DNA of 64,000 nucleotides from Quatrionicoccus australiensis (GTDB taxonomy: Bacteria; Pseudomonadota; Gammaproteobacteria; Burkholderiales; Rhodocyclaceae), in assembly GCF_020510425.1 (NCBI RefSeq), contig NZ_JAHBAH010000001.1, forward strand, positions 3,887,001 to 3,951,000, given 5' to 3'. How positions within the stretch are numbered: the stretch's first letter is position 1; each line of letters starts with the position of its first letter. This document shows, piece by piece, positions 1-64,000 of this stretch. A model generated the notes under the pieces. That model was not told the DNA's origin. It saw only the letters and a program-made list of their open reading frames with translations, and ran no database searches. The translations under genes and the position numbers were made by a program.

Positions 1-371
1 TGGCGTCGGTGACAGCCAAGGGCCTCATCGACTATGAATACATCTCGCGCGAACCCGGCTCCGGGACGCGCGAAGTCATCGACAGCTATTTCCGCCAGCA
101 TGCGGTGCCGGTCGAGGCGCTCAAGACGCAAATGGAACTGGGCAGCCCGGAGGCGCTGAAAGGCGTCGTCTCCACCGGCCTCGGTTTCGCCATCGTGTCG
201 CGCGCCGTCGTCGCGAAGGAAACCCAGCTCGGTGTGCTGGCCGCGATCCCGCTCAATCCGCCCCTCAAGCGCAGCCTTTACCTGGTGCATCCGCAGGACC
301 GTTTCCGCTCGCGCCTGGCGGCTACCTTCATCGACTTTGCCAAGAGCAAGATGCGAGAACTCGCTTCATGA
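1..371 (+). CDS. LysR-family transcriptional regulator, C-terminal fragment
   Basis: Only the last ~123 residues lie in the window, read in the frame that starts at base 3; the N-terminal helix-turn-helix is cut off by the left edge. What remains matches the second half of a LysR effector-binding domain: the segment YISREPGSGTRE followed by a GSPEALKGVVSTGLGFAIVS stretch, which in this family shapes the inducer pocket and hinge. It would be a ligand-responsive DNA-binding regulator; the ligand cannot be told from this fragment. Its stop codon overlaps the alr start (ATGA, 368-371), so the two are translationally coupled. Confidence 0.85.
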   Translation, partial: ASVTAKGLIDYEYISREPGSGTREVIDSYFRQHAVPVEALKTQMELGSPEALKGVVSTGLGFAIVSRAVVAKETQLGVLAAIPLNPPLKRSLYLVHPQDRFRSRLAATFIDFAKSKMRELAS

Positions 372-1462
372 AAACCTCCCGTCCGATCCGGGCGCGCATC
401 TCCCCGGCCGCCATCCTGCATAATTATCGTCAGGCCAAGCGCCGGGCTCCCGGCGCCAAGGCCTGGGCGGTGATCAAGGCCAACGCCTATGGGCATGGTC
501 AGTGGCGCGCCGTCGAGGCGCTGCGCGGCGAAGCCGACGGCTTTGCCCTGCTCGAGACGGAAAACGCGGTGGCCCTGCGCGAAGCCGGCATCACGCAACC
601 GATCGTGCTGCTCGAAGGCATCTTCTCGGCGCGCGATGCGCGTGCTGTGGTTGAACACGGCCTGACCACGGTCATCCATTGTCCGGAGCAACTCGATCTG
701 CTGCTCGCCACGGCGCCGGCCGACGCGCCGTTGTCGATCTGCCTCAAGCTCAATACCGGCATGAACCGGCTCGGTTTCACGGCGCGGACATTGCCGGCGG
801 CGCGTGCCAGACTGGCCAGCCTGACTCGCGCCGACGTGATGTTGATGACGCATTTTGCCGAAGCCGATGGTGAGCGCGGCGTCGACTGGCAACTCGCCCG
901 CTTCAACGAACTGGCCGGCGACTGGTCGGGCAAGCGCTGTCTGGCCAATTCGGCGGCCATCCTGCGCCACCCGCAGACGCACGCCGACTGGGTGCGGCCG
1001 GGTATCATGCTCTACGGCAGCAGCCCGTTCGCCGAAACCACTGCCGCCGAACTTGAATTGCAGCCGGCGATGACGCTGAGCAGCGCCTTGATCGGCGTCC
1101 AGGATATTGCGGCCGGCGAGCGCGTCGGTTACGGCGGCACCTTCACGGCAGCACGGGCAATGCGCATCGGCGTCGTCGCCTGCGGCTATGCCGACGGTTA
1201 TCCGCGACATGCGACCAGCGGTACGCCGATCATGGTCATGGGCAAGCGTACGACGACGGTCGGGCGGGTGTCGATGGACATGCTGGCCTGCGATATCACC
1301 GACATTCCGGAAGCCGGTATCGGCGCGCCGGTCACGCTGTGGGGGCGCGGCATCGCCGGTGAGGTCACGGCAGACGAAGTGGCGGCTGCCGCCGGCACCA
1401 TTTCCTACGAACTGTTTTGTGCCCTGGCGGCACGTGTACCGCTGGAAATCGGGGATATCTGA
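368..1462 (+). CDS. alr: Alanine racemase
   Basis: PLP-dependent racemase that makes D-alanine for peptidoglycan. The 364-residue length is typical. The PLP lysine is Lys37 in AVIKANAYGHG, and the second catalytic base is the tyrosine in the RVGYGGTF segment about 250 residues in. The RVSMDML segment near residue 300 is also characteristic of the C-terminal domain. It starts inside the stop codon of the LysR fragment and ends directly before radA, so alr-radA are likely co-transcribed. One alr gene could serve both cell-wall synthesis and catabolism; the window shows no dadA nearby. Confidence 0.96.
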   Translation: MKTSRPIRARISPAAILHNYRQAKRRAPGAKAWAVIKANAYGHGQWRAVEALRGEADGFALLETENAVALREAGITQPIVLLEGIFSARDARAVVEHGLTTVIHCPEQLDLLLATAPADAPLSICLKLNTGMNRLGFTARTLPAARARLASLTRADVMLMTHFAEADGERGVDWQLARFNELAGDWSGKRCLANSAAILRHPQTHADWVRPGIMLYGSSPFAETTAAELELQPAMTLSSALIGVQDIAAGERVGYGGTFTAARAMRIGVVACGYADGYPRHATSGTPIMVMGKRTTTVGRVSMDMLACDITDIPEAGIGAPVTLWGRGIAGEVTADEVAAAAGTISYELFCALAARVPLEIGDI

Positions 1463-2821
1463 GTGGCCAAGGTCAAATCGATTTACAGCTGTACCGAATG
1501 CGGTGCAAGCAGTCCGAAGTGGCAGGGCCAGTGTCCGGGCTGCGGCGAGTGGAATACCTTGGTCGAGTCGGTCGCCGAGAAGGCGAGCGGACATCGTTTC
1601 GAGTCGCTGGCACCGACTGCGAAGTTGCAGAACCTGTCGGAAATCGAGGCGCGTGAAACCGAGCGCATCCCGACCGGGATCGGCGAATTCGACCGCGCCC
1701 TCGGCGGCGGCCTGGTGCCGGGCGGCGTCGTGCTGATCGGCGGCGACCCCGGCATCGGCAAGAGCACCTTGCTGCTGCAGGCCCTGTCGCTGCTCTCGCT
1801 GGGCCAGAAGGTGCTCTACATCAGCGGCGAGGAATCCGGCGAGCAGGTCGCCCTGCGCGCCCGCCGACTCGGTCTCGATACCCGGCAACTGCAGTTGATG
1901 GCCGAGATCAATCTCGAACGCATCGTCGGTACGTTGCAGGCCGAGCAGCCGCGCGTCGCGGTGATCGACTCGATCCAGACCCTGTGGTCGGATCAGTTGT
2001 CGAGTGCGCCGGGCTCGGTGGCGCAGGTGCGCGAATGCGCGGCGCAACTGACGCGGCTCGCCAAGCAGGCCGGCATCACCATCATCCTGGTCGGCCACGT
2101 CACCAAGGACGGCGCGCTGGCCGGGCCGCGCGTCCTCGAACACATCGTCGATACCGTGCTCTATTTCGAAGGCGACACGCATTCCAGCTTCCGCTTGGTG
2201 CGGGCCGTCAAGAACCGCTTCGGCGCGGTCAACGAACTCGGCGTCTTCGCGATGACCGAGACCGGCTTGAAGGGGGTCAGCAATCCGTCGGCGCTGTTCC
2301 TGTCGCAGCACGGTCAGGATGTCGCCGGTTCCTGCGTAATGGTGACGCAGGAAGGCACGCGGCCGCTGCTGGTCGAGATCCAGGCGCTGGTCGACACCTC
2401 GCACGGTAATCCGCGCCGGCTGACGGTCGGCCTCGAAGCGCAGCGTCTGGCGATGCTGCTCGCCGTGCTGCACCGGCATGCCGGCATTGTTTGTTTCGAC
2501 CAGGATGTTTTCGTCAATGCGGTGGGCGGCGTCAAGATTACCGAGCCGGCGGCCGACTTGGCAGTGTTGATGTCGATTACTTCTTCATTGAAAAACAAGC
2601 CGTTGCCATCGAAACTTATAGTATTTGGTGAGGTTGGTCTGGCCGGTGAAATTCGGCCGGCGCCGCGCGGTCAGGAGCGTCTGAAGGAGGCCGCCAAGCT
2701 CGGTTTTACGCGTGCCCTGATCCCCGAAGCGAATCGGCCGAAGCAGGCGATAGCCGGCATGGAGGTGATTGCCGTCAAACGGGTCGAGGAGGCAGTGGCG
2801 CGGATACGCGAGCTGGACTAA
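1463..2821 (+). CDS. radA: DNA repair protein RadA
   Basis: RecA-like ATPase that helps branch migration during recombinational repair. It starts with GTG directly after the alr stop. The N-terminus carries the four-cysteine zinc finger (CTECG and CPGCG, residues ~11-30). The ATPase core has Walker A GDPGIGKST (~residue 95) and the RadA-specific KNRFG motif (~residue 251). The last ~150 residues resemble the inactive Lon-protease-like domain. Length (452 aa) is normal for the family and all diagnostic motifs are intact. Confidence 0.97.
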   Translation: MAKVKSIYSCTECGASSPKWQGQCPGCGEWNTLVESVAEKASGHRFESLAPTAKLQNLSEIEARETERIPTGIGEFDRALGGGLVPGGVVLIGGDPGIGKSTLLLQALSLLSLGQKVLYISGEESGEQVALRARRLGLDTRQLQLMAEINLERIVGTLQAEQPRVAVIDSIQTLWSDQLSSAPGSVAQVRECAAQLTRLAKQAGITIILVGHVTKDGALAGPRVLEHIVDTVLYFEGDTHSSFRLVRAVKNRFGAVNELGVFAMTETGLKGVSNPSALFLSQHGQDVAGSCVMVTQEGTRPLLVEIQALVDTSHGNPRRLTVGLEAQRLAMLLAVLHRHAGIVCFDQDVFVNAVGGVKITEPAADLAVLMSITSSLKNKPLPSKLIVFGEVGLAGEIRPAPRGQERLKEAAKLGFTRALIPEANRPKQAIAGMEVIAVKRVEEAVARIRELD

Positions 2822-2849
2822 GCTGCTCGCTACCTCCTGACCGGCAGCC

Positions 2850-4937
2850 ATGTTCAATCTTTCGCGCTACTTCTCGACGCTCAGTTTTGTTCTCATCGTG
2901 CTGGCAGCCGGCGGCCTGGGGCTGCTTTACCGCGAGTTGTCTCTGCATCAGATCAGCGAGCTGGCAGAAAGCCGCAATGTCGCGATGGCGCAGATCTTCG
3001 AGAATGCCTTGCGCCAGCCTCTCGAACGTCTGATCAGTGCATCAATCGGGCGAGATGGCGGGGAAATGCTGCGTAGCGGAGAGATCGAGACGCTGCGCGC
3101 GAGTTCGCAGGCGTTGATGCGCAACACTGCCGTGATCAAGGTCAAGATCTACAACCGGCTCGGCTTGACGGTCTTTTCCACGGACGCCCGGCAGGTTGGC
3201 GAAAGCCGCCTGGAAAATCCCGGTTTTCGTTCGGCAATCAATGGCGTGGTGCTCAGCGAACTGGTCCATCGCAATACGGCGGATACGATGGAAGGCAGTG
3301 TCAGCGATGTCGATCTGCTGTCGAGTTACATCCCGATTTACGGTGAAGGCCACATGATAGAAGGGGTGTTCGAGCTCTATCAGGATGTCTCCCCGTTCAT
3401 GGCGCAGTCGCGGCGCAGCCTGTGGTGGGTGATGGCCGGGGTGCTGTCGGTCTGTGCCGCGCTGTACCTGATGCAGTTTCTGGTCGTACGCCGTGCCCAG
3501 CGCATTCTCAAGGAGCAGGAGGGGCGCATCAAGGCAGCGCGCGATACGCTGGAAATCCAGGTCGATGCCCGTACCGCCGAACTCAAGCGGGCCAACAGCC
3601 AGCTGGAAGAAGAGGTGGGAGTGCGGCGTCAGGCTGAAAGCAAGCTGAATTACCTGGCCTATCACGACCCGCTGACCGGGCTGGCCAACCGGCGCTGTTT
3701 CATCGAGCGCCTCGAAGAAAGCATGCAGGAAGCCGTGCGCAGCGAACAGCGCCTGGCGGTGTTGTTCATCGATCTCGACCAGTTCAAGCAGGTCAATGAT
3801 TCGCTGGGCCACGGTGTTGGCGATGAACTGCTGGTGTCGGTGGCGTCACGTCTTTCCGAGCATGTGCGCCTGATCGACATGCTGGCCCGCCTGGGTGGCG
3901 ACGAGTTCATCTGCCTGATGGAGGGTGTGCGCGATGCCGAAGATGTGGCCTTGCTGGCGCAGGAAATCAACGCGGCTTTTGCGGCGGTCTTCCTGCTCGG
4001 CGAGCACGAGCTGTTTCTTTCGGCCTCGATCGGCATCTGCCTCTATCCCGGCGATGGCGACAACGTGCTTGAGCTGATGCGCAATGCCGATACGGCGATG
4101 TACCGTGCCAAGGGGCAGGGGCGCGGCCTTTTCCATTTCTACACGCCGGAAATGACGCGCGATGCCCGCGAACGTATCCGTCTGGAAAACCTGCTGCGCG
4201 GCGCGCTCGACAATGGCGAGATTTCGTTGCATTTCCAGCCCCAGGTCGATGCGGCGGATGGCCGGCTGGTCGGTGCCGAAGCCCTGGCACGCTGGGACAG
4301 CCCGCGTCTGGGCAGCGTCAGTCCGGTGCGCTTCATTCCGCTGGCCGAGGATTCCGGCATGATCATCGCGCTCGGCAGCTGGGTGTTGCGCGAGAGTTGT
4401 CGCCAGATCGTCCAGTGGCAGGCCGCTGGCTTCGATTTGCCACAGGTGTCGGTCAATATTTCGGTCAAGCAGCTGGAGCGGCCGGGCTTTGTCAGCGATC
4501 TGGCGGCGATCATTGCCGAAACCGGCGTCACGCCGGCCTGCCTGAAACTCGAGATCACCGAGTCGGTGGTGCTGGCGATGGCCGATGCCTGCGCCTTGCT
4601 TGAGCGTGTGCGGGCGCTCGGCGTGACGCTGGCCCTCGACGATTTCGGTACCGGTTATTCGTCGCTGAGTTATCTCAAGCTTTTGCCAGTCGATCAATTG
4701 AAGATCGATCGTTCCTTCATCATCGGCATCGGCAGCAACTCCGGCGACGAGGCAATCATCGAAACGGTGATGGCGCTGGCGCGCAGCCTCGGTTTCGAGG
4801 TGCTCGCCGAAGGCGTTGAAACGGTCGGTCAGGCGGAATTTTTGAGCGGCCACGGCTGCCACCAGTTCCAGGGCTTTCTTTACGGCAAGGCGGTCGCCGC
4901 CGACGAGTTCCAGGCGACCTGGCAGGCCCGGCCATGA
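2850..4937 (+). CDS. Membrane-bound GGDEF/EAL cyclic-di-GMP enzyme
   Basis: A 695-residue inner-membrane signalling protein. Membrane segments at ~6-26 and ~193-213 flank a periplasmic sensor region of ~165 residues, followed by a short coiled coil. The GGDEF domain has an intact RLGGDEF site near residue 348, so diguanylate cyclase activity is possible. The EAL domain (GAEALARW, ~473; DDFGTGYSS, ~597; LKIDRSFI, ~617; EGVE) keeps the residues needed for phosphodiesterase activity. Which activity dominates cannot be read from sequence. Its stop overlaps the start of the downstream permease (ATGA). Confidence 0.92.
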   Translation: MFNLSRYFSTLSFVLIVLAAGGLGLLYRELSLHQISELAESRNVAMAQIFENALRQPLERLISASIGRDGGEMLRSGEIETLRASSQALMRNTAVIKVKIYNRLGLTVFSTDARQVGESRLENPGFRSAINGVVLSELVHRNTADTMEGSVSDVDLLSSYIPIYGEGHMIEGVFELYQDVSPFMAQSRRSLWWVMAGVLSVCAALYLMQFLVVRRAQRILKEQEGRIKAARDTLEIQVDARTAELKRANSQLEEEVGVRRQAESKLNYLAYHDPLTGLANRRCFIERLEESMQEAVRSEQRLAVLFIDLDQFKQVNDSLGHGVGDELLVSVASRLSEHVRLIDMLARLGGDEFICLMEGVRDAEDVALLAQEINAAFAAVFLLGEHELFLSASIGICLYPGDGDNVLELMRNADTAMYRAKGQGRGLFHFYTPEMTRDARERIRLENLLRGALDNGEISLHFQPQVDAADGRLVGAEALARWDSPRLGSVSPVRFIPLAEDSGMIIALGSWVLRESCRQIVQWQAAGFDLPQVSVNISVKQLERPGFVSDLAAIIAETGVTPACLKLEITESVVLAMADACALLERVRALGVTLALDDFGTGYSSLSYLKLLPVDQLKIDRSFIIGIGSNSGDEAIIETVMALARSLGFEVLAEGVETVGQAEFLSGHGCHQFQGFLYGKAVAADEFQATWQARP

Positions 4938-7420
4938 TCGGCCTGGCCTGGCGCCTGCTCGGGCGCGAGCTGCGCTCCGGTGAATTGCGCCTGCTGCTGG
5001 CGGCGCTGGTGGTTGCCGTTGCCGCGGTCAGCGCGGTCGGCTTTTTTGCCGACCGGGTGCGTCTGGCGCTGGACAGCCAGGCACAGCAACTGCTGGGCGG
5101 GGATCTGATATTGATTGCCGATCATCCCTGGCCGGCCGGCATTGTTGATGAAGCTGGCCGGCGTGGTCTGCAAGTTGCCGAAACGCTGACTTTTCCGAGT
5201 ATGGTGCAAGCCGCCGGGCAGGTTCAGCTGGCCGATATCAAGGCAGTCAGCAGCAACTATCCCTTGCGCGGCAGCCTGGGCGTGACGCGGATGCGCGGTG
5301 CGCCAGCCGCCGCGGTCAATGCCGGGCCGCTGGCGGGCATGGTCTGGCTCGACGAGCGTCTGGCCGATGCCCTCCAAGTCGCGCCCGGTGCCATGCTCAC
5401 CCTGGGTAACAGTCGCTTGCGGGTCGATGCGATCCTGGTGCAGGAGCCGGATCGCAGCTTCAACCTGTTCAGCCTGGCTCCGCGTCTGATGATGAATGTC
5501 GCCGATATTCCGGCGAGCGGCCTCGTCCAGTTCGGTTCGCGCGTCACTTACCGGCGCCTGCTGGCCGGTGAGCCAGGCGCGCTGAGTGGCTTCCGCAACT
5601 GGCTGGAGGGCAGGCTGGCGCACGGTGAACGTGTCGAAGATGCACAAAATGCCCGCCCGGAAATTCGCAGTGCGCTGGAGCGGGCGCAGCGCTTTCTTGG
5701 TTTGGCGACCCTGTTGACCGTTGTCCTGGCGGCGGTGGCCGTCGCCCTGGCGGCGCGCCGCTACATGCAGCGTCATCTCGATGCCTGTGCCGTGCTGCGC
5801 TGTTTCGGCATGACGCAGCGCCGGCTGATCGGTCTGCATGCCTGGCTGTTTGCCTGGCTGGCCTTGCTCGCCATCGGGCTGGGCGGTCTACTCGGATTTT
5901 TCGGTCATTTTGTTCTCAGTGAATGGCTGGCGGCTTTGCTCGGGAGCCGCTTGCCCTTGCCCGGTGCCTGGCCCTTGCTGCAAGGCGCGGCGGTCGTCCT
6001 GGTCCTGCTCTTCGGTTTTGCCCTGCCGCCGGTGCTGCAACTGAGCCGGGTGCCGACCCTGCGCGTGCTGCGCCGCGAACTGGGGCCGCCGACGCCCTGG
6101 CTGCTCGGCGGTTACGGGCTCGGCCTGTTGCTGCTCGCCGGCCTGATGTTGCTGGTGGCCGACGATAGACGGTTGGGCGGCATCGCGGTAGCCGGCTTTG
6201 CCGGCGCGCTGGGCGTTTTCTGGCTGTTTGCCCGGCTGGCCGTGCTGGTCATCGGCGGCATGCGCCGGGGCGGCGCTTTCGGCTGGCGCCAGGGCATGGC
6301 GAACCTGTCCCGGCATGCGGCCTCGAGCAGCTTGCAGATTGTCGCGCTGGCGATCGGCTTGATGGCCATGCTTCTGCTCACGGTGACCCGCGGCGAGTTG
6401 CTGGCGGCCTGGCAGAAGGCGTCGCCGCTCGATGCGCCGAACCGCTTCGTCATCAATATCCAGCCCGGGCAGCGCGCCCAGATGGCGGCGAGCCTGGCGG
6501 CCGCGGGGATCAAGGCCGAGTTGTCGCCGATGATTCGGGCGCGTTTGCAGAAAATTGCCGGTCGACCGGTTTCGGCGGCCAGTTTTCCTGAGGATGAGCG
6601 GGCGCAGCGCCTGATCGAGCGCGAGTTCAATCTCTCCTGGCGGGCCGAAATGCCGGCCGCCAACCAGATTGTCGCCGGCCGGTGGTTTGCGCCGCCGGCG
6701 AGCGGGCAGGCCGAGGCTTCGGTCGAGGAAGGGCTGGCCAGGACGCTGGGTATCAAGCTCGGCGACGAACTGCTGTTCATGATCGCCGGACAGGAAAAGT
6801 CGCTGCGCGTCAGCAGCCTGCGCAAGCTCGACTGGGATTCGATGCGCGTCAATTTCTTTGTGCTGACGCCGCCCGGCGTGATCGAGGATGCGCCGGCCAG
6901 CTACATCACCAGTTTTTATCAGCCGGAAACGGCAACTGCCTTCGGGCGGCAACTGGTGGCGCAATTTCCCAATCTGACGGTGATCGACGTGGCGGCGGTG
7001 TTGCGCCAGTTGCAGGACCTGGTCGGCCAGGTCGCCGGGGCCGTGCAGTTCATCTTCCTGTTTACGCTGGCGGCCGGTGCCATCGTGCTTTATGCCGCGC
7101 TGCTCAGTGCCTTCGACGAGCGGCGTTACGAACTGGCGGTGATGCGTGCTCTTGGCGCACGCCGCCCGCAATTGCGCCAGGCGATGCTGGCCGAACTGGC
7201 GGTGATCGGCGGTCTGGCCGGTCTGCTCGCCGCCGCCGGTGCGATGGCGCTCGGTCAACTGATCGCATGGCGGGTTTTTGCCCTGGAATTGCCGTTGACC
7301 GTATGGCTGCCGCTGGCTTCCTTGCTGGGCGGTGCGCTGCTGGCGATTGCCATCGGCTGGCTGGCCATCCGCAGCCTGCTCGATACGCCACCGCTGCAGG
7401 CCTTGCGGGCGGGGGCCTAA
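4934..7420 (+). CDS. FtsX-like ABC transporter permease, YbbP type
   Basis: An 828-residue polytopic membrane protein. One transmembrane helix near the N-terminus is followed by a large periplasmic domain, clustered helices at ~255-480, a second periplasmic domain, and three helices at the C-terminus. This duplicated FtsX/MacB layout is that of YbbP-type permeases, which work with a YbbA-like ATPase. No ATPase gene is adjacent here; instead the gene is translationally coupled to the GGDEF/EAL gene. Substrate unknown; lipoprotein or envelope-lipid handling is inferred from the family only. It overlaps the convergent RsbW-like gene by four bases. Confidence 0.85.
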   Translation: MIGLAWRLLGRELRSGELRLLLAALVVAVAAVSAVGFFADRVRLALDSQAQQLLGGDLILIADHPWPAGIVDEAGRRGLQVAETLTFPSMVQAAGQVQLADIKAVSSNYPLRGSLGVTRMRGAPAAAVNAGPLAGMVWLDERLADALQVAPGAMLTLGNSRLRVDAILVQEPDRSFNLFSLAPRLMMNVADIPASGLVQFGSRVTYRRLLAGEPGALSGFRNWLEGRLAHGERVEDAQNARPEIRSALERAQRFLGLATLLTVVLAAVAVALAARRYMQRHLDACAVLRCFGMTQRRLIGLHAWLFAWLALLAIGLGGLLGFFGHFVLSEWLAALLGSRLPLPGAWPLLQGAAVVLVLLFGFALPPVLQLSRVPTLRVLRRELGPPTPWLLGGYGLGLLLLAGLMLLVADDRRLGGIAVAGFAGALGVFWLFARLAVLVIGGMRRGGAFGWRQGMANLSRHAASSSLQIVALAIGLMAMLLLTVTRGELLAAWQKASPLDAPNRFVINIQPGQRAQMAASLAAAGIKAELSPMIRARLQKIAGRPVSAASFPEDERAQRLIEREFNLSWRAEMPAANQIVAGRWFAPPASGQAEASVEEGLARTLGIKLGDELLFMIAGQEKSLRVSSLRKLDWDSMRVNFFVLTPPGVIEDAPASYITSFYQPETATAFGRQLVAQFPNLTVIDVAAVLRQLQDLVGQVAGAVQFIFLFTLAAGAIVLYAALLSAFDERRYELAVMRALGARRPQLRQAMLAELAVIGGLAGLLAAAGAMALGQLIAWRVFALELPLTVWLPLASLLGGALLAIAIGWLAIRSLLDTPPLQALRAGA

Positions 7421-7812
7421 AGCATCAGTTCGATGATGTTGCGTCCGTTCTGACGCTGGTAGCGAAAGAGGCTGGTCATGCCACGGATCAATTCGATGCC
7501 GAGACCGCCAATATCGGCGGTGCATTCACTTGGTGCGAACCGGGTCGGATCGAAAGCGCCGGCCGTGTCGCTGTAGGTCAGCAAGGGATGGGGCATTTTT
7601 GGCTCGAAACGGATGTCGACCGCTGCGTCGCATTCCCGGCCATGGCCGTGGCGGATGGTGTTGGTCAGCAATTCCTCGACGATCAGTTGCAGGCGCTGGC
7701 CGTCGATCTGGCTCAGGCCGAAGCGCTCGGCCTGCTCGGCAAGCCAGCACATGAGGCCGGGCAGCTCGCTGTAGCGCGCACTGACTGAAATATCCGTAGA
7801 ATGGGCAGGCAT
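7417..7812 (-). CDS. RsbW-like serine kinase / anti-sigma-type ATPase
   Basis: A 131-residue GHKL ATPase of the RsbW/SpoIIAB class. The N-box is EELLTNTIRHGH (residues 46-57) and the G-box region is GGLGIELIRGM (~102-112). Such proteins phosphorylate a STAS antagonist and bind a target protein, classically a sigma factor. No sigma gene is in the window next to it. A cognate phosphatase and STAS protein are encoded a few kilobases away, which suggests a local partner-switching circuit. The gene diverges from the FecR gene with ~22 bp between the start codons. Confidence 0.85.
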   Translation of the reverse strand: MPAHSTDISVSARYSELPGLMCWLAEQAERFGLSQIDGQRLQLIVEELLTNTIRHGHGRECDAAVDIRFEPKMPHPLLTYSDTAGAFDPTRFAPSECTADIGGLGIELIRGMTSLFRYQRQNGRNIIELML

Positions 7813-7834
7813 GATTTATCGGGAGGAAGCAGAC

Positions 7835-8293
7835 ATGATTAAAACACATCACAAGGCTGCCTGGGCGCTGCTTGCGCTGGCTTTCAGCCTCGCCGCACAG
7901 GCCGCCGATCCGGCCGGCATGGTCAAGACCAGCAGCGGTCAGGTCAGTATCGAACGCGGTGGCCAGAAGCTGATCGCCGTGGTCGGCACGCCGGTCTATG
8001 TCTCCGACAAGCTGCGCACGGCAGGCGACAGCGCGGTTGGCGTGACCCTGCGCGATACCACCTTGCTGTCGGCCGGACCGAACTCCCTGATCGTCATCGA
8101 CAAGTTCGCCTACGACACCACCTCGCAGGCTGGCAACATGTCGATCGGCATTCGCAAGGGGACGCTGGCCGTGGCCAGCGGCAAGATCGCCAAGCAGACG
8201 CCGGAATCGGTCGATTTCCATACGCCGACCTCGGTGCTCGGTGTGCGCGGCACGGAGTTCGCTGTTGAAGTGGGAGGCGACAATGAAGAATGA
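7835..8293 (+). CDS. Secreted FecR-domain protein
   Basis: A 152-residue exported protein. I place the start at the second ATG (7835) because GGAGGAAG lies just upstream and a signal peptide follows at once (cleavage near AQAAD, ~residue 25). The mature part is a FecR domain: GQVSIERGG, then LRTAGDSAVGVTLRDTT, then a segment ending TPTSVLGVRGTEFAVE. In stand-alone FecR proteins of this kind there is no sigma-regulator cytoplasmic domain, so it probably acts as a periplasmic or envelope scaffold. The last eleven bases overlap the OmpA-like gene. Confidence 0.85.
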   Translation: MIKTHHKAAWALLALAFSLAAQAADPAGMVKTSSGQVSIERGGQKLIAVVGTPVYVSDKLRTAGDSAVGVTLRDTTLLSAGPNSLIVIDKFAYDTTSQAGNMSIGIRKGTLAVASGKIAKQTPESVDFHTPTSVLGVRGTEFAVEVGGDNEE

Positions 8294-8873
8294 AATGCGT
8301 CTGTCGCTGCTTTCGCTGGCATTGCTGATGCTCGCCGGCTGTGCCAGCAGTGAACGTGTGGTGCTGCTGCCTTCGGCCGATGGCCGTGCCAGCGCTGTCG
8401 TGGTGCGCGATGCCAAGGGCGAGCTGGTGCTTGATCAGCCTTATGCCGGCAGTGTGCGCAGTCAGGGCACCAACAGCGCCTACCGGTCGACGCCGGAAGA
8501 AGTGAAAGAACGCTTCGGTGCGGCCCTGGCTGCCCAACCGGCACGCCCGCGCAGCTACACGCTGTATTTCCAGGGCGGCAATCAGCTGACGCCCGAATCG
8601 CAGGCCGAGTTTGCCAAGATGCGGGCCGATGTTCTCGCCTGGTCGGCGCCGGAAATCATGGTTATCGGCCATACCGACCGGGTCGGCAGTGTCCAGTCCA
8701 ACGATGCCTTGTCGCTCAAGCGTGCCGAGTCGGTGCGCGCCTTGCTGATCGAGGCAGGAATCCCCGCCGGCAAGCTGGAAGCGGTTGGTCGCGGCGAGCG
8801 GGAACCGCTGGTGGCGACGGCTGATGAAGTCGCCGAAGGCAAAAATCGCCGGGTTGAAATCAACCTGCGCTGA
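8283..8873 (+). CDS. OmpA-family peptidoglycan-binding lipoprotein
   Basis: A 196-residue lipoprotein. The start at 8283 is preceded by GGGAGG (8272-8277) and opens into a type II signal peptide with lipobox LAGC. The C-terminal ~100 residues are an OmpA-like domain: VIGHTDRVG, LSLKRAESVR, GRGEREPL and NRRVEI, the set that binds diaminopimelate in peptidoglycan. It is co-transcribed with the overlapping FecR gene, so the pair likely forms an envelope unit. Its end overlaps the convergent CHASE2-phosphatase gene by 14 bases. Confidence 0.9.
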   Translation: MKNEMRLSLLSLALLMLAGCASSERVVLLPSADGRASAVVVRDAKGELVLDQPYAGSVRSQGTNSAYRSTPEEVKERFGAALAAQPARPRSYTLYFQGGNQLTPESQAEFAKMRADVLAWSAPEIMVIGHTDRVGSVQSNDALSLKRAESVRALLIEAGIPAGKLEAVGRGEREPLVATADEVAEGKNRRVEINLR

Positions 8874-10989
8874 GCAGTTGACCGTTGTAATTCAACACAA
8901 GCAGGGTCAGGTCATCCGCCGCCGGGTGGCCTGACTCGAAGCTGCGCACGGCGTCGCGCAGTGCGCCGGTGATCTCGGCCGGGCTGTGCCCGGCATTGGC
9001 CTGCAGTGTTGCCAGCAGGCGCTCGGCGCCGAACAGCGAACGGCCATCGCTGGCTTCGGTCACGCCATCGGTGTACAGGCAGAGCTGATCGCCTGCCTGC
9101 AGGCGGATGCGGTCGCTGACGAAGGCGTAGCCTTCGGTGGCGCAGAGCGGCGGCCCCGAATGGCTGGCCGTATCGATCTTTCCGATTTCTCCATCGCGCA
9201 ACAGCAGCGGCGCATCGTGGCCGGCGCAGACGAACTCCAGTTCGCCGCTCGTTGCATCGAGAATGCCGATGAAGGCGGTGACGAAAAGAAACTCGCCGTT
9301 TTCCCGGTTCAACTCCTGTTCGACTTCGCGGACAGCCTGGGCGAGATCGGCTTCGCGCCGGGTCAAGGTGCCACTCAGCGTTTTCGCGATGGCCATGAAC
9401 AGGCTGGCCGGAATGCCCTTGCCGGAAACGTCGCCGACGGTCAGGCAGAGGCGGTTGGCATCGAGCATGAAACAGTCGTAGTAGTCGCCGCCGACGGCGA
9501 GTGCCGGTTCGAGCAGGGCGGCAACGGAAAAACGTTGTTCCCCGGCGAACAGGCGTTGCGGGTCGGGCAGCAGGCCCATCTGGATACGGCGGGCGGCATC
9601 GAGTTGGCCGGCGGTGCGGGCGGCGGCCTCGCGGCTGAGCTGGAGAGCGGACTCGGCCTGGCGGCGGCGGGCATCGGCTTCGATCAGCGTATTGCCGAGC
9701 AGCACGATGAAGACCGGGCTGAGAAGCAGCACCAGCGACGGGCCATCGAACAGCCATTGGCCGGAATAAAAGACAAGGTAGCCGGCGCCAGTCAGCAGGA
9801 GTCCCAGGCTGCCGAAGCTGATCACGGCAAAACGTGGCTGCAGGCGCGGTACACCGGTAATCAACAACAGGCCGCCCAGGAGCAGGGCGCCCAGTTCAAG
9901 TGTCGGCATCCACCAGGGGCGCTTGAGCGCGGCGCCGCTCAGCATGCTTTCAATGACCTGGGCGTGGATGTCTACGCCGGGCAGGACTTCGCCCAGCGGG
10001 GTGATGATGCGGTCCTGCAAGCCGGGGCTATTCAAGCCGAGGATGACAAAGCGCGACTGGAAAATTTCTGCTGGCTGCGCGCCGGACAGGACATCGGCGG
10101 CGGACAGGAAGTAATTCGAGTTGGCCTGACCATAATGAACCAGCAGTTCGCCATTGGCCTGGGTGGGCAGGCGGTAGTCGCCGATACGCAGCGCCTCCAT
10201 GCCATGACCGCCGAATTCCGGGGCTACATCGCCGGCTTCGCCCAGCGCCTGGCGCAGCATTTCCAGGGGGAGCGACAAGAAAGTCTGTTCATTGATTCGG
10301 GCAATGGTCGGTACCCGGCGCAGCACGCCGCGCTCTGTGCTGGAGTGCAGGCCGTCCGGGCTGGCATTGATCAAGCCTTCGCCAGCTGCTGCCTGTTCCA
10401 GTTCGCCACGACTGACGACGGCGGTAGCGAACCGGCTGATGCCCGGCCAGTCGGCCGGCATGCCTGCCAGCAGGGGCAAGGGCTTGGCAGGCTGGCGCGC
10501 GCCGGGCAGCGGATTGCCGATGCCGGCAATGGCGAGCACGGTCGGGCCGCCGGCAAGCACGTGCGCGAGATGCGCATCCGGCTCGGGCAGCGCGGCGAGT
10601 GTCTGTCTGGGCAGTCCCTTGAGTTGTTCGCCGAGAACAATCGGGCTGTAGCGGTCGGGTTCGGCAAAGATGATGTCGATGCCCAGTGCCAGCGGCTGGC
10701 CAGCCAGAATTTTGCTGCAGAGGCGGGCAATCAGGTCGCGCGACCAGGGCCATTGTCCGTATTCGGCAAGGCTTTGGCTGTCGATGCCGACGATGATGAC
10801 GGGTTCGCTTTCCCGCGGGCGTGGCATCTGGCGCTGGTAGCGGTCGAATTGCGCCTGACGCAGGCTGTTCAGTGGCGTCGAGTCGCTGTAATGCAGCGTA
10901 ATGGCGGCACCGATCAGCAGGAGGCCGGGCAGGGCCAGCCCACGCCCGGCGCGGAGCAGCATCAGACCGAAGCTGCTCAGGCGTTTCAC
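8860..10989 (-). CDS. CHASE2-sensor SpoIIE-type protein phosphatase
   Basis: A 709-residue membrane receptor. An N-terminal helix (~17-33) leads into a periplasmic CHASE2 domain (~40-340), then three hydrophobic helices (~357-435), a short coiled coil and a cytoplasmic PP2C/SpoIIE domain. The phosphatase motifs are complete: GGDYYD, GDVSGKG, GHDAPL, YTDGVTEA and ADDLTLL, so the metal-binding aspartates are present. The family role is to dephosphorylate a STAS antagonist and so release it to capture an RsbW-type kinase. Here the STAS gene lies two genes upstream in the same operon. The signal sensed is unknown. Confidence 0.92.
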   Translation of the reverse strand: MKRLSSFGLMLLRAGRGLALPGLLLIGAAITLHYSDSTPLNSLRQAQFDRYQRQMPRPRESEPVIIVGIDSQSLAEYGQWPWSRDLIARLCSKILAGQPLALGIDIIFAEPDRYSPIVLGEQLKGLPRQTLAALPEPDAHLAHVLAGGPTVLAIAGIGNPLPGARQPAKPLPLLAGMPADWPGISRFATAVVSRGELEQAAAGEGLINASPDGLHSSTERGVLRRVPTIARINEQTFLSLPLEMLRQALGEAGDVAPEFGGHGMEALRIGDYRLPTQANGELLVHYGQANSNYFLSAADVLSGAQPAEIFQSRFVILGLNSPGLQDRIITPLGEVLPGVDIHAQVIESMLSGAALKRPWWMPTLELGALLLGGLLLITGVPRLQPRFAVISFGSLGLLLTGAGYLVFYSGQWLFDGPSLVLLLSPVFIVLLGNTLIEADARRRQAESALQLSREAAARTAGQLDAARRIQMGLLPDPQRLFAGEQRFSVAALLEPALAVGGDYYDCFMLDANRLCLTVGDVSGKGIPASLFMAIAKTLSGTLTRREADLAQAVREVEQELNRENGEFLFVTAFIGILDATSGELEFVCAGHDAPLLLRDGEIGKIDTASHSGPPLCATEGYAFVSDRIRLQAGDQLCLYTDGVTEASDGRSLFGAERLLATLQANAGHSPAEITGALRDAVRSFESGHPAADDLTLLVLNYNGQLLSAG

Positions 10990-11948
10990 AGTTCGATGGT
11001 CAGGCCGTCGTAGGCGGAAATGACGTCGAGTGCTGCGCCATCACCGCGGGTGATTTGTTCCAGGCGTCGCGTTTCGTTAAGCAGGCGAAGCAGTTGCTTG
11101 TCGTCGTGGACCGGTTCGTGGTGAAACAGCGCGAGGCGTTTGGCCGCGGCTGCCTGGCATAGCTCGACACCAACCACGTTGCTCGAGTGGCCCCAGTCGG
11201 CCTTGACCGAGATGGCTTCGGCCAGTGAATACATGGCATCGAAAATGACCAGGTCGGCCTTGGCAAAGAAGCGGATGAAGGCGTCGCGTTCTTCTCCGGC
11301 ATCGAGGCGATGTTCCGAGTCGGTCGTGTAGATGACGGTGCGGTCGATACTCTCGAAGCGGTAGCCGTAAGAGTCGCCGGCATGCAGTTGCAGCTTGGGG
11401 GTGACATTGAGGCCGGCGATGTAGTGCGCCTTGTCCGGTGTCATCAGGTCGAATTCGATGCGGGCACCGGCTTGCGAATAGTCGACCGGGAAGCACGGCG
11501 AACGCATCTGCATGCGGAAGGCTTCTTCAAGCTGGGCGTGGCAGCCGTGGATCACGATGCGGTTGCCGGGGATATACATCGGCGCAAAGTACGGGAAGCC
11601 CATCAGGTGGTCCCAGTGCAGATGCGAGATGAAAATGTGATAGACCTGCGGATTGGGAACGCCGAAGCTGGCGATCTTGGCCTGGCCCAGAGGGCGGGCG
11701 CCGCTGCCCATGTCGCAGATGATGTGTTCCGGGCCATCGGTGACGATTTCGACACAGGAAGTGTTGCCACCAAAGGTGCTGCTCGTCGAAAAGGGCAGGC
11801 TGGCGACGAATTCGTTCAGGGCGCTCTGCGACTTGAATTTCCGCCCGTCGGCGGCGGTCACGGCGGCACAGATTTTTTCCCGGATGTCGCGTGATTGCAG
11901 CGCGACCGGCAATGAGCCACGGGTCCCCCAGAAAACGACCCGTTTCAT
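10986..11948 (-). CDS. Metallo-beta-lactamase-fold hydrolase
   Basis: A 320-residue cytoplasmic protein with no signal peptide. The metal site SHLHWDHLMGF (~residue 109) and later TTDSEH and WGHSS segments mark an active dinuclear MBL-fold enzyme. The overall layout, opening with a WGTRGSLPV segment, is that of the phosphodiesterase/RNase Z-like branch. It overlaps the STAS gene upstream and the CHASE2 phosphatase downstream by four bases each, so all three are one translationally coupled operon. Substrate unknown; a nucleotide phosphodiester is a guess from family resemblance. Confidence 0.85.
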   Translation of the reverse strand: MKRVVFWGTRGSLPVALQSRDIREKICAAVTAADGRKFKSQSALNEFVASLPFSTSSTFGGNTSCVEIVTDGPEHIICDMGSGARPLGQAKIASFGVPNPQVYHIFISHLHWDHLMGFPYFAPMYIPGNRIVIHGCHAQLEEAFRMQMRSPCFPVDYSQAGARIEFDLMTPDKAHYIAGLNVTPKLQLHAGDSYGYRFESIDRTVIYTTDSEHRLDAGEERDAFIRFFAKADLVIFDAMYSLAEAISVKADWGHSSNVVGVELCQAAAAKRLALFHHEPVHDDKQLLRLLNETRRLEQITRGDGAALDVISAYDGLTIEL

Positions 11949-12292
11949 TTGCCGAGTACCTTGCAGGCCGCTTCGATGTTCAGATAGCAGGGAATGATCA
12001 GGTTGAAGCGACTGATCGCGAAGACTTCCTGAACCAGCGGCTGCAGCGAGGTGATGGCAAAGACGCCCTGTTGTGCCTTGGCATGCCGGGAAGCAATCAT
12101 CAATACGCGCAGACCGGCGCTGCTGATGTACTCCACGCCGGAAAAATCGAGCAGCAGCGGCGGTTTGCCGGGCTGGCAGTCTGCGATCAGCGCCTCCAGG
12201 GCGTTGCCGAACGCCTCGCTGGCGATGTGGTCGATACGGCCGCTGGCCGATGCAATGAGGATGCCGGATTGTTCGCGAGTGAGGAGCTTCAT
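11945..12292 (-). CDS. STAS-domain anti-sigma factor antagonist
   Basis: A 115-residue single-domain STAS protein of the SpoIIAA/RsbV type. The phosphorylatable serine lies in EYISSAGLRVLM (Ser57 or Ser58). It is the first gene of the minus-strand operon STAS - MBL hydrolase - CHASE2 phosphatase. By family knowledge, the unphosphorylated form binds an RsbW-like kinase; the nearest candidate kinase is encoded at 7417-7812. The upstream 78 bp separates it from divergent ygiQ. Confidence 0.9.
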   Translation of the reverse strand: MKLLTREQSGILIASASGRIDHIASEAFGNALEALIADCQPGKPPLLLDFSGVEYISSAGLRVLMIASRHAKAQQGVFAITSLQPLVQEVFAISRFNLIIPCYLNIEAACKVLGK

Positions 12293-12370
12293 CGTTGCCA
12301 GACGTGGTTTATGCAGTAGCCGGTGATTATGCCATGCACGGCCGGGCTGTGGGCTCGGGTAAAATACGGC

Positions 12371-14584
<2,214 letters not shown>

Positions 14585-14608
14585 ATAAAAAAAGTTTTTC
14601 GGAGAGCA

Positions 14609-15013
14609 ATGAGTATGGAAAGCAAGGAAAGCACGGCAACGACCTATGAAAAGATCGGTGGCGAAGCGACGGTCGGCAAGCTGGCAGATCGCTTTTACGA
14701 GTTGATGGACAGTGTTTCGCATTTTGCCGAGTTGCGTGCCATGCATCCGGAAAGCCTGGCCGGGTCGCGGGAGAAACTGTTCATGTTCCTCTCCGGCTGG
14801 TTCGGTGGCCCGGATCTTTTCGTCGAAAAATTCGGTCATCCGAAATTGCGTGCCCGGCACATGCCCTTTGCCATCGGCACCAAGGAGCGCGACCAGTGGG
14901 TCGCCTGCATGGTGCTGGCGATGGAAGACGTCGGGCTGGACCCGGATGTCCGCAAGGTGTTGCTGAACAATTTCTTCAATACAGCTGATTTCATGCGTAA
15001 TAAAGAGGGCTAA
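14609..15013 (+). CDS. Group II truncated haemoglobin
   Basis: A 134-residue 2-on-2 globin. The segment GHPKLRARHMPF places the proximal (F8) histidine near residue 83, and the tryptophan in KERDQWVACM is the G8 Trp typical of group II (trHbO). Such globins bind O2 or NO and are linked to redox protection. A CGGAGAG ribosome-binding site precedes the ATG; a second in-frame ATG lies two codons downstream. It follows ygiQ by 24 bp and could be co-transcribed with it. Confidence 0.9.
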   Translation: MSMESKESTATTYEKIGGEATVGKLADRFYELMDSVSHFAELRAMHPESLAGSREKLFMFLSGWFGGPDLFVEKFGHPKLRARHMPFAIGTKERDQWVACMVLAMEDVGLDPDVRKVLLNNFFNTADFMRNKEG

Positions 15014-15048
15014 AACCCTTCTTGGGGATGTTGCGTTGCAGCATGGGG

Positions 15049-15057
15049 TGATAGAAT
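15049..15057 (+). promoter_or_regulatory. Probable extended -10 promoter for typA
   Basis: TG-N-TAGAAT at 15049-15057 forms an extended -10 element, with a weak TTGCGT at 15031-15036 (15-bp spacing). It lies 28 bp upstream of the typA start and after the globin stop. Confidence 0.4.
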
Positions 15058-15084
15058 CACGCCTTTGATTTTTCAGGCCTTCCC

Positions 15085-16926
<1,842 letters not shown>

Positions 16927-16980
16927 GCAAGCGCAGCATGCGTTTCTGCCAGCCCTGCCGGGATGTGCTGAAACGCCAGC

Positions 16981-17010
16981 AAAAGGCGGCCCGTCGGGTC
17001 GCCTTTTTTA
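16981..17010 (+). terminator. Rho-independent terminator of typA
   Basis: A 10-bp stem with one G-T pair (AAGGCGGCCC / GGGTCGCCTT) around a short loop, followed by six T. It lies about 55 bp after the typA stop. Confidence 0.85.
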
Positions 17011-17050
17011 TTGTTCTGTCGTTGATGCTGACGGGGCTGGGGAAGATTTC

Positions 17051-17075
17051 GAAGCCGATAAACGAGATCGGCTTC
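17051..17075. other. Stem-loop without U-tract
   Basis: GAAGCCGAT (17051-17059) pairs perfectly with ATCGGCTTC (17067-17075) around a 7-nt loop. It lies between the typA terminator and the 32-bp palindrome. No poly-U follows, so its role is unclear. Confidence 0.4.
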
Positions 17076-17099
17076 TGCAGGATTTATCCCTGATTTTCG

Positions 17100-17131
17100 C
17101 TGCTTTTTAGCGGTCGACCGCTAAAAAGCAG
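17100..17131. repeat. Perfect 32-bp palindrome with AGCGGTCGACCGCT core
   Basis: Bases 17100-17131 are perfectly self-complementary, centred between 17115 and 17116. The 14-base core AGCGGTCGACCGCT is flanked by T and A runs. It lies 20 bp downstream of the moaA stop, in the gap between convergent typA and moaA, and could act as a bidirectional transcript end. The same 14-base core with similar A/T flanks recurs at 38412-38425 inside a gene, so this may be a dispersed palindromic repeat. Confidence 0.7.
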
Positions 17132-17150
17132 GCAAATTGCAAGCGGCTGT

Positions 17151-18191
17151 TCAGCCGCCGGTCATCGACATGAAGCGCACGACTTGCGGTGTTTCCAGTT
17201 GTTGCGAGAAGTCGTGGCCGAAAGGCTTGATGCCCATGCTGTCGATGATTGCCTGGCGCAGGTCGGTGTCGTTCTGGCCGCGCAGGATGGGGAGCAGGTG
17301 CATGACGTCGTTTTGACCGAGGCAGGGGTGGAGTTCGCCCTGGGCAGTCACGCGGACGCGGTTGCAGCTGTCGCAGAAATTGTGGCTGTGCGGCGAAATG
17401 AAGCCGATGCGCGATTCGTGGCCGGCGATGCGCCAGTAACGGGCCGGGCCGCCCGAGGATTCGTCGCAAGGGGTGAGTTCGAAGTGTTGGCCCAGGATGG
17501 TGCGTGCTTCTTCGGATGAAATATAGGTCTGGTTGCGGCCCTGAATGTCGCCGAGTGGCATTTCCTCGATGAAGGAAATGTCGAGTTCATTGGCGAGTGA
17601 AAACCGGACGAGTTCGACGAATTCGTCATCATTGGTACCGCGCATCATGACCGTGTTGAGCTTGGTGCGGCGAAAGCCGGCTTGTCGGGCGGCCGCGATG
17701 CCGTTGAAGACCTTGTTGATGTCGCCGATCCGGGTAATCGCCCGGAAGCGTTCGGGGCGCAGGGTGTCGAGGCTGATGTTGAGGCGCTTGACGCCGGCGG
17801 CACGCAAGGGGGCGGCAAAGCGTTCGAGTTGCGAGCCGTTGGTGGTCAATACCAGGTTGTCGAGGCCGGGCAGGGCGCCCAGTTGTTCGATCAGCCACAT
17901 CGCGTCCTTGCGGACGAGCGGCTCGCCGCCGGTGATGCGCAGCTTGTTGACGCCAAGTCCGACGAAGACTTTGGCGATGCGCAGGCACTCTTCCAGGCTC
18001 ATCACCTCGTCGCGCGGCAGAAAGGTCATTTCCTCGGCCATGCAGTAGGTGCAGCGAAAGTCGCAGCGGTCGGTGATCGACAGGCGCAGATAGCTGACCC
18101 GGCGCCCGTATTTGTCGATCAGGGTGTTGCCGGATTGGCCGGTCGGCGTTTCGGTGCCTGGTGCTGCAACGACTGGAGGGGTGGGGATCAT
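17151..18191 (-). CDS. moaA: GTP 3',8-cyclase MoaA
   Basis: Radical SAM enzyme for the first step of molybdenum cofactor synthesis. The N-terminal cluster motif is CDFRCTYC (~residue 43), and the C-terminal cluster uses CDSCNRVR and the later cysteine in HPCL. The chain ends in the MTGG tail, whose terminal glycines are essential in the family. At 346 residues it is slightly longer than usual because of a ~15-residue proline/threonine-rich N-terminus. No other moa or moe gene is nearby. A molybdoenzyme such as nitrate reductase is implied elsewhere in the genome. Confidence 0.96.
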   Translation of the reverse strand: MIPTPPVVAAPGTETPTGQSGNTLIDKYGRRVSYLRLSITDRCDFRCTYCMAEEMTFLPRDEVMSLEECLRIAKVFVGLGVNKLRITGGEPLVRKDAMWLIEQLGALPGLDNLVLTTNGSQLERFAAPLRAAGVKRLNISLDTLRPERFRAITRIGDINKVFNGIAAARQAGFRRTKLNTVMMRGTNDDEFVELVRFSLANELDISFIEEMPLGDIQGRNQTYISSEEARTILGQHFELTPCDESSGGPARYWRIAGHESRIGFISPHSHNFCDSCNRVRVTAQGELHPCLGQNDVMHLLPILRGQNDTDLRQAIIDSMGIKPFGHDFSQQLETPQVVRFMSMTGG

Positions 18192-18310
18192 GGATTTGTT
18201 TTGTTTGGCTTGCGGCGGCTGCGATGGGGGCTCAGAATGCGCATCCGCTGGTGGGGCGGGCGCTGATTATCTGTTGTCGGGTTGTTGCAAACAAGTGGAT
18301 AGGTCAAAAA

Positions 18311-18766
18311 GTGAAAAAGTTCATTCTTCTCGTTGTGGTGTCGTTCGGTCTGCTGGCAGGGTGTCGTGGCGGTTTTATTGCGCCGCCGGCATTGCGGGCC
18401 GAGGCTGTCTTGGTTGCCGGTTCTGCCGGCAAGATTGGCGGCGCGGTCAGTTTCAGTCCGGTGGGCAATCGCTTGCGGGTAATTGCCGACCTGTCCGGTA
18501 TGCCGCCGGGGGCGCATGCCTTTCAGATTGCTCGAGGTGGTTGTGCTGAGTCGAAAGGAGATGGGGCGAAAGGGGTTGTGGCATTGCCGGCCATCGTTGC
18601 GGACTCGGCAGGTGCGGCCCGGTTGACTGCATATCTGGCGGGAGTGGAGTTGGGGGGCGAGGGTGAAAATATCATCGGGCGCAGCGTGCGGGTTTATGAC
18701 CGGCCAGATTATGCGGATGGCAAATCCGATGCGCTGATCGCTTGTGCCGTGATCATGCCGAAATAA
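18311..18766 (+). CDS. Cu/Zn-superoxide-dismutase-like lipoprotein lacking metal ligands
   Basis: A 151-residue lipoprotein. I use the GTG at 18311, which opens directly into a lysine-rich signal peptide with lipobox LLAGC. The rest follows the Cu/Zn SOD fold: GGAVSFSPVG, a PPGAHAFQIARGGC segment at the HGFHIH position, LPAIVADSAGAARLT, and IIGRSVRVYDRPDY to IACAVI. Most metal ligands are gone: only the first histidine of HGFHIH remains and the later GRSVVVH histidine is a tyrosine. It is therefore unlikely to be an active dismutase; a binding or structural role is more likely. It diverges from moaA. Confidence 0.65.
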   Translation: MKKFILLVVVSFGLLAGCRGGFIAPPALRAEAVLVAGSAGKIGGAVSFSPVGNRLRVIADLSGMPPGAHAFQIARGGCAESKGDGAKGVVALPAIVADSAGAARLTAYLAGVELGGEGENIIGRSVRVYDRPDYADGKSDALIACAVIMPK

Positions 18767-18853
18767 CTGCCCTGGGGGCGGTGGCGCCAGGTGATTATGC
18801 TATTCGGCAAAGCCCTGTCTGAGGGTAGAATGTGCGTCTTGTCGGGGCGCGGG

Positions 18854-18873
18854 TTGTCTGGTGCAGCAGACAA
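18854..18873. other. Short inverted repeat downstream of the SOD-like gene
   Basis: TTGTCTG (18854-18860) and CAGACAA (18867-18873) with a 6-nt loop. It may end the SOD-like transcript, but no clear T-run follows. Confidence 0.3.
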
Positions 18874-18897
18874 TGTGGTGGGTGGGGCAGAAATGCA

Positions 18898-18923
18898 AAT
18901 GGCCCACATTGCTGTGGGCCATT
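18898..18923 (-). terminator. Hairpin terminator downstream of tRNA-Asn
   Basis: An 11-bp perfect stem (AATGGCCCACA / TGTGGGCCATT) with a 4-nt loop, 12 bp beyond the 3' end of tRNA-Asn. The T-run is poor (ATTTGCATTTC), so it may act as a processing or weak termination signal. Confidence 0.6.
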
Positions 18924-18935
18924 CGGAATATTTCT

Positions 18936-19011
18936 TGGCTCCCCGACCTGGGCTCGAACCAGGGACCTACGGATTAACAGTCCGGCGCTCTACCAACTGA
19001 GCTATCGAGGA
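18936..19011 (-). tRNA. tRNA-Asn (GTT)
   Basis: A 76-nt cloverleaf including encoded CCA. The 7-bp acceptor stem pairs TCCTCGA with TCGGGGA. The anticodon loop reads CTGTTAA, giving anticodon GTT. The T-arm GGTTCGAGCC and D-arm AGCTCAGTTGGTAGAGC are standard. Confidence 0.97.
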
Positions 19012-19023
19012 ACAGAGGCGCGC

Positions 19024-19052
19024 AGTATAGGTTTCGAGGTCTTTTCTGTCAA
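19024..19052 (-). promoter_or_regulatory. Sigma-70 promoter of tRNA-Asn
   Basis: Read on the minus strand: TTGACA (19052-19047), 17-bp spacer, TATACT (19029-19024). The predicted start of transcription is a few bases before the tRNA 5' end. Confidence 0.85.
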
Positions 19053-19088
19053 GTTTTTTGTGATTTTCAAGAAGAAAAATATCCGGCC

Positions 19089-20768
19089 ATGGATGCAAAG
19101 CTGATTTACGTAAAAACCCCGATCGGGGATGAGGCGGTCCGACAAAGTACGCGTGTCGTGCAGCGAAATCTTCGCATGGTCCTCGTTCAGGTTGATGGAA
19201 AACTGAATGTGGCGGAATTGTCGGAAAAAATAGGCAACCCCCGCCTGGTTGAGGGGGCCTTGCGTGAATTGGAAGAGGGGGGATTCATTGCCACGAAGCA
19301 AGGGGCTGTGCTGGTCAGGGAGGCTGCGAAGCCTTTGGCCTTGAGCACGGAAAGGGTTTCGGCGATCTCCCAGTTCTCGACTTTCGGGAAAAATGCATCG
19401 GGCCATCACTCTGTAGTCGCGCCAGAGAGCGCGGTCAGTCAGTTTTCCTCATTCGGCAAACCGGTTTTGCCTGCGGCCGGGCGCCTCAGCCAGATGCCTC
19501 CTGTCGCCAGGCCCGAGCCCGCTGTATCCGGCGACTTCGTTCGCCCTCCGTTGAGGGCAGGTTCGATTGCGCGGTGGTTGCTTGTGGCTCCGTTCGCCAT
19601 GCTCTTGTTGCTGTTGCTTCTTGTTCTGGGCTATCCCTACGACAATCTGAAGCCGGGAATCGAAGCGGCGGCTGGCAAGATGTTGCAGGCGCCGGTGCAG
19701 GTTGCTAGTGTGGGTGTGGCGTACTGGCCACGACCAGCCCTGCTTCTTTCCGGTGTGCGGGTCGGTGAGTCCGCTGATGTAACGATTGATCAGGTCCGTA
19801 TTGCCTCGCCGCTGTCCCTGCTGGGTTCTGCGCCGCATCTGCTTTCCCGGGTTGATCTGCTGGGGATTTCGGCGCCAGCCGATTTTCTGGTTTCTTCCCG
19901 TCTGTTCCAGGCGTCATTGCGCGATGACGCTCCGGTCATTCAGCGTCTGACGTTCGAGAAGCTGACTGTTTCAGCGAACGATCTGGCGTTGCAGGATCTG
20001 TCCGGAGAGGTTGTTTTCAAGAACGACGGCGGTGTGGAAAAGGCCAGTTTCGGTAATGTCGATCTGGGTATCCGCTTGTCCGCGACGCCGGCCAAGGGTG
20101 GCTTCCTGCTCGATATCGAGGGGTTCGGCTGGAAACCGTTCGGGCAGGTATTGAGCTTTGATTCCTTGCAGGCCAAAGGGCTTCTGCAAAAAGGCAAGCT
20201 GGTTATCCAGAGTTTCGATACGACTTTTTTGAATGGCATTCTGAAGGGAAGCTGGTTGCTCGACTGGAGTGGGAGCGGCTTGTCGATGGCCGGTGAAGCC
20301 AGCCTGGCTCGGCTCGATTGCCGCAAGGTCAGTGCGGCCTTTGTTCCTGAGTTGAAGCTCGAGGGGGAACTCAGTGGTAGCCTGCGTTTACGCGGTAGTG
20401 GCAAGGACTGGAATGCTCTGCTGCGCAGTATCGATGCCAATCTTGATGCTGATATTGCGCGCGGGATTTTGCATGGGGTTGATCTGGGGGAGGCGGTCCG
20501 GCGCGGAGCCGGTTATGTCGTCAATTCCGGTTCGACCAAGTTTGATCGCCTGAAAGTTGCTGTTGCAATCAATCCGCGCCAGGTTGTCGGGCGCGATCTC
20601 CAGATGTCGGCGGGGATGGTTACTGCAAGCGGCCAGTTTTCCGCCGTTGCCGATCGGCCTCTCGAAGCCGGTTTGCTGGTCACGATGCAGTCTTCGGTAT
20701 CAACCGCGCGCACCGCGGTCCGGGTCAGCGGTGTCTTGCCGAATCTGAGCGCAGTCAGCGGGCGATAA
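19089..20768 (+). CDS. AsmA-like membrane protein with N-terminal winged-helix-like domain
   Basis: A 559-residue protein of unusual build. Residues ~20-75 look like a winged helix (DGKLNVAELSEKIG, then VEGALRELEEGGFI). A linker holds two near-identical motifs, SQFSTFGK (~98) and SQFSSFGK (~121). One transmembrane helix follows at ~165-185, then ~370 residues of AsmA-like beta-rich repeats that should lie in the periplasm. The C-terminal segment with ARGILHGVDLGEAVR is typical of AsmA proteins. Family knowledge links AsmA-like proteins to outer-membrane lipid transport. The cytoplasmic domain suggests a regulatory or docking role; that is inference. Confidence 0.7.
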   Translation: MDAKLIYVKTPIGDEAVRQSTRVVQRNLRMVLVQVDGKLNVAELSEKIGNPRLVEGALRELEEGGFIATKQGAVLVREAAKPLALSTERVSAISQFSTFGKNASGHHSVVAPESAVSQFSSFGKPVLPAAGRLSQMPPVARPEPAVSGDFVRPPLRAGSIARWLLVAPFAMLLLLLLLVLGYPYDNLKPGIEAAAGKMLQAPVQVASVGVAYWPRPALLLSGVRVGESADVTIDQVRIASPLSLLGSAPHLLSRVDLLGISAPADFLVSSRLFQASLRDDAPVIQRLTFEKLTVSANDLALQDLSGEVVFKNDGGVEKASFGNVDLGIRLSATPAKGGFLLDIEGFGWKPFGQVLSFDSLQAKGLLQKGKLVIQSFDTTFLNGILKGSWLLDWSGSGLSMAGEASLARLDCRKVSAAFVPELKLEGELSGSLRLRGSGKDWNALLRSIDANLDADIARGILHGVDLGEAVRRGAGYVVNSGSTKFDRLKVAVAINPRQVVGRDLQMSAGMVTASGQFSAVADRPLEAGLLVTMQSSVSTARTAVRVSGVLPNLSAVSGR

Positions 20769-20797
20769 AAAAGGGCAGGACCGAAGTCCTGCCCTTT
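20767..20797. terminator. Bidirectional terminator between AsmA-like gene and aminotransferase
   Basis: A 12-bp perfect stem (AAAGGGCAGGAC / GTCCTGCCCTTT) with a CGAA loop, starting next to the stop codon of the plus-strand gene. On the minus strand it is followed by a six-T run, so it is strongest as the end of the aminotransferase transcript. Confidence 0.85.
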
Positions 20798-20820
20798 GCC
20801 ATCCTGCCGGGCCTGATTGA

Positions 20821-22029
20821 TCAGGCCTTGGTGACAGCGGCGATGGCCTTGGCCACGTAGTCGAGGTTCTTGGTGTTCAGCGCGGCCAGGCAGATGCGAC
20901 CGGTCGACACGGCGTAGATGCCGAATTCGTCCTTCATGCGTTCAACCTGGGCGGCGGTCAGGCCGGTGTAGGAGAACATGCCGCGTTGCTGGGCGACGAA
21001 GGAGAAGTCCTGCGGGCAACCGGTAGCCTTGATGGCATCAACCAGGCCGGTGCGCATGGCGCGGATGCGCAGACGCATGCCTGCCAGTTCTTCTTCCCAC
21101 TGGGCGCGCAGTTCGCTCGAAGCGAGAACGGCAGCAATCAGCGCACCACCGTGGCTCGGCGGGTTGGAGTAGTTGGTGCGGATGACGCGCTTGACCTGCG
21201 ACAGCACGCGAGCCGATTCTTCCTTGGCGGCGGTGACGACGGACAGGGCGCCAACGCGTTCGCCGTACAGCGAGAAGTTCTTGGAGAACGAGCTGGAGGC
21301 GAAGAACTGCAGGCCGGAAGCCGAGAAGGCGCGGATTGCGACGGCGTCGGCATCGATGCCGTCGGCAAAGCCCTGGTAGGCCATGTCGAGGAAGGGCACC
21401 AAACCGCGTTCCTTGCAGATGCCGACGACTTCGGCCCACTGGGCGTCCGACATGTCGGCGCCGGTCGGGTTGTGGCAACAGGCGTGCAGCAGCACGACGG
21501 AGCCCGGGACCATGGCGTTCAGGTCGGCCTTCATGCCGGCGAAGTTCACGCCGCGGCTGGCGGCGTCGTAGTAGGTGTAGTCTTCGACCACGAAACCGGC
21601 GGCTTCGAACAGGGCGCGGTGGTTTTCCCAGGACGGGTTGCTGATGTAAACCTTGGCATCCGGATTGAGGCGCTTCAGGTAATCAGCGCCGATGCGCAGG
21701 GCGCCCGTGCCGCCGATGGCCTGGGCGGTAATCACGCGGCCGGCAGCGAGGAGTTCGGAGTCCTGGCCGAACAGCAGGTTCTGCACGGCGGTGTTGTAGG
21801 TGGCCGGGCCTTCGATCGGCTGGTAGCCGCGCGGCAGGGCTGCCTTGACGCGGATGTCTTCGGCCGTCTTGACGGCGCCGAGCAGGGGGATCTTGCCGTT
21901 GTCGTCGAAATAGACGCCAACGCCGAGGTTGACCTTGGTGCTACGCGTGTCGGCGTTGAAGGATTCGTTCAGGCCGAGAATGGGATCACGCGGGGCCATT
22001 TCCACCGCAGCAAAGATCGAAGAGGACAT
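20821..22029 (-). CDS. Aromatic/aspartate aminotransferase
   Basis: A 402-residue class I PLP aminotransferase of the AspC/TyrB type. The start at 22029 gives the family N-terminus (MSSSIFAAVEMAPRDPILGL); the frame stays open for over 300 codons upstream, but that part overlaps uvrB and is not coding. The PLP lysine is in the SSSFSKNFSLYGERVGAL region (Lys ~250), and the carboxylate-binding arginine lies in YAVSTGRICLA near the C-terminus. It converts aspartate or aromatic amino acids with 2-oxoglutarate. It diverges from uvrB. Confidence 0.92.
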   Translation of the reverse strand: MSSSIFAAVEMAPRDPILGLNESFNADTRSTKVNLGVGVYFDDNGKIPLLGAVKTAEDIRVKAALPRGYQPIEGPATYNTAVQNLLFGQDSELLAAGRVITAQAIGGTGALRIGADYLKRLNPDAKVYISNPSWENHRALFEAAGFVVEDYTYYDAASRGVNFAGMKADLNAMVPGSVVLLHACCHNPTGADMSDAQWAEVVGICKERGLVPFLDMAYQGFADGIDADAVAIRAFSASGLQFFASSSFSKNFSLYGERVGALSVVTAAKEESARVLSQVKRVIRTNYSNPPSHGGALIAAVLASSELRAQWEEELAGMRLRIRAMRTGLVDAIKATGCPQDFSFVAQQRGMFSYTGLTAAQVERMKDEFGIYAVSTGRICLAALNTKNLDYVAKAIAAVTKA

Positions 22030-22104
22030 AAAGACTCCATGGAATAATAGGCACAATGTTCGCACAGCGATCTTGCCGGGCGAGAGAAACCGAAGAATTT
22101 TAGC

Positions 22105-24168
22105 ATGATAGAAACCCCGACCAATACACCCGTAGCCTGCTTTGAAGGCAGTCCTTTCCGTCTGCATCAGCCGTTTCCGCCGGCCGGTGATCAGCCCGAG
22201 GCAATCCGCCTGCTCGTCGAGGGGCTGGAGGATGGTCTGTCCTTCCAGACGCTGCTTGGCGTGACCGGCTCGGGCAAGACCTACACGATGGCAAATGTGA
22301 TCGCCCGGACCGGTCGACCGGCGCTGGTGCTGGCCCCGAACAAGACGCTGGCAGCGCAGTTGTACTCGGAGTTCAAGGAATTCTTTCCGGAAAACTCGGT
22401 CGAGTATTTCGTCTCCTACTACGATTATTACCAGCCGGAAGCCTATGTACCGTCGCGCGACCTGTTCATCGAGAAGGACAGTTCGATCAACGATCACATC
22501 GAGCAGATGCGCCTGTCGGCAACCAAGAGCCTGATCGAGCGGCGCGACGTGGTGATTGTCGCGACGGTGTCCTGCATCTACGGTATCGGCGATCGCGACG
22601 AGTATCACAACATGATCCTGACCATGCGCGTCGGCGACCGTCTCGATCAGCGCGCCATCGTCAAGCGCCTGACCGAAATGCAGTACGAGCGCAACGACAT
22701 GGATTTCCACCGCGGAACATTCCGCGTGCGCGGCGACATCATCGACATCTTTCCGGCCGAACACGCCGAGCACGCCATCCGCGTTTCGCTGTTCGACGAC
22801 GAGATCGAAGGATTGCAGTTTTTTGACCCGTTGACCGGTCATCTGCTGCACAAGGCGCTGCGCTTCACCGTGTTCCCGGCTTCGCATTACGTGACGCCGC
22901 GCGATACCGTGGTGCGCGCCATCGAGGCGATCAAGACGGAGTTGCGCGAGCGGATCGACTTCTTTACGAAGAACAACAAGCTGGTCGAAGCGCAACGTAT
23001 CGAGCAGCGTACCCGTTTCGATCTCGAATTACTCGACCAGATCGGCTTCTGCAAGGGCATTGAAAACTACTCACGGCACTTTTCCGGGCGTCGCGCCGGC
23101 GAAGCGCCGCCGACCCTGATCGATTACCTGCCGGCCGATGCGCTGATGTTCATCGACGAATCGCACGTCACCATCGGCCAGGTTGGCGGCATGTTCAAGG
23201 GCGACCGCTCGCGCAAGGAGAATCTGGTCGATTACGGCTTCCGGCTGCCTTCGGCGCTCGATAACCGGCCCTTGCAGTTCAACGAATTCGAGTCGCACAT
23301 GCGGCAGACGGTGTTTGTCTCGGCGACGCCGGCCGATTACGAAAACCAGCATGCCGGGCAGGTCGTCGAACAGGTGGTGCGGCCGACTGGCCTGGTCGAT
23401 CCGGAAGTGATCGTGCGTCCGGCGTCGACCCAGGTCGATGACCTGCTTTCGGAAATCAGGAAGCGGGTCGAGGTCGGCGAGCGCGTTCTGGTCACGACGC
23501 TGACCAAGCGCATGTCGGAAGACTTGACGGATTTTCTTGCCGACAACGACATCAAGGTGCGTTACCTGCACTCGGATATCGATACCGTCGAGCGCGTCGA
23601 GATCATTCGCGATCTCCGCCTCGGCGAGTTCGATGTGCTGGTCGGTATCAATTTGCTGCGCGAGGGCCTTGATATTCCGGAGGTGTCGCTGGTCGCGATT
23701 CTCGATGCCGACAAGGAAGGATTTTTGCGTTCCGAGCGCTCGCTGATCCAGACCATGGGCCGGGCGGCACGTCATATCCATGGCACAGCCATCCTTTATG
23801 CTGATACAGTTACGCAATCCATGCAGCGCGCCATCGCCGAAACCGGGCGGCGGCGCGAAAAGCAGATCAGTTTCAATCTGGAGCAGGGTATTACGCCGCG
23901 CGGTGTGTCCAAGAAAATCAAGGACATCATCGATGGCGTCTACGATGCAGAATCGGCGCAGACCGAGCAGAAAGCAGCCCAGCAGCAGGCTGCCTATCTG
24001 GCCATGGATGAAAAGAGCGTTGCCAAGGAAATCAAGCGTCTGGAAAAACTGATGCTTGAGTGTGCAAAAAACCTTGAATTCGAAAAGGCGGCGGCAGCCC
24101 GCGACGACTTGTTCCGGCTCAGGGAACGGGTCTTCGGTGCGGCGCCCCACGACCCTGATGGAGACTAA
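22105..24168 (+). CDS. uvrB: Excinuclease ABC subunit B
   Basis: DNA-damage-verifying helicase-like subunit of nucleotide excision repair, 687 residues. Walker A is [14 protein letters not shown] (~residue 53). The beta-hairpin region holds [13 protein letters not shown], the helicase motif VI region is QTMGRAARH, and a C-terminal UVR domain (~residues 630-665) contacts UvrC. All are intact. uvrC lies 31 kb away in this window. The promoter region is the 75 bp shared with the divergent aminotransferase; I see no clear LexA box there. Confidence 0.97.
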
Positions 24169-24173
24169 TAAAA

Positions 24174-24656
24174 ATGATATATCGCGTGCTCTTTGTGTGC
24201 ATGGGAAATATATGTCGCTCCCCGACGGCGGAAGGCGTCTTGCGGCAATTTATCCGGCTTAACAATATGGGTGACAAGGTCGAGGTTGATTCGGCCGGAA
24301 CGCATGGCTATCACGTCGGCGAGGCGCCGGATTCGCGGACGCAGCGTGCCGCGGCCGTGCGTGGCTATAACCTTTCGCAGTTGCGGGCGCGCAAGGTGGC
24401 GCGCCAGGATCTCGATTATTTCGACCTGGTTCTCGCCATGGACAAGAACAATCTCGACAACCTGCAACGTTTGGCGAGTCCGGAGCAGCAGGAAAAGATC
24501 AAGCTGTTCATGGATTTTTCAAAAAATTTCGACGACAACGAAGTGCCTGACCCGTATTACGGGCTTGGGCATGGTTTCGATCTGGTACTTGATATGGTTG
24601 AAGATGCGGCACAGGGGTTGATCGAGGAGATCAAGGAAAAGCTGGCGCATTCCTGA
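24174..24656 (+). CDS. Low-molecular-weight protein-tyrosine phosphatase
   Basis: A 160-residue cytoplasmic phosphatase. The P-loop is CMGNICRS (Cys9 to Arg15, CX5R) and the general acid aspartate is in VPDPYYG near residue 126. Both catalytic parts are intact. It begins five bases after the uvrB stop and is probably co-transcribed with it. Members next to a tyrosine kinase act in exopolysaccharide control; no kinase is nearby, so the target is open (it could also act on arginine phosphate or small molecules). Confidence 0.92.
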   Translation: MIYRVLFVCMGNICRSPTAEGVLRQFIRLNNMGDKVEVDSAGTHGYHVGEAPDSRTQRAAAVRGYNLSQLRARKVARQDLDYFDLVLAMDKNNLDNLQRLASPEQQEKIKLFMDFSKNFDDNEVPDPYYGLGHGFDLVLDMVEDAAQGLIEEIKEKLAHS

Positions 24657-24677
24657 TTCGCTATCTGAACAGGAAAT

Positions 24678-24708
24678 AAAAAGGGGCACCCGCGGGTGCC
24701 CCTTTTTT
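24678..24708. terminator. Bidirectional terminator between the phosphatase gene and rne
   Basis: A perfect GC-rich palindrome centred at 24692/24693 (GGGGCACCC / GGGTGCCCC), flanked by A-run on the left and a six-T run on the right. It serves both convergent transcripts. Confidence 0.9.
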
Positions 24709-24723
24709 GTCAGGCTGAAACGC

Positions 24724-27492
24724 TTAGTTTTGCGTTTCCACCATGACCAGCGGTGCGTCCTGAGCCTGTTCTGCGGCCGTCTTCTGCTTGCGCGGACGAC
24801 CCAGCTTGACCGGAGCTTCCGGTTGGGCCATGAGCGGTTCCGCCGTGGTTTGCACGAGGACCAGGCCGCTTTCGGAGAGAGTCTTTTCCAGGTCAACCGG
24901 AGCAGCAGCCGGTGCCACGATTTCCTTGCGTTCGACGATGTCGACCGTTACGGCGCTAATCGCGGCTTCCGGTTCTGCAGCAGGAGGAGCGATTTCAGCT
25001 TGCGGCGCGGCTTCAACAGGTGCTGCTGGTGTCTCCACCGGCGCTGCGACTTCAACTGCAGGTGCAGCGACTTCAACCGCCGAAACTGCGACTTCAGCTG
25101 CCGGAGCGGCTGCTTCGGTGACGGTGACGACAACCGGTTCGACAGCAGCGGGTGCGGCTTCCTGAACGGCGACCGGGGCAGGTTGGGCGGCCGCCGGTTC
25201 CGCTGCCGGAATCACGACGACAACCGGTTCCTGGCTGATCTGCTCTGTGCTTTCGGCAACTGCCGGAGCCTTGTCCTGCGTTTCGGCCGGTGCAGCATTG
25301 GCGCCATTGTTCTCGGCTTCATTGCGACGCTCGCCGCGACCGCGACCACCGCGACGACCACGGCGACGGGCGCCCTGTTCTTCGCCGTTGCCGGCTTCCG
25401 GTGTTTCGCCAGAATTGCCCGGCAGGTTCAGGTTGGCCGTCTCAGCGACAGTGACCGGGGCATTGAGCTTGTTGTCGACGCTGGTTTCTGCCGGTTGCTG
25501 GCGATCGCGGCGTTCCTTGCGTTCGCCGCGCGGGCGACGTTCCTGACGCTCGCCTGCGTTGGCTGACGGCGTAGCGGTCGACTCCTCACGCGGGGCTTTT
25601 TCCGAATTGCGTTCGCCGCGTTCGTTGCGATTGCCGCGCTCTTCGTCACGTCCCTTGTTGCGCCCGTTGCGGCGGCCATCACGGCCTTCGCCGCGTTCAC
25701 GACGACCGTCATTGCGGCCTTCGCGCGGCTTTTTCGGTGCCGGCTGGGCAACCGGTGCGGGTTCGGCAACCTTGGGTTCGCTACGGAACCAGGAGAAGAT
25801 CTTGGCGATCAGGCCGGCTTCAGCTTGCGCTGCTGCCGGTGCCGGCGCTTCCACCGTCTTTTCCGGCATGATCGGCGCCGGCTGTTCCGGCGAGATACCC
25901 TTGATCATGGCTTCCTGGCGCGGCTTGGCAGCTTCGTCCTTGCCGTTGCCCGGCTTGCTGGCTTCCTCGATCGGGGCGTCGACCATCTTGTAGGACGGTT
26001 CGCGCACATCGTCGTTGTTGAGGTCGTCGTGGCGCAGGCGGGTAATCGAATGCGCCGGCGTTTCCAGGTGGATGTTCGGGATCAGCAGGATGGTGACCTT
26101 GTGGCGCAATTCGATGGCCTGGATGTCCGGGCGCTTCTCGTTGAGCAGGAAGGTGGCAACATCGACCGGCATCTGGACATGCACGGCGCCGGTATTTTCC
26201 TTCATCGCTTCCTCTTCGAGGATGCGCAGGATGTGCAGCGCAGCCGATTCGGTGGAGCGGATGTGGCCGGTGCCGGTACAGCGCGGGCAGGAGATGTAGC
26301 TGGTTTCGGCGAGGGCCGGGCGCAGGCGCTGACGCGACAGTTCCATCAGGCCGAAGCGGCTGATCTTGCCCATCTGGACGCGGGCACGGTCGAAACGCAG
26401 CGCATCGCGCAGGCGGTTTTCGACTTCGCGCTGGTTCTTCTGGTTTTCCATGTCGATGAAGTCGATCACGATCAGGCCGCCCAGGTCGCGCAGGCGGAGC
26501 TGGCGGGCCAGTTCTTCAGCGGCTTCGAGATTGGTCTTGAACGCGGTTTCTTCGATGTCGGCACCCTTGGTGGCGCGACCGGAGTTCACGTCGACTGCAA
26601 CCAGTGCTTCGGTGTGGTCGATGACGATGGCGCCGCCGGACGGCAGGTTGACTTGGCGGACGAAGGCGGTTTCGATCTGGTGTTCGATCTGGAAGCGCGA
26701 GAAGAGCGGCACATCGTCGCGGTAACGCTTGACGCGATTGATGTTGGCCGGCATCACCGTGCCCATGAAGGCGCGGGCCTGTTCGTATACTTCATCGGTG
26801 TCGATGAGGATTTCACCGATTTCCGAATGGAAGTAGTCGCGAATGGCGCGAATGACCAGGCTGCCTTCGAGGTAGATCAGGAAAGCGCCGCTCTGCTGCT
26901 TGGCGGCGCCTTCGATGGCGGTCCACAGTTGCATCAGATAATTCAAGTCCCACTGCAGCTCTTCAGCCTGGCGGCCGATGGCTGCGGTGCGGGCGATCAG
27001 GCTCATGCCGCTGGGCACTTCGAGCTGATCCATGGTGTCGCGCAGTTCGGCGCGCTCGTCACCGTCGACGCGACGGGAAACACCACCGCCGCGCGGATTG
27101 TTCGGCATCAGCACGAGGTAACGGCCGGCCAGGGATACGTAGGTGGTGAGGGCGGCGCCCTTGTTGCCACGTTCGTCCTTGTCGACCTGGACGATCAGTT
27201 CCTGACCTTCCTTGAGGGCTTCATTGATCTTGGCACGACCAACTTCGACGCCGGGCTGAAAATAGGAACGGGAGATTTCCTTGAACGGCAGGAAGCCGTG
27301 TCGATCCGCGCCGTAGTCTACGAAGCAGGCTTCGAGACTGGGTTCGATGCGGGTAATGATCCCTTTGTAAATGTTGCTTTTACGTTGTTCCTTGGCGGCT
27401 GATTCAATGTCTAGGTCAATCAGTTTCTGACCATCAACAATGGCGACACGGAGTTCTTCAGCCTGTGTCGCATTGAAAAGCATGCGTTTCAT
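24724..27492 (-). CDS. rne: Ribonuclease E
   Basis: Main mRNA-decay and rRNA/tRNA-processing endonuclease, 922 residues from the start at 27492 (MKRMLF), which matches the family N-terminus. The S1 domain covers ~35-120. The DNase I-like catalytic aspartates lie in [10 protein letters not shown] (~302) and IDFIDMEN (~345), and the Zn-link CPRCTGTG is near residue 403. The second half is low-complexity: an arginine/glutamate/asparagine-rich block (likely RNA binding), then an alanine/proline/valine/glutamate-rich tail. This is the unstructured degradosome scaffold half typical of gammaproteobacterial and betaproteobacterial enzymes. Confidence 0.95.
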
Positions 27493-27892
27493 TATTTTGG
27501 GGCTCCAGCGCGCTTGGAGCACGCGACAGGGAAGCGCCAGTTCAGGCAGCGACAGTTTCAGTTAGCGGATTGCTTCATGTAAATAAATGGCAAAGGCGAC
27601 GAAGAATGTGCTGATCAACAAATGGCTGCGTGTTTTTTATTGAAATTCGCAACCTGATAATTCCTGCAACGGGCAATCCGTGCGTGCTTAAGGCGGGCTA
27701 ATCCATTAACATCACTACTTTTGGTGAGTGAACTTAACCAGTCGTTTTACGTTGGTCAGGCTTGCGCAAGTGGCGCAAGTGAGACTTCGGAGCCTGCCGT
27801 GCGGCGGTCGCGCATTTAGCGCGTGGCGAACGGTCTGACGGTTCGGAATCTCTTGCAAACCTAGACGAAAAACGTGGGCAGTATATTAGAAA
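27493..27892. promoter_or_regulatory. 400-bp divergent leader region of rne and rluC
   Basis: A gene-free gap between the two start codons. On the rne side (minus strand) a hairpin pairs GCTCCA with TGGAGC (27520-27515 and 27507-27502). Its 3' arm contains GGAG, the only good ribosome-binding site, 10 nt before the ATG. On the rluC side there is a tandem 9-mer GCGCAAGTG (27764-27772, 27773-27781) overlapping the palindrome CTTGCGCAAG. The long leader fits a feedback-regulated rne mRNA as known in E. coli. I could not assign confident promoters here. Confidence 0.55.
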
Positions 27893-28900
27893 ATGAATGA
27901 TGCTGGTAACAATTCGGTCACCCATGTCGTGATCGGCGAAGAAGAAGAGGGCCAGCGTCTTGACAACTATTTGATCAGACGTTGCAAGGGGGTTCCGAAG
28001 AGCCACCTTTATCGCATTTTGCGCAGTGGTGAAGTGCGCGTGAACAGCCGGCGAGTCGATGCGACTTATCGTTTGTGTGCCGGTGACAATCTGCGTATTC
28101 CGCCGATCCGCATTGCCGAGCGGCCGCAAAATGAGGTCGATGAGGCGGCCAAGCAGCGCGTCGATTTGCCGATCATCTATGAAGATGAGGCGCTGCTCGT
28201 CATCGACAAGCCGGAAGGCATTGCGGTGCACGGCGGCAGCGGTGTCAGCTTCGGTGTGATCGAGGCCTTGCGCCGGCAGCGGCCCCTGGCCAAGTTCCTT
28301 GAGCTGGCGCACCGCCTCGATCGCGAAACTTCGGGCATTCTGCTGGTTGGCAAGAAGCGTCTGGCGCTGACCGCGCTGCACGACATGTTCCGCGAGCACG
28401 GGGCCGGTGCTGACAAGCGTTACCTCGTGCTGGTCAAGGGGCGCTGGATGAACAACACGCAGCACGTCAAGCTGCCGCTGTACAAGTATCTGACCGAAGG
28501 TGGTGAGAGGCGCGTCATGGTGCGCGATGACGGCAAGGCGTCGCACACGGTTTTTCGTCTGCTGGCGCGCTGGCCGGAGATGAGTCTGCTCGAGGCGCAA
28601 TTGAAGACTGGGCGCACGCACCAGATCCGGGTGCATCTCGCGCATCTCGGTTTCCCGATTCTCGGCGACGAGAAGTACGGGGAATTCGCCCTCAACAAGA
28701 ATCTCAAGCGCGAGGGGCTGAAGCGCATGGCGCTGCACGCTTGGCGCATGGCCTTCCGGCATCCGCTGACGGCGGCGCCGCTGGAGTGCGTGGCGCCCTT
28801 GCCGGGCAGTATCGGTGACTATATCGCAGCGGTCGACGCGAAAAAAACACGCGAATTCACCGCCGAAAACCTGCAACAAATTCTCGGGAAAGAACTCTGA
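27893..28900 (+). CDS. rluC: 23S rRNA pseudouridine synthase RluC
   Basis: A 335-residue RluA-family enzyme. An N-terminal S4 RNA-binding domain (RLDNYLIRRCKGVPKSHLYR, ~residues 22-70) precedes the catalytic domain, whose motif HRLDRETSGILL carries the essential aspartate (~residue 143). Family members modify 23S rRNA positions 955, 2504 and 2580. Position next to rne, as in E. coli, supports RluC over RluD. It leads an operon with a HAD phosphatase, Rieske protein and sppA. Confidence 0.93.
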   Translation: MNDAGNNSVTHVVIGEEEEGQRLDNYLIRRCKGVPKSHLYRILRSGEVRVNSRRVDATYRLCAGDNLRIPPIRIAERPQNEVDEAAKQRVDLPIIYEDEALLVIDKPEGIAVHGGSGVSFGVIEALRRQRPLAKFLELAHRLDRETSGILLVGKKRLALTALHDMFREHGAGADKRYLVLVKGRWMNNTQHVKLPLYKYLTEGGERRVMVRDDGKASHTVFRLLARWPEMSLLEAQLKTGRTHQIRVHLAHLGFPILGDEKYGEFALNKNLKREGLKRMALHAWRMAFRHPLTAAPLECVAPLPGSIGDYIAAVDAKKTREFTAENLQQILGKEL

Positions 28901-28905
28901 GCAAC

Positions 28906-29556
28906 ATGAAGTATCAACTGATCGTTTTTGACTGGGATGGCACGCTGCTCGATTCGGCGGGTGCCATCGTCAGCGCCATCAAGGCATCGAGCCGTGATCT
29001 CGGTTTGCCTGAGCCGAGCGACGAGCGTGCCCGGCACGTGATCGGGCTGGGGTTGACCGATGCCTTGCGGCATGCGGTGCCTGAATTGCAGCCCGAGCGC
29101 TACCAGGAGATGGTCGAGCGCTACCGTTTTCATTACCTGTCGGGGGATAATCAGCTGACGCTGTTTCCCGGTGTTCCTGAAATGCTGGCTCGCCTTCAGG
29201 CGGCCGGGCATATCCTGACGGTGGCGACCGGCAAGAGTCGTCTCGGGCTGGAGCGGGCACTGGATCATTCCGGTTTGCGCCCCTTGTTCCAGGCCTCGCG
29301 TTGTGCCGATGAATGCCATTCGAAGCCGCATCCGCAAATGCTGGAAGAGCTGACGGCGGAATTCGGCGTGGCGAACGAGTCGACCGTGATGATCGGCGAT
29401 ACTTCGCACGATCTGTTGATGGCCAGCAATGCCGGGGTTGATAGTCTGGCGGTGACGTACGGGGCGCATCCGCACGAACATTTGCTGGAGCATAAGCCGC
29501 GGGCCTGTCTGCACAGTGTTCGGGAGCTCGACGATTGGCTGAAGCGCTACGCCTGA
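28906..29556 (+). CDS. HAD-family phosphatase, phosphoglycolate phosphatase-like
   Basis: A 216-residue haloacid dehalogenase hydrolase. Motif I is FDWDGTLLDSAG (nucleophile Asp10), motif II includes the VATGK threonine, and motif IV is MIGDTSHD. The helical cap sits after motif I. The Gph/PGMB-like class dephosphorylates small phosphates such as phosphoglycolate; the exact substrate cannot be set from sequence. It starts five bases after rluC and overlaps the Rieske gene by 22 bases. Confidence 0.88.
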   Translation: MKYQLIVFDWDGTLLDSAGAIVSAIKASSRDLGLPEPSDERARHVIGLGLTDALRHAVPELQPERYQEMVERYRFHYLSGDNQLTLFPGVPEMLARLQAAGHILTVATGKSRLGLERALDHSGLRPLFQASRCADECHSKPHPQMLEELTAEFGVANESTVMIGDTSHDLLMASNAGVDSLAVTYGAHPHEHLLEHKPRACLHSVRELDDWLKRYA

Positions 29557-29894
29557 TTTGCGCTGGCAGCGAGGTGGTCGAGGCGGGCCGGGGATTTCGT
29601 TTCTTGGTCGAGCGTTACGGCCAGCCGGCTAACGCTTTTGTCATTCGCCATCATGGGCAGGTTTTTGCCTATTTCAACGAATGTGCGCATGTTCCGGCGC
29701 AACTGGACTGGCAGCCCGGCGAGTTCTTCGATCATTCCAAGCTATACTTGATTTGCTCGATTCATGGCGCGCTTTATGCTCCGGATACGGGCAGGTGCCT
29801 TGGTGGACGCTGTGGTAAAAAGGGGCTTAAGCCCCTGCCGGTACGCGAAATCCAGGGGCAGATTTATTTAGAACTGGAAAACAGTCATGGATAA
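29535..29894 (+). CDS. Small Rieske [2Fe-2S] protein
   Basis: A 119-residue soluble Rieske protein. The cluster ligands are visible as ECAHVPAQ (Cys-X-His) and LICSIHGALY (Cys-X2-His). There is no signal peptide or membrane anchor, so it resembles a cytoplasmic Rieske ferredoxin. Its redox partner is not evident. It overlaps the HAD gene by 22 bases and sppA by 8, which suggests tight co-expression although no functional link is known. Confidence 0.88.
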   Translation: MAEALRLICAGSEVVEAGRGFRFLVERYGQPANAFVIRHHGQVFAYFNECAHVPAQLDWQPGEFFDHSKLYLICSIHGALYAPDTGRCLGGRCGKKGLKPLPVREIQGQIYLELENSHG

Positions 29895-30849
29895 CCCCCA
29901 ATCTCCCGACACGAATTCGTCCTGGGAGCGTAAAACCCTGGAAAAGCTGGCCTTTGCCTCGCTCGAAGAGCAAAAGGCGAAGCGGCGCTGGGGCATTGTC
30001 TTCAAGGCGCTCGGTTTTGCCTATCTGCTGGTCGTTCTGTTCGCGTTGGTCGATTGGGGGGCTGGCGCCGAGCATGAGCAGCGCCATACCGCGATGGTCA
30101 CGCTGAATGGCGTCATCGAGGCCAAGGGCGAGGCCAATGCCGAAAATCTGATCGCCGCGCTCGATGCTGCCTTCGAGGAAAAGAACGCGGTTGCCGTTGT
30201 GTTGCGCATCAACAGTCCGGGCGGTAGTCCGGTTCAGGCCGGCATGATCAACGACGAAATCCGTCGCCTGCGCGGCAAATATCCGGATAAACCGCTTTAT
30301 GCCGTGGTTGAGGATATGTGCGCTTCCGGCGGTTATTTCGTGGCTGTGGCGGCTGACAAGATTTACGTGAACAAGGCCAGCATTGTCGGCTCGATCGGCG
30401 TGCTGATGGATGGCTTCGGCTTCAATGGTGTCATGGACAAGGTTGGCGTCGAGCGCCGCCTGCTGACGGCCGGTGAAAACAAGGGCTTCCTTGATCCGTT
30501 CTCGCCGCAGGTCGAGCGCCACAAGGCGCATGCCCAGACGCTGCTTAACGACATTCACCAGCAGTTCATCGATGTCGTCAAGGCGGGCCGTGGCAAGCGC
30601 CTGAAGGAAACGCCGGAAATGTTCTCTGGTCTGATGTGGACAGGTGTGCAAAGCGTGCAGATGGGCCTAGCCGACGATTTTGGCAGCATCGACTCGGTGG
30701 CGCGCGACGTCGTGCAGGCCGAGAAGGTGCTTGATTATTCGGTCAAGGACAATATTGCCGAACGTTTTGCCAAGCGTCTCGGGGCTGGTGCGGTCAACGG
30801 CCTGTGGAAGGGTGTTTCCGAAAGCGCGCTCGGGGCGCGCCTGCGGTAA
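29887..30849 (+). CDS. sppA: Signal peptide peptidase SppA, S49 family
   Basis: A 320-residue short-form SppA with one membrane anchor (~residues 39-57). The nucleophile serine is in EDMCASGGYF (~residue 145) and the general-base lysine in TAGENKGFLDPF (~197), both at positions normal for the short form. It digests cleaved signal peptides at the membrane. The C-terminus is also typical (QMGLADDFGSID). It is the last gene of the rluC operon and converges on the methylase gene. Confidence 0.92.
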   Translation: MDNPQSPDTNSSWERKTLEKLAFASLEEQKAKRRWGIVFKALGFAYLLVVLFALVDWGAGAEHEQRHTAMVTLNGVIEAKGEANAENLIAALDAAFEEKNAVAVVLRINSPGGSPVQAGMINDEIRRLRGKYPDKPLYAVVEDMCASGGYFVAVAADKIYVNKASIVGSIGVLMDGFGFNGVMDKVGVERRLLTAGENKGFLDPFSPQVERHKAHAQTLLNDIHQQFIDVVKAGRGKRLKETPEMFSGLMWTGVQSVQMGLADDFGSIDSVARDVVQAEKVLDYSVKDNIAERFAKRLGAGAVNGLWKGVSESALGARLR

Positions 30850-30852
30850 GCC

Positions 30853-31560
30853 TCAGGCCAGTAGCAGAAAGACGGTCGGACGCCGCTCGATTTCGGGCGG
30901 CGTTTGTTTTTTCCACTGGGCAATTGTTTTGGTAATGACCGATTCGCCGGGCAGGGTCAGGTCGGTGGCGACGGTCAGGCGGGTTGCCGGCTGGCAGGTT
31001 TGCAGGACGGCATCGAACATGGCGCGGTTGCGATAAGGTGTTTCGATGAACAGCTGCGTCTGCATGCGCTTGCGCGATTCGGCCTCGAGTTCGCGCAGGG
31101 TCTTGCTGCGATCGGCTTCCTTGGCCGGCAGGTAACCCTGGAAGGCGAAGCGCTGGCCGTTCAGTCCCGAAGCCATCAGGGCGAGCAGAAGAGAGGATGG
31201 TCCGATCAGTGGCACGACCCGGATGTTTTCCTTTTGTGCCAGCGCAACAAGGTTGGCACCTGGGTCGGCGACGGCGGGGCAGCCTGCCTCGGAAAGCAGG
31301 CCGATGTCGTGGCCGGCGCGCAGCGGCTCAAGCAGGCGGTCGAGAGCTGCATCCTTTGTGTGTTCGTTCAGTTCCTCTAGCAAGAGTTCCTGCAGGGGTT
31401 TTGCTGTGCCGGCGGCTTTCAGGAAGGCGCGGGCCGTCTTTGCTTGCTCGACGACGAAGTGCGTCAGCGGGTGAATGACCGTCAGGACATTGGCCGGGAG
31501 TGACTCCTGCGGCGCGGTCGGGCCGAGCGGAACCGGGATCAGGTAGAGGGTGCCGGCCAT
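30853..31560 (-). CDS. RsmI-like SAM-dependent methyltransferase
   Basis: A 235-residue tetrapyrrole-methylase-fold protein. The start at 31560 gives the family opening AGTLYLIPVPLG. The SAM-site segments LLSEAGCPAVADPG and PLIGPSSLLLALMASGLNG match the RsmI group, which methylates C1402 of 16S rRNA. The chain is shorter than RsmI and lacks its AEDTR segment, so it may be a divergent paralogue with another target. Its ATG overlaps the maf stop by one base (TAATG), so it is translationally coupled to maf. Confidence 0.8.
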   Translation of the reverse strand: MAGTLYLIPVPLGPTAPQESLPANVLTVIHPLTHFVVEQAKTARAFLKAAGTAKPLQELLLEELNEHTKDAALDRLLEPLRAGHDIGLLSEAGCPAVADPGANLVALAQKENIRVVPLIGPSSLLLALMASGLNGQRFAFQGYLPAKEADRSKTLRELEAESRKRMQTQLFIETPYRNRAMFDAVLQTCQPATRLTVATDLTLPGESVITKTIAQWKKQTPPEIERRPTVFLLLA

Positions 31561-32141
31561 TATAGAATGCTGATGCCCTGGTTGCGCAACAGGTCGCACA
31601 GTGCGATCAGGGGCAGGCCGACCAGTGCATTCGGGTCGTCGCCTTGCATGCTGCTCAGCAGCGCGATACCGAGTCCTTCCGATTTGGCCGAGCCGGCACA
31701 GTTATAGGCGGGTTCGCGGCGCAGGTAATTTTCGATTTCGCTGTCGTTCAACTGGCGGAAACCGACCAGGGTCGGAATGCCGCGTACTTCGGCTTGTCCG
31801 GTGCGGGCGTTGTAGAGGCAGAGGCCGGTGAAGAAATTGACGGTTTTGCCGGAGAGGGCGCGCAGTTGCTCGACGGCGCGTTCGTGGTTGCCGGGTTTGC
31901 CATATATTTTGCCGTCGACCGTTGCGACTTGGTCGCTGCCGATGATCAGGGCGTCCGGGAATTCGCTGGCCACGGCGCGGGCCTTGGCTTCGGAGAGGCG
32001 CAGGGCGAGGCTTTCCGGCGATTCGTCGGGGAGCGGCGTTTCGTCGGTTTGCGGGTTGGCAACGGTAAAAGAAAGGCCGAGGCGGGCGAGGAGTTCGCGG
32101 CGATACGGCGAGGTTGAAGCGAGGATAATGGGTTGGGTCAT
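31560..32141 (-). CDS. Maf-like nucleotide pyrophosphatase, YceF type
   Basis: A 193-residue Maf/HAM1-fold enzyme. The start at 32141 gives [18 protein letters not shown]. The IIGSDQVA motif assigns it to the YceF subgroup (7-methyl-GTP pyrophosphatase) rather than YhdE, which has a GADT motif there. The TFYTG-like segment [10 protein letters not shown] also matches YceF. Its place next to yceD-rpmF-plsX is conserved with E. coli, but here it is on the opposite strand. Confidence 0.88.
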
Positions 32142-32195
32142 GAAAGTTTCGTTACAACAAGGTGTTGCGCCGACTTCTTGAAGCAGCACTTTGTT

Positions 32196-32224
32196 TTGAC
32201 TTGGAAAGCCAAAAATAATATCAT
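32196..32224 (+). promoter_or_regulatory. Sigma-70 promoter of the yceD-rpmF-plsX-fab operon
   Basis: TTGACT (32196-32201), 17-bp spacer, TATCAT (32219-32224): five of six matches in each box. The predicted start near 32231 lies downstream of an ATG at 32133 and so favours the TTG at 32253 as the yceD start. Confidence 0.75.
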
Positions 32225-32252
32225 CTTGCGTTTAAGTCGCAACGGTTCAAGA

Positions 32253-32741
32253 TTGAAAAGGATTCCTGACGCTTTTGTGTTCGCCAAGGATGGGCGTGTT
32301 CTCGAAGGAGAGCTGGCCGTCGCGGACTTGGAACGCCTGCATGATCTGCTGGCAGAGGTGTCTGGAAGCGTTAGCTTCCGACTTCAAGGTTCCAAGGGTG
32401 AGCATGGAAAATATTTCCTGCAGCTGGAAGTTGGTGGGTTGCTCCCGCTGGCGTGTCAGCGTTGCCTGGAAGCGGTTCCTTTCGAGCTTGATGTCGATTG
32501 TCTTCTGGAGTTGCTTCCCGAGGGTGCCGACATGTCGCAAGACGAACTCGAAGACGACACCCGTGATTTCCTGCCGGTGGCAGGCGAACTGAGCGTGGCC
32601 GAATTGGTGGAGGATGAAATCCTCCTGGCCCTGCCGGTCGCGCCGCGGCACGAAAAATGTGGTTTGCCTGGCGCAGCCGGTTCTGGTGAGCGGATCAATC
32701 CGTTTGCTGTTCTGGGTGGGCTTAAAGGCAAGCCGAACTGA
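32253..32741 (+). CDS. yceD: YceD/DUF177 large-subunit rRNA accumulation protein
   Basis: A 162-residue DUF177 protein that affects 23S rRNA accumulation in homologues. The cysteine pair in LACQRCLEAVPFEL is the family hallmark, and the C-terminal GERINPFAVLGGLK segment is conserved. The start is a TTG at 32253 by my reading: an ATG at 32133 lies upstream of the predicted transcription start and overlaps maf, and no ATG occurs before the conserved region. No strong ribosome-binding site is visible, so the start is uncertain. First gene of the rpmF-plsX-fab operon. Confidence 0.85.
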   Translation: MKRIPDAFVFAKDGRVLEGELAVADLERLHDLLAEVSGSVSFRLQGSKGEHGKYFLQLEVGGLLPLACQRCLEAVPFELDVDCLLELLPEGADMSQDELEDDTRDFLPVAGELSVAELVEDEILLALPVAPRHEKCGLPGAAGSGERINPFAVLGGLKGKPN

Positions 32742-32759
32742 TTTTTTTGGAGTATTAAC

Positions 32760-32939
32760 ATGGCTGTTCAACAGAACAAAAAATCCCCGTCCAAGCGTGG
32801 CATGCATCGCGCCCATGATTTCCTGACCGTTGCTCCGCTGGCTGTCGAGCCGACGACCGGTGAGACGCACCTGCGTCACCACATCTCCCCGAACGGTTTC
32901 TACCGTGGCAAGAAGGTCCTGAAGGCCAAGGGCGAGTAA
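32760..32939 (+). CDS. rpmF: 50S ribosomal protein L32
   Basis: A 59-residue basic ribosomal protein. The conserved N-terminus [18 protein letters not shown] and a [15 protein letters not shown] segment identify L32. The usual zinc-binding cysteines are absent, so this is the zinc-free form. GGAG lies 9 bp before the ATG. The order yceD-rpmF-plsX is strongly conserved in Proteobacteria. Confidence 0.97.
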
Positions 32940-32993
32940 TCGTTCATTGAAAGGCAGGCGGTTCGTCTCGGACCGCCTGCCTTTTCTTTTGCC

Positions 32994-34025
32994 ATGACAG
33001 CCCGCATCGCCATTGATTGCATGGGGGGAGACCACGGTCCGTCAGTGACGGTTCCGGCGGCGCTCCGTTTTCTGGTGGAGCATTCGGCAGCGCAGCTCAT
33101 CCTGGTTGGTCAGGAGAGCGTTCTTCGCCCTTTGCTTGCTACCCAGGTCGATAATCCGCGTCTCCGCATCGTTCACGCCTCTGAGGTGGTGGGGATGGAT
33201 GAGTCGCCGGCGCTCGCCCTGCGCAACAAAAAAGACTCGTCCATGCGTGTCGCCATCAATCTCGTCAAGACTGGCGAGGCGGATGCCTGTGTCTCGGCCG
33301 GCAATACCGGTGCGTTGATGGCGATCTCGCGGTTCGTGCTGAAAATGCTGCCCGGGATTGATCGCCCGGCCATCTGTGCGCCGCTGCCCACCATCAATGG
33401 GCATACCCACATGCTTGATCTGGGGGCCAATGTCGATTGCGGTCCCGAGCATCTGCTGCAGTTCGGCATCATGGGGGCCATGCTGGTCGCGGCTATGGAG
33501 CACAAGGATCGCCCGACTGTTGGCTTGCTCAATATTGGCGAAGAAGAGATCAAGGGTAACGAGGTCGTCAAGGCGGCTGCCGAGTTGCTGCGCAATTCCG
33601 GTCTCAACTTCATCGGCAATGTTGAAGGTGACGGCATCTACAAGGGCGATGCCGATGTGGTCGTTTGTGACGGCTTTGTCGGCAACGTTGCGCTGAAAAC
33701 CTCGGAGGGGCTGGCCCAGATGCTGGGTTCGTCACTGCGCAGCGAGTTCAAGCGCAACTGGCTGACCAAACTGGCAGCCCTGATCGCGATCTCTGTCCTT
33801 AATAATTTCAAGCGGCGCTTTGATCATCGTCGATATAACGGTGCGATTTTGCTCGGCTTGAAAGGCATTTCCGTGAAAAGCCATGGGTCCGCCGACGAAT
33901 TGGCTTTTGGCAACGCGATCGGGCGTGCCTACGAGGCCGCCAAGAACCAGGTGGTTGAGCGTATTGCCGGGCGGATCGCTGAAATGACTACAACGGTGCC
34001 CGCGGGTGCCGGGGAGACTGTCTGA
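32994..34025 (+). CDS. plsX: Phosphate acyltransferase PlsX
   Basis: Converts acyl-ACP to acyl-phosphate for phospholipid synthesis. The 343-residue chain opens with [12 protein letters not shown], the family signature, and keeps [11 protein letters not shown] (~residue 100) and the [14 protein letters not shown] segment [13 protein letters not shown]. It ends directly at the fabH start. It links ACP-bound fatty acid synthesis to the membrane. Confidence 0.96.
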
Positions 34026-34985
34026 ATGTTTGCACGTCTGATTGGTACCGGTAGTTGTCTGCCTGGTAATCCCGTTAGCAACAATGACCTGGCGACGCGC
34101 GGCATCGATACCAACGATGAGTGGATCGTCACGCGTACCGGCATTCGCAGTCGCTATCTTGCCGAACCGGGCACCACTTCCAGTGAGCTTGGACTGGTTG
34201 CGGCGCAGCGTGCACTCGAGATGGCTGGTGTTGCTGCAAGCGATCTCGATCTGATCATTGTTGCTACCTCGACGCCTGATTTCATCTTTCCGAGCACGGC
34301 CTGTTTGATCCAGGGACGGCTGGGCAACAAGGGTGCCACGGCATTCGATGTCCAGGCGGTCTGTGCCGGTTTCACCTATGCACTCGGGATCGCCGAGAAG
34401 TTCATTCGCTCCGGTAGCCACAAAAAAGCCCTGGTGATCGGTGCCGAAGTCTTTTCGCGGATTCTCGACTGGCAGGATCGCGGCACCTGTGTGCTGTTTG
34501 GCGATGGTGCCGGTGCAGTCGTGCTGGAAGCGTCCGAGAAGCCGGGCATTCTGGCGACGGCGATGCATGCCGATGGTAGCCAGAGTGGCATCCTGAATGT
34601 GCCCGGTCAGATTTGTGGCGGTCAGGTGACAGGTGATCCATTCCTGCGCATGGATGGTCAGGCTGTTTTCAAGTTCGCGGTGCGCGTGCTGGCCGAGATC
34701 GCCGAGGAAGTTTGTCGCGATGCCGGTATTCAAACGGCTGATGTCGACTGGCTGATCCCGCACCAGGCAAATATTCGCATCATCGAGGCAACCGGCAAGA
34801 AATTGGGTATTGATCGCGAGAAGGTCATCGTCACGGTGGATCGTCACGGTAATACCTCGGCTGCTTCGGTGCCCTTGGCGCTCGACGAGGCGGTGCGCGA
34901 TGGTCGTATCCAGCGCGGCCAGAAAGTCCTGCTCGAGGGGGTTGGCGGCGGCTTTACCTGGGGCGCAGCCCTGCTCGAATTCTGA
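34026..34985 (+). CDS. fabH: 3-oxoacyl-ACP synthase III
   Basis: Starts fatty acid synthesis by condensing acetyl-CoA with malonyl-ACP. The catalytic triad is complete: Cys113 in [10 protein letters not shown], His in IPHQANIRI (~residue 244) and Asn in RHGNTSAAS (~274). The 319-residue length is normal. The ATG abuts the plsX stop codon, so the two are translationally coupled. Confidence 0.97.
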
Positions 34986-35001
34986 TAGAGGAGACCGCAG
35001 A

Positions 35002-35928
35002 ATGTCTTTTGCTTTCGTATTTCCTGGCCAGGGCTCGCAGAGCGTTGGCATGATGGCCGCCTATGGCGACGCCGCCGTGGTGCGTGCCACTTTCGATGAG
35101 GCTTCGGCTGCCTTGGGTGATGACCTGTGGGCGATGGTTGCCGAAGGTCCGGCAGAAGTGTTGACGCAAACGGTAAATACCCAGCCGGTGATGTTGACCG
35201 CTGGCATTGCTGCCTGGCGGCTGTGGCTGGAAAAGGGCGGGCGCAAGCCGGTCGTGCTGGCTGGGCATAGTCTTGGCGAGTATTCGGCGCTGGTCGCCGC
35301 CGGTGTCATCGAATTCAAGGATGCCGTGCCGCTGGTTCGTTTGCGCGCCGCCGCCATGCAGGAAGCCGTACCGGTCGGTACCGGTGCGATGGCTGCCGTG
35401 CTTGGTCTGGACAACGCCGGCATTGCTGCTGCATGTGCCGAAGCGGCGCAGGGCGAAGTGGTCGAGCCGGTCAACTTCAATGCCAATGGTCAAACGGTGA
35501 TCGCTGGCCACAAGGCTGCCGTCGAGCGTGCCATGGAGGCCTGCAAGGCGCGCGGTGCCAAGATGGCCAAGGCGCTGCCGGTTTCGGCGCCGTTCCATTC
35601 TTCCCTGATTCGTCCGGCTGCTGACAAGCTGGCGGCGCGTCTTGCCGAATTGGTTTTGAATGCGCCGCAGATTCCGGTCATCAACAATGTCGATGTTGCC
35701 ATCGAGAACGATCCGGCTCGCATCAAGGATGCGCTGATTCGTCAGGCCTACAATCCGGTGCGCTGGGTTGAGACCATTCAAGCGATGGCGGCACTGGGTG
35801 TGACGACTGTTGCCGAGTGTGGTCCTGGCAAGGTTCTGGCCGGTCTGACCAAGCGCTGTGCCGATGGTGTTGTCGGCGTGGCGCTGGCTGATGCCGCAGC
35901 CATCGAAGCCAATCTCGGTCTGGAGTAA
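35002..35928 (+). CDS. fabD: Malonyl-CoA:ACP transacylase
   Basis: Loads malonyl groups on ACP. The start at 35002 follows GAGGAGA and gives the family N-terminus FVFPGQGSQSVGM; the open frame further upstream overlaps fabH and is not used. The active serine is in GHSLGEYSAL (~residue 92) and the histidine in the SAPFHSSL segment (~200). Length is 308 residues. Confidence 0.97.
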   Translation: MSFAFVFPGQGSQSVGMMAAYGDAAVVRATFDEASAALGDDLWAMVAEGPAEVLTQTVNTQPVMLTAGIAAWRLWLEKGGRKPVVLAGHSLGEYSALVAAGVIEFKDAVPLVRLRAAAMQEAVPVGTGAMAAVLGLDNAGIAAACAEAAQGEVVEPVNFNANGQTVIAGHKAAVERAMEACKARGAKMAKALPVSAPFHSSLIRPAADKLAARLAELVLNAPQIPVINNVDVAIENDPARIKDALIRQAYNPVRWVETIQAMAALGVTTVAECGPGKVLAGLTKRCADGVVGVALADAAAIEANLGLE

Positions 35929-35931
35929 GTC

Positions 35932-36672
35932 ATGCTGAACGACAAGATTGCTCTGGTTTCCGGTGCGACGCGCGGCATTGGTCGTGCGATTGCCCTTGAG
36001 CTGGGTAAGTTGGGCGCAACGGTCATCGGTACGGCAACCAGCGAAGACGGTGCGGGCAAGATTTCCGCCTATCTCGCCGAGGCCGGCATCAAGGGCAAGG
36101 GTGTGGCGCTGGACGTCTGCAACGTCGCCCAGACCGACACGGTGCTTGCCGATGTGGCCAAGGAGTTTGGTGCCATTACGGTCCTCGTGAATAACGCCGG
36201 CATTACCCGCGACAACCTTGCCATGCGCATGGGTGACGACGAGTGGGATGCCGTGATCGATACCAATCTGAAAGCGGTGTTCCGTCTGTCGCGCGCTGTC
36301 ATGCGCGGCATGATGAAGGCGCGTTTCGGTCGTATCGTCAATATCACTTCGGTGGTTGGTTATTCCGGCAATGCCGGTCAGGCCAACTACTGTGCTGCCA
36401 AGGCAGGCGTGGCGGGGATGACCCGTTCGCTGGCCCGCGAGCTGGGCAGCCGCAATATTACGGTCAACTGTGTTGCACCGGGCTTTATCGCCACTGACAT
36501 GACGCACGCGCTGACCGAGGAGCAGAAACAAGCCATGCTTGCTTCCATTCCGCTCGGCCGTGCCGGAACACCGGAAGATATCGCCGGTGCTGTCGGTTTT
36601 CTCGTATCCCCGACTGCGGCTTATGTCACCGGCACAACCGTGCATGTGAATGGCGGCATGTTCATGGATTGA
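35932..36672 (+). CDS. fabG: 3-oxoacyl-ACP reductase
   Basis: NADPH-dependent short-chain dehydrogenase of the elongation cycle, 246 residues. The cofactor loop is SGATRGIGRAIA (residues ~10-21), followed by NNAGITRDN. The catalytic Ser, Tyr and Lys lie in NITSVVGYSGNAGQANYCAAKAG (Ser ~137, Tyr ~150, Lys ~154). It begins three bases after fabD. Confidence 0.97.
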   Translation: MLNDKIALVSGATRGIGRAIALELGKLGATVIGTATSEDGAGKISAYLAEAGIKGKGVALDVCNVAQTDTVLADVAKEFGAITVLVNNAGITRDNLAMRMGDDEWDAVIDTNLKAVFRLSRAVMRGMMKARFGRIVNITSVVGYSGNAGQANYCAAKAGVAGMTRSLARELGSRNITVNCVAPGFIATDMTHALTEEQKQAMLASIPLGRAGTPEDIAGAVGFLVSPTAAYVTGTTVHVNGGMFMD

Positions 36673-36692
36673 TTTCCCGAAGCTCCGGCTTT

Positions 36693-36701
36693 TGGTAAAA
36701 T
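36693..36701 (+). promoter_or_regulatory. Extended -10 promoter candidate for acpP
   Basis: TGGTAAAAT (TG-N-TAAAAT) with no good -35, 45 bp upstream of acpP. A small hairpin CCCC-TGA-GGGG (36721-36731) lies between it and the AAGGAG ribosome-binding site. A separate acpP promoter would explain the usual high acpP expression. Confidence 0.45.
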
Positions 36702-36745
36702 TCACCTGTTTTTTTTCGTACCCCTGAGGGGAAGGAGTTTTTCTA

Positions 36746-36982
36746 ATGGATAACATCGTAGAGCGCGTCAAGAAGATCGTCGCCGAGCAACTGGGCGTGA
36801 ACGAAGCGGACATCAAGAACGAGTCCTCCTTTGTGGACGATTTGGGCGCTGATTCCCTGGACACCGTTGAGCTGGTCATGGCTCTGGAAGAGGAATTCGA
36901 GACCGAAATCCCTGACGACCAAGCTGAAAAGATCACGACGGTTCAACAGGCTGTCGATTTCATCCTCGCCAACAAGAAGTAA
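36746..36982 (+). CDS. acpP: Acyl carrier protein
   Basis: A 78-residue acidic helical carrier. The phosphopantetheine attachment site is Ser37 in [13 protein letters not shown]. The holo-ACP synthase that modifies it is encoded at 49228-49605. It lies between fabG and fabF as in E. coli, with a strong AAGGAG site. Confidence 0.98.
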
Positions 36983-37003
36983 TTCAATTCTCGTTGACCC
37001 AGG

Positions 37004-37030
37004 CAAGGCCGGCCCCCATGGCCGGCCTTG
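37004..37030 (+). other. Stem-loop between acpP and fabF
   Basis: A 10-bp perfect stem (CAAGGCCGGC / GCCGGCCTTG) with a 7-nt loop. Only scattered T follow (CTACTTTTGC), so it may protect the acpP mRNA 3' end or attenuate fabF rather than fully terminate. Confidence 0.55.
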
Positions 37031-37054
37031 CTACTTTTGCTTTCGGAGTGCACC

Positions 37055-38290
37055 TTGGCACGTCGCAGAGTCGTAATCACCGGTCTGGGCATCGTTAGCC
37101 CGGTCGGAAATACCGTCGAAGAAGCCTGGCAGAATATTCTGGCTGGCCGCTCCGGCATCGCCCACGTCACCAAGTTCGATACGTCTACCTTCCCGGTCCA
37201 GATTGCCGGCGAAGTAAAGAACTTTGACATCACTAATTATATTTCGGCCAAAGACGCCCGGCGCATGGATGACTTTATCCATTTCGGCCTGGCGGCTGGC
37301 ATTCAGGCCGTGCGTGACGCCGGTCTGGACAAGGAAAATGTGGTCGACCTCGAGCGTGTCGGTGTCGCCATCGGTTCCGGTATCGGCGGTCTGCCGCTGA
37401 TCGAGGCAACCCAGGTCGAATACGCCGCCGGCGGCATTCGCAAGGTTTCGCCGTTCTTCGTTCCCGGTTCGATCATCAACATGATTTCCGGCAACCTGTC
37501 GATCCAGTTTGGTTTCAAGGGCCCGAATATCGCCCTGGTTTCCGCCTGCACGACGGGTACGCACTCGATCGGTGATGCTGCCCGTATCATCGAGTACGGT
37601 GATGCCGACGTGATGGTTGCCGGTGGTGCCGAATCGACCGTTTCGCCGCTAGGCATGGGCGGTTTCTGTGCGGCACGCGCGCTGTCTACCCGCAACGATG
37701 ATCCGACCACGGCCAGTCGTCCGTGGGACAAGGATCGTGACGGTTTCGTGCTGGGCGAGGGTGCCGGGGTCATGGTTCTCGAAGAGTACGAGCATGCCAA
37801 GGCCCGTGGCGCCAAGATCTACGCCGAACTGGCTGGTTATGGCATGAGTGGCGATGCTTATCACATCACCGCGCCGAATACCGACGGTCCGCGTCGTTCG
37901 ATGCTCAATGCGCTCAAGAATGCCGGTGTCGCCCCGGGCGATGTCCAGTATCTGAATGCGCACGGTACGTCTACGCCGCTCGGTGACAAGAACGAAACCG
38001 AGGCGGTCAAGCAGGCCTTTGGTGAAGCGGCCTACAAGCTGGTGGTCAATTCGACGAAGTCGATGACCGGCCATCTGCTGGGCGGTGCGGGGGGGATCGA
38101 GTCGCTGTTTACGGTGCTCGCCATCCACAACCAGATTTCGCCGCCGACCATCAACATCTTCAATCAGGATCCGGAGTGTGACCTGGATTACTGTGCCAAC
38201 GCGGCACGCCCGATGCAGATTGATGTCGCGCTGAAGAACAACTTCGGCTTCGGCGGAACCAACGGTTCGCTGGTTTTCAAGCGCATCTGA
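37055..38290 (+). CDS. fabF: 3-oxoacyl-ACP synthase II
   Basis: Chain-elongating condensing enzyme, 411 residues. I place the start at TTG 37055, preceded by GGAG (37045-37048) and giving [11 protein letters not shown], the family N-terminus. The catalytic cysteine is in [12 protein letters not shown] (~residue 163) and the two histidines are in [11 protein letters not shown] (~303) and [13 protein letters not shown] (~340). The rare TTG start and the hairpin upstream may tune its level below that of acpP. Confidence 0.96.
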
Positions 38291-38311
38291 TTTAGCGTTT
38301 GGGATAGAGCG

Positions 38312-38746
38312 GTGCAGTTTCCGATCACCATCGGACTGCACCGTTCGCGTTTTCTGGTCGGCGCTTTTGTTTTTCTGGTTTTGCTGACCATCCTGGTTTT
38401 ATTCCTTTTTCAGCGGTCGACCGCTATTTTTGCGGCAATTTCCCTGCTGGCAGCCGTGCTGCTTGCCTGGCTGTGGCGCTATCGCCAACCCTGTTGTCCG
38501 GCGATCCGTCTTGAGGCGAACGGGGTGATTTCCCTGCCGAGCGGCGATGGCGAGTTCGCGGCTGCGCAACTCCTTCCCGGCGCAACGGTGCATCCCTGGT
38601 TGACCGTATTGCGCCTGCGGAGTGTGGCCGGGCGCGTCTGCATCCTGTGCTTGACGGTCGACAGCCTGAAAAGGGAAGATTTCCGCCGGCTCAGGGTGTT
38701 CCTGCGCTGGCGGGCGGATTTCAGCGGCGCGGACGACGCCGCTTGA
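38312..38746 (+). CDS. YgfX-like inner-membrane protein
   Basis: A 144-residue membrane protein with a GTG start. Two transmembrane helices at ~16-34 and ~38-56 are followed by a ~85-residue soluble domain. Size, topology and the [17 protein letters not shown] segment match the YgfX/CptA-like family (called a toxin or SdhE partner in E. coli). A place between fabF and nadB is common in Betaproteobacteria. An AGCGGTCGACCGCT palindrome lies inside the end of the first helix coding region. Its 3' end overlaps the convergent nadB by 26 bases. Confidence 0.65.
38412..38425. repeat. Second copy of the AGCGGTCGACCGCT palindrome
   Basis: An exact 14-base match to the core of the 17100-17131 palindrome, again with a T-run on the left and a T/A-rich right flank. 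It encodes residues of the YgfX-like protein. Confidence 0.6.
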
Positions 38747-40298
38747 GCACGGTGTTTTTTGCCTTGGGCAGCATTTCCGGATAGTCGCGGGAGTAGTGCA
38801 GGCCGCGGCTTTCCTTGCGCTGCATGGCGCAGCGGACAATCAGATCGGCCGTGAATACCAGGTTGCGCAGCTCGATCAGGTCGTGGCTGACCCGGAAATT
38901 GGCGTAGAACTCGTCGATTTCTCGCATCAGCAGGCCGATCCGGTGCTTGGCGCGTTTCAGGCGCTTGGTGGTGCGCACGATGCCGACGTAGTCCCACATG
39001 AAGCGGCGCAGTTCGTCCCAGTTGTGCGAGATGACGACTTCCTCGTCGGCGTCGGTGACGCGGCTTTCGTCCCAGCGCGGCAGCGCCGGTTGTTTTCCGG
39101 TTTTGCTGGCGAGAATGTCGTTGACCGCTGCCTCGGAAAAAATCAGGCATTCGAGCAGCGAGTTCGAAGCCAGACGATTGGCGCCGTGCAGGCCGGTGCA
39201 TGAGGCTTCGCCGGCAACGTACAGTCCGGCCACGTCGGTGCGGCCCTTGAGGTCGCTGACGATGCCGCCACAGGTGTAGTGGGCGGCCGGGACGACGGGA
39301 ATCGGGTCGCAGGCGATATCGATGCCGAGTTCCAGGCAACGCGCATGGATATTCGGGAAGTGCTCGCGGATGAAATCCTCGCCTTTGTGCGAGATGTCGA
39401 GATAGACGCAGTCGATGCCGCGTTTTTTCATTTCGAAATCGATGGCACGGGCGACGATGTCGCGCGGGGCGAGTTCGGCCCTTTCGTCATGCTCGAGCAT
39501 GAAGCGTGTGCCGTCGGGCAGGCGGAGCAGGCCGCCTTCGCCGCGTACCGCTTCGGAAATCAGGAAGGACTTGGCCTGCGGGTGGTACAGGCAGGTCGGA
39601 TGGAACTGGATGAATTCCATGTTCGAAACGCGGCAGCCGGCGCGGTAGGCCATGGCGATGCCGTCGCCGGTCGAGGTGTCGGGATTGGTCGTGTAGAGAT
39701 AGACCTTGCCGGCGCCGCCGGTGGCAATCAGCGTATTCGCTGCGCTGACGGTAATGACCTCGCCGCTGCGGCTGTTCAGGACGTAGGCGCCGAAGCAGCG
39801 ATTTTCGCCGGTGCCCAGCTTGTCGCCGGTGATCAGGTCGATTGCGATATGGTGTTCGAGAACGGTGATGTTCGGGGTGGCGCGGACTTGCTTGGTCAGC
39901 GTGTCCTGCACGGCCAGGCCGGTCGCGTCGGCGACGTGAATGACGCGGCGGGCGCTGTGGCCGCCTTCGCGGGTCAGGTGGTAACCCGCTTCATCCTTGG
40001 TGAAGGGGACGCCTTGCTCGATCAGCCATTCGATGGCGTGGCGGCCGTTTTCGACGACGAAACGGGTGGCGGGCTCATCGTTGAGCCAGGCGCCGGCAAC
40101 CAGTGTGTCCTGGATGTGGGCTTCAATGGAGTCCTTGCTGTCGAGAACCGCAGCGATGCCGCCCTGGGCCCAGCCAGACGCCGAGTCTTCGAGGTTGCGT
40201 TTGCTGATTAGTCCAACCCGGCAATGCTTGGCCAGGCGAAGGGCGGCGGATTGGCCGGCCAGACCGCTGCCAATAATCAGGACATCAAAATTCTGCAC
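38721..40298 (-). CDS. nadB: L-aspartate oxidase
   Basis: FAD enzyme that makes iminoaspartate for NAD synthesis. I choose the GTG at 40298, right before the FAD motif [18 protein letters not shown]; an upstream ATG at 40358 would add 20 atypical residues. From there the protein has 525 residues. The [12 protein letters not shown] segment and the substrate region with EFIQFHPT and HYTCGGI are as in NadB, distinguishing it from succinate dehydrogenase. nadA and nadC are not in the window. It diverges from rpoE. Confidence 0.93.
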
Positions 40299-40381
40299 GG
40301 CTGTTCTCTTGAAGGGTAATTGTTTTGCTCGAAATATAGCATGTGAAAAACGATTCATCCCGTTACAGAGTGTCACAATTA

Positions 40382-40399
40382 AGGATAATTACCTATCCT
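40382..40399. promoter_or_regulatory. Inverted repeat in the nadB-rpoE divergent region
   Basis: AGGATA-N6-TATCCT (40382-40399), a perfect 6-6-6 inverted repeat, 17 bp before a TATACT -10-like box (40420-40425) facing rpoE. It may be an operator; no known operator is recognised. Confidence 0.35.
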
Positions 40400-40472
40400 C
40401 TGCCCGAAATGGGCTGCGTTATACTGCGGCCCACAAACAGACCAATGAATATCCCCAGGGAACCCACAATCC

Positions 40473-41072
40473 ATGAGTGAGCGCGAAGTCGACCAGGTGC
40501 TGGTCGAGCGGGCGCAAGGCGGAGATCAGCGCGCCTTCGACCAGTTGGTGAGCAAATACCAGCGCAAGCTGGGACGTTTGCTGTCGCGTTTCATTCGCGA
40601 CCAGGCAGAGGTCGAGGATGTCTCCCAGGAAGCATTCATCAAGGCCTACCGTGCTTTGCCGTCCTTCCGTGGCGATAGTGCCTTTTACACCTGGCTCTAC
40701 CGGATCGGCATCAATACCGCCAAAAACTACCTGGTTTCGCAGGGTCGGCGGGCGCCAACCTCGACCGAGTTCGACTCCGAAGAAGCTGAAAACTTCGAGG
40801 ATGCCAGTCAATTGCGCGATATCAATACGCCGGAAAGCTTGCTGCTCTCCAAGCAGATCGGACAAACGGTCAATGCGGCGATGGATGCGCTGCCCGAAGA
40901 GTTGCGTACCGCCATCATGCTGCGTGAAATCGAAGGCATGTCCTACGAGGAGATTGCCGGCATCATGGATTGCCCGATTGGTACCGTACGTTCCCGCATT
41001 TTCCGCGCCCGCGAAGCGGTTGCCGGCAAGCTGCGTCCCTTGCTCGACATTGCGCCGGATCGACGGTGGTGA
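40473..41072 (+). CDS. rpoE: RNA polymerase sigma factor RpoE (ECF)
   Basis: A 199-residue extracytoplasmic-stress sigma factor. Region 2 holds DQAEVEDVSQEAFIKAYRAL and the TWLYRIGINTAKN segment; region 4 holds LPEELRTAIMLREIEGMSYEE and the GTVRSRIFRARE recognition helix. It closely follows the RpoE/AlgU group. The usual anti-sigma genes rseA and rseB are not next to it; rseC follows with a GTGA overlap, and then degP, a standard sigma-E target. Confidence 0.96.
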   Translation: MSEREVDQVLVERAQGGDQRAFDQLVSKYQRKLGRLLSRFIRDQAEVEDVSQEAFIKAYRALPSFRGDSAFYTWLYRIGINTAKNYLVSQGRRAPTSTEFDSEEAENFEDASQLRDINTPESLLLSKQIGQTVNAAMDALPEELRTAIMLREIEGMSYEEIAGIMDCPIGTVRSRIFRAREAVAGKLRPLLDIAPDRRW

Positions 41073-41509
41073 GCGTGGTTGAAGAGCCGGCAACCATTCG
41101 TGCCGTTGTGCGTGCACTGGATGGCGCGGATGCCATTGTCGAGGTCGCCCAAGGTGGCTGCGGGCGCTGTCACGAAGAGGGTGGTTGTGGCGGGCAGCAT
41201 CTGACGCAGATGTTCTGCAGTTCGCCGAAGACTTATCGCGCCGAGAATTCGCTTGGTGCAGCCGTTGGCGATAGCGTGACCATCGCCGTGGCGGCAGGTA
41301 GCGTCAGGCGTACGGCCAACCTGGCTTACGGCATTCCCTTGTTGGCGATTATTTTGGGTGCAGTGCTTGGTATGCAGGTGGCCGGTGATGCTGGTGCCAT
41401 GTCGGGGGCTGCGCTTGGCATGCTTGTTTCGCTGGCTTATGTTCGGTACCGCTCGCGCGAAATCAATGCCGATCCCGCCGGGCGACCGCACATCATTTCC
41501 CGTTCCTAG
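41069..41509 (+). CDS. rseC: RseC/MucC-family membrane protein
   Basis: A 146-residue inner-membrane protein. I take the GTG at 41069, which overlaps the rpoE stop (GTGA). The N-terminal cytoplasmic part has the cysteine cluster GGCGRCHEEGGCGG and a later FCS cysteine. Two transmembrane helices lie at ~78-96 and ~99-120. RseC homologues modulate sigma-E and also serve in SoxR reduction and thiamine-related redox; which role applies here is open. Confidence 0.88.
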   Translation: MSVVEEPATIRAVVRALDGADAIVEVAQGGCGRCHEEGGCGGQHLTQMFCSSPKTYRAENSLGAAVGDSVTIAVAAGSVRRTANLAYGIPLLAIILGAVLGMQVAGDAGAMSGAALGMLVSLAYVRYRSREINADPAGRPHIISRS

Positions 41510-41530
41510 TCGATCAGGAGGCAAGCGCTC

Positions 41531-42940
41531 ATGAAACGCTGGCTGGCTGTTTTCTCCCTTTGCTTTGCATGTACCACTGCTTTTGCCCAGACACGCGGCT
41601 TGCCAGATTTTACCGAGCTGGCTGAAAAGCAGGGTCCGGCTGTGGTCAATATCAGTACGACGCAGGTGCAGCGCAGTGCTGCAGGCACGCCTTTTCCGTT
41701 TGACGAGAATGATCCGGCCTTCGAGTTTTTCAAGCGTTTCATTCCCCGGCATCCCGGTGGTGGTGCGCCGCGCGAATTCGAGAACAAGTCGCTGGGTTCC
41801 GGCTTCCTGATCAGCCCGGATGGCTATGTTCTGACCAATGCCCATGTGGTCGACGGGGCTGACGAAGTGACGGTGCGTCTGACCGACAAGCGTGAATTCA
41901 AGGCAAAGATTGTCGGGGCCGACAAGCGGACCGATGTTGCGCTGATCAAGATCGAGGCTGGTAATTTGCCGGTGGTCAAACTGGCCGATCCGGCGCAATT
42001 GAAGGTCGGAGAATGGGTGGTTGCGATCGGATCACCATTCGGTTTTGACAATTCCGTGACGGCGGGCATTGTTTCCGCCAAGGGGCGCTCGCTGCCCCAG
42101 GAAAACTACGTGCCTTTCATCCAGACCGATGTGGCGATCAATCCTGGCAATTCGGGTGGGCCGCTGTTTAACATGCGTGGCGAAGTGGTCGGCATCAACT
42201 CGCAGATATACAGCCGCAGCGGCGGCTATATGGGTGTCTCGTTTGCCATTCCGATCGATGTGGCGATGGATGTCCAACAGCAGTTGCGCGCATCAGGCAA
42301 GGTCAGCCGCGGCCGCCTTGGTGTGGTCATCCAGGAAGTCAGCAAAGAGTTGGCCGATTCGCTCGGCTTGAGTAAGCCGGTTGGCGCCTTGGTTAATGCG
42401 GTGGAGAAGGGTGGGCCGGCGGAAAAGTCGGGCCTGGAGCCCGGTGATGTCATTCTCAGGTTTGATGGAAAGAATGTCGGCAATTCGGCTGACTTGCCGC
42501 GCCTGGTTGCCGCGACCCGACCCGGTACCCGTTCTGTTGTGCAGATCTGGCGCAAGGGTGCGCTGCGCGAAGTGTCGGTCACGGTCGGCGAGATTGTTGA
42601 TGACAGGCAGGCGAATGGGCGGCCGTTGCGCAATGCCAAGCCGGCCGAGCCGGCGGCTAATCGCCTTGGTCTGGTGGTCTCCGAGTTGTCCGTCGAGCAA
42701 AAGCGTGATCTCAGGCTGAATTCCGGTCTGCTGATCGAGGATGTGCGCGGTTCTGGCGGGCGGGGCGAGTTGCGTCCCGGTGATGTCATTGTTGCCGTGA
42801 TCAGCAAAGGGGCGACCACCGAGGTGAGGTCGGTGGACCAATTCAACAAGCTGCTTGCCCAGTTCGACAAGGGCAGCAATGTGACCTTGCTGATCCGGCG
42901 TGGCGAGATTCAGACCTTTGTCACCATCAAGGGTTTGTGA
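41531..42940 (+). CDS. DegP/MucD-type periplasmic serine protease
   Basis: A 469-residue HtrA protease with signal peptide (cleavage after AFAQ, ~residue 20). The triad is His105 (LTNAHVVDGAD), Asp135 (KRTDVALIK) and Ser208 (NPGNSGGPLF). Two PDZ domains follow at ~265-350 and ~375-465. It degrades or refolds misfolded envelope proteins. The position after rpoE-rseC fits the sigma-E regulon (mucD in Pseudomonas). Confidence 0.95.
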   Translation: MKRWLAVFSLCFACTTAFAQTRGLPDFTELAEKQGPAVVNISTTQVQRSAAGTPFPFDENDPAFEFFKRFIPRHPGGGAPREFENKSLGSGFLISPDGYVLTNAHVVDGADEVTVRLTDKREFKAKIVGADKRTDVALIKIEAGNLPVVKLADPAQLKVGEWVVAIGSPFGFDNSVTAGIVSAKGRSLPQENYVPFIQTDVAINPGNSGGPLFNMRGEVVGINSQIYSRSGGYMGVSFAIPIDVAMDVQQQLRASGKVSRGRLGVVIQEVSKELADSLGLSKPVGALVNAVEKGGPAEKSGLEPGDVILRFDGKNVGNSADLPRLVAATRPGTRSVVQIWRKGALREVSVTVGEIVDDRQANGRPLRNAKPAEPAANRLGLVVSELSVEQKRDLRLNSGLLIEDVRGSGGRGELRPGDVIVAVISKGATTEVRSVDQFNKLLAQFDKGSNVTLLIRRGEIQTFVTIKGL

Positions 42941-43186
42941 GTGTCTGTTGAGCTAACCCTGATTAGTCGCAGCTATTGCCATCTCTGTCACGATATGGAG
43001 GTGGCGCTCGCGCCCTTGCTGGCCGAGTTCGGCGCCGTTCTCAAGGTGGTCGATGTCGATGCCGATCCGCTGCTTGAGGCCAGGTACGATGAACTGGTGC
43101 CGGTTTTGCTGCATGCCGATACCGAGCTTTGTCATTACTTCCTGGATGAGGCCAAAACTCGTGAATATTTGGCTGGAATCCGCTAA
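42941..43186 (+). CDS. Glutaredoxin-family protein
   Basis: An 81-residue thioredoxin-fold protein with a CXXC site, SRSYCHLCHDME (Cys13 and Cys16). The start is a GTG that abuts the degP stop codon. It belongs to the short DUF836-like glutaredoxin group. It is the last gene of the rpoE transcript, followed at once by a terminator. Confidence 0.88.
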   Translation: MSVELTLISRSYCHLCHDMEVALAPLLAEFGAVLKVVDVDADPLLEARYDELVPVLLHADTELCHYFLDEAKTREYLAGIR

Positions 43187-43209
43187 AATACAGGGTCTTC
43201 TGAACAGGG

Positions 43210-43236
43210 AAGGGCGCCGGAAAAGCGCCCTTTTTT
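43210..43236 (+). terminator. Rho-independent terminator before lepA
   Basis: An 8-bp stem (AAGGGCGC / GCGCCCTT) with a 7-nt loop and six T. Only 10 bp separate the T-run from the lepA start codon, so it ends the rpoE operon and leaves almost no room for a lepA leader. Confidence 0.85.
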
Positions 43237-43246
43237 ACTAGCATCA

Positions 43247-45037
43247 ATGGATCACATCCGTAATTTCTCCATCATCGCCCACATCGACCACGGCAAGTCG
43301 ACGCTGGCTGATCGCATCATCCATCTTTGTGGTGGCCTTTCCGACCGTGAAATGGAAGCCCAGGTTCTCGACTCGATGGATATCGAGCGCGAGCGCGGCA
43401 TCACCATCAAGGCGCAGACTGCCTCGCTGAGCTACAAGGCGCGCGATGGCAAGGTCTATAACCTGAACCTGATCGATACGCCGGGACACGTCGACTTCTC
43501 CTACGAGGTTTCGCGTTCGCTGTCGGCCTGTGAAGGTGCGCTGCTGGTGGTTGACGCTTCGCAAGGCGTCGAGGCACAGACCGTGGCCAATTGCTACACG
43601 GCGCTCGATCTTGATGTCGAGGTCGTGCCGGTGCTCAACAAGATCGACCTGCCGTCGGCTGATCCGGACAATGCCCGCCAGGAAATCGAGGACGTGATCG
43701 GTATCGATGCGACCGACGCCGTGCTCGCTTCGGCGAAGACCGGTCTCGGTGTCGAGGATATCCTCGAAGCCGTAGTGGCCCGCATTCCGGCGCCGAAGGG
43801 CGATGCAAGCGCACCGCTCAAGGCCCTGATCATCGACTCCTGGTTCGACAACTACGTGGGCGTGGTCATGCTGGTGCGCGTCGTCGATGGCGTGATGCGT
43901 CCGAAGGACAAGCTGTTTTTCATGGCGACCGGTGCGCAGCAGTTGTGCGAGCAGGTTGGTGTGTTTTCGCCGAAGTCGGTGTCGCGCAGCGAGTTGCGCG
44001 CCGGCGAGGTAGGCTTTGTCATCTCCGGCATCAAGGAGCTGAAAGCAGCCAAGGTTGGTGACACGATCACCACCATGGATCGCAAGGCGGCAGCACCGTT
44101 GCCCGGCTTCAAGGAAATCAAGCCGCAGGTGTTTGCCGGTCTGTATCCGGTCGAGTCCAATCAATACGACTCGCTACGCGAATCGCTGGAAAAACTGAAG
44201 CTCAACGATGCGTCGCTGCAATACGAGCCGGAAGTTTCGCAGGCGCTTGGCTTCGGCTTCCGCTGCGGCTTCCTTGGTTTGCTGCACATGGAAATCGTGC
44301 AGGAGCGTCTGGAGCGCGAGTTTGACCAGGATCTGATCACGACCGCACCGACCGTGGTTTATGAAGTCGTCAACCGCGACGGCAGTGTCATCCAGATCGA
44401 AAACCCGGCCAAGTTGCCCGATGTCAGCAAGATCGAGGAAGTGCGCGAGCCGATTATCACGGCCACGATTTTCGTGCCGCAGGATTACCTCGGCAACGTC
44501 ATCACGCTGTGCAACCAGAAGCGCGGCAATCAGGTCGACATGCATTACCACGGTCGTCAGGTGAAGCTGGTTTATGAAATGCCGATGGCCGAAGTGGTCA
44601 TGGATTTCTTCGACAAGCTGAAGTCCTGCTCCAAGGGTTACGCCTCGCTCGATTACGACTTCAAGGAGTATCGCCCGGCCGATGTGGTCAAGCTCGATAT
44701 CCTGATCAATAGCGAAAAGGTTGATGCCCTGTCGCTGATCGTGCACCGCTCCAACGCCCAGTATCGCGGCCGCGAGCTGGCAAGCAAGATGCGCGAACTG
44801 ATTCCCCGTCAGATGTACGACGTGGCGATCCAGGCTGCCATCGGTTCACACATCATTTCGCGCGAAAACGTCAAGGCGATGCGCAAGGACGTGCTGGCCA
44901 AGTGTTATGGCGGCGACATCAGCCGCAAGAAGAAGCTGCTGGAAAAGCAGAAGGCCGGCAAAAAGCGCATGAAGCAGGTTGGTAGTGTGGAAATCCCGCA
45001 GGAAGCCTTCCTGGCCGTGTTGCGCGTCGATAACTAA
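43247..45037 (+). CDS. lepA: Elongation factor 4 (LepA)
   Basis: A 596-residue ribosomal GTPase that back-translocates or aids initiation and 30S biogenesis. G1 is [13 protein letters not shown] (residues 9-21), then [13 protein letters not shown] and NKID. The C-terminal domain with the basic [16 protein letters not shown] stretch is LepA-specific. It pairs with lepB downstream as in most Proteobacteria. No ribosome-binding site is obvious because a terminator hairpin ends 10 bp upstream. Confidence 0.97.
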
Positions 45038-45048
45038 GAAACCGAACG

Positions 45049-45837
45049 ATGAACTTTCCCCTGATCCTTTTCATTCTGCTCCTCGTCACCGGTGCGCTCT
45101 ATGCGGTCGACGTGCTGAAATTCCGGAAATTGCGTGCAAAAAATGCGCCGGAGCCGCTCTGGGTGGAGTGGGGCGCCGGTTTCTTCCCGGTCATCCTGCT
45201 CGTATTCGTGCTCCGTTCCTTCCTCTTCGAGCCGTTCAAGATTCCGTCCGGTTCGATGATTCCGACTTTGCTGGTCGGCGATTACATTCTGGTCAACAAG
45301 TTCGCCTACGGCATCAGGCTGCCGGTGATCAACAAGAAGATCATCAGCATCAACGATCCGCAGCGCGGCGACGTCATGGTCTTTCGTTATCCGGAAGATC
45401 CCTCGCTCGACTACATCAAGCGTGTGGTTGGTGTGCCCGGTGATACCGTGGCTTACCAGAACAAGCGCCTGACGATCAATGGCCTGGCGGTCGACATGAA
45501 AAAAATCGAGGATTTCGAACATCGCGACCGAATGTACTTCTCCGAGCAATATCAAGCCAATATGGGTGGTGTTGAACATCGTGTGCTTAACGATGCCGAT
45601 GCGCCGGCTTTCATTGCCGATGCGGCACGTTTTCCGCAGCGTGAAAATTGCACTTACAATGCCGCTGGCGTAATTTGCAAGGTGCCGGCCGGCCATTACT
45701 TCATGATGGGCGATAATCGCGACAACAGCCGGGATAGTCGGGCCTGGGGTTTTGTGCCGGAAGAGAATATCGTCGGCAAGGCTTTCTTCATCTGGTTGAA
45801 TCTCAGCGATCTGAGCCGGATCGGCTCGTTCAGATAA
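45049..45837 (+). CDS. lepB: Signal peptidase I
   Basis: A 262-residue membrane peptidase that cleaves signal peptides. Two N-terminal helices (~2-20 and ~44-62) precede the active serine in PSGSMIPTLL (~residue 69) and the lysine in DYIKRVVGVPGD (~125). The MGDNRDNSRDSR box is present. It follows lepA by 11 bp. Confidence 0.97.
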   Translation: MNFPLILFILLLVTGALYAVDVLKFRKLRAKNAPEPLWVEWGAGFFPVILLVFVLRSFLFEPFKIPSGSMIPTLLVGDYILVNKFAYGIRLPVINKKIISINDPQRGDVMVFRYPEDPSLDYIKRVVGVPGDTVAYQNKRLTINGLAVDMKKIEDFEHRDRMYFSEQYQANMGGVEHRVLNDADAPAFIADAARFPQRENCTYNAAGVICKVPAGHYFMMGDNRDNSRDSRAWGFVPEENIVGKAFFIWLNLSDLSRIGSFR

Positions 45838-45847
45838 GGGACTGAAA

Positions 45848-46198
45848 ATGAAATATCAACGTGGTGTAGCCCTTTCCGGGCTGATTTTCTGGAGCGTTGT
45901 GCTGGTGCTGGTGCTTGTTCTAGGTATGAAAGTGACGCCGACCGTCATTGAATACGTCAAGATTCTGAAGGACAGCAAGGCCGTTGTTGCCAAAATGGGG
46001 CCTGACTCGACTGTGGCTGATGTGCGTGCTTCTTTTGACCGTTTTGCTGAAATCGATTATCTCGACTTCAAGGGTAATCAACTTGATGTCTCCAAGGATG
46101 CTGGCAAGATCGTCATCGAATTTGCCTATGAAAAACGTATTCACCTGTTCTGGAATGTCAGCCTTTTGATTGAATACAAAGGGTCGACCGCTGAGTAA
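45848..46198 (+). CDS. DUF4845-like single-pass membrane protein
   Basis: A 116-residue protein with a pilin-like N-terminus: a short basic start, then a hydrophobic helix at ~8-28, then a soluble domain. The size, the SGLIFWS segment and the place between lepB and rnc fit the DUF4845 family, of unknown function. Twelve bases follow lepB and six precede rnc. Confidence 0.8.
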   Translation: MKYQRGVALSGLIFWSVVLVLVLVLGMKVTPTVIEYVKILKDSKAVVAKMGPDSTVADVRASFDRFAEIDYLDFKGNQLDVSKDAGKIVIEFAYEKRIHLFWNVSLLIEYKGSTAE

Positions 46199-46204
46199 TC
46201 GGGG

Positions 46205-46873
46205 ATGAGTGCACAGGCTCTTGCCCAAAAACTTGGTCACAACTTTGCCGACGCCGCGCTGCTCAAGACAGCGTTGACGCATCGCAGCTTTGGTTCGCCG
46301 AACAATGAGCGCCTCGAGTTTCTCGGTGATGGCGCGCTCAATTTCGTTGTTGCCTCCGCGCTCTACAAGCGCTTTGCCGATTTGCCCGAGGGCGACCTGT
46401 CGCGTCTGCGGGCCAATCTCGTGCGCCAGGACACCTTGCATCGCCTGGCGCTCGAACTCGGGGTCGGCGATTGTCTGCGGCTCGGCGAGGGCGAACTGAA
46501 AAGCGGCGGCAGCCAGCGTCCTTCCATCCTGGCCGATGCCCTGGAAGCCTTGTTCGGCGCGATTTATCTCGATGCCGGCTTCGTGGCGGTGCAGGCGGTG
46601 ATTGCGCGCCTCTATCTGCCCTTGTTCGATGAACTACGGCCGGGGCAAGCGCAGAAGGATGCCAAGACGCGTCTGCAGGAATGGTTGCAGGGCAAGAAAA
46701 AGCCGCTGCCGCGCTACCAGATGCTGGAAACCACCGGCGCTGCCCATGAGCAGCGCTTCGAAGTGGCCTGTGAAATAGATAATCCGCCCTTGCGCACCAT
46801 CGGTCACGGCAGCAGTCGCCGCATCGCTGAGCAGGTTGCCGCCGATAACGCACTGAAAGCACTCAAGGCATGA
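46205..46873 (+). CDS. rnc: Ribonuclease III
   Basis: Double-strand-specific RNase for rRNA processing, 222 residues. The catalytic signature is NERLEFLGDGALNFV (residues ~37-51), with glycine where serine is usual after the aspartate, and the second acidic site is in DALEALFGAIYLDAG (~114). The dsRNA-binding domain fills the C-terminal ~70 residues. It overlaps era by four bases (ATGA). Confidence 0.96.
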   Translation: MSAQALAQKLGHNFADAALLKTALTHRSFGSPNNERLEFLGDGALNFVVASALYKRFADLPEGDLSRLRANLVRQDTLHRLALELGVGDCLRLGEGELKSGGSQRPSILADALEALFGAIYLDAGFVAVQAVIARLYLPLFDELRPGQAQKDAKTRLQEWLQGKKKPLPRYQMLETTGAAHEQRFEVACEIDNPPLRTIGHGSSRRIAEQVAADNALKALKA

Positions 46874-47754
46874 AAACATACCGTTCCGGTTATATCGCCA
46901 TCGTTGGTCGTCCCAACGTCGGCAAGTCCACCCTGCTCAACCGTCTGGTCGGCGAAAAGATCAGTATCGTCTCGCGCAAGGCGCAGACAACTCGGCATCG
47001 CGTTACCGGCATCGTCACCACCGACGATTCGCAGTTCGTTTTCGTCGATACGCCGGGCTTTCAGACCAAGTTCTCGAATGCCCTGAACCGCACGATGAAC
47101 CGTGGCGTTACGCAGACCCTGGCCGACGTCGATCTGGTGCTCTTTGTCATCGAAGCCGGGCATTTCGATGCCAAGGACAAGGCGGTCATCAAGCTGCTGC
47201 CGAAGGATAGGCCGGTCATTCTGGTCATCAACAAGACCGACCAGATCAAGGACCGGATGGCGCTATTCCCGTTCGTCGCCGAAGCCTCGGCTGCTTACGA
47301 TTTTGCTGCCGTGGTGCCGATCAGTGCCGCCAAAGGGCGCCAGACCGAAGACTTGCTGGCGGCCGCGCGCAAGTATCTGCCGAACGAAGGCCTGATGTTC
47401 CCGGAAGACGACCTGACCGACAAGAGCGAACGTTTCCTTGCTTCGGAATACATCCGCGAAAAGGTCTTCCGTCTGCTCGGCGACGAGTTGCCTTATGCGA
47501 CCGCAGTTGAAATCGAAAAATACGAGATGGAAGGCAACCTGCGCCGCATCTTTGCTGCCATCGTCGTCGACCGCGAGGGGCACAAGGCCATCGTCATCGG
47601 CAAGGGCGGCGACTCGCTCAAGCGCATCGCCAGCGAAGCCCGCCAGGACATGGAGCGCCTGTTTGGCGGCAAGGTCTATCTGGAGATCTGGGTCAAGGTC
47701 AAATCCGGCTGGAACGATGACGAACGCCTGCTGAAGAGTCTCGGTTACGAATGA
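46870..47754 (+). CDS. era: GTPase Era
   Basis: A 294-residue GTPase for 16S rRNA maturation and 30S assembly. G1 is GRPNVGKSTLLN (~12-23), G3 DTPGF, G4 NKTDQ. The C-terminal KH domain has AIVIGKGGDSLKRI. rnc-era-recO is the classical order, and the genes here overlap by four bases each. Confidence 0.97.
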   Translation: MKTYRSGYIAIVGRPNVGKSTLLNRLVGEKISIVSRKAQTTRHRVTGIVTTDDSQFVFVDTPGFQTKFSNALNRTMNRGVTQTLADVDLVLFVIEAGHFDAKDKAVIKLLPKDRPVILVINKTDQIKDRMALFPFVAEASAAYDFAAVVPISAAKGRQTEDLLAAARKYLPNEGLMFPEDDLTDKSERFLASEYIREKVFRLLGDELPYATAVEIEKYEMEGNLRRIFAAIVVDREGHKAIVIGKGGDSLKRIASEARQDMERLFGGKVYLEIWVKVKSGWNDDERLLKSLGYE

Positions 47755-48479
47755 ACCCGCGCAGCAAGGTCGACGCCCAGCCGGCTTTCGTTTTGCACAC
47801 CATCCCGTTCCGGGAAACCAGTCTCATCGTTGAAGTCTTTTCCCGCGATTTCGGCCGCATGTCTTTGCTGGCGCGCGGCGCGCGCAGGCCGCGCGCCGCG
47901 ATCCGCGGCCTGCTGATGGCCTTCCAGCCGATCGAGGTGGGCTGGGCCGGCAAGGGCGAAGTGCTGACCCTGATGAAAGCCGAATGGCAAGGCGGTCTGC
48001 CGCTGCTCTCCGGCGAAGCCCTGTTCTGCGGCTATTACCTCAATGAATTGCTGATGCACCTGCTGCCGCGCGAGGATGCGCATGAGCACCTGTTCGAACG
48101 CTACGCGGACATGCTCGCCCGGCTTGCGGCCGATCCCGCCGGCAAGGGGCGCGAGGCTGATCTGCGCAGCTTCGAAAAGGCGCTGCTGCAGGAACTCGGC
48201 TACGGCCTGACCCTGGAGCACGACAGCTCGGGTCAGCACATCGTGCCGGAAGGCATTTACACTTACCGCATGGAGCAGGGGCCGGTACGCGTCGAGCATG
48301 CCGAAGCGGCCGCCCAGACTGTCAGCGGGCAGACCCTGCTCGACCTGGCGGCCGAGGATTTTTCCGATCCGCGTTCGCGCAGCGAGGCCAAGGCCCTGAT
48401 GCGCACCCTGATGGCCTATTACCTGGCTGGTGTCGAACTGGAAACACGCAAGATATTCAAGGAGTTGCAGGAATTATGA
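47751..48479 (+). CDS. recO: DNA repair protein RecO
   Basis: RecFOR-pathway protein that loads RecA on SSB-coated DNA, 242 residues. The N-terminal OB-fold region ([20 protein letters not shown], then [12 protein letters not shown]) is typical; the helical C-terminal part lacks zinc cysteines, as in many Proteobacteria. It overlaps era and pdxJ by four bases each. Confidence 0.95.
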
Positions 48480-49231
48480 TCGAGCTTGGCGTCAATATCG
48501 ACCACATTGCCACCCTGCGCCAGGCGCGCATGACCTACGAACCCGATCCTGTCTGGGGCGCCGTCGAGGCGCATCTGGGCGGTGCTGACGGCATCACCGT
48601 GCATCTGCGCGAAGACCGCCGCCACATCCAGGATGCCGACGTGCGGCGCCTGCGCGAGCTGACCCAGGTCAAGCTCAATCTCGAGATGGCGGCGACCGAC
48701 GAAATGGTCGGCATTGCCTGTGCCCTCAAGCCGGAAATGGCGATGCTGGTGCCGGAAGGTCGGCACGAGGTGACCACCGAAGGCGGTCTCGACGTACTGG
48801 CGCAGGAAGCTCGCCTCAAGGACGTGATCAGTCGTCTGGCCGATGCCGGCATCGTGACCAGCGTCTTCATCGATGCCGAGATCCCGCAGATCGAAGCGGC
48901 AGCCCGCATCGGCGCCAGCGTCTGCGAAATCCACACCGGGCCGTATGCGCACGCTTTCCACGCGCGCGGCCGCGACGCCGAGGCACCGGCCGTGCTCGCC
49001 GAACTCGCCAAGATTCGCGCCGCCGGCGAGGCGATCCGCGGGCTGGGCATGCGCTTCAACGCCGGGCATGCGCTCAACTATTACAACGTGCAGCCGGTCG
49101 CGCGCCTGGCCGGCGTGCGCGAACTGCACATCGGCCACGCCATCGTCAGCCGCTCGGTCTTCGTCGGCCTGCGCGAAGCGGTGCGTGAAATGAAGCAGCT
49201 GATGCGCGAAGCGGCCGGGCGGGGCGAATGA
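48476..49231 (+). CDS. pdxJ: Pyridoxine 5'-phosphate synthase
   Basis: TIM-barrel enzyme of the DXP-dependent vitamin B6 pathway, 251 residues. The family motifs are [15 protein letters not shown] at the N-terminus, [16 protein letters not shown] (~residue 40) and [16 protein letters not shown] near 195. recO-pdxJ-acpS is a conserved order. Start and stop overlap the neighbours (ATGA). Confidence 0.97.
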
Positions 49232-49605
49232 TATTCGGCATCGGCACCGACATCGCCGCGGTGGCCCGCCTGCGCGGCATGTGGGAACGCCATGGCGAAC
49301 GGGCGCTGGAAAAGCTGCTGGCGCCGCAAGAGCTTGACGATTTCGCGCGTGCCGCCGACAAGGGGCGTTTCCTGGCCAAGCGCTTTGCTGCCAAGGAAGC
49401 CTTCGGCAAGGCGCTCGGCACCGGCATCAGTCCGCCGGCCGTATTGCCGGCGATCGCGGTCGGACACGACGAACTCGGCAAGCCGTCCCTGCTGTTTACC
49501 GGTCAACTCGCCGAAATGATGCAAAACCGCGGCCTGAAGGCCCATCTCTCGATCAGCGACGAAGCCGAGTACGCCGTCGCCTACGTCATTCTGGAGCACG
49601 CATGA
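49228..49605 (+). CDS. acpS: Holo-ACP synthase
   Basis: Transfers phosphopantetheine to the ACP encoded at 36746-36982. The 125-residue chain has [12 protein letters not shown] with the metal-binding aspartate and the [19 protein letters not shown] motif (~50-68). It overlaps pdxJ and nagZ by four bases each. Confidence 0.96.
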
Positions 49606-50609
49606 GCGCCTTGCCCTATGGTCCGCTGATGATAGACATCGCCGGCCAGACGCTGACCGATCTCGACCGGCAGCGTCTTTGCCATCCGCTGGTTGGCGGC
49701 ATCATCCTGTTCTCGCGCAATTTTGCCTCGCGCGAGCAGTTGACCGCGCTGACTGATGAAATCCACGCGCTGCGCGAGCCGCGCCTGCTCATTGCGGTCG
49801 ATCACGAAGGCGGGCGGGTGCAGCGTTTCCGCGACGGCTTCACGCGCCTGCCGGCGATGCGCACGCTGGGCGAGTTGTACCAGCGTGATGCCGCCGCTGG
49901 CCTGGAGGCGACGCGCGCGGCCGGCCTGGTGCTGGCCGCGGAGCTGCGTGCCTGTGGCGTAGATTATTCCTTCACCCCGGTGCTCGACCTCGATTACGGC
50001 CCGTCGCGGGTGATCGGCGATCGTGCCTTCCATCGTGATCCGGAGGTCGTGATCGCGCTCGCCAGCGCGCTCGGCGAGGGCCTGCACGCTGCCGGCATGG
50101 GCAATTGCGGCAAGCATTATCCGGGGCACGGTTATGTGATTCCCGACTCGCACGTCGAGTTGCCGATCGATGACCGGGCACTGGATGCGATGCAGGAAGA
50201 CCTGCTGCCGTATCGCCGTCTGGCGCTCGATGCGGTCATGGCGGCACACGTCATCTACGAGTGTTTCGATTGCAATACTGCCGTATTTTCAAGTAAATGG
50301 ATTGATTACTTGAGAAACGACATCAAGTTTGATGGCGTGGTTTTTACCGACGATTTGTCGATGGCCGGTGCTGGCGTGGTCGGCGACATGCTGGCCCGGG
50401 TGCAGACCGCCTATGCTGCCGGTTGCGACATGCTGCTCGTTTGCAATGCGCCGGATTCAGTCGCCCTGGTGCTCGACAACTGGCAGCCACAGATCGATGC
50501 CCGGCGCGGGCCGCGGGTCGGAAAACTGTTGCCGCAGCAGCCGGTGATGGCCTTGACTGATCCGGCCTACCTTGCTGCCTTGGCGCAGGTCGCCGCGCTG
50601 ACGGCCTGA
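49602..50609 (+). CDS. nagZ: Beta-N-acetylhexosaminidase
   Basis: Cytoplasmic GH3 enzyme that removes GlcNAc from recycled muropeptides, 335 residues. The motifs are DHEGGRVQRF (~residue 67), KHYPGHGYVIPDSH (with the catalytic His, ~173) and VVFTDDLSMAG (nucleophile Asp, ~249). No signal peptide. It is the last gene of the rnc operon and converges on the next gene with a 10-bp gap. Confidence 0.95.
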   Translation: MSALPYGPLMIDIAGQTLTDLDRQRLCHPLVGGIILFSRNFASREQLTALTDEIHALREPRLLIAVDHEGGRVQRFRDGFTRLPAMRTLGELYQRDAAAGLEATRAAGLVLAAELRACGVDYSFTPVLDLDYGPSRVIGDRAFHRDPEVVIALASALGEGLHAAGMGNCGKHYPGHGYVIPDSHVELPIDDRALDAMQEDLLPYRRLALDAVMAAHVIYECFDCNTAVFSSKWIDYLRNDIKFDGVVFTDDLSMAGAGVVGDMLARVQTAYAAGCDMLLVCNAPDSVALVLDNWQPQIDARRGPRVGKLLPQQPVMALTDPAYLAALAQVAALTA

Positions 50610-50619
50610 GGGCAAAAAC

Positions 50620-51387
50620 TCAGGAAGGTTGTCCGCTACGCCGCGCCTGCTGCCAGCCGAGGATGACCTGGCTGCTCTGGCGCTGGATGGCCTGGTAAGT
50701 CGTTTGCGGTAGCGCCTTGCTCAGTGCCGCGAGCAGTTGCTGCGTGCCCTGGCGGCCGATGTCGCCGATCTTGCCATCGTCGTCGAGCAGATAAATCTGG
50801 ATGTGGGCCAGTGCATCGGCAAGCAGGCGCCAGCCGAGGGCCGGCATGCGCTGGTTCAGGGTCAGCATCAGGCTGCCCAGCACCTGTGCGATGGAATGTG
50901 CCTCATCGGTGGTTTCGCAGGCAATCAGCGCGTGCCAGAGCGCCAGATGGATGCCGCGCCGCAGATCGACCTTGAAGTCGATGGCATCGGTTTCGATTTC
51001 CTCGATTTGCTGGAAATACCCCTGGAACAAGGCATCGGCGCGGGCATCGAGCTGGCTGCGCAGGGCGCCGAGCAGGGCGCTCAGGGCCGGAATCGCGGTC
51101 AGGTTGAAGGTCTGCGTATAGGCCAGGCCCCATTGGTCGAGACCGCTGACCAGCAGTGCCAGGCGCAGGGTGCCGGCTTCCGGGCTGGCGGCGCTGCGGC
51201 TCCATTCGAGCAGATGGGCGGTGACTTCGCCCAGCGTCTTGCCCTGTTCTTCTTCGCTGGTCGAAAAGGCCATGCGGAAGACGGACGAGAAAACCTCCTG
51301 TGCCAGGCGGGCGGCAAGGCGCTGGCTGTCGCGATCGGCCAGGTCGGCAAGTTGGTCGACGGGGAGGCTGGGGGCAGAAGGATTCAT
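50620..51387 (-). CDS. Conserved hypothetical all-helical protein
   Basis: A 255-residue soluble protein that I do not recognise. It is predicted almost fully helical, with no signal peptide or membrane segment and no clear catalytic motif. A weak internal similarity of leucine/alanine-rich helices suggests a repeat-like fold. The start at 51387 is the first ATG after the argC terminator. It converges on nagZ and follows argC on the same strand but beyond its terminator. Confidence 0.6.
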   Translation of the reverse strand: MNPSAPSLPVDQLADLADRDSQRLAARLAQEVFSSVFRMAFSTSEEEQGKTLGEVTAHLLEWSRSAASPEAGTLRLALLVSGLDQWGLAYTQTFNLTAIPALSALLGALRSQLDARADALFQGYFQQIEEIETDAIDFKVDLRRGIHLALWHALIACETTDEAHSIAQVLGSLMLTLNQRMPALGWRLLADALAHIQIYLLDDDGKIGDIGRQGTQQLLAALSKALPQTTYQAIQRQSSQVILGWQQARRSGQPS

Positions 51388-51456
51388 GGTGGGTCGGTGT
51401 TTTCGGAAGAGGGCGTATTTTAACGACCCGGCCGCCCGATCGGCGGGCAAAAAGGC

Positions 51457-51486
51457 ATAAAAAAACCCGTCGACCGACGGGTTTTT
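51457..51486 (-). terminator. Terminator downstream of argC
   Basis: An 11-bp stem (AAAAACCCGTC / GACGGGTTTTT) with a GACC loop, 15 bp after the argC stop. Read on the minus strand it ends in a run of seven T. It separates argC from the hypothetical gene. Confidence 0.88.
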
Positions 51487-51500
51487 CGGAGCGCGAGCGC

Positions 51501-52451
51501 TCAGACCAGGCCGAGGCTTTCCTCGACGCCAAGATGCACGTTCATCGCCTGCACGGCGGCACCGGAGGCGCCCTTGCCGAGATTGTCGAGGCGCGCCATG
51601 AGCAGCATGCGCTGCGCATTGCCGAAGACGGCGATGTCCACGCGGTTGCTGTCGTTGTTGGCTTCGACGTTGTAGAAGCCGCCTTCGGTCGTGCTCTCGA
51701 GATCGACCGGCAAAACATTGATGAAGGCTTCGCCGGCGTAGTAGTCGGCGATGATCTTCTGTACCTCGGCCGGCGTTGCCGGGCGGGTGAATTGCTGCGG
51801 CTGCAGGAAGGCGGTCACGGTCAGGCCCTTGTAGAAGGGGCCGACGATGGGCTGGAAGATCGGCTCGACGGTCAACCCGGTGTAGGCGCACATTTCCGGC
51901 AGGTGCTTGTGGGCGAGGCCGAGCGCGTAGGGGCGCGGTGCCTTGAGTTCGGTCGGGTTGGCGCTGGCTGCCTCGTAGTCGGCGATCATCTTCTTGCCGC
52001 CACCTGAGTAGCCGGTGATGGAATGTGCTGCAATTTGCGTGTCGACCGGCAGTAGGCCGGCGGCGACCAGCGGCTTGAGCGCCAGGATGAAAGCCGAGGC
52101 GTGGCAGCCTGGATTGGCGATGCGCTTGCTGGCGCGAATCTTGGCGCGCTGGTCCGGGGCCAGTTCGGGCAGGCCGAAGGTCCAGTCCGGGTTGATCCGG
52201 TGCGCGGTCGATGCGTCGATGATGCAGGTGTTCGGGTTGTCGACGAGGCTGACCGACTCCTTGGCCGCATCGTCCGGCAGGCACAGGAAGGTGACGTCGG
52301 ATTCGTTGATCAGGCGCTTGCGCTCGGCCAGATCCTTGCGCTTGTCGGCATCGATCTTGAGCAGCGTGATGTCGGCGCGCTTGCCGAGGTATTCGTTGAT
52401 CTGCAGGCCGGTGGTGCCTTCCTGGCCGTCGACAAAGACTTTATAGGTCAT
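51501..52451 (-). CDS. argC: N-acetyl-gamma-glutamyl-phosphate reductase, short type
   Basis: Third step of arginine synthesis, 316 residues from the start at 52451 (MTYKVFVDG). The catalytic cysteine is in [11 protein letters not shown] (~residue 117). The short length and the [13 protein letters not shown]-terminus place it in the type 2 ArgC group. The remaining arg genes are not in this window. It is flanked by its own terminator downstream and the efp terminator upstream. Confidence 0.94.
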
Positions 52452-52538
52452 CTTGAATCCGGAGTTTGTTGTTGTTCGAAGGTGGAATTCTGGCAGAAAA
52501 ACATGTCGCTTTGACGACAAGGAGGGTTTCTGCGCCAC

Positions 52539-52567
52539 AAAAAACAGCGGGCAGCCGAAGCTGCCCG
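52539..52567 (-). terminator. Terminator downstream of efp
   Basis: An 8-bp GC-rich stem (CGGGCAGC / GCTGCCCG) with a 4-nt loop, 25 bp after the efp stop, followed on the minus strand by CTGTTTTTTG. Confidence 0.85.
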
Positions 52568-52592
52568 ATTGCACTGCCGGTAAAGCCGCGGA

Positions 52593-53150
52593 TTACTTGA
52601 CGCGGTTCTTGTACTCGTCGGTGCGGGTGTCGATTTCGATCTTGTCGCCGATGCTGACGAAGGCCGGAACCGGCAGTTCGAAACCGGTAGCCAGCTTGGC
52701 CGGCTTCATGACCTTGCCCGAGGTGTCGCCCTTGACGGCCGGCTCGGTGTAGATCACTTCGCGCACGACGCTGTTCGGCAATTCGACGGAAATGGCCTTG
52801 CCGTTGTAGAAAACAACTTCGCAAGCCAGGCCGTCTTCCAGGTATTTCAGCGCGTCGGTCATGTTTTCGGCTTCGACTTCGTACTGCTCGTAGTCGGCGT
52901 CCATGAACACGTACATCGGGTCAGCGAAGTAGGAGTAGGTCACTTCCTTCTTGTCGAGCACGACGACTTCGAACTTGTCGTCGGCCTTGTAGACGGCTTC
53001 GGAAGCCGCAGCGGTCAACAGGTTCTTGAGCTTCATTTTGACGACCGCAGCGTTGCGGCCGGATTTGTTGTACTCGGTCTTCTGGACGACGAGCGGGTCG
53101 GCGCCGACCATGATCACGTTGCCGGAGCGGAGTTCCTGTGCGGTCTTCAT
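52593..53150 (-). CDS. efp: Elongation factor P, Arg32 type
   Basis: Relieves ribosome stalling at polyproline. The 185-residue three-domain chain is standard. The modified loop reads [11 protein letters not shown] with arginine at position 32 in place of the lysine modified by EpmA. Arg32 EF-P is the known substrate of the rhamnosyltransferase EarP, which is encoded directly upstream on the same strand. Confidence 0.97.
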
Positions 53151-53188
53151 TCTGGATTCCCGAAAAGCTGAAAAATTAAAGCGTTAGA

Positions 53189-54280
53189 TTATACCTTGGG
53201 AGAACAGAATTTGACGAGCCTCGTCGCCAAATCCGGCTGTTCGGCGAGCTTTTGCGTCCATCGTCCGGTTTGCTCGCCGATTTCGGCGCGCGCGGCAAGG
53301 AAGTCGTCCCAGGCTGTCGCCACATTTTTGCCGGTATTCCAGGCGCGGAACATGGCGGGGACGGCCTTCCCAGGTTTTTCGCGAAAATCGGCGGTGTACC
53401 GCTGCAGGAAGGCTTCGAGCTTGTCGAGGTGGGCCGCTTCCTTCTGTTCGTAGATCTGCCAGACGAAGGGACGGCCGGCCCACTGGGCGCGCAGGAAGGA
53501 GTCCTCGCCGCGCACGAAATTGATGTCACAGCGCCAGAGCAGGCGGTCGTAATCGTCCTGGCTGAGGAAGGGAATCGGTTCGACGCGCAGTTGATTGATT
53601 TGCCAGGGGCCGCTGCCGCCGAGATGCGCCTGCGCCGCCGCCAGCGGCTTGCCGGGCGGGACGTGGCAGACGATGGGGGTTGGCGTTGCGGCCATCTGGT
53701 CGAGCAACTCGCCGAGTGGCGCCGTGTCGTAGCAAAACATGCTGATTTGCAGGGCCGGGCTACTCGCCTGGGTTTGCTGCGCAGCGGCGCGCCGGGCCAG
53801 CAAATCGCGTTCGCGCAGCAGGCCACCGGTCGACGCCGTAAAACCGGGGAAAAAGAAGTGCTTGGTCAGCGCCAGGGTCGGGTGGGGCGACGCCATGGCG
53901 TGGCAGCCTTCGACCCAGTTTTCGGCGCTCAGGTATTCGAGATTGATCCAGTGCGGCTTGGGCGTTGCGGCGGCCATCGCTTGGACATAGCTGGCCGGCA
54001 GTTCGCAGGCGAAGGCCTCTATAACGACGTCGCCGACCGACTCGAAGGTGGATTGCTCTGTCCAGTGATGGACCTCGATACCGTCAACCGTCTGGCTGGC
54101 CTGCGCGCAATCGAGGGCCGGGCAGAGCGCCTGCAGGCTGGCCGGCTCATCCACCCAGAGGCGGACGGCGATGCCGTGTTCGCCGGCCAGTTGCCTGGCC
54201 AGCCGCCAGCACACGCCGATGTCGCCGTAGTTGTCGATGACCCGGCAAAAGATGTCCCAGACTCGCTGCATGGCCGCCAT
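53189..54280 (-). CDS. earP: EF-P arginine rhamnosyltransferase
   Basis: Transfers rhamnose from dTDP-rhamnose to Arg32 of EF-P. The 363-residue start at 54280 has a GGCGGGA site 8 bp upstream; a second ATG three codons in is possible. The N-terminus WDIFCRVIDNYGDIGVCWRL carries the catalytic aspartate in the NYGDIGV motif (Asp ~20), and the FVRGEDSFLRAQWAGRPFVW segment (~255-275) matches the nucleotide-sugar site. earP and efp form an operon. dTDP-rhamnose genes must lie elsewhere. Confidence 0.94.
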   Translation of the reverse strand: MAAMQRVWDIFCRVIDNYGDIGVCWRLARQLAGEHGIAVRLWVDEPASLQALCPALDCAQASQTVDGIEVHHWTEQSTFESVGDVVIEAFACELPASYVQAMAAATPKPHWINLEYLSAENWVEGCHAMASPHPTLALTKHFFFPGFTASTGGLLRERDLLARRAAAQQTQASSPALQISMFCYDTAPLGELLDQMAATPTPIVCHVPPGKPLAAAQAHLGGSGPWQINQLRVEPIPFLSQDDYDRLLWRCDINFVRGEDSFLRAQWAGRPFVWQIYEQKEAAHLDKLEAFLQRYTADFREKPGKAVPAMFRAWNTGKNVATAWDDFLAARAEIGEQTGRWTQKLAEQPDLATRLVKFCSPKV

Positions 54281-54295
54281 GCTAACATTCCCGCC

Positions 54296-54943
54296 ATGCC
54301 AGAATTCAAAGATCCTCAGGACTGCGTCGCCTGTCCGCGCCTTGCTGCGCACCTCGCCATGATCCGCCAGCGCGACCCCGACTGGCATGCCTTGCCAGTG
54401 CCGGCCTTCGGTCCGCTCAGCGCGCGCCTGCTGGTGGTCGGTCTCGGGCCGGGCGAAAAAGGGGCGAATCGCACCGGTCGACCGTTCAGCGGCGACGTTG
54501 CCGGCGAACTGCTCTATCCGGCCCTGCATCGTTTCGGTTTCGCCAGCGTCGCCGAGCCGCTCGGCGCCGACAAATGGGCCAACCCGCTGATGCAGCTGAC
54601 CGATTGCCGCGTCACCAATGCCGTGCGCTGCCTGCCGCCGGCCAACAAGCCGGTGACCGCCGAAATCCGCCAGTGCAACGGTCATCTCAAAGCTGAGCTG
54701 GCTGCCATGCCGAATCTGCAGGTGATCGTCGCCCTTGGCGGCGTCGCGCACCAGGCGTTGCTCTGGGCTTACGGCCTAAAACTCAAGGAGCACGTCTTCG
54801 GGCACAACGTCACGCATCAGTTGCCGGACGGGCGCCTGCTCGTCGATAGTTACCACTGCAGCGGCTACAACTGGCGCACCGGACGGCTGTCGCGTGAAAG
54901 CTTCGAGGCGGTGTTCGCCGGCATCCAGACGCATCTGCGCTGA
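54296..54943 (+). CDS. Family 5 uracil-DNA glycosylase (UDGb type)
   Basis: A 215-residue iron-sulfur glycosylase. The motif GLGPGEKGANRTGRPFSGD (~48-66) is the family 5 form, and the second motif is DSYHCSGYNWRTGRLS (~186). Cysteines in CVACPRL (~10-13), RCLPP and YHC are candidate cluster ligands. It removes uracil and other deaminated bases. It diverges from earP with only 15 bp between start codons, so each promoter must lie within the other gene or overlap it. Confidence 0.88.
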   Translation: MPEFKDPQDCVACPRLAAHLAMIRQRDPDWHALPVPAFGPLSARLLVVGLGPGEKGANRTGRPFSGDVAGELLYPALHRFGFASVAEPLGADKWANPLMQLTDCRVTNAVRCLPPANKPVTAEIRQCNGHLKAELAAMPNLQVIVALGGVAHQALLWAYGLKLKEHVFGHNVTHQLPDGRLLVDSYHCSGYNWRTGRLSRESFEAVFAGIQTHLR

Positions 54944-54955
54944 GTCTTCGCGGCG

Positions 54956-56767
54956 ATGAGTTTCGACCACAAGGCCTTTCTTGCCTCGTTGACCGAGTTG
55001 CCCGGCGTGTACCGGATGCTCGATGCCAACGACGTCGTGCTCTATGTCGGCAAGGCGAAAAACCTCAAGAAGCGGGTCACCTCGTATTTCCGGGAAAACC
55101 TGCCGAGCCTGCGCATCGCGCACATGGTCAGCCAGATCGACCATATCGAGACGACCGCGACGCGCACCGAAGCCGAGGCGCTGCTGCTCGAGAACAACCT
55201 GATCAAGTCGCTGGCGCCGCGCTACAACATCCTGTTTCGCGACGACAAGTCCTATCCCTATATCGTCGTCACGCGCGGCGACTATCCGCGCCTTGGCTTC
55301 TACCGCGGCAACCCGGATCGCAAGGCCGATTACTTCGGGCCGTATCCGTCGTCCTGGGCGGTGCGCGACAGCATTCACCTGCTGCAGAAAATGTTCCGTC
55401 TGCGCACCTGCGAAGACACGGTATTCGCCAATCGCTCGCGCCCCTGTCTGCTCTACCAGATCAAACGCTGCAGCGGCCCCTGTGTCGATCTGGTTTCGCC
55501 CGAGGAATACGCGGCCGATGTGCAGCTCGCGGCGATGTTCCTGCTCGGCAAGCAGCAGGAAGTCACCAGGCGCCTGAACCAGGCGATGGAAGAGGCGGCG
55601 GCGCGCCTCGCTTTTGAGCAGGCGGCGATCTATCGCGACCAGATCCAGTCGCTGCACCAGGTGCAGGAAAAGCAGTTCGTCTCGAGCAGCAAGGGCGAGG
55701 ACGTCGATATCGTCGTCGCGCAGCGCGAAGCCGGGCAGTTGTGCGTCAATCTGGCCATGGTGCGCGGCGGACGTCATCTTGGCGACCGGCCGCTGTTCCC
55801 GAGCAATGCCGGCGAATCGACGCCGGTTGATGCCATCGCCGCCTTCATCCGCCAGCATTACTCAATGCATCCGGCGCCGGCCCGCCTGCTCATTTCGCCG
55901 GCCTTGCCGGCTGATGAAAAGGGCGAGCTGGAAGGCGCGCTGGCCGAGCTGGCCGGGCGTCCGGTGCCGATTCAGGAAGGGCGCTCGGAATTGCACAAGG
56001 CCTGGGTCGAGATGGCTTTCCAGAACGTCCGGCTTGCCATCCTGGCGCGCAACCAGGCCTCGGCGCAGCAGGAACAACGCCTCGCTGCGCTGCAGGAAGC
56101 CTTGCAGTTGCCGGAGGCGATCGAGCGCATCGAATGTTTCGACATCAGTCACACCATGGGCGAGGCCGCCGTCGCTTCCTGTGTCGTTTATCAGGGTAAC
56201 GGCATGAAGCGCTCCGACTACCGCCGTTTCAACATGCGCGACATAACGCCGGGTGACGATTACGCGGCCATGCGCCAGGCGGTCAGCCGGCGTTACGACA
56301 AGGTCGCGAGCGGCGAGGGGACGGCGCCCGACCTGATCCTGATCGATGGCGGCAAGGGGCAGGTCGCTTCGGCCTATGCGGCATTGGCCGATCTTCGCCT
56401 GACGCACATCCCGATGCTTGGTGTCGCCAAGGGCGAGGAGCGCAAGCCGGGGCTAGAAACGCTGATTTTCCCTGAGGGGCGGGAGCCGTTACAATTGCCG
56501 CCGGAACACCCGGCCCTGCACCTGATCCAGGAAGTCCGCGACGAAGCCCACCGTTTTGCCATCACCGGCCACCGTGCCCGGCGCAGCAAGGCACGCAAGA
56601 CTTCGACGCTGGAAAGCCTGCCCGGTATCGGCCCGGCCCGGCGCAAGGCACTGGTTGCACGTTTCGGTGGCTTGCCCGGCGTTCTCGCGGCCAGTGCGGA
56701 GCAACTGGCAGAAGTCCCCGGTGTCAGCCGGGAGTTGGCCGATAAAATCTATTCTGCGCTACATTGA
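54956..56767 (+). CDS. uvrC: Excinuclease ABC subunit C
   Basis: Dual-incision nuclease of nucleotide excision repair, 603 residues. The GIY-YIG domain starts at PGVYRMLDANDVVLYVGKAKN (~14), the UVR domain lies near 200-235, the RNase H-like 3' nuclease has ECFDISHTMGEA and LILIDGGKGQ, and tandem HhH motifs (LESLPGIGPARRKALVARFG) close the chain. It follows the glycosylase by 12 bp, giving a DNA-repair pair. It ends at the pgsA leader. Confidence 0.97.
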   Translation: MSFDHKAFLASLTELPGVYRMLDANDVVLYVGKAKNLKKRVTSYFRENLPSLRIAHMVSQIDHIETTATRTEAEALLLENNLIKSLAPRYNILFRDDKSYPYIVVTRGDYPRLGFYRGNPDRKADYFGPYPSSWAVRDSIHLLQKMFRLRTCEDTVFANRSRPCLLYQIKRCSGPCVDLVSPEEYAADVQLAAMFLLGKQQEVTRRLNQAMEEAAARLAFEQAAIYRDQIQSLHQVQEKQFVSSSKGEDVDIVVAQREAGQLCVNLAMVRGGRHLGDRPLFPSNAGESTPVDAIAAFIRQHYSMHPAPARLLISPALPADEKGELEGALAELAGRPVPIQEGRSELHKAWVEMAFQNVRLAILARNQASAQQEQRLAALQEALQLPEAIERIECFDISHTMGEAAVASCVVYQGNGMKRSDYRRFNMRDITPGDDYAAMRQAVSRRYDKVASGEGTAPDLILIDGGKGQVASAYAALADLRLTHIPMLGVAKGEERKPGLETLIFPEGREPLQLPPEHPALHLIQEVRDEAHRFAITGHRARRSKARKTSTLESLPGIGPARRKALVARFGGLPGVLAASAEQLAEVPGVSRELADKIYSALH

Positions 56768-56772
56768 GCCCC

Positions 56773-57351
56773 ATGCCTTTCAATTTGCCCATCCTGCTTA
56801 CCTGGCTCCGCATTGTGGCGATTCCGCTGCTGATTGCGATCTATTACCTGCCAGCCAGCTGGGCGACCCTGGCCGAGCGCGATGTCGCCGCCACCCTCAT
56901 TTTTGTCGCGGCCGCGCTCACCGACTGGGCGGACGGCTACCTGGCCCGGCGCCTGAACCAGACTTCGGCGTTCGGCGCCTTCCTCGACCCGGTTGCCGAC
57001 AAGCTGATGGTCGCTGCCGCCCTGATCGTGCTGGTCCAGTTGGGGCGTACCGATGCGATCATCGCGACCATCATCATCGGTCGCGAGATCACGATTTCTG
57101 CCTTGCGTGAATGGATGGCCAAGATCGGTGCGGCGAAAAGCGTTGCCGTTTCGATGCTGGGCAAGGTCAAGACGGCAGCCCAGATGCTGGCAATTCCCCT
57201 GCTTTTGTACCGTGTACCGCTGTTCGGGCAGGATGTTCTGGTGCTCGGTAACTGGTTGATCTGGATCGCCGCCTTGCTGACCTTGTGGTCGATGGGCTAT
57301 TACCTGCGCATGGCTTGGCCAGAAATTGCCAAACGCAGCGCAGAAAAATAA
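56773..57351 (+). CDS. pgsA: CDP-diacylglycerol-glycerol-3-phosphate phosphatidyltransferase
   Basis: Makes phosphatidylglycerol phosphate. The 192-residue membrane protein keeps the CDP-alcohol transferase signature D-G-A-R-G-D-D form: DWADGYLARRLNQTSAFGAF then LDPVADK. Four to six helices. The ATG at 56773 is preferred over a TTG that overlaps the uvrC stop. uvrC-pgsA followed by tRNA-Gly/Cys/Leu is a widely conserved order. Confidence 0.96.
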   Translation: MPFNLPILLTWLRIVAIPLLIAIYYLPASWATLAERDVAATLIFVAAALTDWADGYLARRLNQTSAFGAFLDPVADKLMVAAALIVLVQLGRTDAIIATIIIGREITISALREWMAKIGAAKSVAVSMLGKVKTAAQMLAIPLLLYRVPLFGQDVLVLGNWLIWIAALLTLWSMGYYLRMAWPEIAKRSAEK

Positions 57352-57361
57352 GCTGCAGATG

Positions 57362-57389
57362 TTGACAGGGTCTGCGAATCGTCTATAAT
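57362..57389 (+). promoter_or_regulatory. Sigma-70 promoter of the Gly-Cys-Gly tRNA cluster
   Basis: Perfect TTGACA (57362-57367) and TATAAT (57384-57389) with 16-bp spacing, 16 bp before tRNA-Gly. A GCGCGCTC stretch right after the -10 resembles a stringent discriminator. Confidence 0.92.
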
Positions 57390-57405
57390 GCGCGCTCTGT
57401 TTGAC

Positions 57406-57481
57406 GCGGCAGTAGCTCAGTTGGTAGAGCGATACCTTGCCAAGGTATAGGTCGAGAGTTCGAGACTCTTCTGCCGCTCCA
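57406..57481 (+). tRNA. tRNA-Gly (GCC), copy 1
   Basis: A 76-nt cloverleaf with encoded CCA; acceptor GCGGCAG / CTGCCGC; anticodon loop TTGCCAA. Identical to copy 2. Confidence 0.97.
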
Positions 57482-57532
57482 GTTTTTCAGGGCAAAGCGC
57501 AGCTTTGTTCAGCAGTAAAGATGTATCGGTTA

Positions 57533-57606
57533 GGCGCGATAGCAAAGCGGTTATGCACCGGATTGCAAATCCGTGTAGGTCGGTTCGACTCCGGCTCGCG
57601 CCTCCA
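57533..57606 (+). tRNA. tRNA-Cys (GCA)
   Basis: A 74-nt cloverleaf with encoded CCA; acceptor GGCGCGA / TCGCGCC; anticodon loop TTGCAAA. Confidence 0.97.
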
Positions 57607-57613
57607 GGGTTTT

Positions 57614-57689
57614 GCGGCAGTAGCTCAGTTGGTAGAGCGATACCTTGCCAAGGTATAGGTCGAGAGTTCGAGACTCTTCTGCCGCTCCA
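57614..57689 (+). tRNA. tRNA-Gly (GCC), copy 2
   Basis: Identical over all 76 bases to the copy at 57406-57481, 7 bp after tRNA-Cys. A recent or gene-converted duplicate. Confidence 0.97.
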
Positions 57690-57693
57690 GATG

Positions 57694-57728
57694 AAAAGAG
57701 GGAAAGCGATTTTCGCTTTCCCTCTTTT
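57694..57728 (+). terminator. Terminator of the Gly-Cys-Gly tRNA cluster
   Basis: A 16-bp perfect stem (57694-57709 with 57713-57728) and a TTT loop. The stem itself ends in TTTT. Confidence 0.85.
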
Positions 57729-57743
57729 GCATTCGGGGGCCGA

Positions 57744-57749
57744 TATAAT
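57744..57749 (+). promoter_or_regulatory. -10 box upstream of tRNA-Leu
   Basis: Perfect TATAAT, 9 bp before tRNA-Leu, downstream of the preceding terminator. The -35 region overlaps the terminator stem and matches poorly. Confidence 0.55.
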
Positions 57750-57758
57750 TGGCAAACC

Positions 57759-57844
57759 GCCCGGGTGGTGAAATTGGTAGACACAAGAGACTTAAAATCT
57801 CTCGGCTTATGGCTGTACGGGTTCGATTCCCGTCCCGGGCACCA
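57759..57844 (+). tRNA. tRNA-Leu (TAA)
   Basis: An 86-nt class II tRNA with long variable arm and encoded CCA; acceptor GCCCGGG / CCCGGGC; anticodon loop CTTAAAA. Confidence 0.97.
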
Positions 57845-57894
57845 ATCATGTGTTTCATGAGGTTTTGAAACTGTTTTTGGTGAATTGTTCGCCA

Positions 57895-58215
57895 ATGAAA
57901 CTTATTGCGGATTTCACGCAATCGTTTTCGTTGGCTGAAATTGAGTTTGCAACTGGATTTTGTTGCCCCTATGGCAGCTTGTTCGGATCGTTGGGGTACC
58001 GGGTTGTGTATCGGGTAGTTACGAAATGCCTTGATCATCGTGGCAAATGGGTCAAGGAGGCCGGGCCGTGGCTGGCATCGTCTGACGATGCCGAGCACTG
58101 GTCGGGCTTGTTCCGGAGTTTGGGCTACCTCTCCGAAGTTGAAGTAATGCGTGGCCATATTTCAGGTATGGCGGAAGATGATGACTTCCGCGATGCGCTG
58201 TCGAGCATGGCATAG
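57895..58215 (+). CDS. Hypothetical protein downstream of tRNA-Leu
   Basis: A 106-residue soluble protein that I do not recognise. I use the ATG at 57895; a GTG at 57850 in the same frame would start 6 bp after the tRNA. It is rich in aromatic residues, with CCPYGSLFGSLGYRVVYRVV near the middle and an acidic C-terminus (EDDDFRDALSSMA). No motif identifies a function. Base composition is less GC-rich than the core genes on either side, which with the tRNA position hints at an insertion. Confidence 0.5.
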   Translation: MKLIADFTQSFSLAEIEFATGFCCPYGSLFGSLGYRVVYRVVTKCLDHRGKWVKEAGPWLASSDDAEHWSGLFRSLGYLSEVEVMRGHISGMAEDDDFRDALSSMA

Positions 58216-58417
58216 CTGCCAGCTACACGTCTCTATCTCCACTTTTTTCTTGTCCGGCATGCGTGGCTTTTCTCCGATTGCGAGGGAGGCTGTCCGTTTG
58301 TCAGGTAATATGCCGATGTCGTCCTTGTTCTTGTTGAACAACTTATTGGGACAACACGTGCTTTAACAAAAATGTAATGCCAGCCTGATAAAGTTTGCTG
58401 GCTTACAAGAGGAACAT
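58216..58417. other. Gene-free AT-rich spacer
   Basis: About 200 bp with no gene I can support. GCCAGC (58380-58385) and GCTGGC with a ~12-nt gap form an inverted repeat just upstream of the next small gene. No tRNA-Leu 3'-end repeat was seen here. Confidence 0.4.
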
Positions 58418-58600
58418 ATGAATAATCAAATCGAGCAGTTGCGTGAAAAGGCAGTAAAGCTCTGCGCCGATCACGGTGTGACGATCCAGCCTTATGGCGG
58501 CGTCTGGTGGTTGTTGGGCAACGGAATCAACCGTGTTGTCGCAGATTTGGCCGGTTTGTGCCGGTCTGACCTCGCTCCGCTGGCAATGGCCGAGCGCTAG
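58418..58600 (+). CDS. Small conserved-looking protein of unknown function
   Basis: A 60-residue soluble protein with a strong AAGAGGA ribosome-binding site 7 bp before the ATG and a good terminator 30 bp after the stop, so it looks like a real monocistronic gene. An N-terminal helix (QIEQLREKAVKLCADHG) precedes a QPYGGVWWLLGNGINRVVAD segment. I recognise no family. Confidence 0.6.
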   Translation: MNNQIEQLREKAVKLCADHGVTIQPYGGVWWLLGNGINRVVADLAGLCRSDLAPLAMAER

Positions 58601-58630
58601 GTCTCTTCCGGATTACGGAAGGGAGTGAAG

Positions 58631-58654
58631 AAAGCCGGGGCGACCCGGCTTTTT
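58631..58654 (+). terminator. Terminator of the 60-residue gene
   Basis: An 8-bp stem (AAGCCGGG / CCCGGCTT) with a 4-nt loop, followed by a short T-run (TTTTTG). Confidence 0.8.
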
Positions 58655-58668
58655 GTTTGTTCGGCTTT

Positions 58669-58884
58669 TCAGCAGGCTGGCGGTATTGAGGGTGCTGAAC
58701 TCTTGCCGGCATTGCTTGCAGATATCGTGCGCAGAGTCGCTGCAGTGCGTAGCAGGCTGTCGCTGATTGCCTTCTTGTTGGCAAAGATGCGGTGCAGCGC
58801 CTTGTGCATGCCGGCAACCGTGCGGGCGTAGTGGGCGAGGTCTTCGGTGTCTGGCGGCGTGATTCGATTGCTGGATGAGCGCAT
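58669..58884 (-). CDS. Possible small helical protein
   Basis: A 71-residue frame with a GAAAGG site 7 bp before the ATG. The middle (DLAHYARTVAGMHKALHRIF) could be an amphipathic helix; the C-terminus is serine/proline-rich. No family recognised. It may be a chance frame. Confidence 0.35.
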   Translation of the reverse strand: MRSSSNRITPPDTEDLAHYARTVAGMHKALHRIFANKKAISDSLLRTAATLRTISASNAGKSSAPSIPPAC

Positions 58885-58984
58885 CTTATGCCTTTCACAT
58901 GAATTTTATTGCCCGCCAGTTTATCCCGATATGATTATCGAATTGTTAACCGGAGATGTTTTTTCTGTGTAACGGCTCGCTCTG

Positions 58985-59644
58985 TCATGGCCTGGCAATG
59001 GTTTTCCGGATTTCGCCGTTACAGGCGTTGGCGACCCGCTCGTACTCTTCCGGCGTGTCGATCAGGGCCTGCGCCGCGTCGACGCTCGCGATGCGGCGTT
59101 CGATGTAAGGGAGCCAGCGTTCGTCGAGTTCCTGCTGCAGTTGCGTACGTTTTTGCCCGACCGGGCCGCGCCACGGACCACCGGTGGCAAAGCGGGTGTT
59201 CAGTGTGGCGAGCAGGTCCTTTTCGATTTCACCAATGTGGGCCTGGTAGGTTTTGACATGGCGAAGCTCATGTTCGTAGATCTCGCCGTAAGCGCAACTG
59301 CCGGCCGGGAACTCCCTGGCCACGTAGAGGACCATGGGGGCAAAGCCGATGCTGATGGTGATTTGCGGGCTGATGCATTCCCAGCGCCCGCTTTTGTCGA
59401 TGATGGCGGGTGTGGCGGTGGCGAATTTGACGACCGCGTTGCCGCGGGTCAGGCCAAGCACGACCTGGCCCGGTCGGGCCAGACTGGCACCGATATTGGT
59501 CAGGCTCTTGTAGCTGTAGCGGGTGTTTTGTGTGGTCGCTACTTCGATGCGCTTGAAGGTCACCGAAGGCTGCGGCAATTGCTCGCATTCATCGGCAAGG
59601 AGCGGCGCGGACAGGGCGATCAGGAGCAGGGCGGCGCAACGCAT
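58985..59644 (-). CDS. Secreted HExxH-motif putative metalloprotease
   Basis: A 219-residue exported protein. The start at 59644 gives a clear signal peptide (cleavage near PLLADE, ~residue 18). The site YEHELRHVKTYQAH (~residue 140) has an HExxH zinc motif, of the kind seen in DUF922-like small secreted proteases. Four to five cysteines suggest disulfides in the periplasm. Substrate unknown. It starts 10 bp after the RNase H-fold gene and is likely coupled to it. Confidence 0.7.
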   Translation of the reverse strand: MRCAALLLIALSAPLLADECEQLPQPSVTFKRIEVATTQNTRYSYKSLTNIGASLARPGQVVLGLTRGNAVVKFATATPAIIDKSGRWECISPQITISIGFAPMVLYVAREFPAGSCAYGEIYEHELRHVKTYQAHIGEIEKDLLATLNTRFATGGPWRGPVGQKRTQLQQELDERWLPYIERRIASVDAAQALIDTPEEYERVANACNGEIRKTIARP

Positions 59645-59654
59645 CGCTGGTCGA

Positions 59655-60149
59655 TCAGGCGGCTGCGAGAGCGGCATGGTGGTCGGCCAGGGTGTTGCCG
59701 CGACAGGTGGCATGCGCCTTGATCCAGGTGATTGCCGAGCTTTCCAGGATGCTGCCGGTGATTTGGTGATCGACCAGCATTTGTGCCAGTTCCGGATCCC
59801 TGCCCAGTCCGTGCATTTTGGCCTGCTGCAGGCGGTTGACCGTATCGAGATTGTCGCAGAACAAGGCGAGCGGCTTGCCGGGGAAGCCGGTTCCGGCTTG
59901 ATGCAGGGCGAAGAGGGCGGCTTGCAGTTCCTGCTCGTTGCTGCCGATCAATGGCGTGGTGCGGCTGTTGATCTGCGGCTCCCCTGTTTCATCGGCGAAG
60001 ATTACGGCCGCCTGTCCGCCATGCCGTTTTTCGCTGGCGTCGGAAAAAACCAGTACATGACCGGCAAACCGGCTGCCGAACTTGGCTGGCAAGGGGCCAA
60101 TCGATGGGTACTGGAGCCGGGGCTTTTTCTTGGGGCGTTTTCTGGGCAT
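59655..60149 (-). CDS. RNase H-fold protein
   Basis: A 164-residue protein with a lysine/arginine-rich N-terminus (~first 12 residues). The RNase HI acidic set appears to be kept: VFSDAS (~37), SNEQELQAALFAL (Glu ~74), LFCDNLDTV (~99) and LADHHA near the C-terminus. It may cleave RNA in RNA-DNA hybrids, but it is diverged from RnhA. It precedes the HExxH gene in a two-gene transcript. Confidence 0.65.
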   Translation of the reverse strand: MPRKRPKKKPRLQYPSIGPLPAKFGSRFAGHVLVFSDASEKRHGGQAAVIFADETGEPQINSRTTPLIGSNEQELQAALFALHQAGTGFPGKPLALFCDNLDTVNRLQQAKMHGLGRDPELAQMLVDHQITGSILESSAITWIKAHATCRGNTLADHHAALAAA

Positions 60150-60257
60150 GATGGAACGGCATTTGCGCGGTGGCGGGGAGAATATACCGCGTGCTGATCC
60201 CCGGCACCGGCTTTCTTGGTGCTGGCCCCAAGGGTGATGTCCGGGGCACCCGGCTGT

Positions 60258-61592
60258 CTAGCGGAATTTCTGTTTGAAATTGGCCGGGTCGAGGGCGTGT
60301 CTGGCGAGCAGTTTGTAGAACTCGGTGCGATTGCGTTGGGCGACGCGGGCCGCCTGGGCGACATTGCCGGCGGTGGCCTGGAGCAGACGGATCAGGTAGT
60401 CACGCTCGAAGTCGCGGCGGGCATCATCGAAAGCGGCAAGACTCTCTTCTTCGAAGTCGCGCATGACCCGGCGTACGATGGCTTCCGGAATGACCGGGGT
60501 AAGACTCAGTTCGGCAACCTGTTCAATGACGTTTTTGAGCTGACGGACATTGCCCGGCCAGCGGCCGTCGATCAGGGCTGCGACAGCCTCCGGCGCCAGG
60601 GTTGCAGATGCGTTTGGGCGGAGTCGGGAGAGAAAGTGCGTGGCCAGAACGGGAATGTCTTCCTGTCTTTCGCTCAAGGGGGGAATCCGCAGGCTGCTTC
60701 CACTCAGCAGATAAAAAAGATCACTGCGGAAGCTGCCATCGGCAACTGCGGTATCGAGCGGGCGAGGGCTGGAGGCAATGATCTGGGCAGCCGGAGTTTT
60801 TTTCGGTGCTTGGGTTGATTTGAGTCGATACAGCGGATCTCTGGCCTGCATTTGTGCGAAGAGCAGTGAAAACAGGCGAGCTTGTGCAATCGCCGAGAGG
60901 GCGGCGATGTCCTGAATGTAGAGAATGCCATCGGCGGCCTCGGCAAAGATGCTGCCTGGATCGGTCGGTGACAGTTTCTGCTCCAGTTCGTGGGCTGGAA
61001 ACTCGGTGCAGGACAGTGAGACAAACGGGGCGTCCTTGCGCTCTCCCGCAGCATGGATGGCTTTGGCCAGGCTGGCCTTGCCCGAGCCGTTCGGGCCGAT
61101 GATCAGGCTGCTTCTCGATTCCAGGCTGACCCGTAGGGCCTGGCGCAACAGTTCATCCATCAGGGGGCTGACGCTGATCAGTTTTTTGCGCCACTGGGCA
61201 GTGTCTTCCGGATTCAGTGAGGGTGAAATGCGCACCGCATCGGCCGTTCGTCGAAGCAGTTCCTGACCGTCGAATGGCTTTGTCAGAAAACTGAATACGC
61301 CGCGCCGGGTTGCGGCAACCGCATCGGGAATGGTGCCGTGCGCAGTCAGGATGATGACCGGCAGGGTGGGCGCTTCGCGTTGCAGATGTTCAAACAGGGC
61401 CAGGCCATCCATGCCGCCCATGCGCAGGTCGGTGATGACCAGTTGGGGGCGGTGTTCGCGAAAGCGGACAAGGGCCGCTTCACCGGAGTCGGCCTCGGCT
61501 ACCTGATAACCGGCAGCGGTCAGGCGCAGGCCAATCAGGTGCAACATGTCGAGGTCGTCATCGACGACCAGGATGCGCGCGCCAACTCCCAT
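60258..61592 (-). CDS. GlrR-like response regulator with degenerate AAA+ domain
   Basis: A 444-residue regulator: receiver domain (phospho-acceptor Asp ~55 in LVITDLRMGGMDG, Lys in TKPFDG), AAA+ domain, and a Fis-type helix-turn-helix at the end (NVAQAARVAQRNRTEFYKLL). Compared with NtrC-type activators the ATPase is altered: Walker A is GPNGSGKAS, the GAFTGA loop that contacts sigma-54 is deleted, Walker B reads GILYIQDI in place of GTLFLDEI, and the YYRL arginine position reads FYLL. It may thus not activate sigma-54 promoters. Last gene of the kinase-lipoprotein-regulator operon. Confidence 0.85.
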   Translation of the reverse strand: MGVGARILVVDDDLDMLHLIGLRLTAAGYQVAEADSGEAALVRFREHRPQLVITDLRMGGMDGLALFEHLQREAPTLPVIILTAHGTIPDAVAATRRGVFSFLTKPFDGQELLRRTADAVRISPSLNPEDTAQWRKKLISVSPLMDELLRQALRVSLESRSSLIIGPNGSGKASLAKAIHAAGERKDAPFVSLSCTEFPAHELEQKLSPTDPGSIFAEAADGILYIQDIAALSAIAQARLFSLLFAQMQARDPLYRLKSTQAPKKTPAAQIIASSPRPLDTAVADGSFRSDLFYLLSGSSLRIPPLSERQEDIPVLATHFLSRLRPNASATLAPEAVAALIDGRWPGNVRQLKNVIEQVAELSLTPVIPEAIVRRVMRDFEEESLAAFDDARRDFERDYLIRLLQATAGNVAQAARVAQRNRTEFYKLLARHALDPANFKQKFR

Positions 61593-61919
61593 TCAGCGGG
61601 TCTTCCCCCGGTTGCGGATTTCGCGATCGATGGCGAGCAGCGCATCAAGCTTTTTTTGCACTTCGTCGTTACGTTTCTGATTGTCTTTCAGTGCAAGTTC
61701 GAGGCGCCGCTTTTCCTCCTGGCAGTGGCGTTGCTTTTCTGCGAGTTGCCGCTCCGCTTCGATCAGTCGCCCTATCTCTGCCGATGTCGGCATCGGTGCC
61801 GGTGCTGCTTGTGGCGCTTCGACAGTCTCGGCTTTCTTGTCTCGCGGCGTGGCGCAGCCGCTTGCCACCAAAGCGATGCCAAGGAGGCAGATGGTTAAAC
61901 AGGTTTTTTTTCTCAGCAT
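61593..61919 (-). CDS. QseG-like coiled-coil lipoprotein
   Basis: A 108-residue lipoprotein with lipobox VASGC (~residue 22), a short proline/alanine-rich linker and a coiled coil (~50-100, rich in Glu, Lys and Arg). Its place between kinase and regulator, with no gap to the regulator, matches qseG/yfhG of the glrK-qseG-glrR operon. QseG is an outer-membrane partner of the GlrK kinase in Enterobacteria. Confidence 0.75.
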   Translation of the reverse strand: MLRKKTCLTICLLGIALVASGCATPRDKKAETVEAPQAAPAPMPTSAEIGRLIEAERQLAEKQRHCQEEKRRLELALKDNQKRNDEVQKKLDALLAIDREIRNRGKTR

Positions 61920-61928
61920 GCAACGGGC

Positions 61929-63365
61929 TCAGGCATCAGGTTGGATTCTCAGATAGGGGGCATGGCAGGGAAGCAAGACACGGAAATGCGCTCCGCCAGT
62001 GCTTTGCATCAGTAACAGTTCGCCACGCAAGGCAAGGACGAATTCCCGGCTGATGGTGAGTCCCAGGCCAACACCGGGCACCTGGCGGGTGGTCTTCCCC
62101 CGGTAGAAGGGATCGAAGATTTTTCCGCTGTCGTCGGCATCAATACCTGGCCCTTGATCATACACATCGAGTGTTGCCTGTTTGCTGTCGTGCTGCAGGG
62201 TCACGCGAATTTCCCCGCCTTCCGGGGAAAACTTGACCGCATTTGACAGGAGGTTGTGAATCACGGTCACCAGCGCTTCGCGGCCGGCAACGATAGGCGT
62301 TTCCTGCAGCGAGCACTGGATGGAAATCTTGCGTTCGGCAGCGATCAGGCGGTAAGTATCGAGTACCTGTTCGACCTGCTGGTCGAAGTGCAGCTTTTCA
62401 TGGCCGATGCGTTCGGCTGCGTGTTCTGCCTGTTGCAGCCGAAGCAGGCCTTCGATCAGATCCTGCAAACGTTGCGAATTGCTTTGCAATATTCTGACAA
62501 TCCGGCTCTGCTCTTCGGTCAGTGGGCCGGCAATTTGTTCTGCAAGCAGTGACGCGCCTTCGTTCATCGCAGCCAATGGCGTCTTGAGCTCGTGCGATAC
62601 ATGGCGCAAGACCTGGGTCCGGCTTTCCTCCAGGGAGAGCAGGCGTCGTCGCAGCCACTCAAGCCAGCGCCCCAGCCAGCGCAGGTCACCTGGGCCGTCG
62701 AGGGCAATTTCCTGCTGCAGGTCGCCCTTGCCCAGGCGCAGCACGGCATGCTCGAAGCGGCCGATCAGGCGGGCCAGCAGCGTACGTATCAGCCACAGGC
62801 AGAAAAACGCAAACAGGCCAGCGATCCCTGCCGCCAGCAGCATGCGCACTCGCAACGTGGCGGATTCGGCGAGATATTTTTCCTGTTCGCGTTCGAGTAT
62901 TGCGTGGGCATCGTCCAGCGTTCTCGCCGAGCTTTCCTTGATGTGGGTGATCGCGGCAAGCAAAGGCTGCGAGTCGCCACTGGCGCGCAGTATTGCGAAG
63001 GCGGCTTCTTCCTGGGCCAAATGGTCGTGCAACTCGTTGATGATTGTTGCGGGGAGCGGCGGCAGTCTGGAGAAGATTTGCACATTGTTCTGCCATTCGC
63101 TGCGAACCTGGGCGTAGTCCTGGAGCGAGGGAGCATCCCGCAGGACTTGATGGCGGCGCAGGTCGCGTTCCATGTGCACCAGATCTTCCGTCAGCTCACC
63201 GCCCAGCCGGGAAGATGTCGAATTCTGTTCGATGGCGGTGCGGTAATGCTTGTTCAGAGTGTCCAGCGCGATGAAGACGTAGGCCCCGGCGACCAGCAGG
63301 GGAAGCATGACCAGCAGGTGGCCGAAGGTGACCAGCTGCAGGAAGGAGCGCGGATAACGTTTCAT
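61929..63365 (-). CDS. GlrK-like sensor histidine kinase
   Basis: A 478-residue membrane kinase. The start at 63365 has AGGA 8 bp upstream; an ATG three codons earlier is possible. Helices at ~10-33 and ~180-200 flank a helical periplasmic domain, followed by HAMP, a dimerisation domain with the phospho-histidine in RHVSHELKTPL (~260) and a full ATPase domain (NLLSNAVKFSPEGG, DQGPGID, GVGLGLTIS). With the lipoprotein and regulator it forms a GlrK-QseG-GlrR type operon. Confidence 0.85.
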   Translation of the reverse strand: MKRYPRSFLQLVTFGHLLVMLPLLVAGAYVFIALDTLNKHYRTAIEQNSTSSRLGGELTEDLVHMERDLRRHQVLRDAPSLQDYAQVRSEWQNNVQIFSRLPPLPATIINELHDHLAQEEAAFAILRASGDSQPLLAAITHIKESSARTLDDAHAILEREQEKYLAESATLRVRMLLAAGIAGLFAFFCLWLIRTLLARLIGRFEHAVLRLGKGDLQQEIALDGPGDLRWLGRWLEWLRRRLLSLEESRTQVLRHVSHELKTPLAAMNEGASLLAEQIAGPLTEEQSRIVRILQSNSQRLQDLIEGLLRLQQAEHAAERIGHEKLHFDQQVEQVLDTYRLIAAERKISIQCSLQETPIVAGREALVTVIHNLLSNAVKFSPEGGEIRVTLQHDSKQATLDVYDQGPGIDADDSGKIFDPFYRGKTTRQVPGVGLGLTISREFVLALRGELLLMQSTGGAHFRVLLPCHAPYLRIQPDA

Positions 63366-63523
63366 GCCCGTCATCCTATGTCAGAGCGGCGTATGAAAAA
63401 AGTGTCGGGGGTAGACGACAGCTACCGGGGGCGGACGGAATCCCCGAGTATCTGCCCTGCGAGCTCGGCCAGGGGCTCGCATCCCTGTCACCTGGACTGC
63501 TCAGTCCTGAATGGAGGTTCATC

Positions 63524-63913
63524 ATGAATCCAAAGAAAATGCGCTTGCGTAGCCTGATCGGGCTATCCATCGCCCTGGCCAGCTTCGGCGCGGCCGCCCA
63601 AACCGCTGCCGAGCCGCCCGCCGGTCGACTGCTCGCCTCGAACTGTTTTCAGTGTCATGGCTATAACGGCAAGTCGAGCATCGGCTTCGAACGCCTGGCC
63701 GGTGAATCGGCTGCGGAAATCTACAAGGAACTGCGTGAAATGCGCAGCAAGGGATCGCCCGAGATGATGGACATGCATGCGCGTGGCTATAGCGATGCCC
63801 AGGTCCGCCTGATCGCCGATTACCTGTCCAAGGCAAATACGACGACAGCGACCGCCTCCGCCACGAAGGTGGCAACGGCGAAGAAATCCTCCACCAGCAA
63901 GAAAAAAGACTAA
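63524..63913 (+). CDS. fccA: Cytochrome c subunit of flavocytochrome c sulfide dehydrogenase
   Basis: A 129-residue periplasmic monohaem cytochrome. Signal peptide to ~residue 25 (SFGAAAQ), haem site CFQCH (~41) and a methionine ligand candidate in the SPEMMDMHARGYSD segment. A threonine/alanine/lysine tail of ~25 residues follows. A strong GGAGG precedes the ATG. It transfers electrons from sulfide oxidation by FccB, whose gene follows by 17 bp. Class I c-type cytochromes of other roles cannot be excluded. Confidence 0.75.
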   Translation: MNPKKMRLRSLIGLSIALASFGAAAQTAAEPPAGRLLASNCFQCHGYNGKSSIGFERLAGESAAEIYKELREMRSKGSPEMMDMHARGYSDAQVRLIADYLSKANTTTATASATKVATAKKSSTSKKKD

Positions 63914-63930
63914 CGCAAGGAGACTGCATC

Positions 63931-64000
63931 ATGAATCGTCGTGATTTTTTCCGTCTGGCCAGCCTGGCCGGACTCGGCGCTACGGCTGCCTCCTGGTCCA
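63931..64000 (+). CDS. Start of a Tat-exported protein, probably FccB (partial)
   Basis: Only 23 codons are in the window. AAGGAGA precedes the ATG. The sequence MNRRDFFRLASLAGLGATAA is a twin-arginine signal peptide, as on the FAD subunit of flavocytochrome c sulfide dehydrogenase. The upstream fccA-like gene supports FccB. Confidence 0.65.
   Translation, partial: MNRRDFFRLASLAGLGATAASWS

What the first reader, a model, noticed from the sequence alone, without database searches (positions are those of the whole stretch)
7417..12292. Self-contained partner-switching cluster built around a CHASE2-SpoIIE receptor
Six tightly packed genes encode an RsbW-like kinase, FecR protein, OmpA-like lipoprotein, CHASE2-PP2C phosphatase, MBL-fold hydrolase and STAS antagonist. 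All three parts of a classical partner switch are intact by motif. The phosphatase carries its own periplasmic sensor, and no sigma factor lies near. This points to an envelope-sensing switch whose output is not a local sigma factor; the output could be the hydrolase, the adjacent GGDEF/EAL protein, or a distant target.
Basis: partly seen in the sequence, partly recalled or inferred. Interest (0 to 1): 0.78.

Follow-up and report, generated by a model that had tools for sequence, protein, structure and literature searches.

The report
Envelope-sensing phospho-switch with hydrolase output
Six neighbouring genes form a complete on/off protein switch that probably senses the cell envelope and may control a phosphodiesterase-like metal enzyme; the same six-gene block recurs, in the same order, in many related bacteria.

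Summary
Window 7417-12292 carries an RsbW-like kinase, FecR protein, OmpA lipoprotein, CHASE2-PP2C phosphatase, MBL hydrolase and STAS protein, in three transcription directions. Of 71 related loci with enough contig, 63 keep all six in identical order and orientation. Catalytic and phosphosite residues are conserved. In 120 order-level genomes the same 13 carry strong MBL and CHASE2-PP2C orthologues.

Best reading: a non-sigma partner switch whose output is the MBL, an RNase Z/PhnP/PDE-type fold. In two Oxalobacteraceae the other five genes are gone from the same site while the MBL stays under purifying selection; two of five relatives examined are fused to receiver domains. Against: unrelated GGDEF genes lie near the kinase in 33 of 56 loci, so a c-di-GMP output is not excluded; three of 79 MBLs lost a metal ligand. 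The sensor set also occurs with a CHASE2-cyclase. Substrate and all interactions are unshown. Literature searches for the combination returned nothing. New variant of a known kind.

The parts
7417..7812 (-). RsbW-like serine kinase (HATPase_c_2), 131 aa, N, G1 and G2 motifs intact
   Evidence: Pfam PF13581 56.8 bits; E46, N51, D82, G102, G103, G105 conserved in 72-74 of 73-74 rows
7835..8293 (+). Secreted FecR-domain protein, 152 aa; divergent from the kinase, start codons about 22 bp apart
   Evidence: Pfam PF04773 36.3 bits; sequence
8283..8873 (+). OmpA-family lipoprotein (LAGC lipobox, read by eye), peptidoglycan-binding C-terminal domain; overlaps FecR by 11 bp, convergent with the phosphatase
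   Evidence: Pfam PF00691 66.3 bits (given from codon 2); conserved TD-N-LS-RA motif in 76-79 of 79 rows
8860..10989 (-). CHASE2-PP2C (SpoIIE) membrane phosphatase, 709 aa
   Evidence: Pfam PF05226 167.4 and PF07228 155.2 bits; metal Asp conserved
10986..11948 (-). MBL-fold hydrolase, 320 aa, dinuclear metal ligands intact, helical-hairpin insertion at residues about 15-52; proposed output
   Evidence: Pfam PF12706 52.3 bits; model pLDDT 84.2, pTM 0.81; fold matches RNase Z, YhfI, PhnP, PDE1; insertion absent in five distant relatives
11945..12292 (-). STAS-domain antagonist, 115 aa, phosphosite motif DFSGVEYISSAGLR
   Evidence: Pfam PF01740 57.7 bits; TIGR00377 61.5 over cut-off 53.45; S57 and S58 87 of 87

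Best explanation
A conserved, self-contained partner-switching cassette of Betaproteobacteria and some other Gammaproteobacteria. Input (inferred): the outer-membrane, peptidoglycan-binding OmpA lipoprotein and the secreted FecR protein report an envelope condition to the CHASE2 domain of the membrane phosphatase. Switch (motif-level): the kinase phosphorylates the STAS protein on Ser57 or Ser58 and CHASE2-PP2C removes the phosphate. Output (inferred): the STAS protein, in one of its two states, binds and sets the activity of the MBL enzyme encoded between STAS and PP2C, a phosphodiesterase-type hydrolase probably acting on a nucleotide or RNA phosphodiester. Because the MBL is kept where the switch is lost, it is probably active alone, so the switch more likely restrains or tunes it than enables it. 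Shown: anatomy, conservation, co-occurrence, predicted fold class. Not shown: any interaction, phosphorylation, signal or substrate. My split estimates: partner switch with envelope sensor 0.85; MBL as main output 0.47 (lowered from 0.5); nucleotide or cyclic-nucleotide substrate given that 0.5.
For: Six genes in identical order and orientation in 63 of 71 loci with enough contig. Same 13 of 120 order genomes carry MBL and full-length CHASE2-PP2C orthologues at E below 1e-100, 107 neither at that level; in 101 family genomes all 8 with PP2C have MBL. MBL is the slowest-evolving member (mean distance 0.51; kinase 1.43). The MBL survives alone at the cassette's own site in L126 and L115, with no match to the other five genes better than E 0.3; both nest inside cassette-bearing groups, dN/dS in pairs with one of them 0.15-0.25. 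MBL alone also in G164 and L127; STAS and MBL alone in L088, and locally in L149. Of five non-cassette relatives whose gene was called, two are receiver-MBL fusions and two lie beside HDOD genes. FecR lies within 5 kb of 27 of 98 CHASE2 hits, about 1.3 expected.
Against: MBL-without-switch cases mostly come from a search anchored on MBL; the two surveys that can see both directions give 1 case (G164) against 0. Non-orthologous GGDEF genes recur near the kinase (33 of 56 loci against 13 of 57 at the other end), which would fit a c-di-GMP output. Three of 79 MBL rows have a metal ligand changed (L058 and L073 H111Q, L076 D210N; all MAGs). Mirror-tree partial correlation is highest for MBL-PP2C (0.45), modest for STAS-MBL (0.27), near zero for kinase-STAS (0.065). 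The kinase gene is missing locally in L072 and L082, and OmpA, FecR and kinase in L069.
Confidence: 0.47

Rival explanations
1. The switch acts on a distant target (a sigma factor, anti-sigma factor or other regulator elsewhere) through STAS or the kinase, and the MBL is a co-transcribed enzyme of the same response rather than the switch's direct target.
For: The kinase has its own transcription direction and is the fastest-evolving member, as expected if it meets a variable partner; 13 Sigma70_r2 hits exist in the genome; in known Gram-negative cases STAS proteins act on unlinked or unknown targets (PMC8256260 and PMC3999984, passages).
Against: MBL sits between STAS and PP2C with 4-bp overlaps in the window; PP2C orthologues were not seen without MBL in two surveys.
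Confidence: 0.27
2. The MBL is a sensor-side or feedback part: it removes or makes a small molecule that sets the phosphatase or kinase, so it sits upstream of the switch.
For: Highest mirror-tree partial correlation is MBL-PP2C (0.45); a different MBL follows a CHASE2-cyclase in the same genome.
Against: MBL outlives the switch in several lineages, odd for a dedicated feedback part.
Confidence: 0.12
3. A nearby c-di-GMP enzyme is an output: in the window the GGDEF/EAL protein at 2850-4937, elsewhere another GGDEF protein beside the kinase, as SiaD is in the Sia system.
For: A GGDEF-profile hit lies within 4 kb of the kinase end, on the opposite strand, in 33 of 56 loci with room, against 13 of 57 beyond the STAS end; SiaC activates SiaD (PMC8457831, abstract).
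Against: The proteins are not orthologous: architectures differ (membrane GGDEF-EAL; PAS-GGDEF-EAL; dCache-HAMP-PAS-GGDEF) and similarity is confined to the catalytic domains except within Oxalobacteraceae. Most of the 33 fall into two inherited neighbourhoods; 23 of 56 have none. In the window a YbbP-like gene lies between. GGDEF genes are common in such genomes (recalled).
Confidence: 0.1

Closest known systems
SiaABCD of Pseudomonas aeruginosa (PMC7647112, PMC8457831; abstracts read)
   Same: Dedicated PP2C phosphatase, kinase, antagonist-like phosphoprotein and an enzyme output rather than a sigma factor; the PP2C part gives a sub-threshold SiaA hit (44.5 bits, cut-off 700)
   Different: Output there is a diguanylate cyclase and the phosphosite Thr68; here the candidate output is an MBL hydrolase, the site is Ser, the sensor is CHASE2, and FecR and OmpA genes are part of the unit
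RsbU/V/W, SypA/SypE and RbaVWY partner switches (PMC8256260, PMC12826045, PMC3999984; passages read)
   Same: Kinase, STAS and PP2C components with intact motifs; targets other than sigma factors are known or suspected
   Different: None of the passages read describes an MBL partner or a FecR/OmpA/CHASE2 input
BiofilmReg operon of Burkholderia contaminans (PMC5192318, passages read)
   Same: FecR-domain protein encoded next to a CHASE2 membrane sensor
   Different: There LysM-FecR with a CHASE2 histidine kinase and a response regulator; here FecR without LysM, with a CHASE2-PP2C partner switch
RNase Z, YhfI, PhnP, yeast PDE1 and Apyc1 metallo-phosphodiesterase folds
   Different: Below the NCBIfam cut-offs for RNase Z (53.9 against 292.95) and cyclic nucleotide-degrading phosphodiesterase (38 against 400); a conserved helical hairpin at residues 15-52

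Membership tests
Partner-switching (Rsb/Spo-type) system | GHKL kinase of RsbW type with intact ATP-site motifs | tested here: met
   PF13581 over cut-off; E46, N51, D82, G103, G105 conserved
Partner-switching (Rsb/Spo-type) system | STAS antagonist with phosphorylatable Ser | tested here: met
   TIGR00377 over cut-off; S57, S58 87 of 87. The phosphosite assignment is by motif, recalled
Partner-switching (Rsb/Spo-type) system | PP2C/SpoIIE phosphatase with metal-binding Asp | tested here: met
   PF07228 155.2 bits; D502, D520 81 of 81, D641, D692, D693 80 of 80 ungapped rows
Partner-switching (Rsb/Spo-type) system | Kinase binds and phosphorylates STAS; exchange of partners | not testable with these tools
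   Needs biochemistry; mirror-tree kinase-STAS partial r 0.065 gives no support
Sigma-B/sigma-F type switch | Linked sigma factor target | tested here: not met
   Nearest Sigma70_r2 hit in the own genome about 28 kb away
SiaABCD | Diguanylate cyclase output encoded in the unit | tested here: not met
   No one GGDEF gene belongs to the conserved unit; in the window it is on the other strand beyond YbbP. Different GGDEF genes lie within 4 kb of the kinase in 33 of 56 loci
RNase Z (TIGR02651) | Curated equivalog score | tested here: not met
   53.9 bits against cut-off 292.95
Cyclic nucleotide-degrading phosphodiesterase (NF041851) | Curated equivalog score | tested here: not met
   38 bits against cut-off 400
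RNase Z/PhnP-class dinuclear MBL phosphodiesterases (fold class) | MBL fold with HxHxDH plus His, Asp, His ligands | tested here: met
   H109, H111, D113, H114, H189, D210, H276 present in the window; 77-79 of 79 rows; fold. Activity not tested
BiofilmReg (LysM-FecR/CHASE2-HK/RR) | CHASE2 histidine kinase with response regulator | tested here: not met
   CHASE2 is joined to SpoIIE/PP2C

The most novel reading that the evidence does not exclude
A partner switch that controls destruction of a signalling nucleotide: envelope state read by FecR, OmpA and CHASE2 sets the phospho-state of STAS, which gates an MBL phosphodiesterase, the reverse of SiaC activating a cyclase. The same input set is plugged into a CHASE2-cyclase beside a cNMP-binding patatin in another genome (L150), so one sensor module may feed either synthesis or degradation of a second messenger.
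Probability: 0.25. Interest if true: 0.8.

Novelty: new variant of a known kind. Interest (0 to 1): 0.62.

Why it matters
Partner switches outside Gram-positive sigma control are known in few cases, and their targets are often unknown. This is a six-gene unit, conserved across many Betaproteobacteria and in Nevskia, with its sensor, switch and a candidate enzyme output together, and with natural lineages that kept only the enzyme. That makes the question of what a non-sigma partner switch controls testable with gene deletions in harmless environmental bacteria, and it suggests that FecR plus CHASE2 is a reusable envelope-sensing input.

Tried and rejected
Considered and set aside: one six-gene operon (three directions); a linked sigma factor. 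The window's GGDEF/EAL protein as a conserved member: its orthologue and YbbP accompany the cassette only near the window (YbbP in 26 of 80 loci). On rechecking I found that other GGDEF genes recur on the kinase side, so I raised that rival from 0.04 to 0.1, lowered the distant-target rival from 0.3 to 0.27 and my own reading from 0.5 to 0.47. Promoter and terminator scan of 7300-12480: 0 promoter-like sites, 5 terminator-like sites against 3.9 expected, nothing usable. Rfam: no match in 2000-17000. Mirror-tree: all six genes correlate (raw r 0.73-0.92) but partials do not single out kinase-STAS. A first count of full loci (55) was lowered by over-long ORF starts; recounted on stop codons (63). 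Fetched and not used further: L151 (two genes called), L152, L198-L201, and L033 (genes called, not reported).

Literature: CHASE2+SpoIIE+partner switching 0 papers; CHASE2+FecR+OmpA 0; CHASE2 alone 47, 30 listed; partner-switching+PP2C+STAS domain+Gram-negative 3; antagonist/SpoIIE/CHASE2, at least two terms, 10; partner-switching+metallo-beta-lactamase+STAS 0; a five-term search for MBL as a response-regulator output 0; Sia terms 20, 8 listed; Rv1339 7, 6 listed; partner-switching+Gram-negative+FecR 2, not opened. Only this open-licence library was searched; PMC9293780 (Rv1339) was seen in the search listing only.
Full report
What is there. Directions: STAS, MBL and CHASE2-PP2C leftward, with 4-bp overlaps between neighbours; FecR and OmpA rightward, overlapping each other by 11 bp and meeting the phosphatase gene end to end with a 14-bp overlap; the kinase leftward, its start codon about 22 bp from that of FecR. 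So it is a compact cluster with three transcription directions, not an operon.

Conservation. A genome-collection scan with the MBL matched 321 relatives, of which the best 80 loci were returned. Counting on stop codons, 63 have all six genes in the same order and orientation, 8 are incomplete although the contig is long enough (L069, L072, L082, L087, L088, L115, L126, L127), 8 contigs are too short and 1 (L085) has a truncated MBL. Named organisms among the 80 include Dechloromonas, Azonexus, Pseudoduganella, Duganella, Rugamonas, Noviherbaspirillum, Rhodoferax, Chitinimonas and Nevskia. Taking the genes of five reference loci (L097, L099, L101, L111, L119) as queries at E<=1e-15, STAS, MBL, PP2C, OmpA and FecR have relatives in 65-80 of the 80 loci; flanking genes have them in 1-14, except one GGDEF gene of L111 with 45, as a broad family would. 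Kinase counts there are low (6-29) because it diverges fast; a profile finds 75 kinase ORFs over all loci then held. The unit's boundaries thus match the finding's coordinates.

GGDEF genes near the unit. Rechecking one search showed that GGDEF-profile hits lie within 4 kb of the kinase end, on the opposite strand, in 33 of 56 loci with room, against 13 of 57 beyond the STAS end. The proteins differ: the window's GGDEF-EAL protein has orthologues in its own group, where YbbP lies between; L086, L109 and L114 have PAS-GGDEF-EAL proteins; L111 and L096 have related dCache-HAMP-PAS-GGDEF proteins. Outside the Oxalobacteraceae pair, similarity to each other is limited mainly to the catalytic part. 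This may be chance in GGDEF-rich genomes plus inherited neighbourhoods, or a loose functional link to c-di-GMP.

Co-occurrence. In 120 genomes of the order, MBL orthologues with E below 1e-100 occur in 13 and full-length CHASE2-PP2C orthologues with E below 1e-100 in the same 13. In 101 genomes of the family, 9 have the MBL at E below 1e-100 and 8 have PP2C at E<=1e-60, all among the 9; the exception, G164, has an MBL with no STAS gene beside it. In 274 genomes of the class, 3 have the MBL at E<=1e-60: the window's own, G307 (same contig place as L093, where all six were found; my gene caller missed STAS and kinase in its copy L148) and G461 (L149: STAS and MBL only at that place).

Motifs. 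Conserved residues cover the kinase ATP site, the STAS SS motif, the PP2C metal aspartates, the MBL ligands and the OmpA peptidoglycan-binding motif. Three of 79 MBL rows, all MAGs, have a changed metal ligand; the window's copy is intact. Motif meanings for kinase, STAS, PP2C and OmpA are recalled from general knowledge.

The MBL. The AlphaFold2 model has mean pLDDT 84.2 and pTM 0.81. Best folds include RNase Z, YhfI, PhnP, yeast PDE1 and Apyc1; this says fold class, not substrate. Sequence scores stay far below the curated cut-offs of RNase Z and of the cyclic nucleotide-degrading phosphodiesterase family. A hairpin of two helices (residues 19-32 and 41-49) is present in the nine cassette and stand-alone copies aligned and absent from the five distant relatives aligned. 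I looked at the surroundings of seven distant relatives; in five the MBL gene was called: two are receiver-MBL fusions, two sit next to HDOD genes, one (L053) has no such partner. So this enzyme type serves as a signalling output in at least some relatives.

Natural loss of the switch. In L126 (Rugamonas brunnea) and L115 (Duganella callida) the MBL lies between the same Xan_ur_permease-family gene and the same THAP4-like heme-binding gene that flank the whole cassette in other Duganella and Rugamonas. The other five genes leave no recognisable remnant at that site. A PP2C copy elsewhere was excluded for L126's genome at E<=1e-20; L115's genome was not held. On the MBL tree L126 falls in a starred 14-row group and L115 in a starred 11-row group nested in it, both otherwise of cassette carriers; L127 and G164 fall elsewhere. 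Two separate losses are likely for L126 and L115, but some forks are open. Pairs that include one of them have dN/dS 0.15-0.25, cassette pairs 0.04-0.12: still purifying, somewhat relaxed. This favours the MBL as the part with lasting value and suggests that it works without the switch. Caveat: these loci were found through the MBL; the surveys that see both directions show one MBL without PP2C and no PP2C without MBL.

The input. FecR hits lie within 5 kb of 27 of 98 CHASE2 hits in 50 genomes, with about 1.3 expected under random placement in 3.5-Mb genomes, a rough estimate; 5 of the 27 are this cassette. In G049 (L150) CHASE2 is joined to a class III cyclase, with a convergent FecR gene, an OmpA lipoprotein and a cNMP-binding patatin next to it. 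A Burkholderia operon pairs LysM-FecR with a CHASE2 histidine kinase (PMC5192318, passages). FecR with CHASE2 thus looks like a reusable input; what it senses is unknown.

Own genome. Three other CHASE2 genes exist, two of them a Ser/Thr-kinase and a cyclase fusion by my reading of the sequence. One other SpoIIE phosphatase lies at C1:2440289 near an HATPase_c_2 hit at 2441876, probably a second partner switch that could cross-talk. The nearest sigma factor is about 28 kb away.

Judgement. A real, conserved unit for which my searches found no description. The kind (partner switch) is known; the combination of input set and candidate output is new to the library searched. The mechanism beyond motifs is inference.

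Noticed in passing
L150 5462-10779 (genome G049): The same FecR, OmpA and CHASE2 input set, but CHASE2 is joined to a guanylate/adenylate cyclase next to a cNMP-binding NTE-type patatin.
   Followed up: partly
window 2850-4937; L086 15721-17922; L109 15504-17843; L114 9025-11727; L111 15279-17291: GGDEF proteins of unrelated architecture recur beside the kinase end of the cassette, always on the opposite strand in the loci counted.
   Followed up: partly
L032 10276-17356 (own genome C1 about 2890300-2897400): Cluster of CHASE2-Ser/Thr kinase, PP2C, FHA, CHASE2-cyclase and an MBL gene of another type: a second CHASE2 locus with an MBL beside it (read by eye).
   Followed up: partly
own genome C1:2440289-2442229 (L209, L204): Second SpoIIE phosphatase near an HATPase_c_2 protein, probably another partner switch.
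   Followed up: no
L083 9298-10004: Two tandem STAS genes in front of the MBL in one Azonexaceae MAG (the same contig as L197).
   Followed up: no
L058, L073, L076: MBL copies with one metal ligand changed (H111Q, H111Q, D210N) in MAGs: dead enzymes or sequence errors.
   Followed up: partly
L112: Record titled Klebsiella pneumoniae (MAG) whose MBL groups with a gammaproteobacterial groundwater MAG next to Nevskia; the label is probably wrong.
   Followed up: no
L046 6320-7537, L047 6179-7396: Receiver-domain/MBL fusion proteins, an unusual response-regulator output type.
   Followed up: partly
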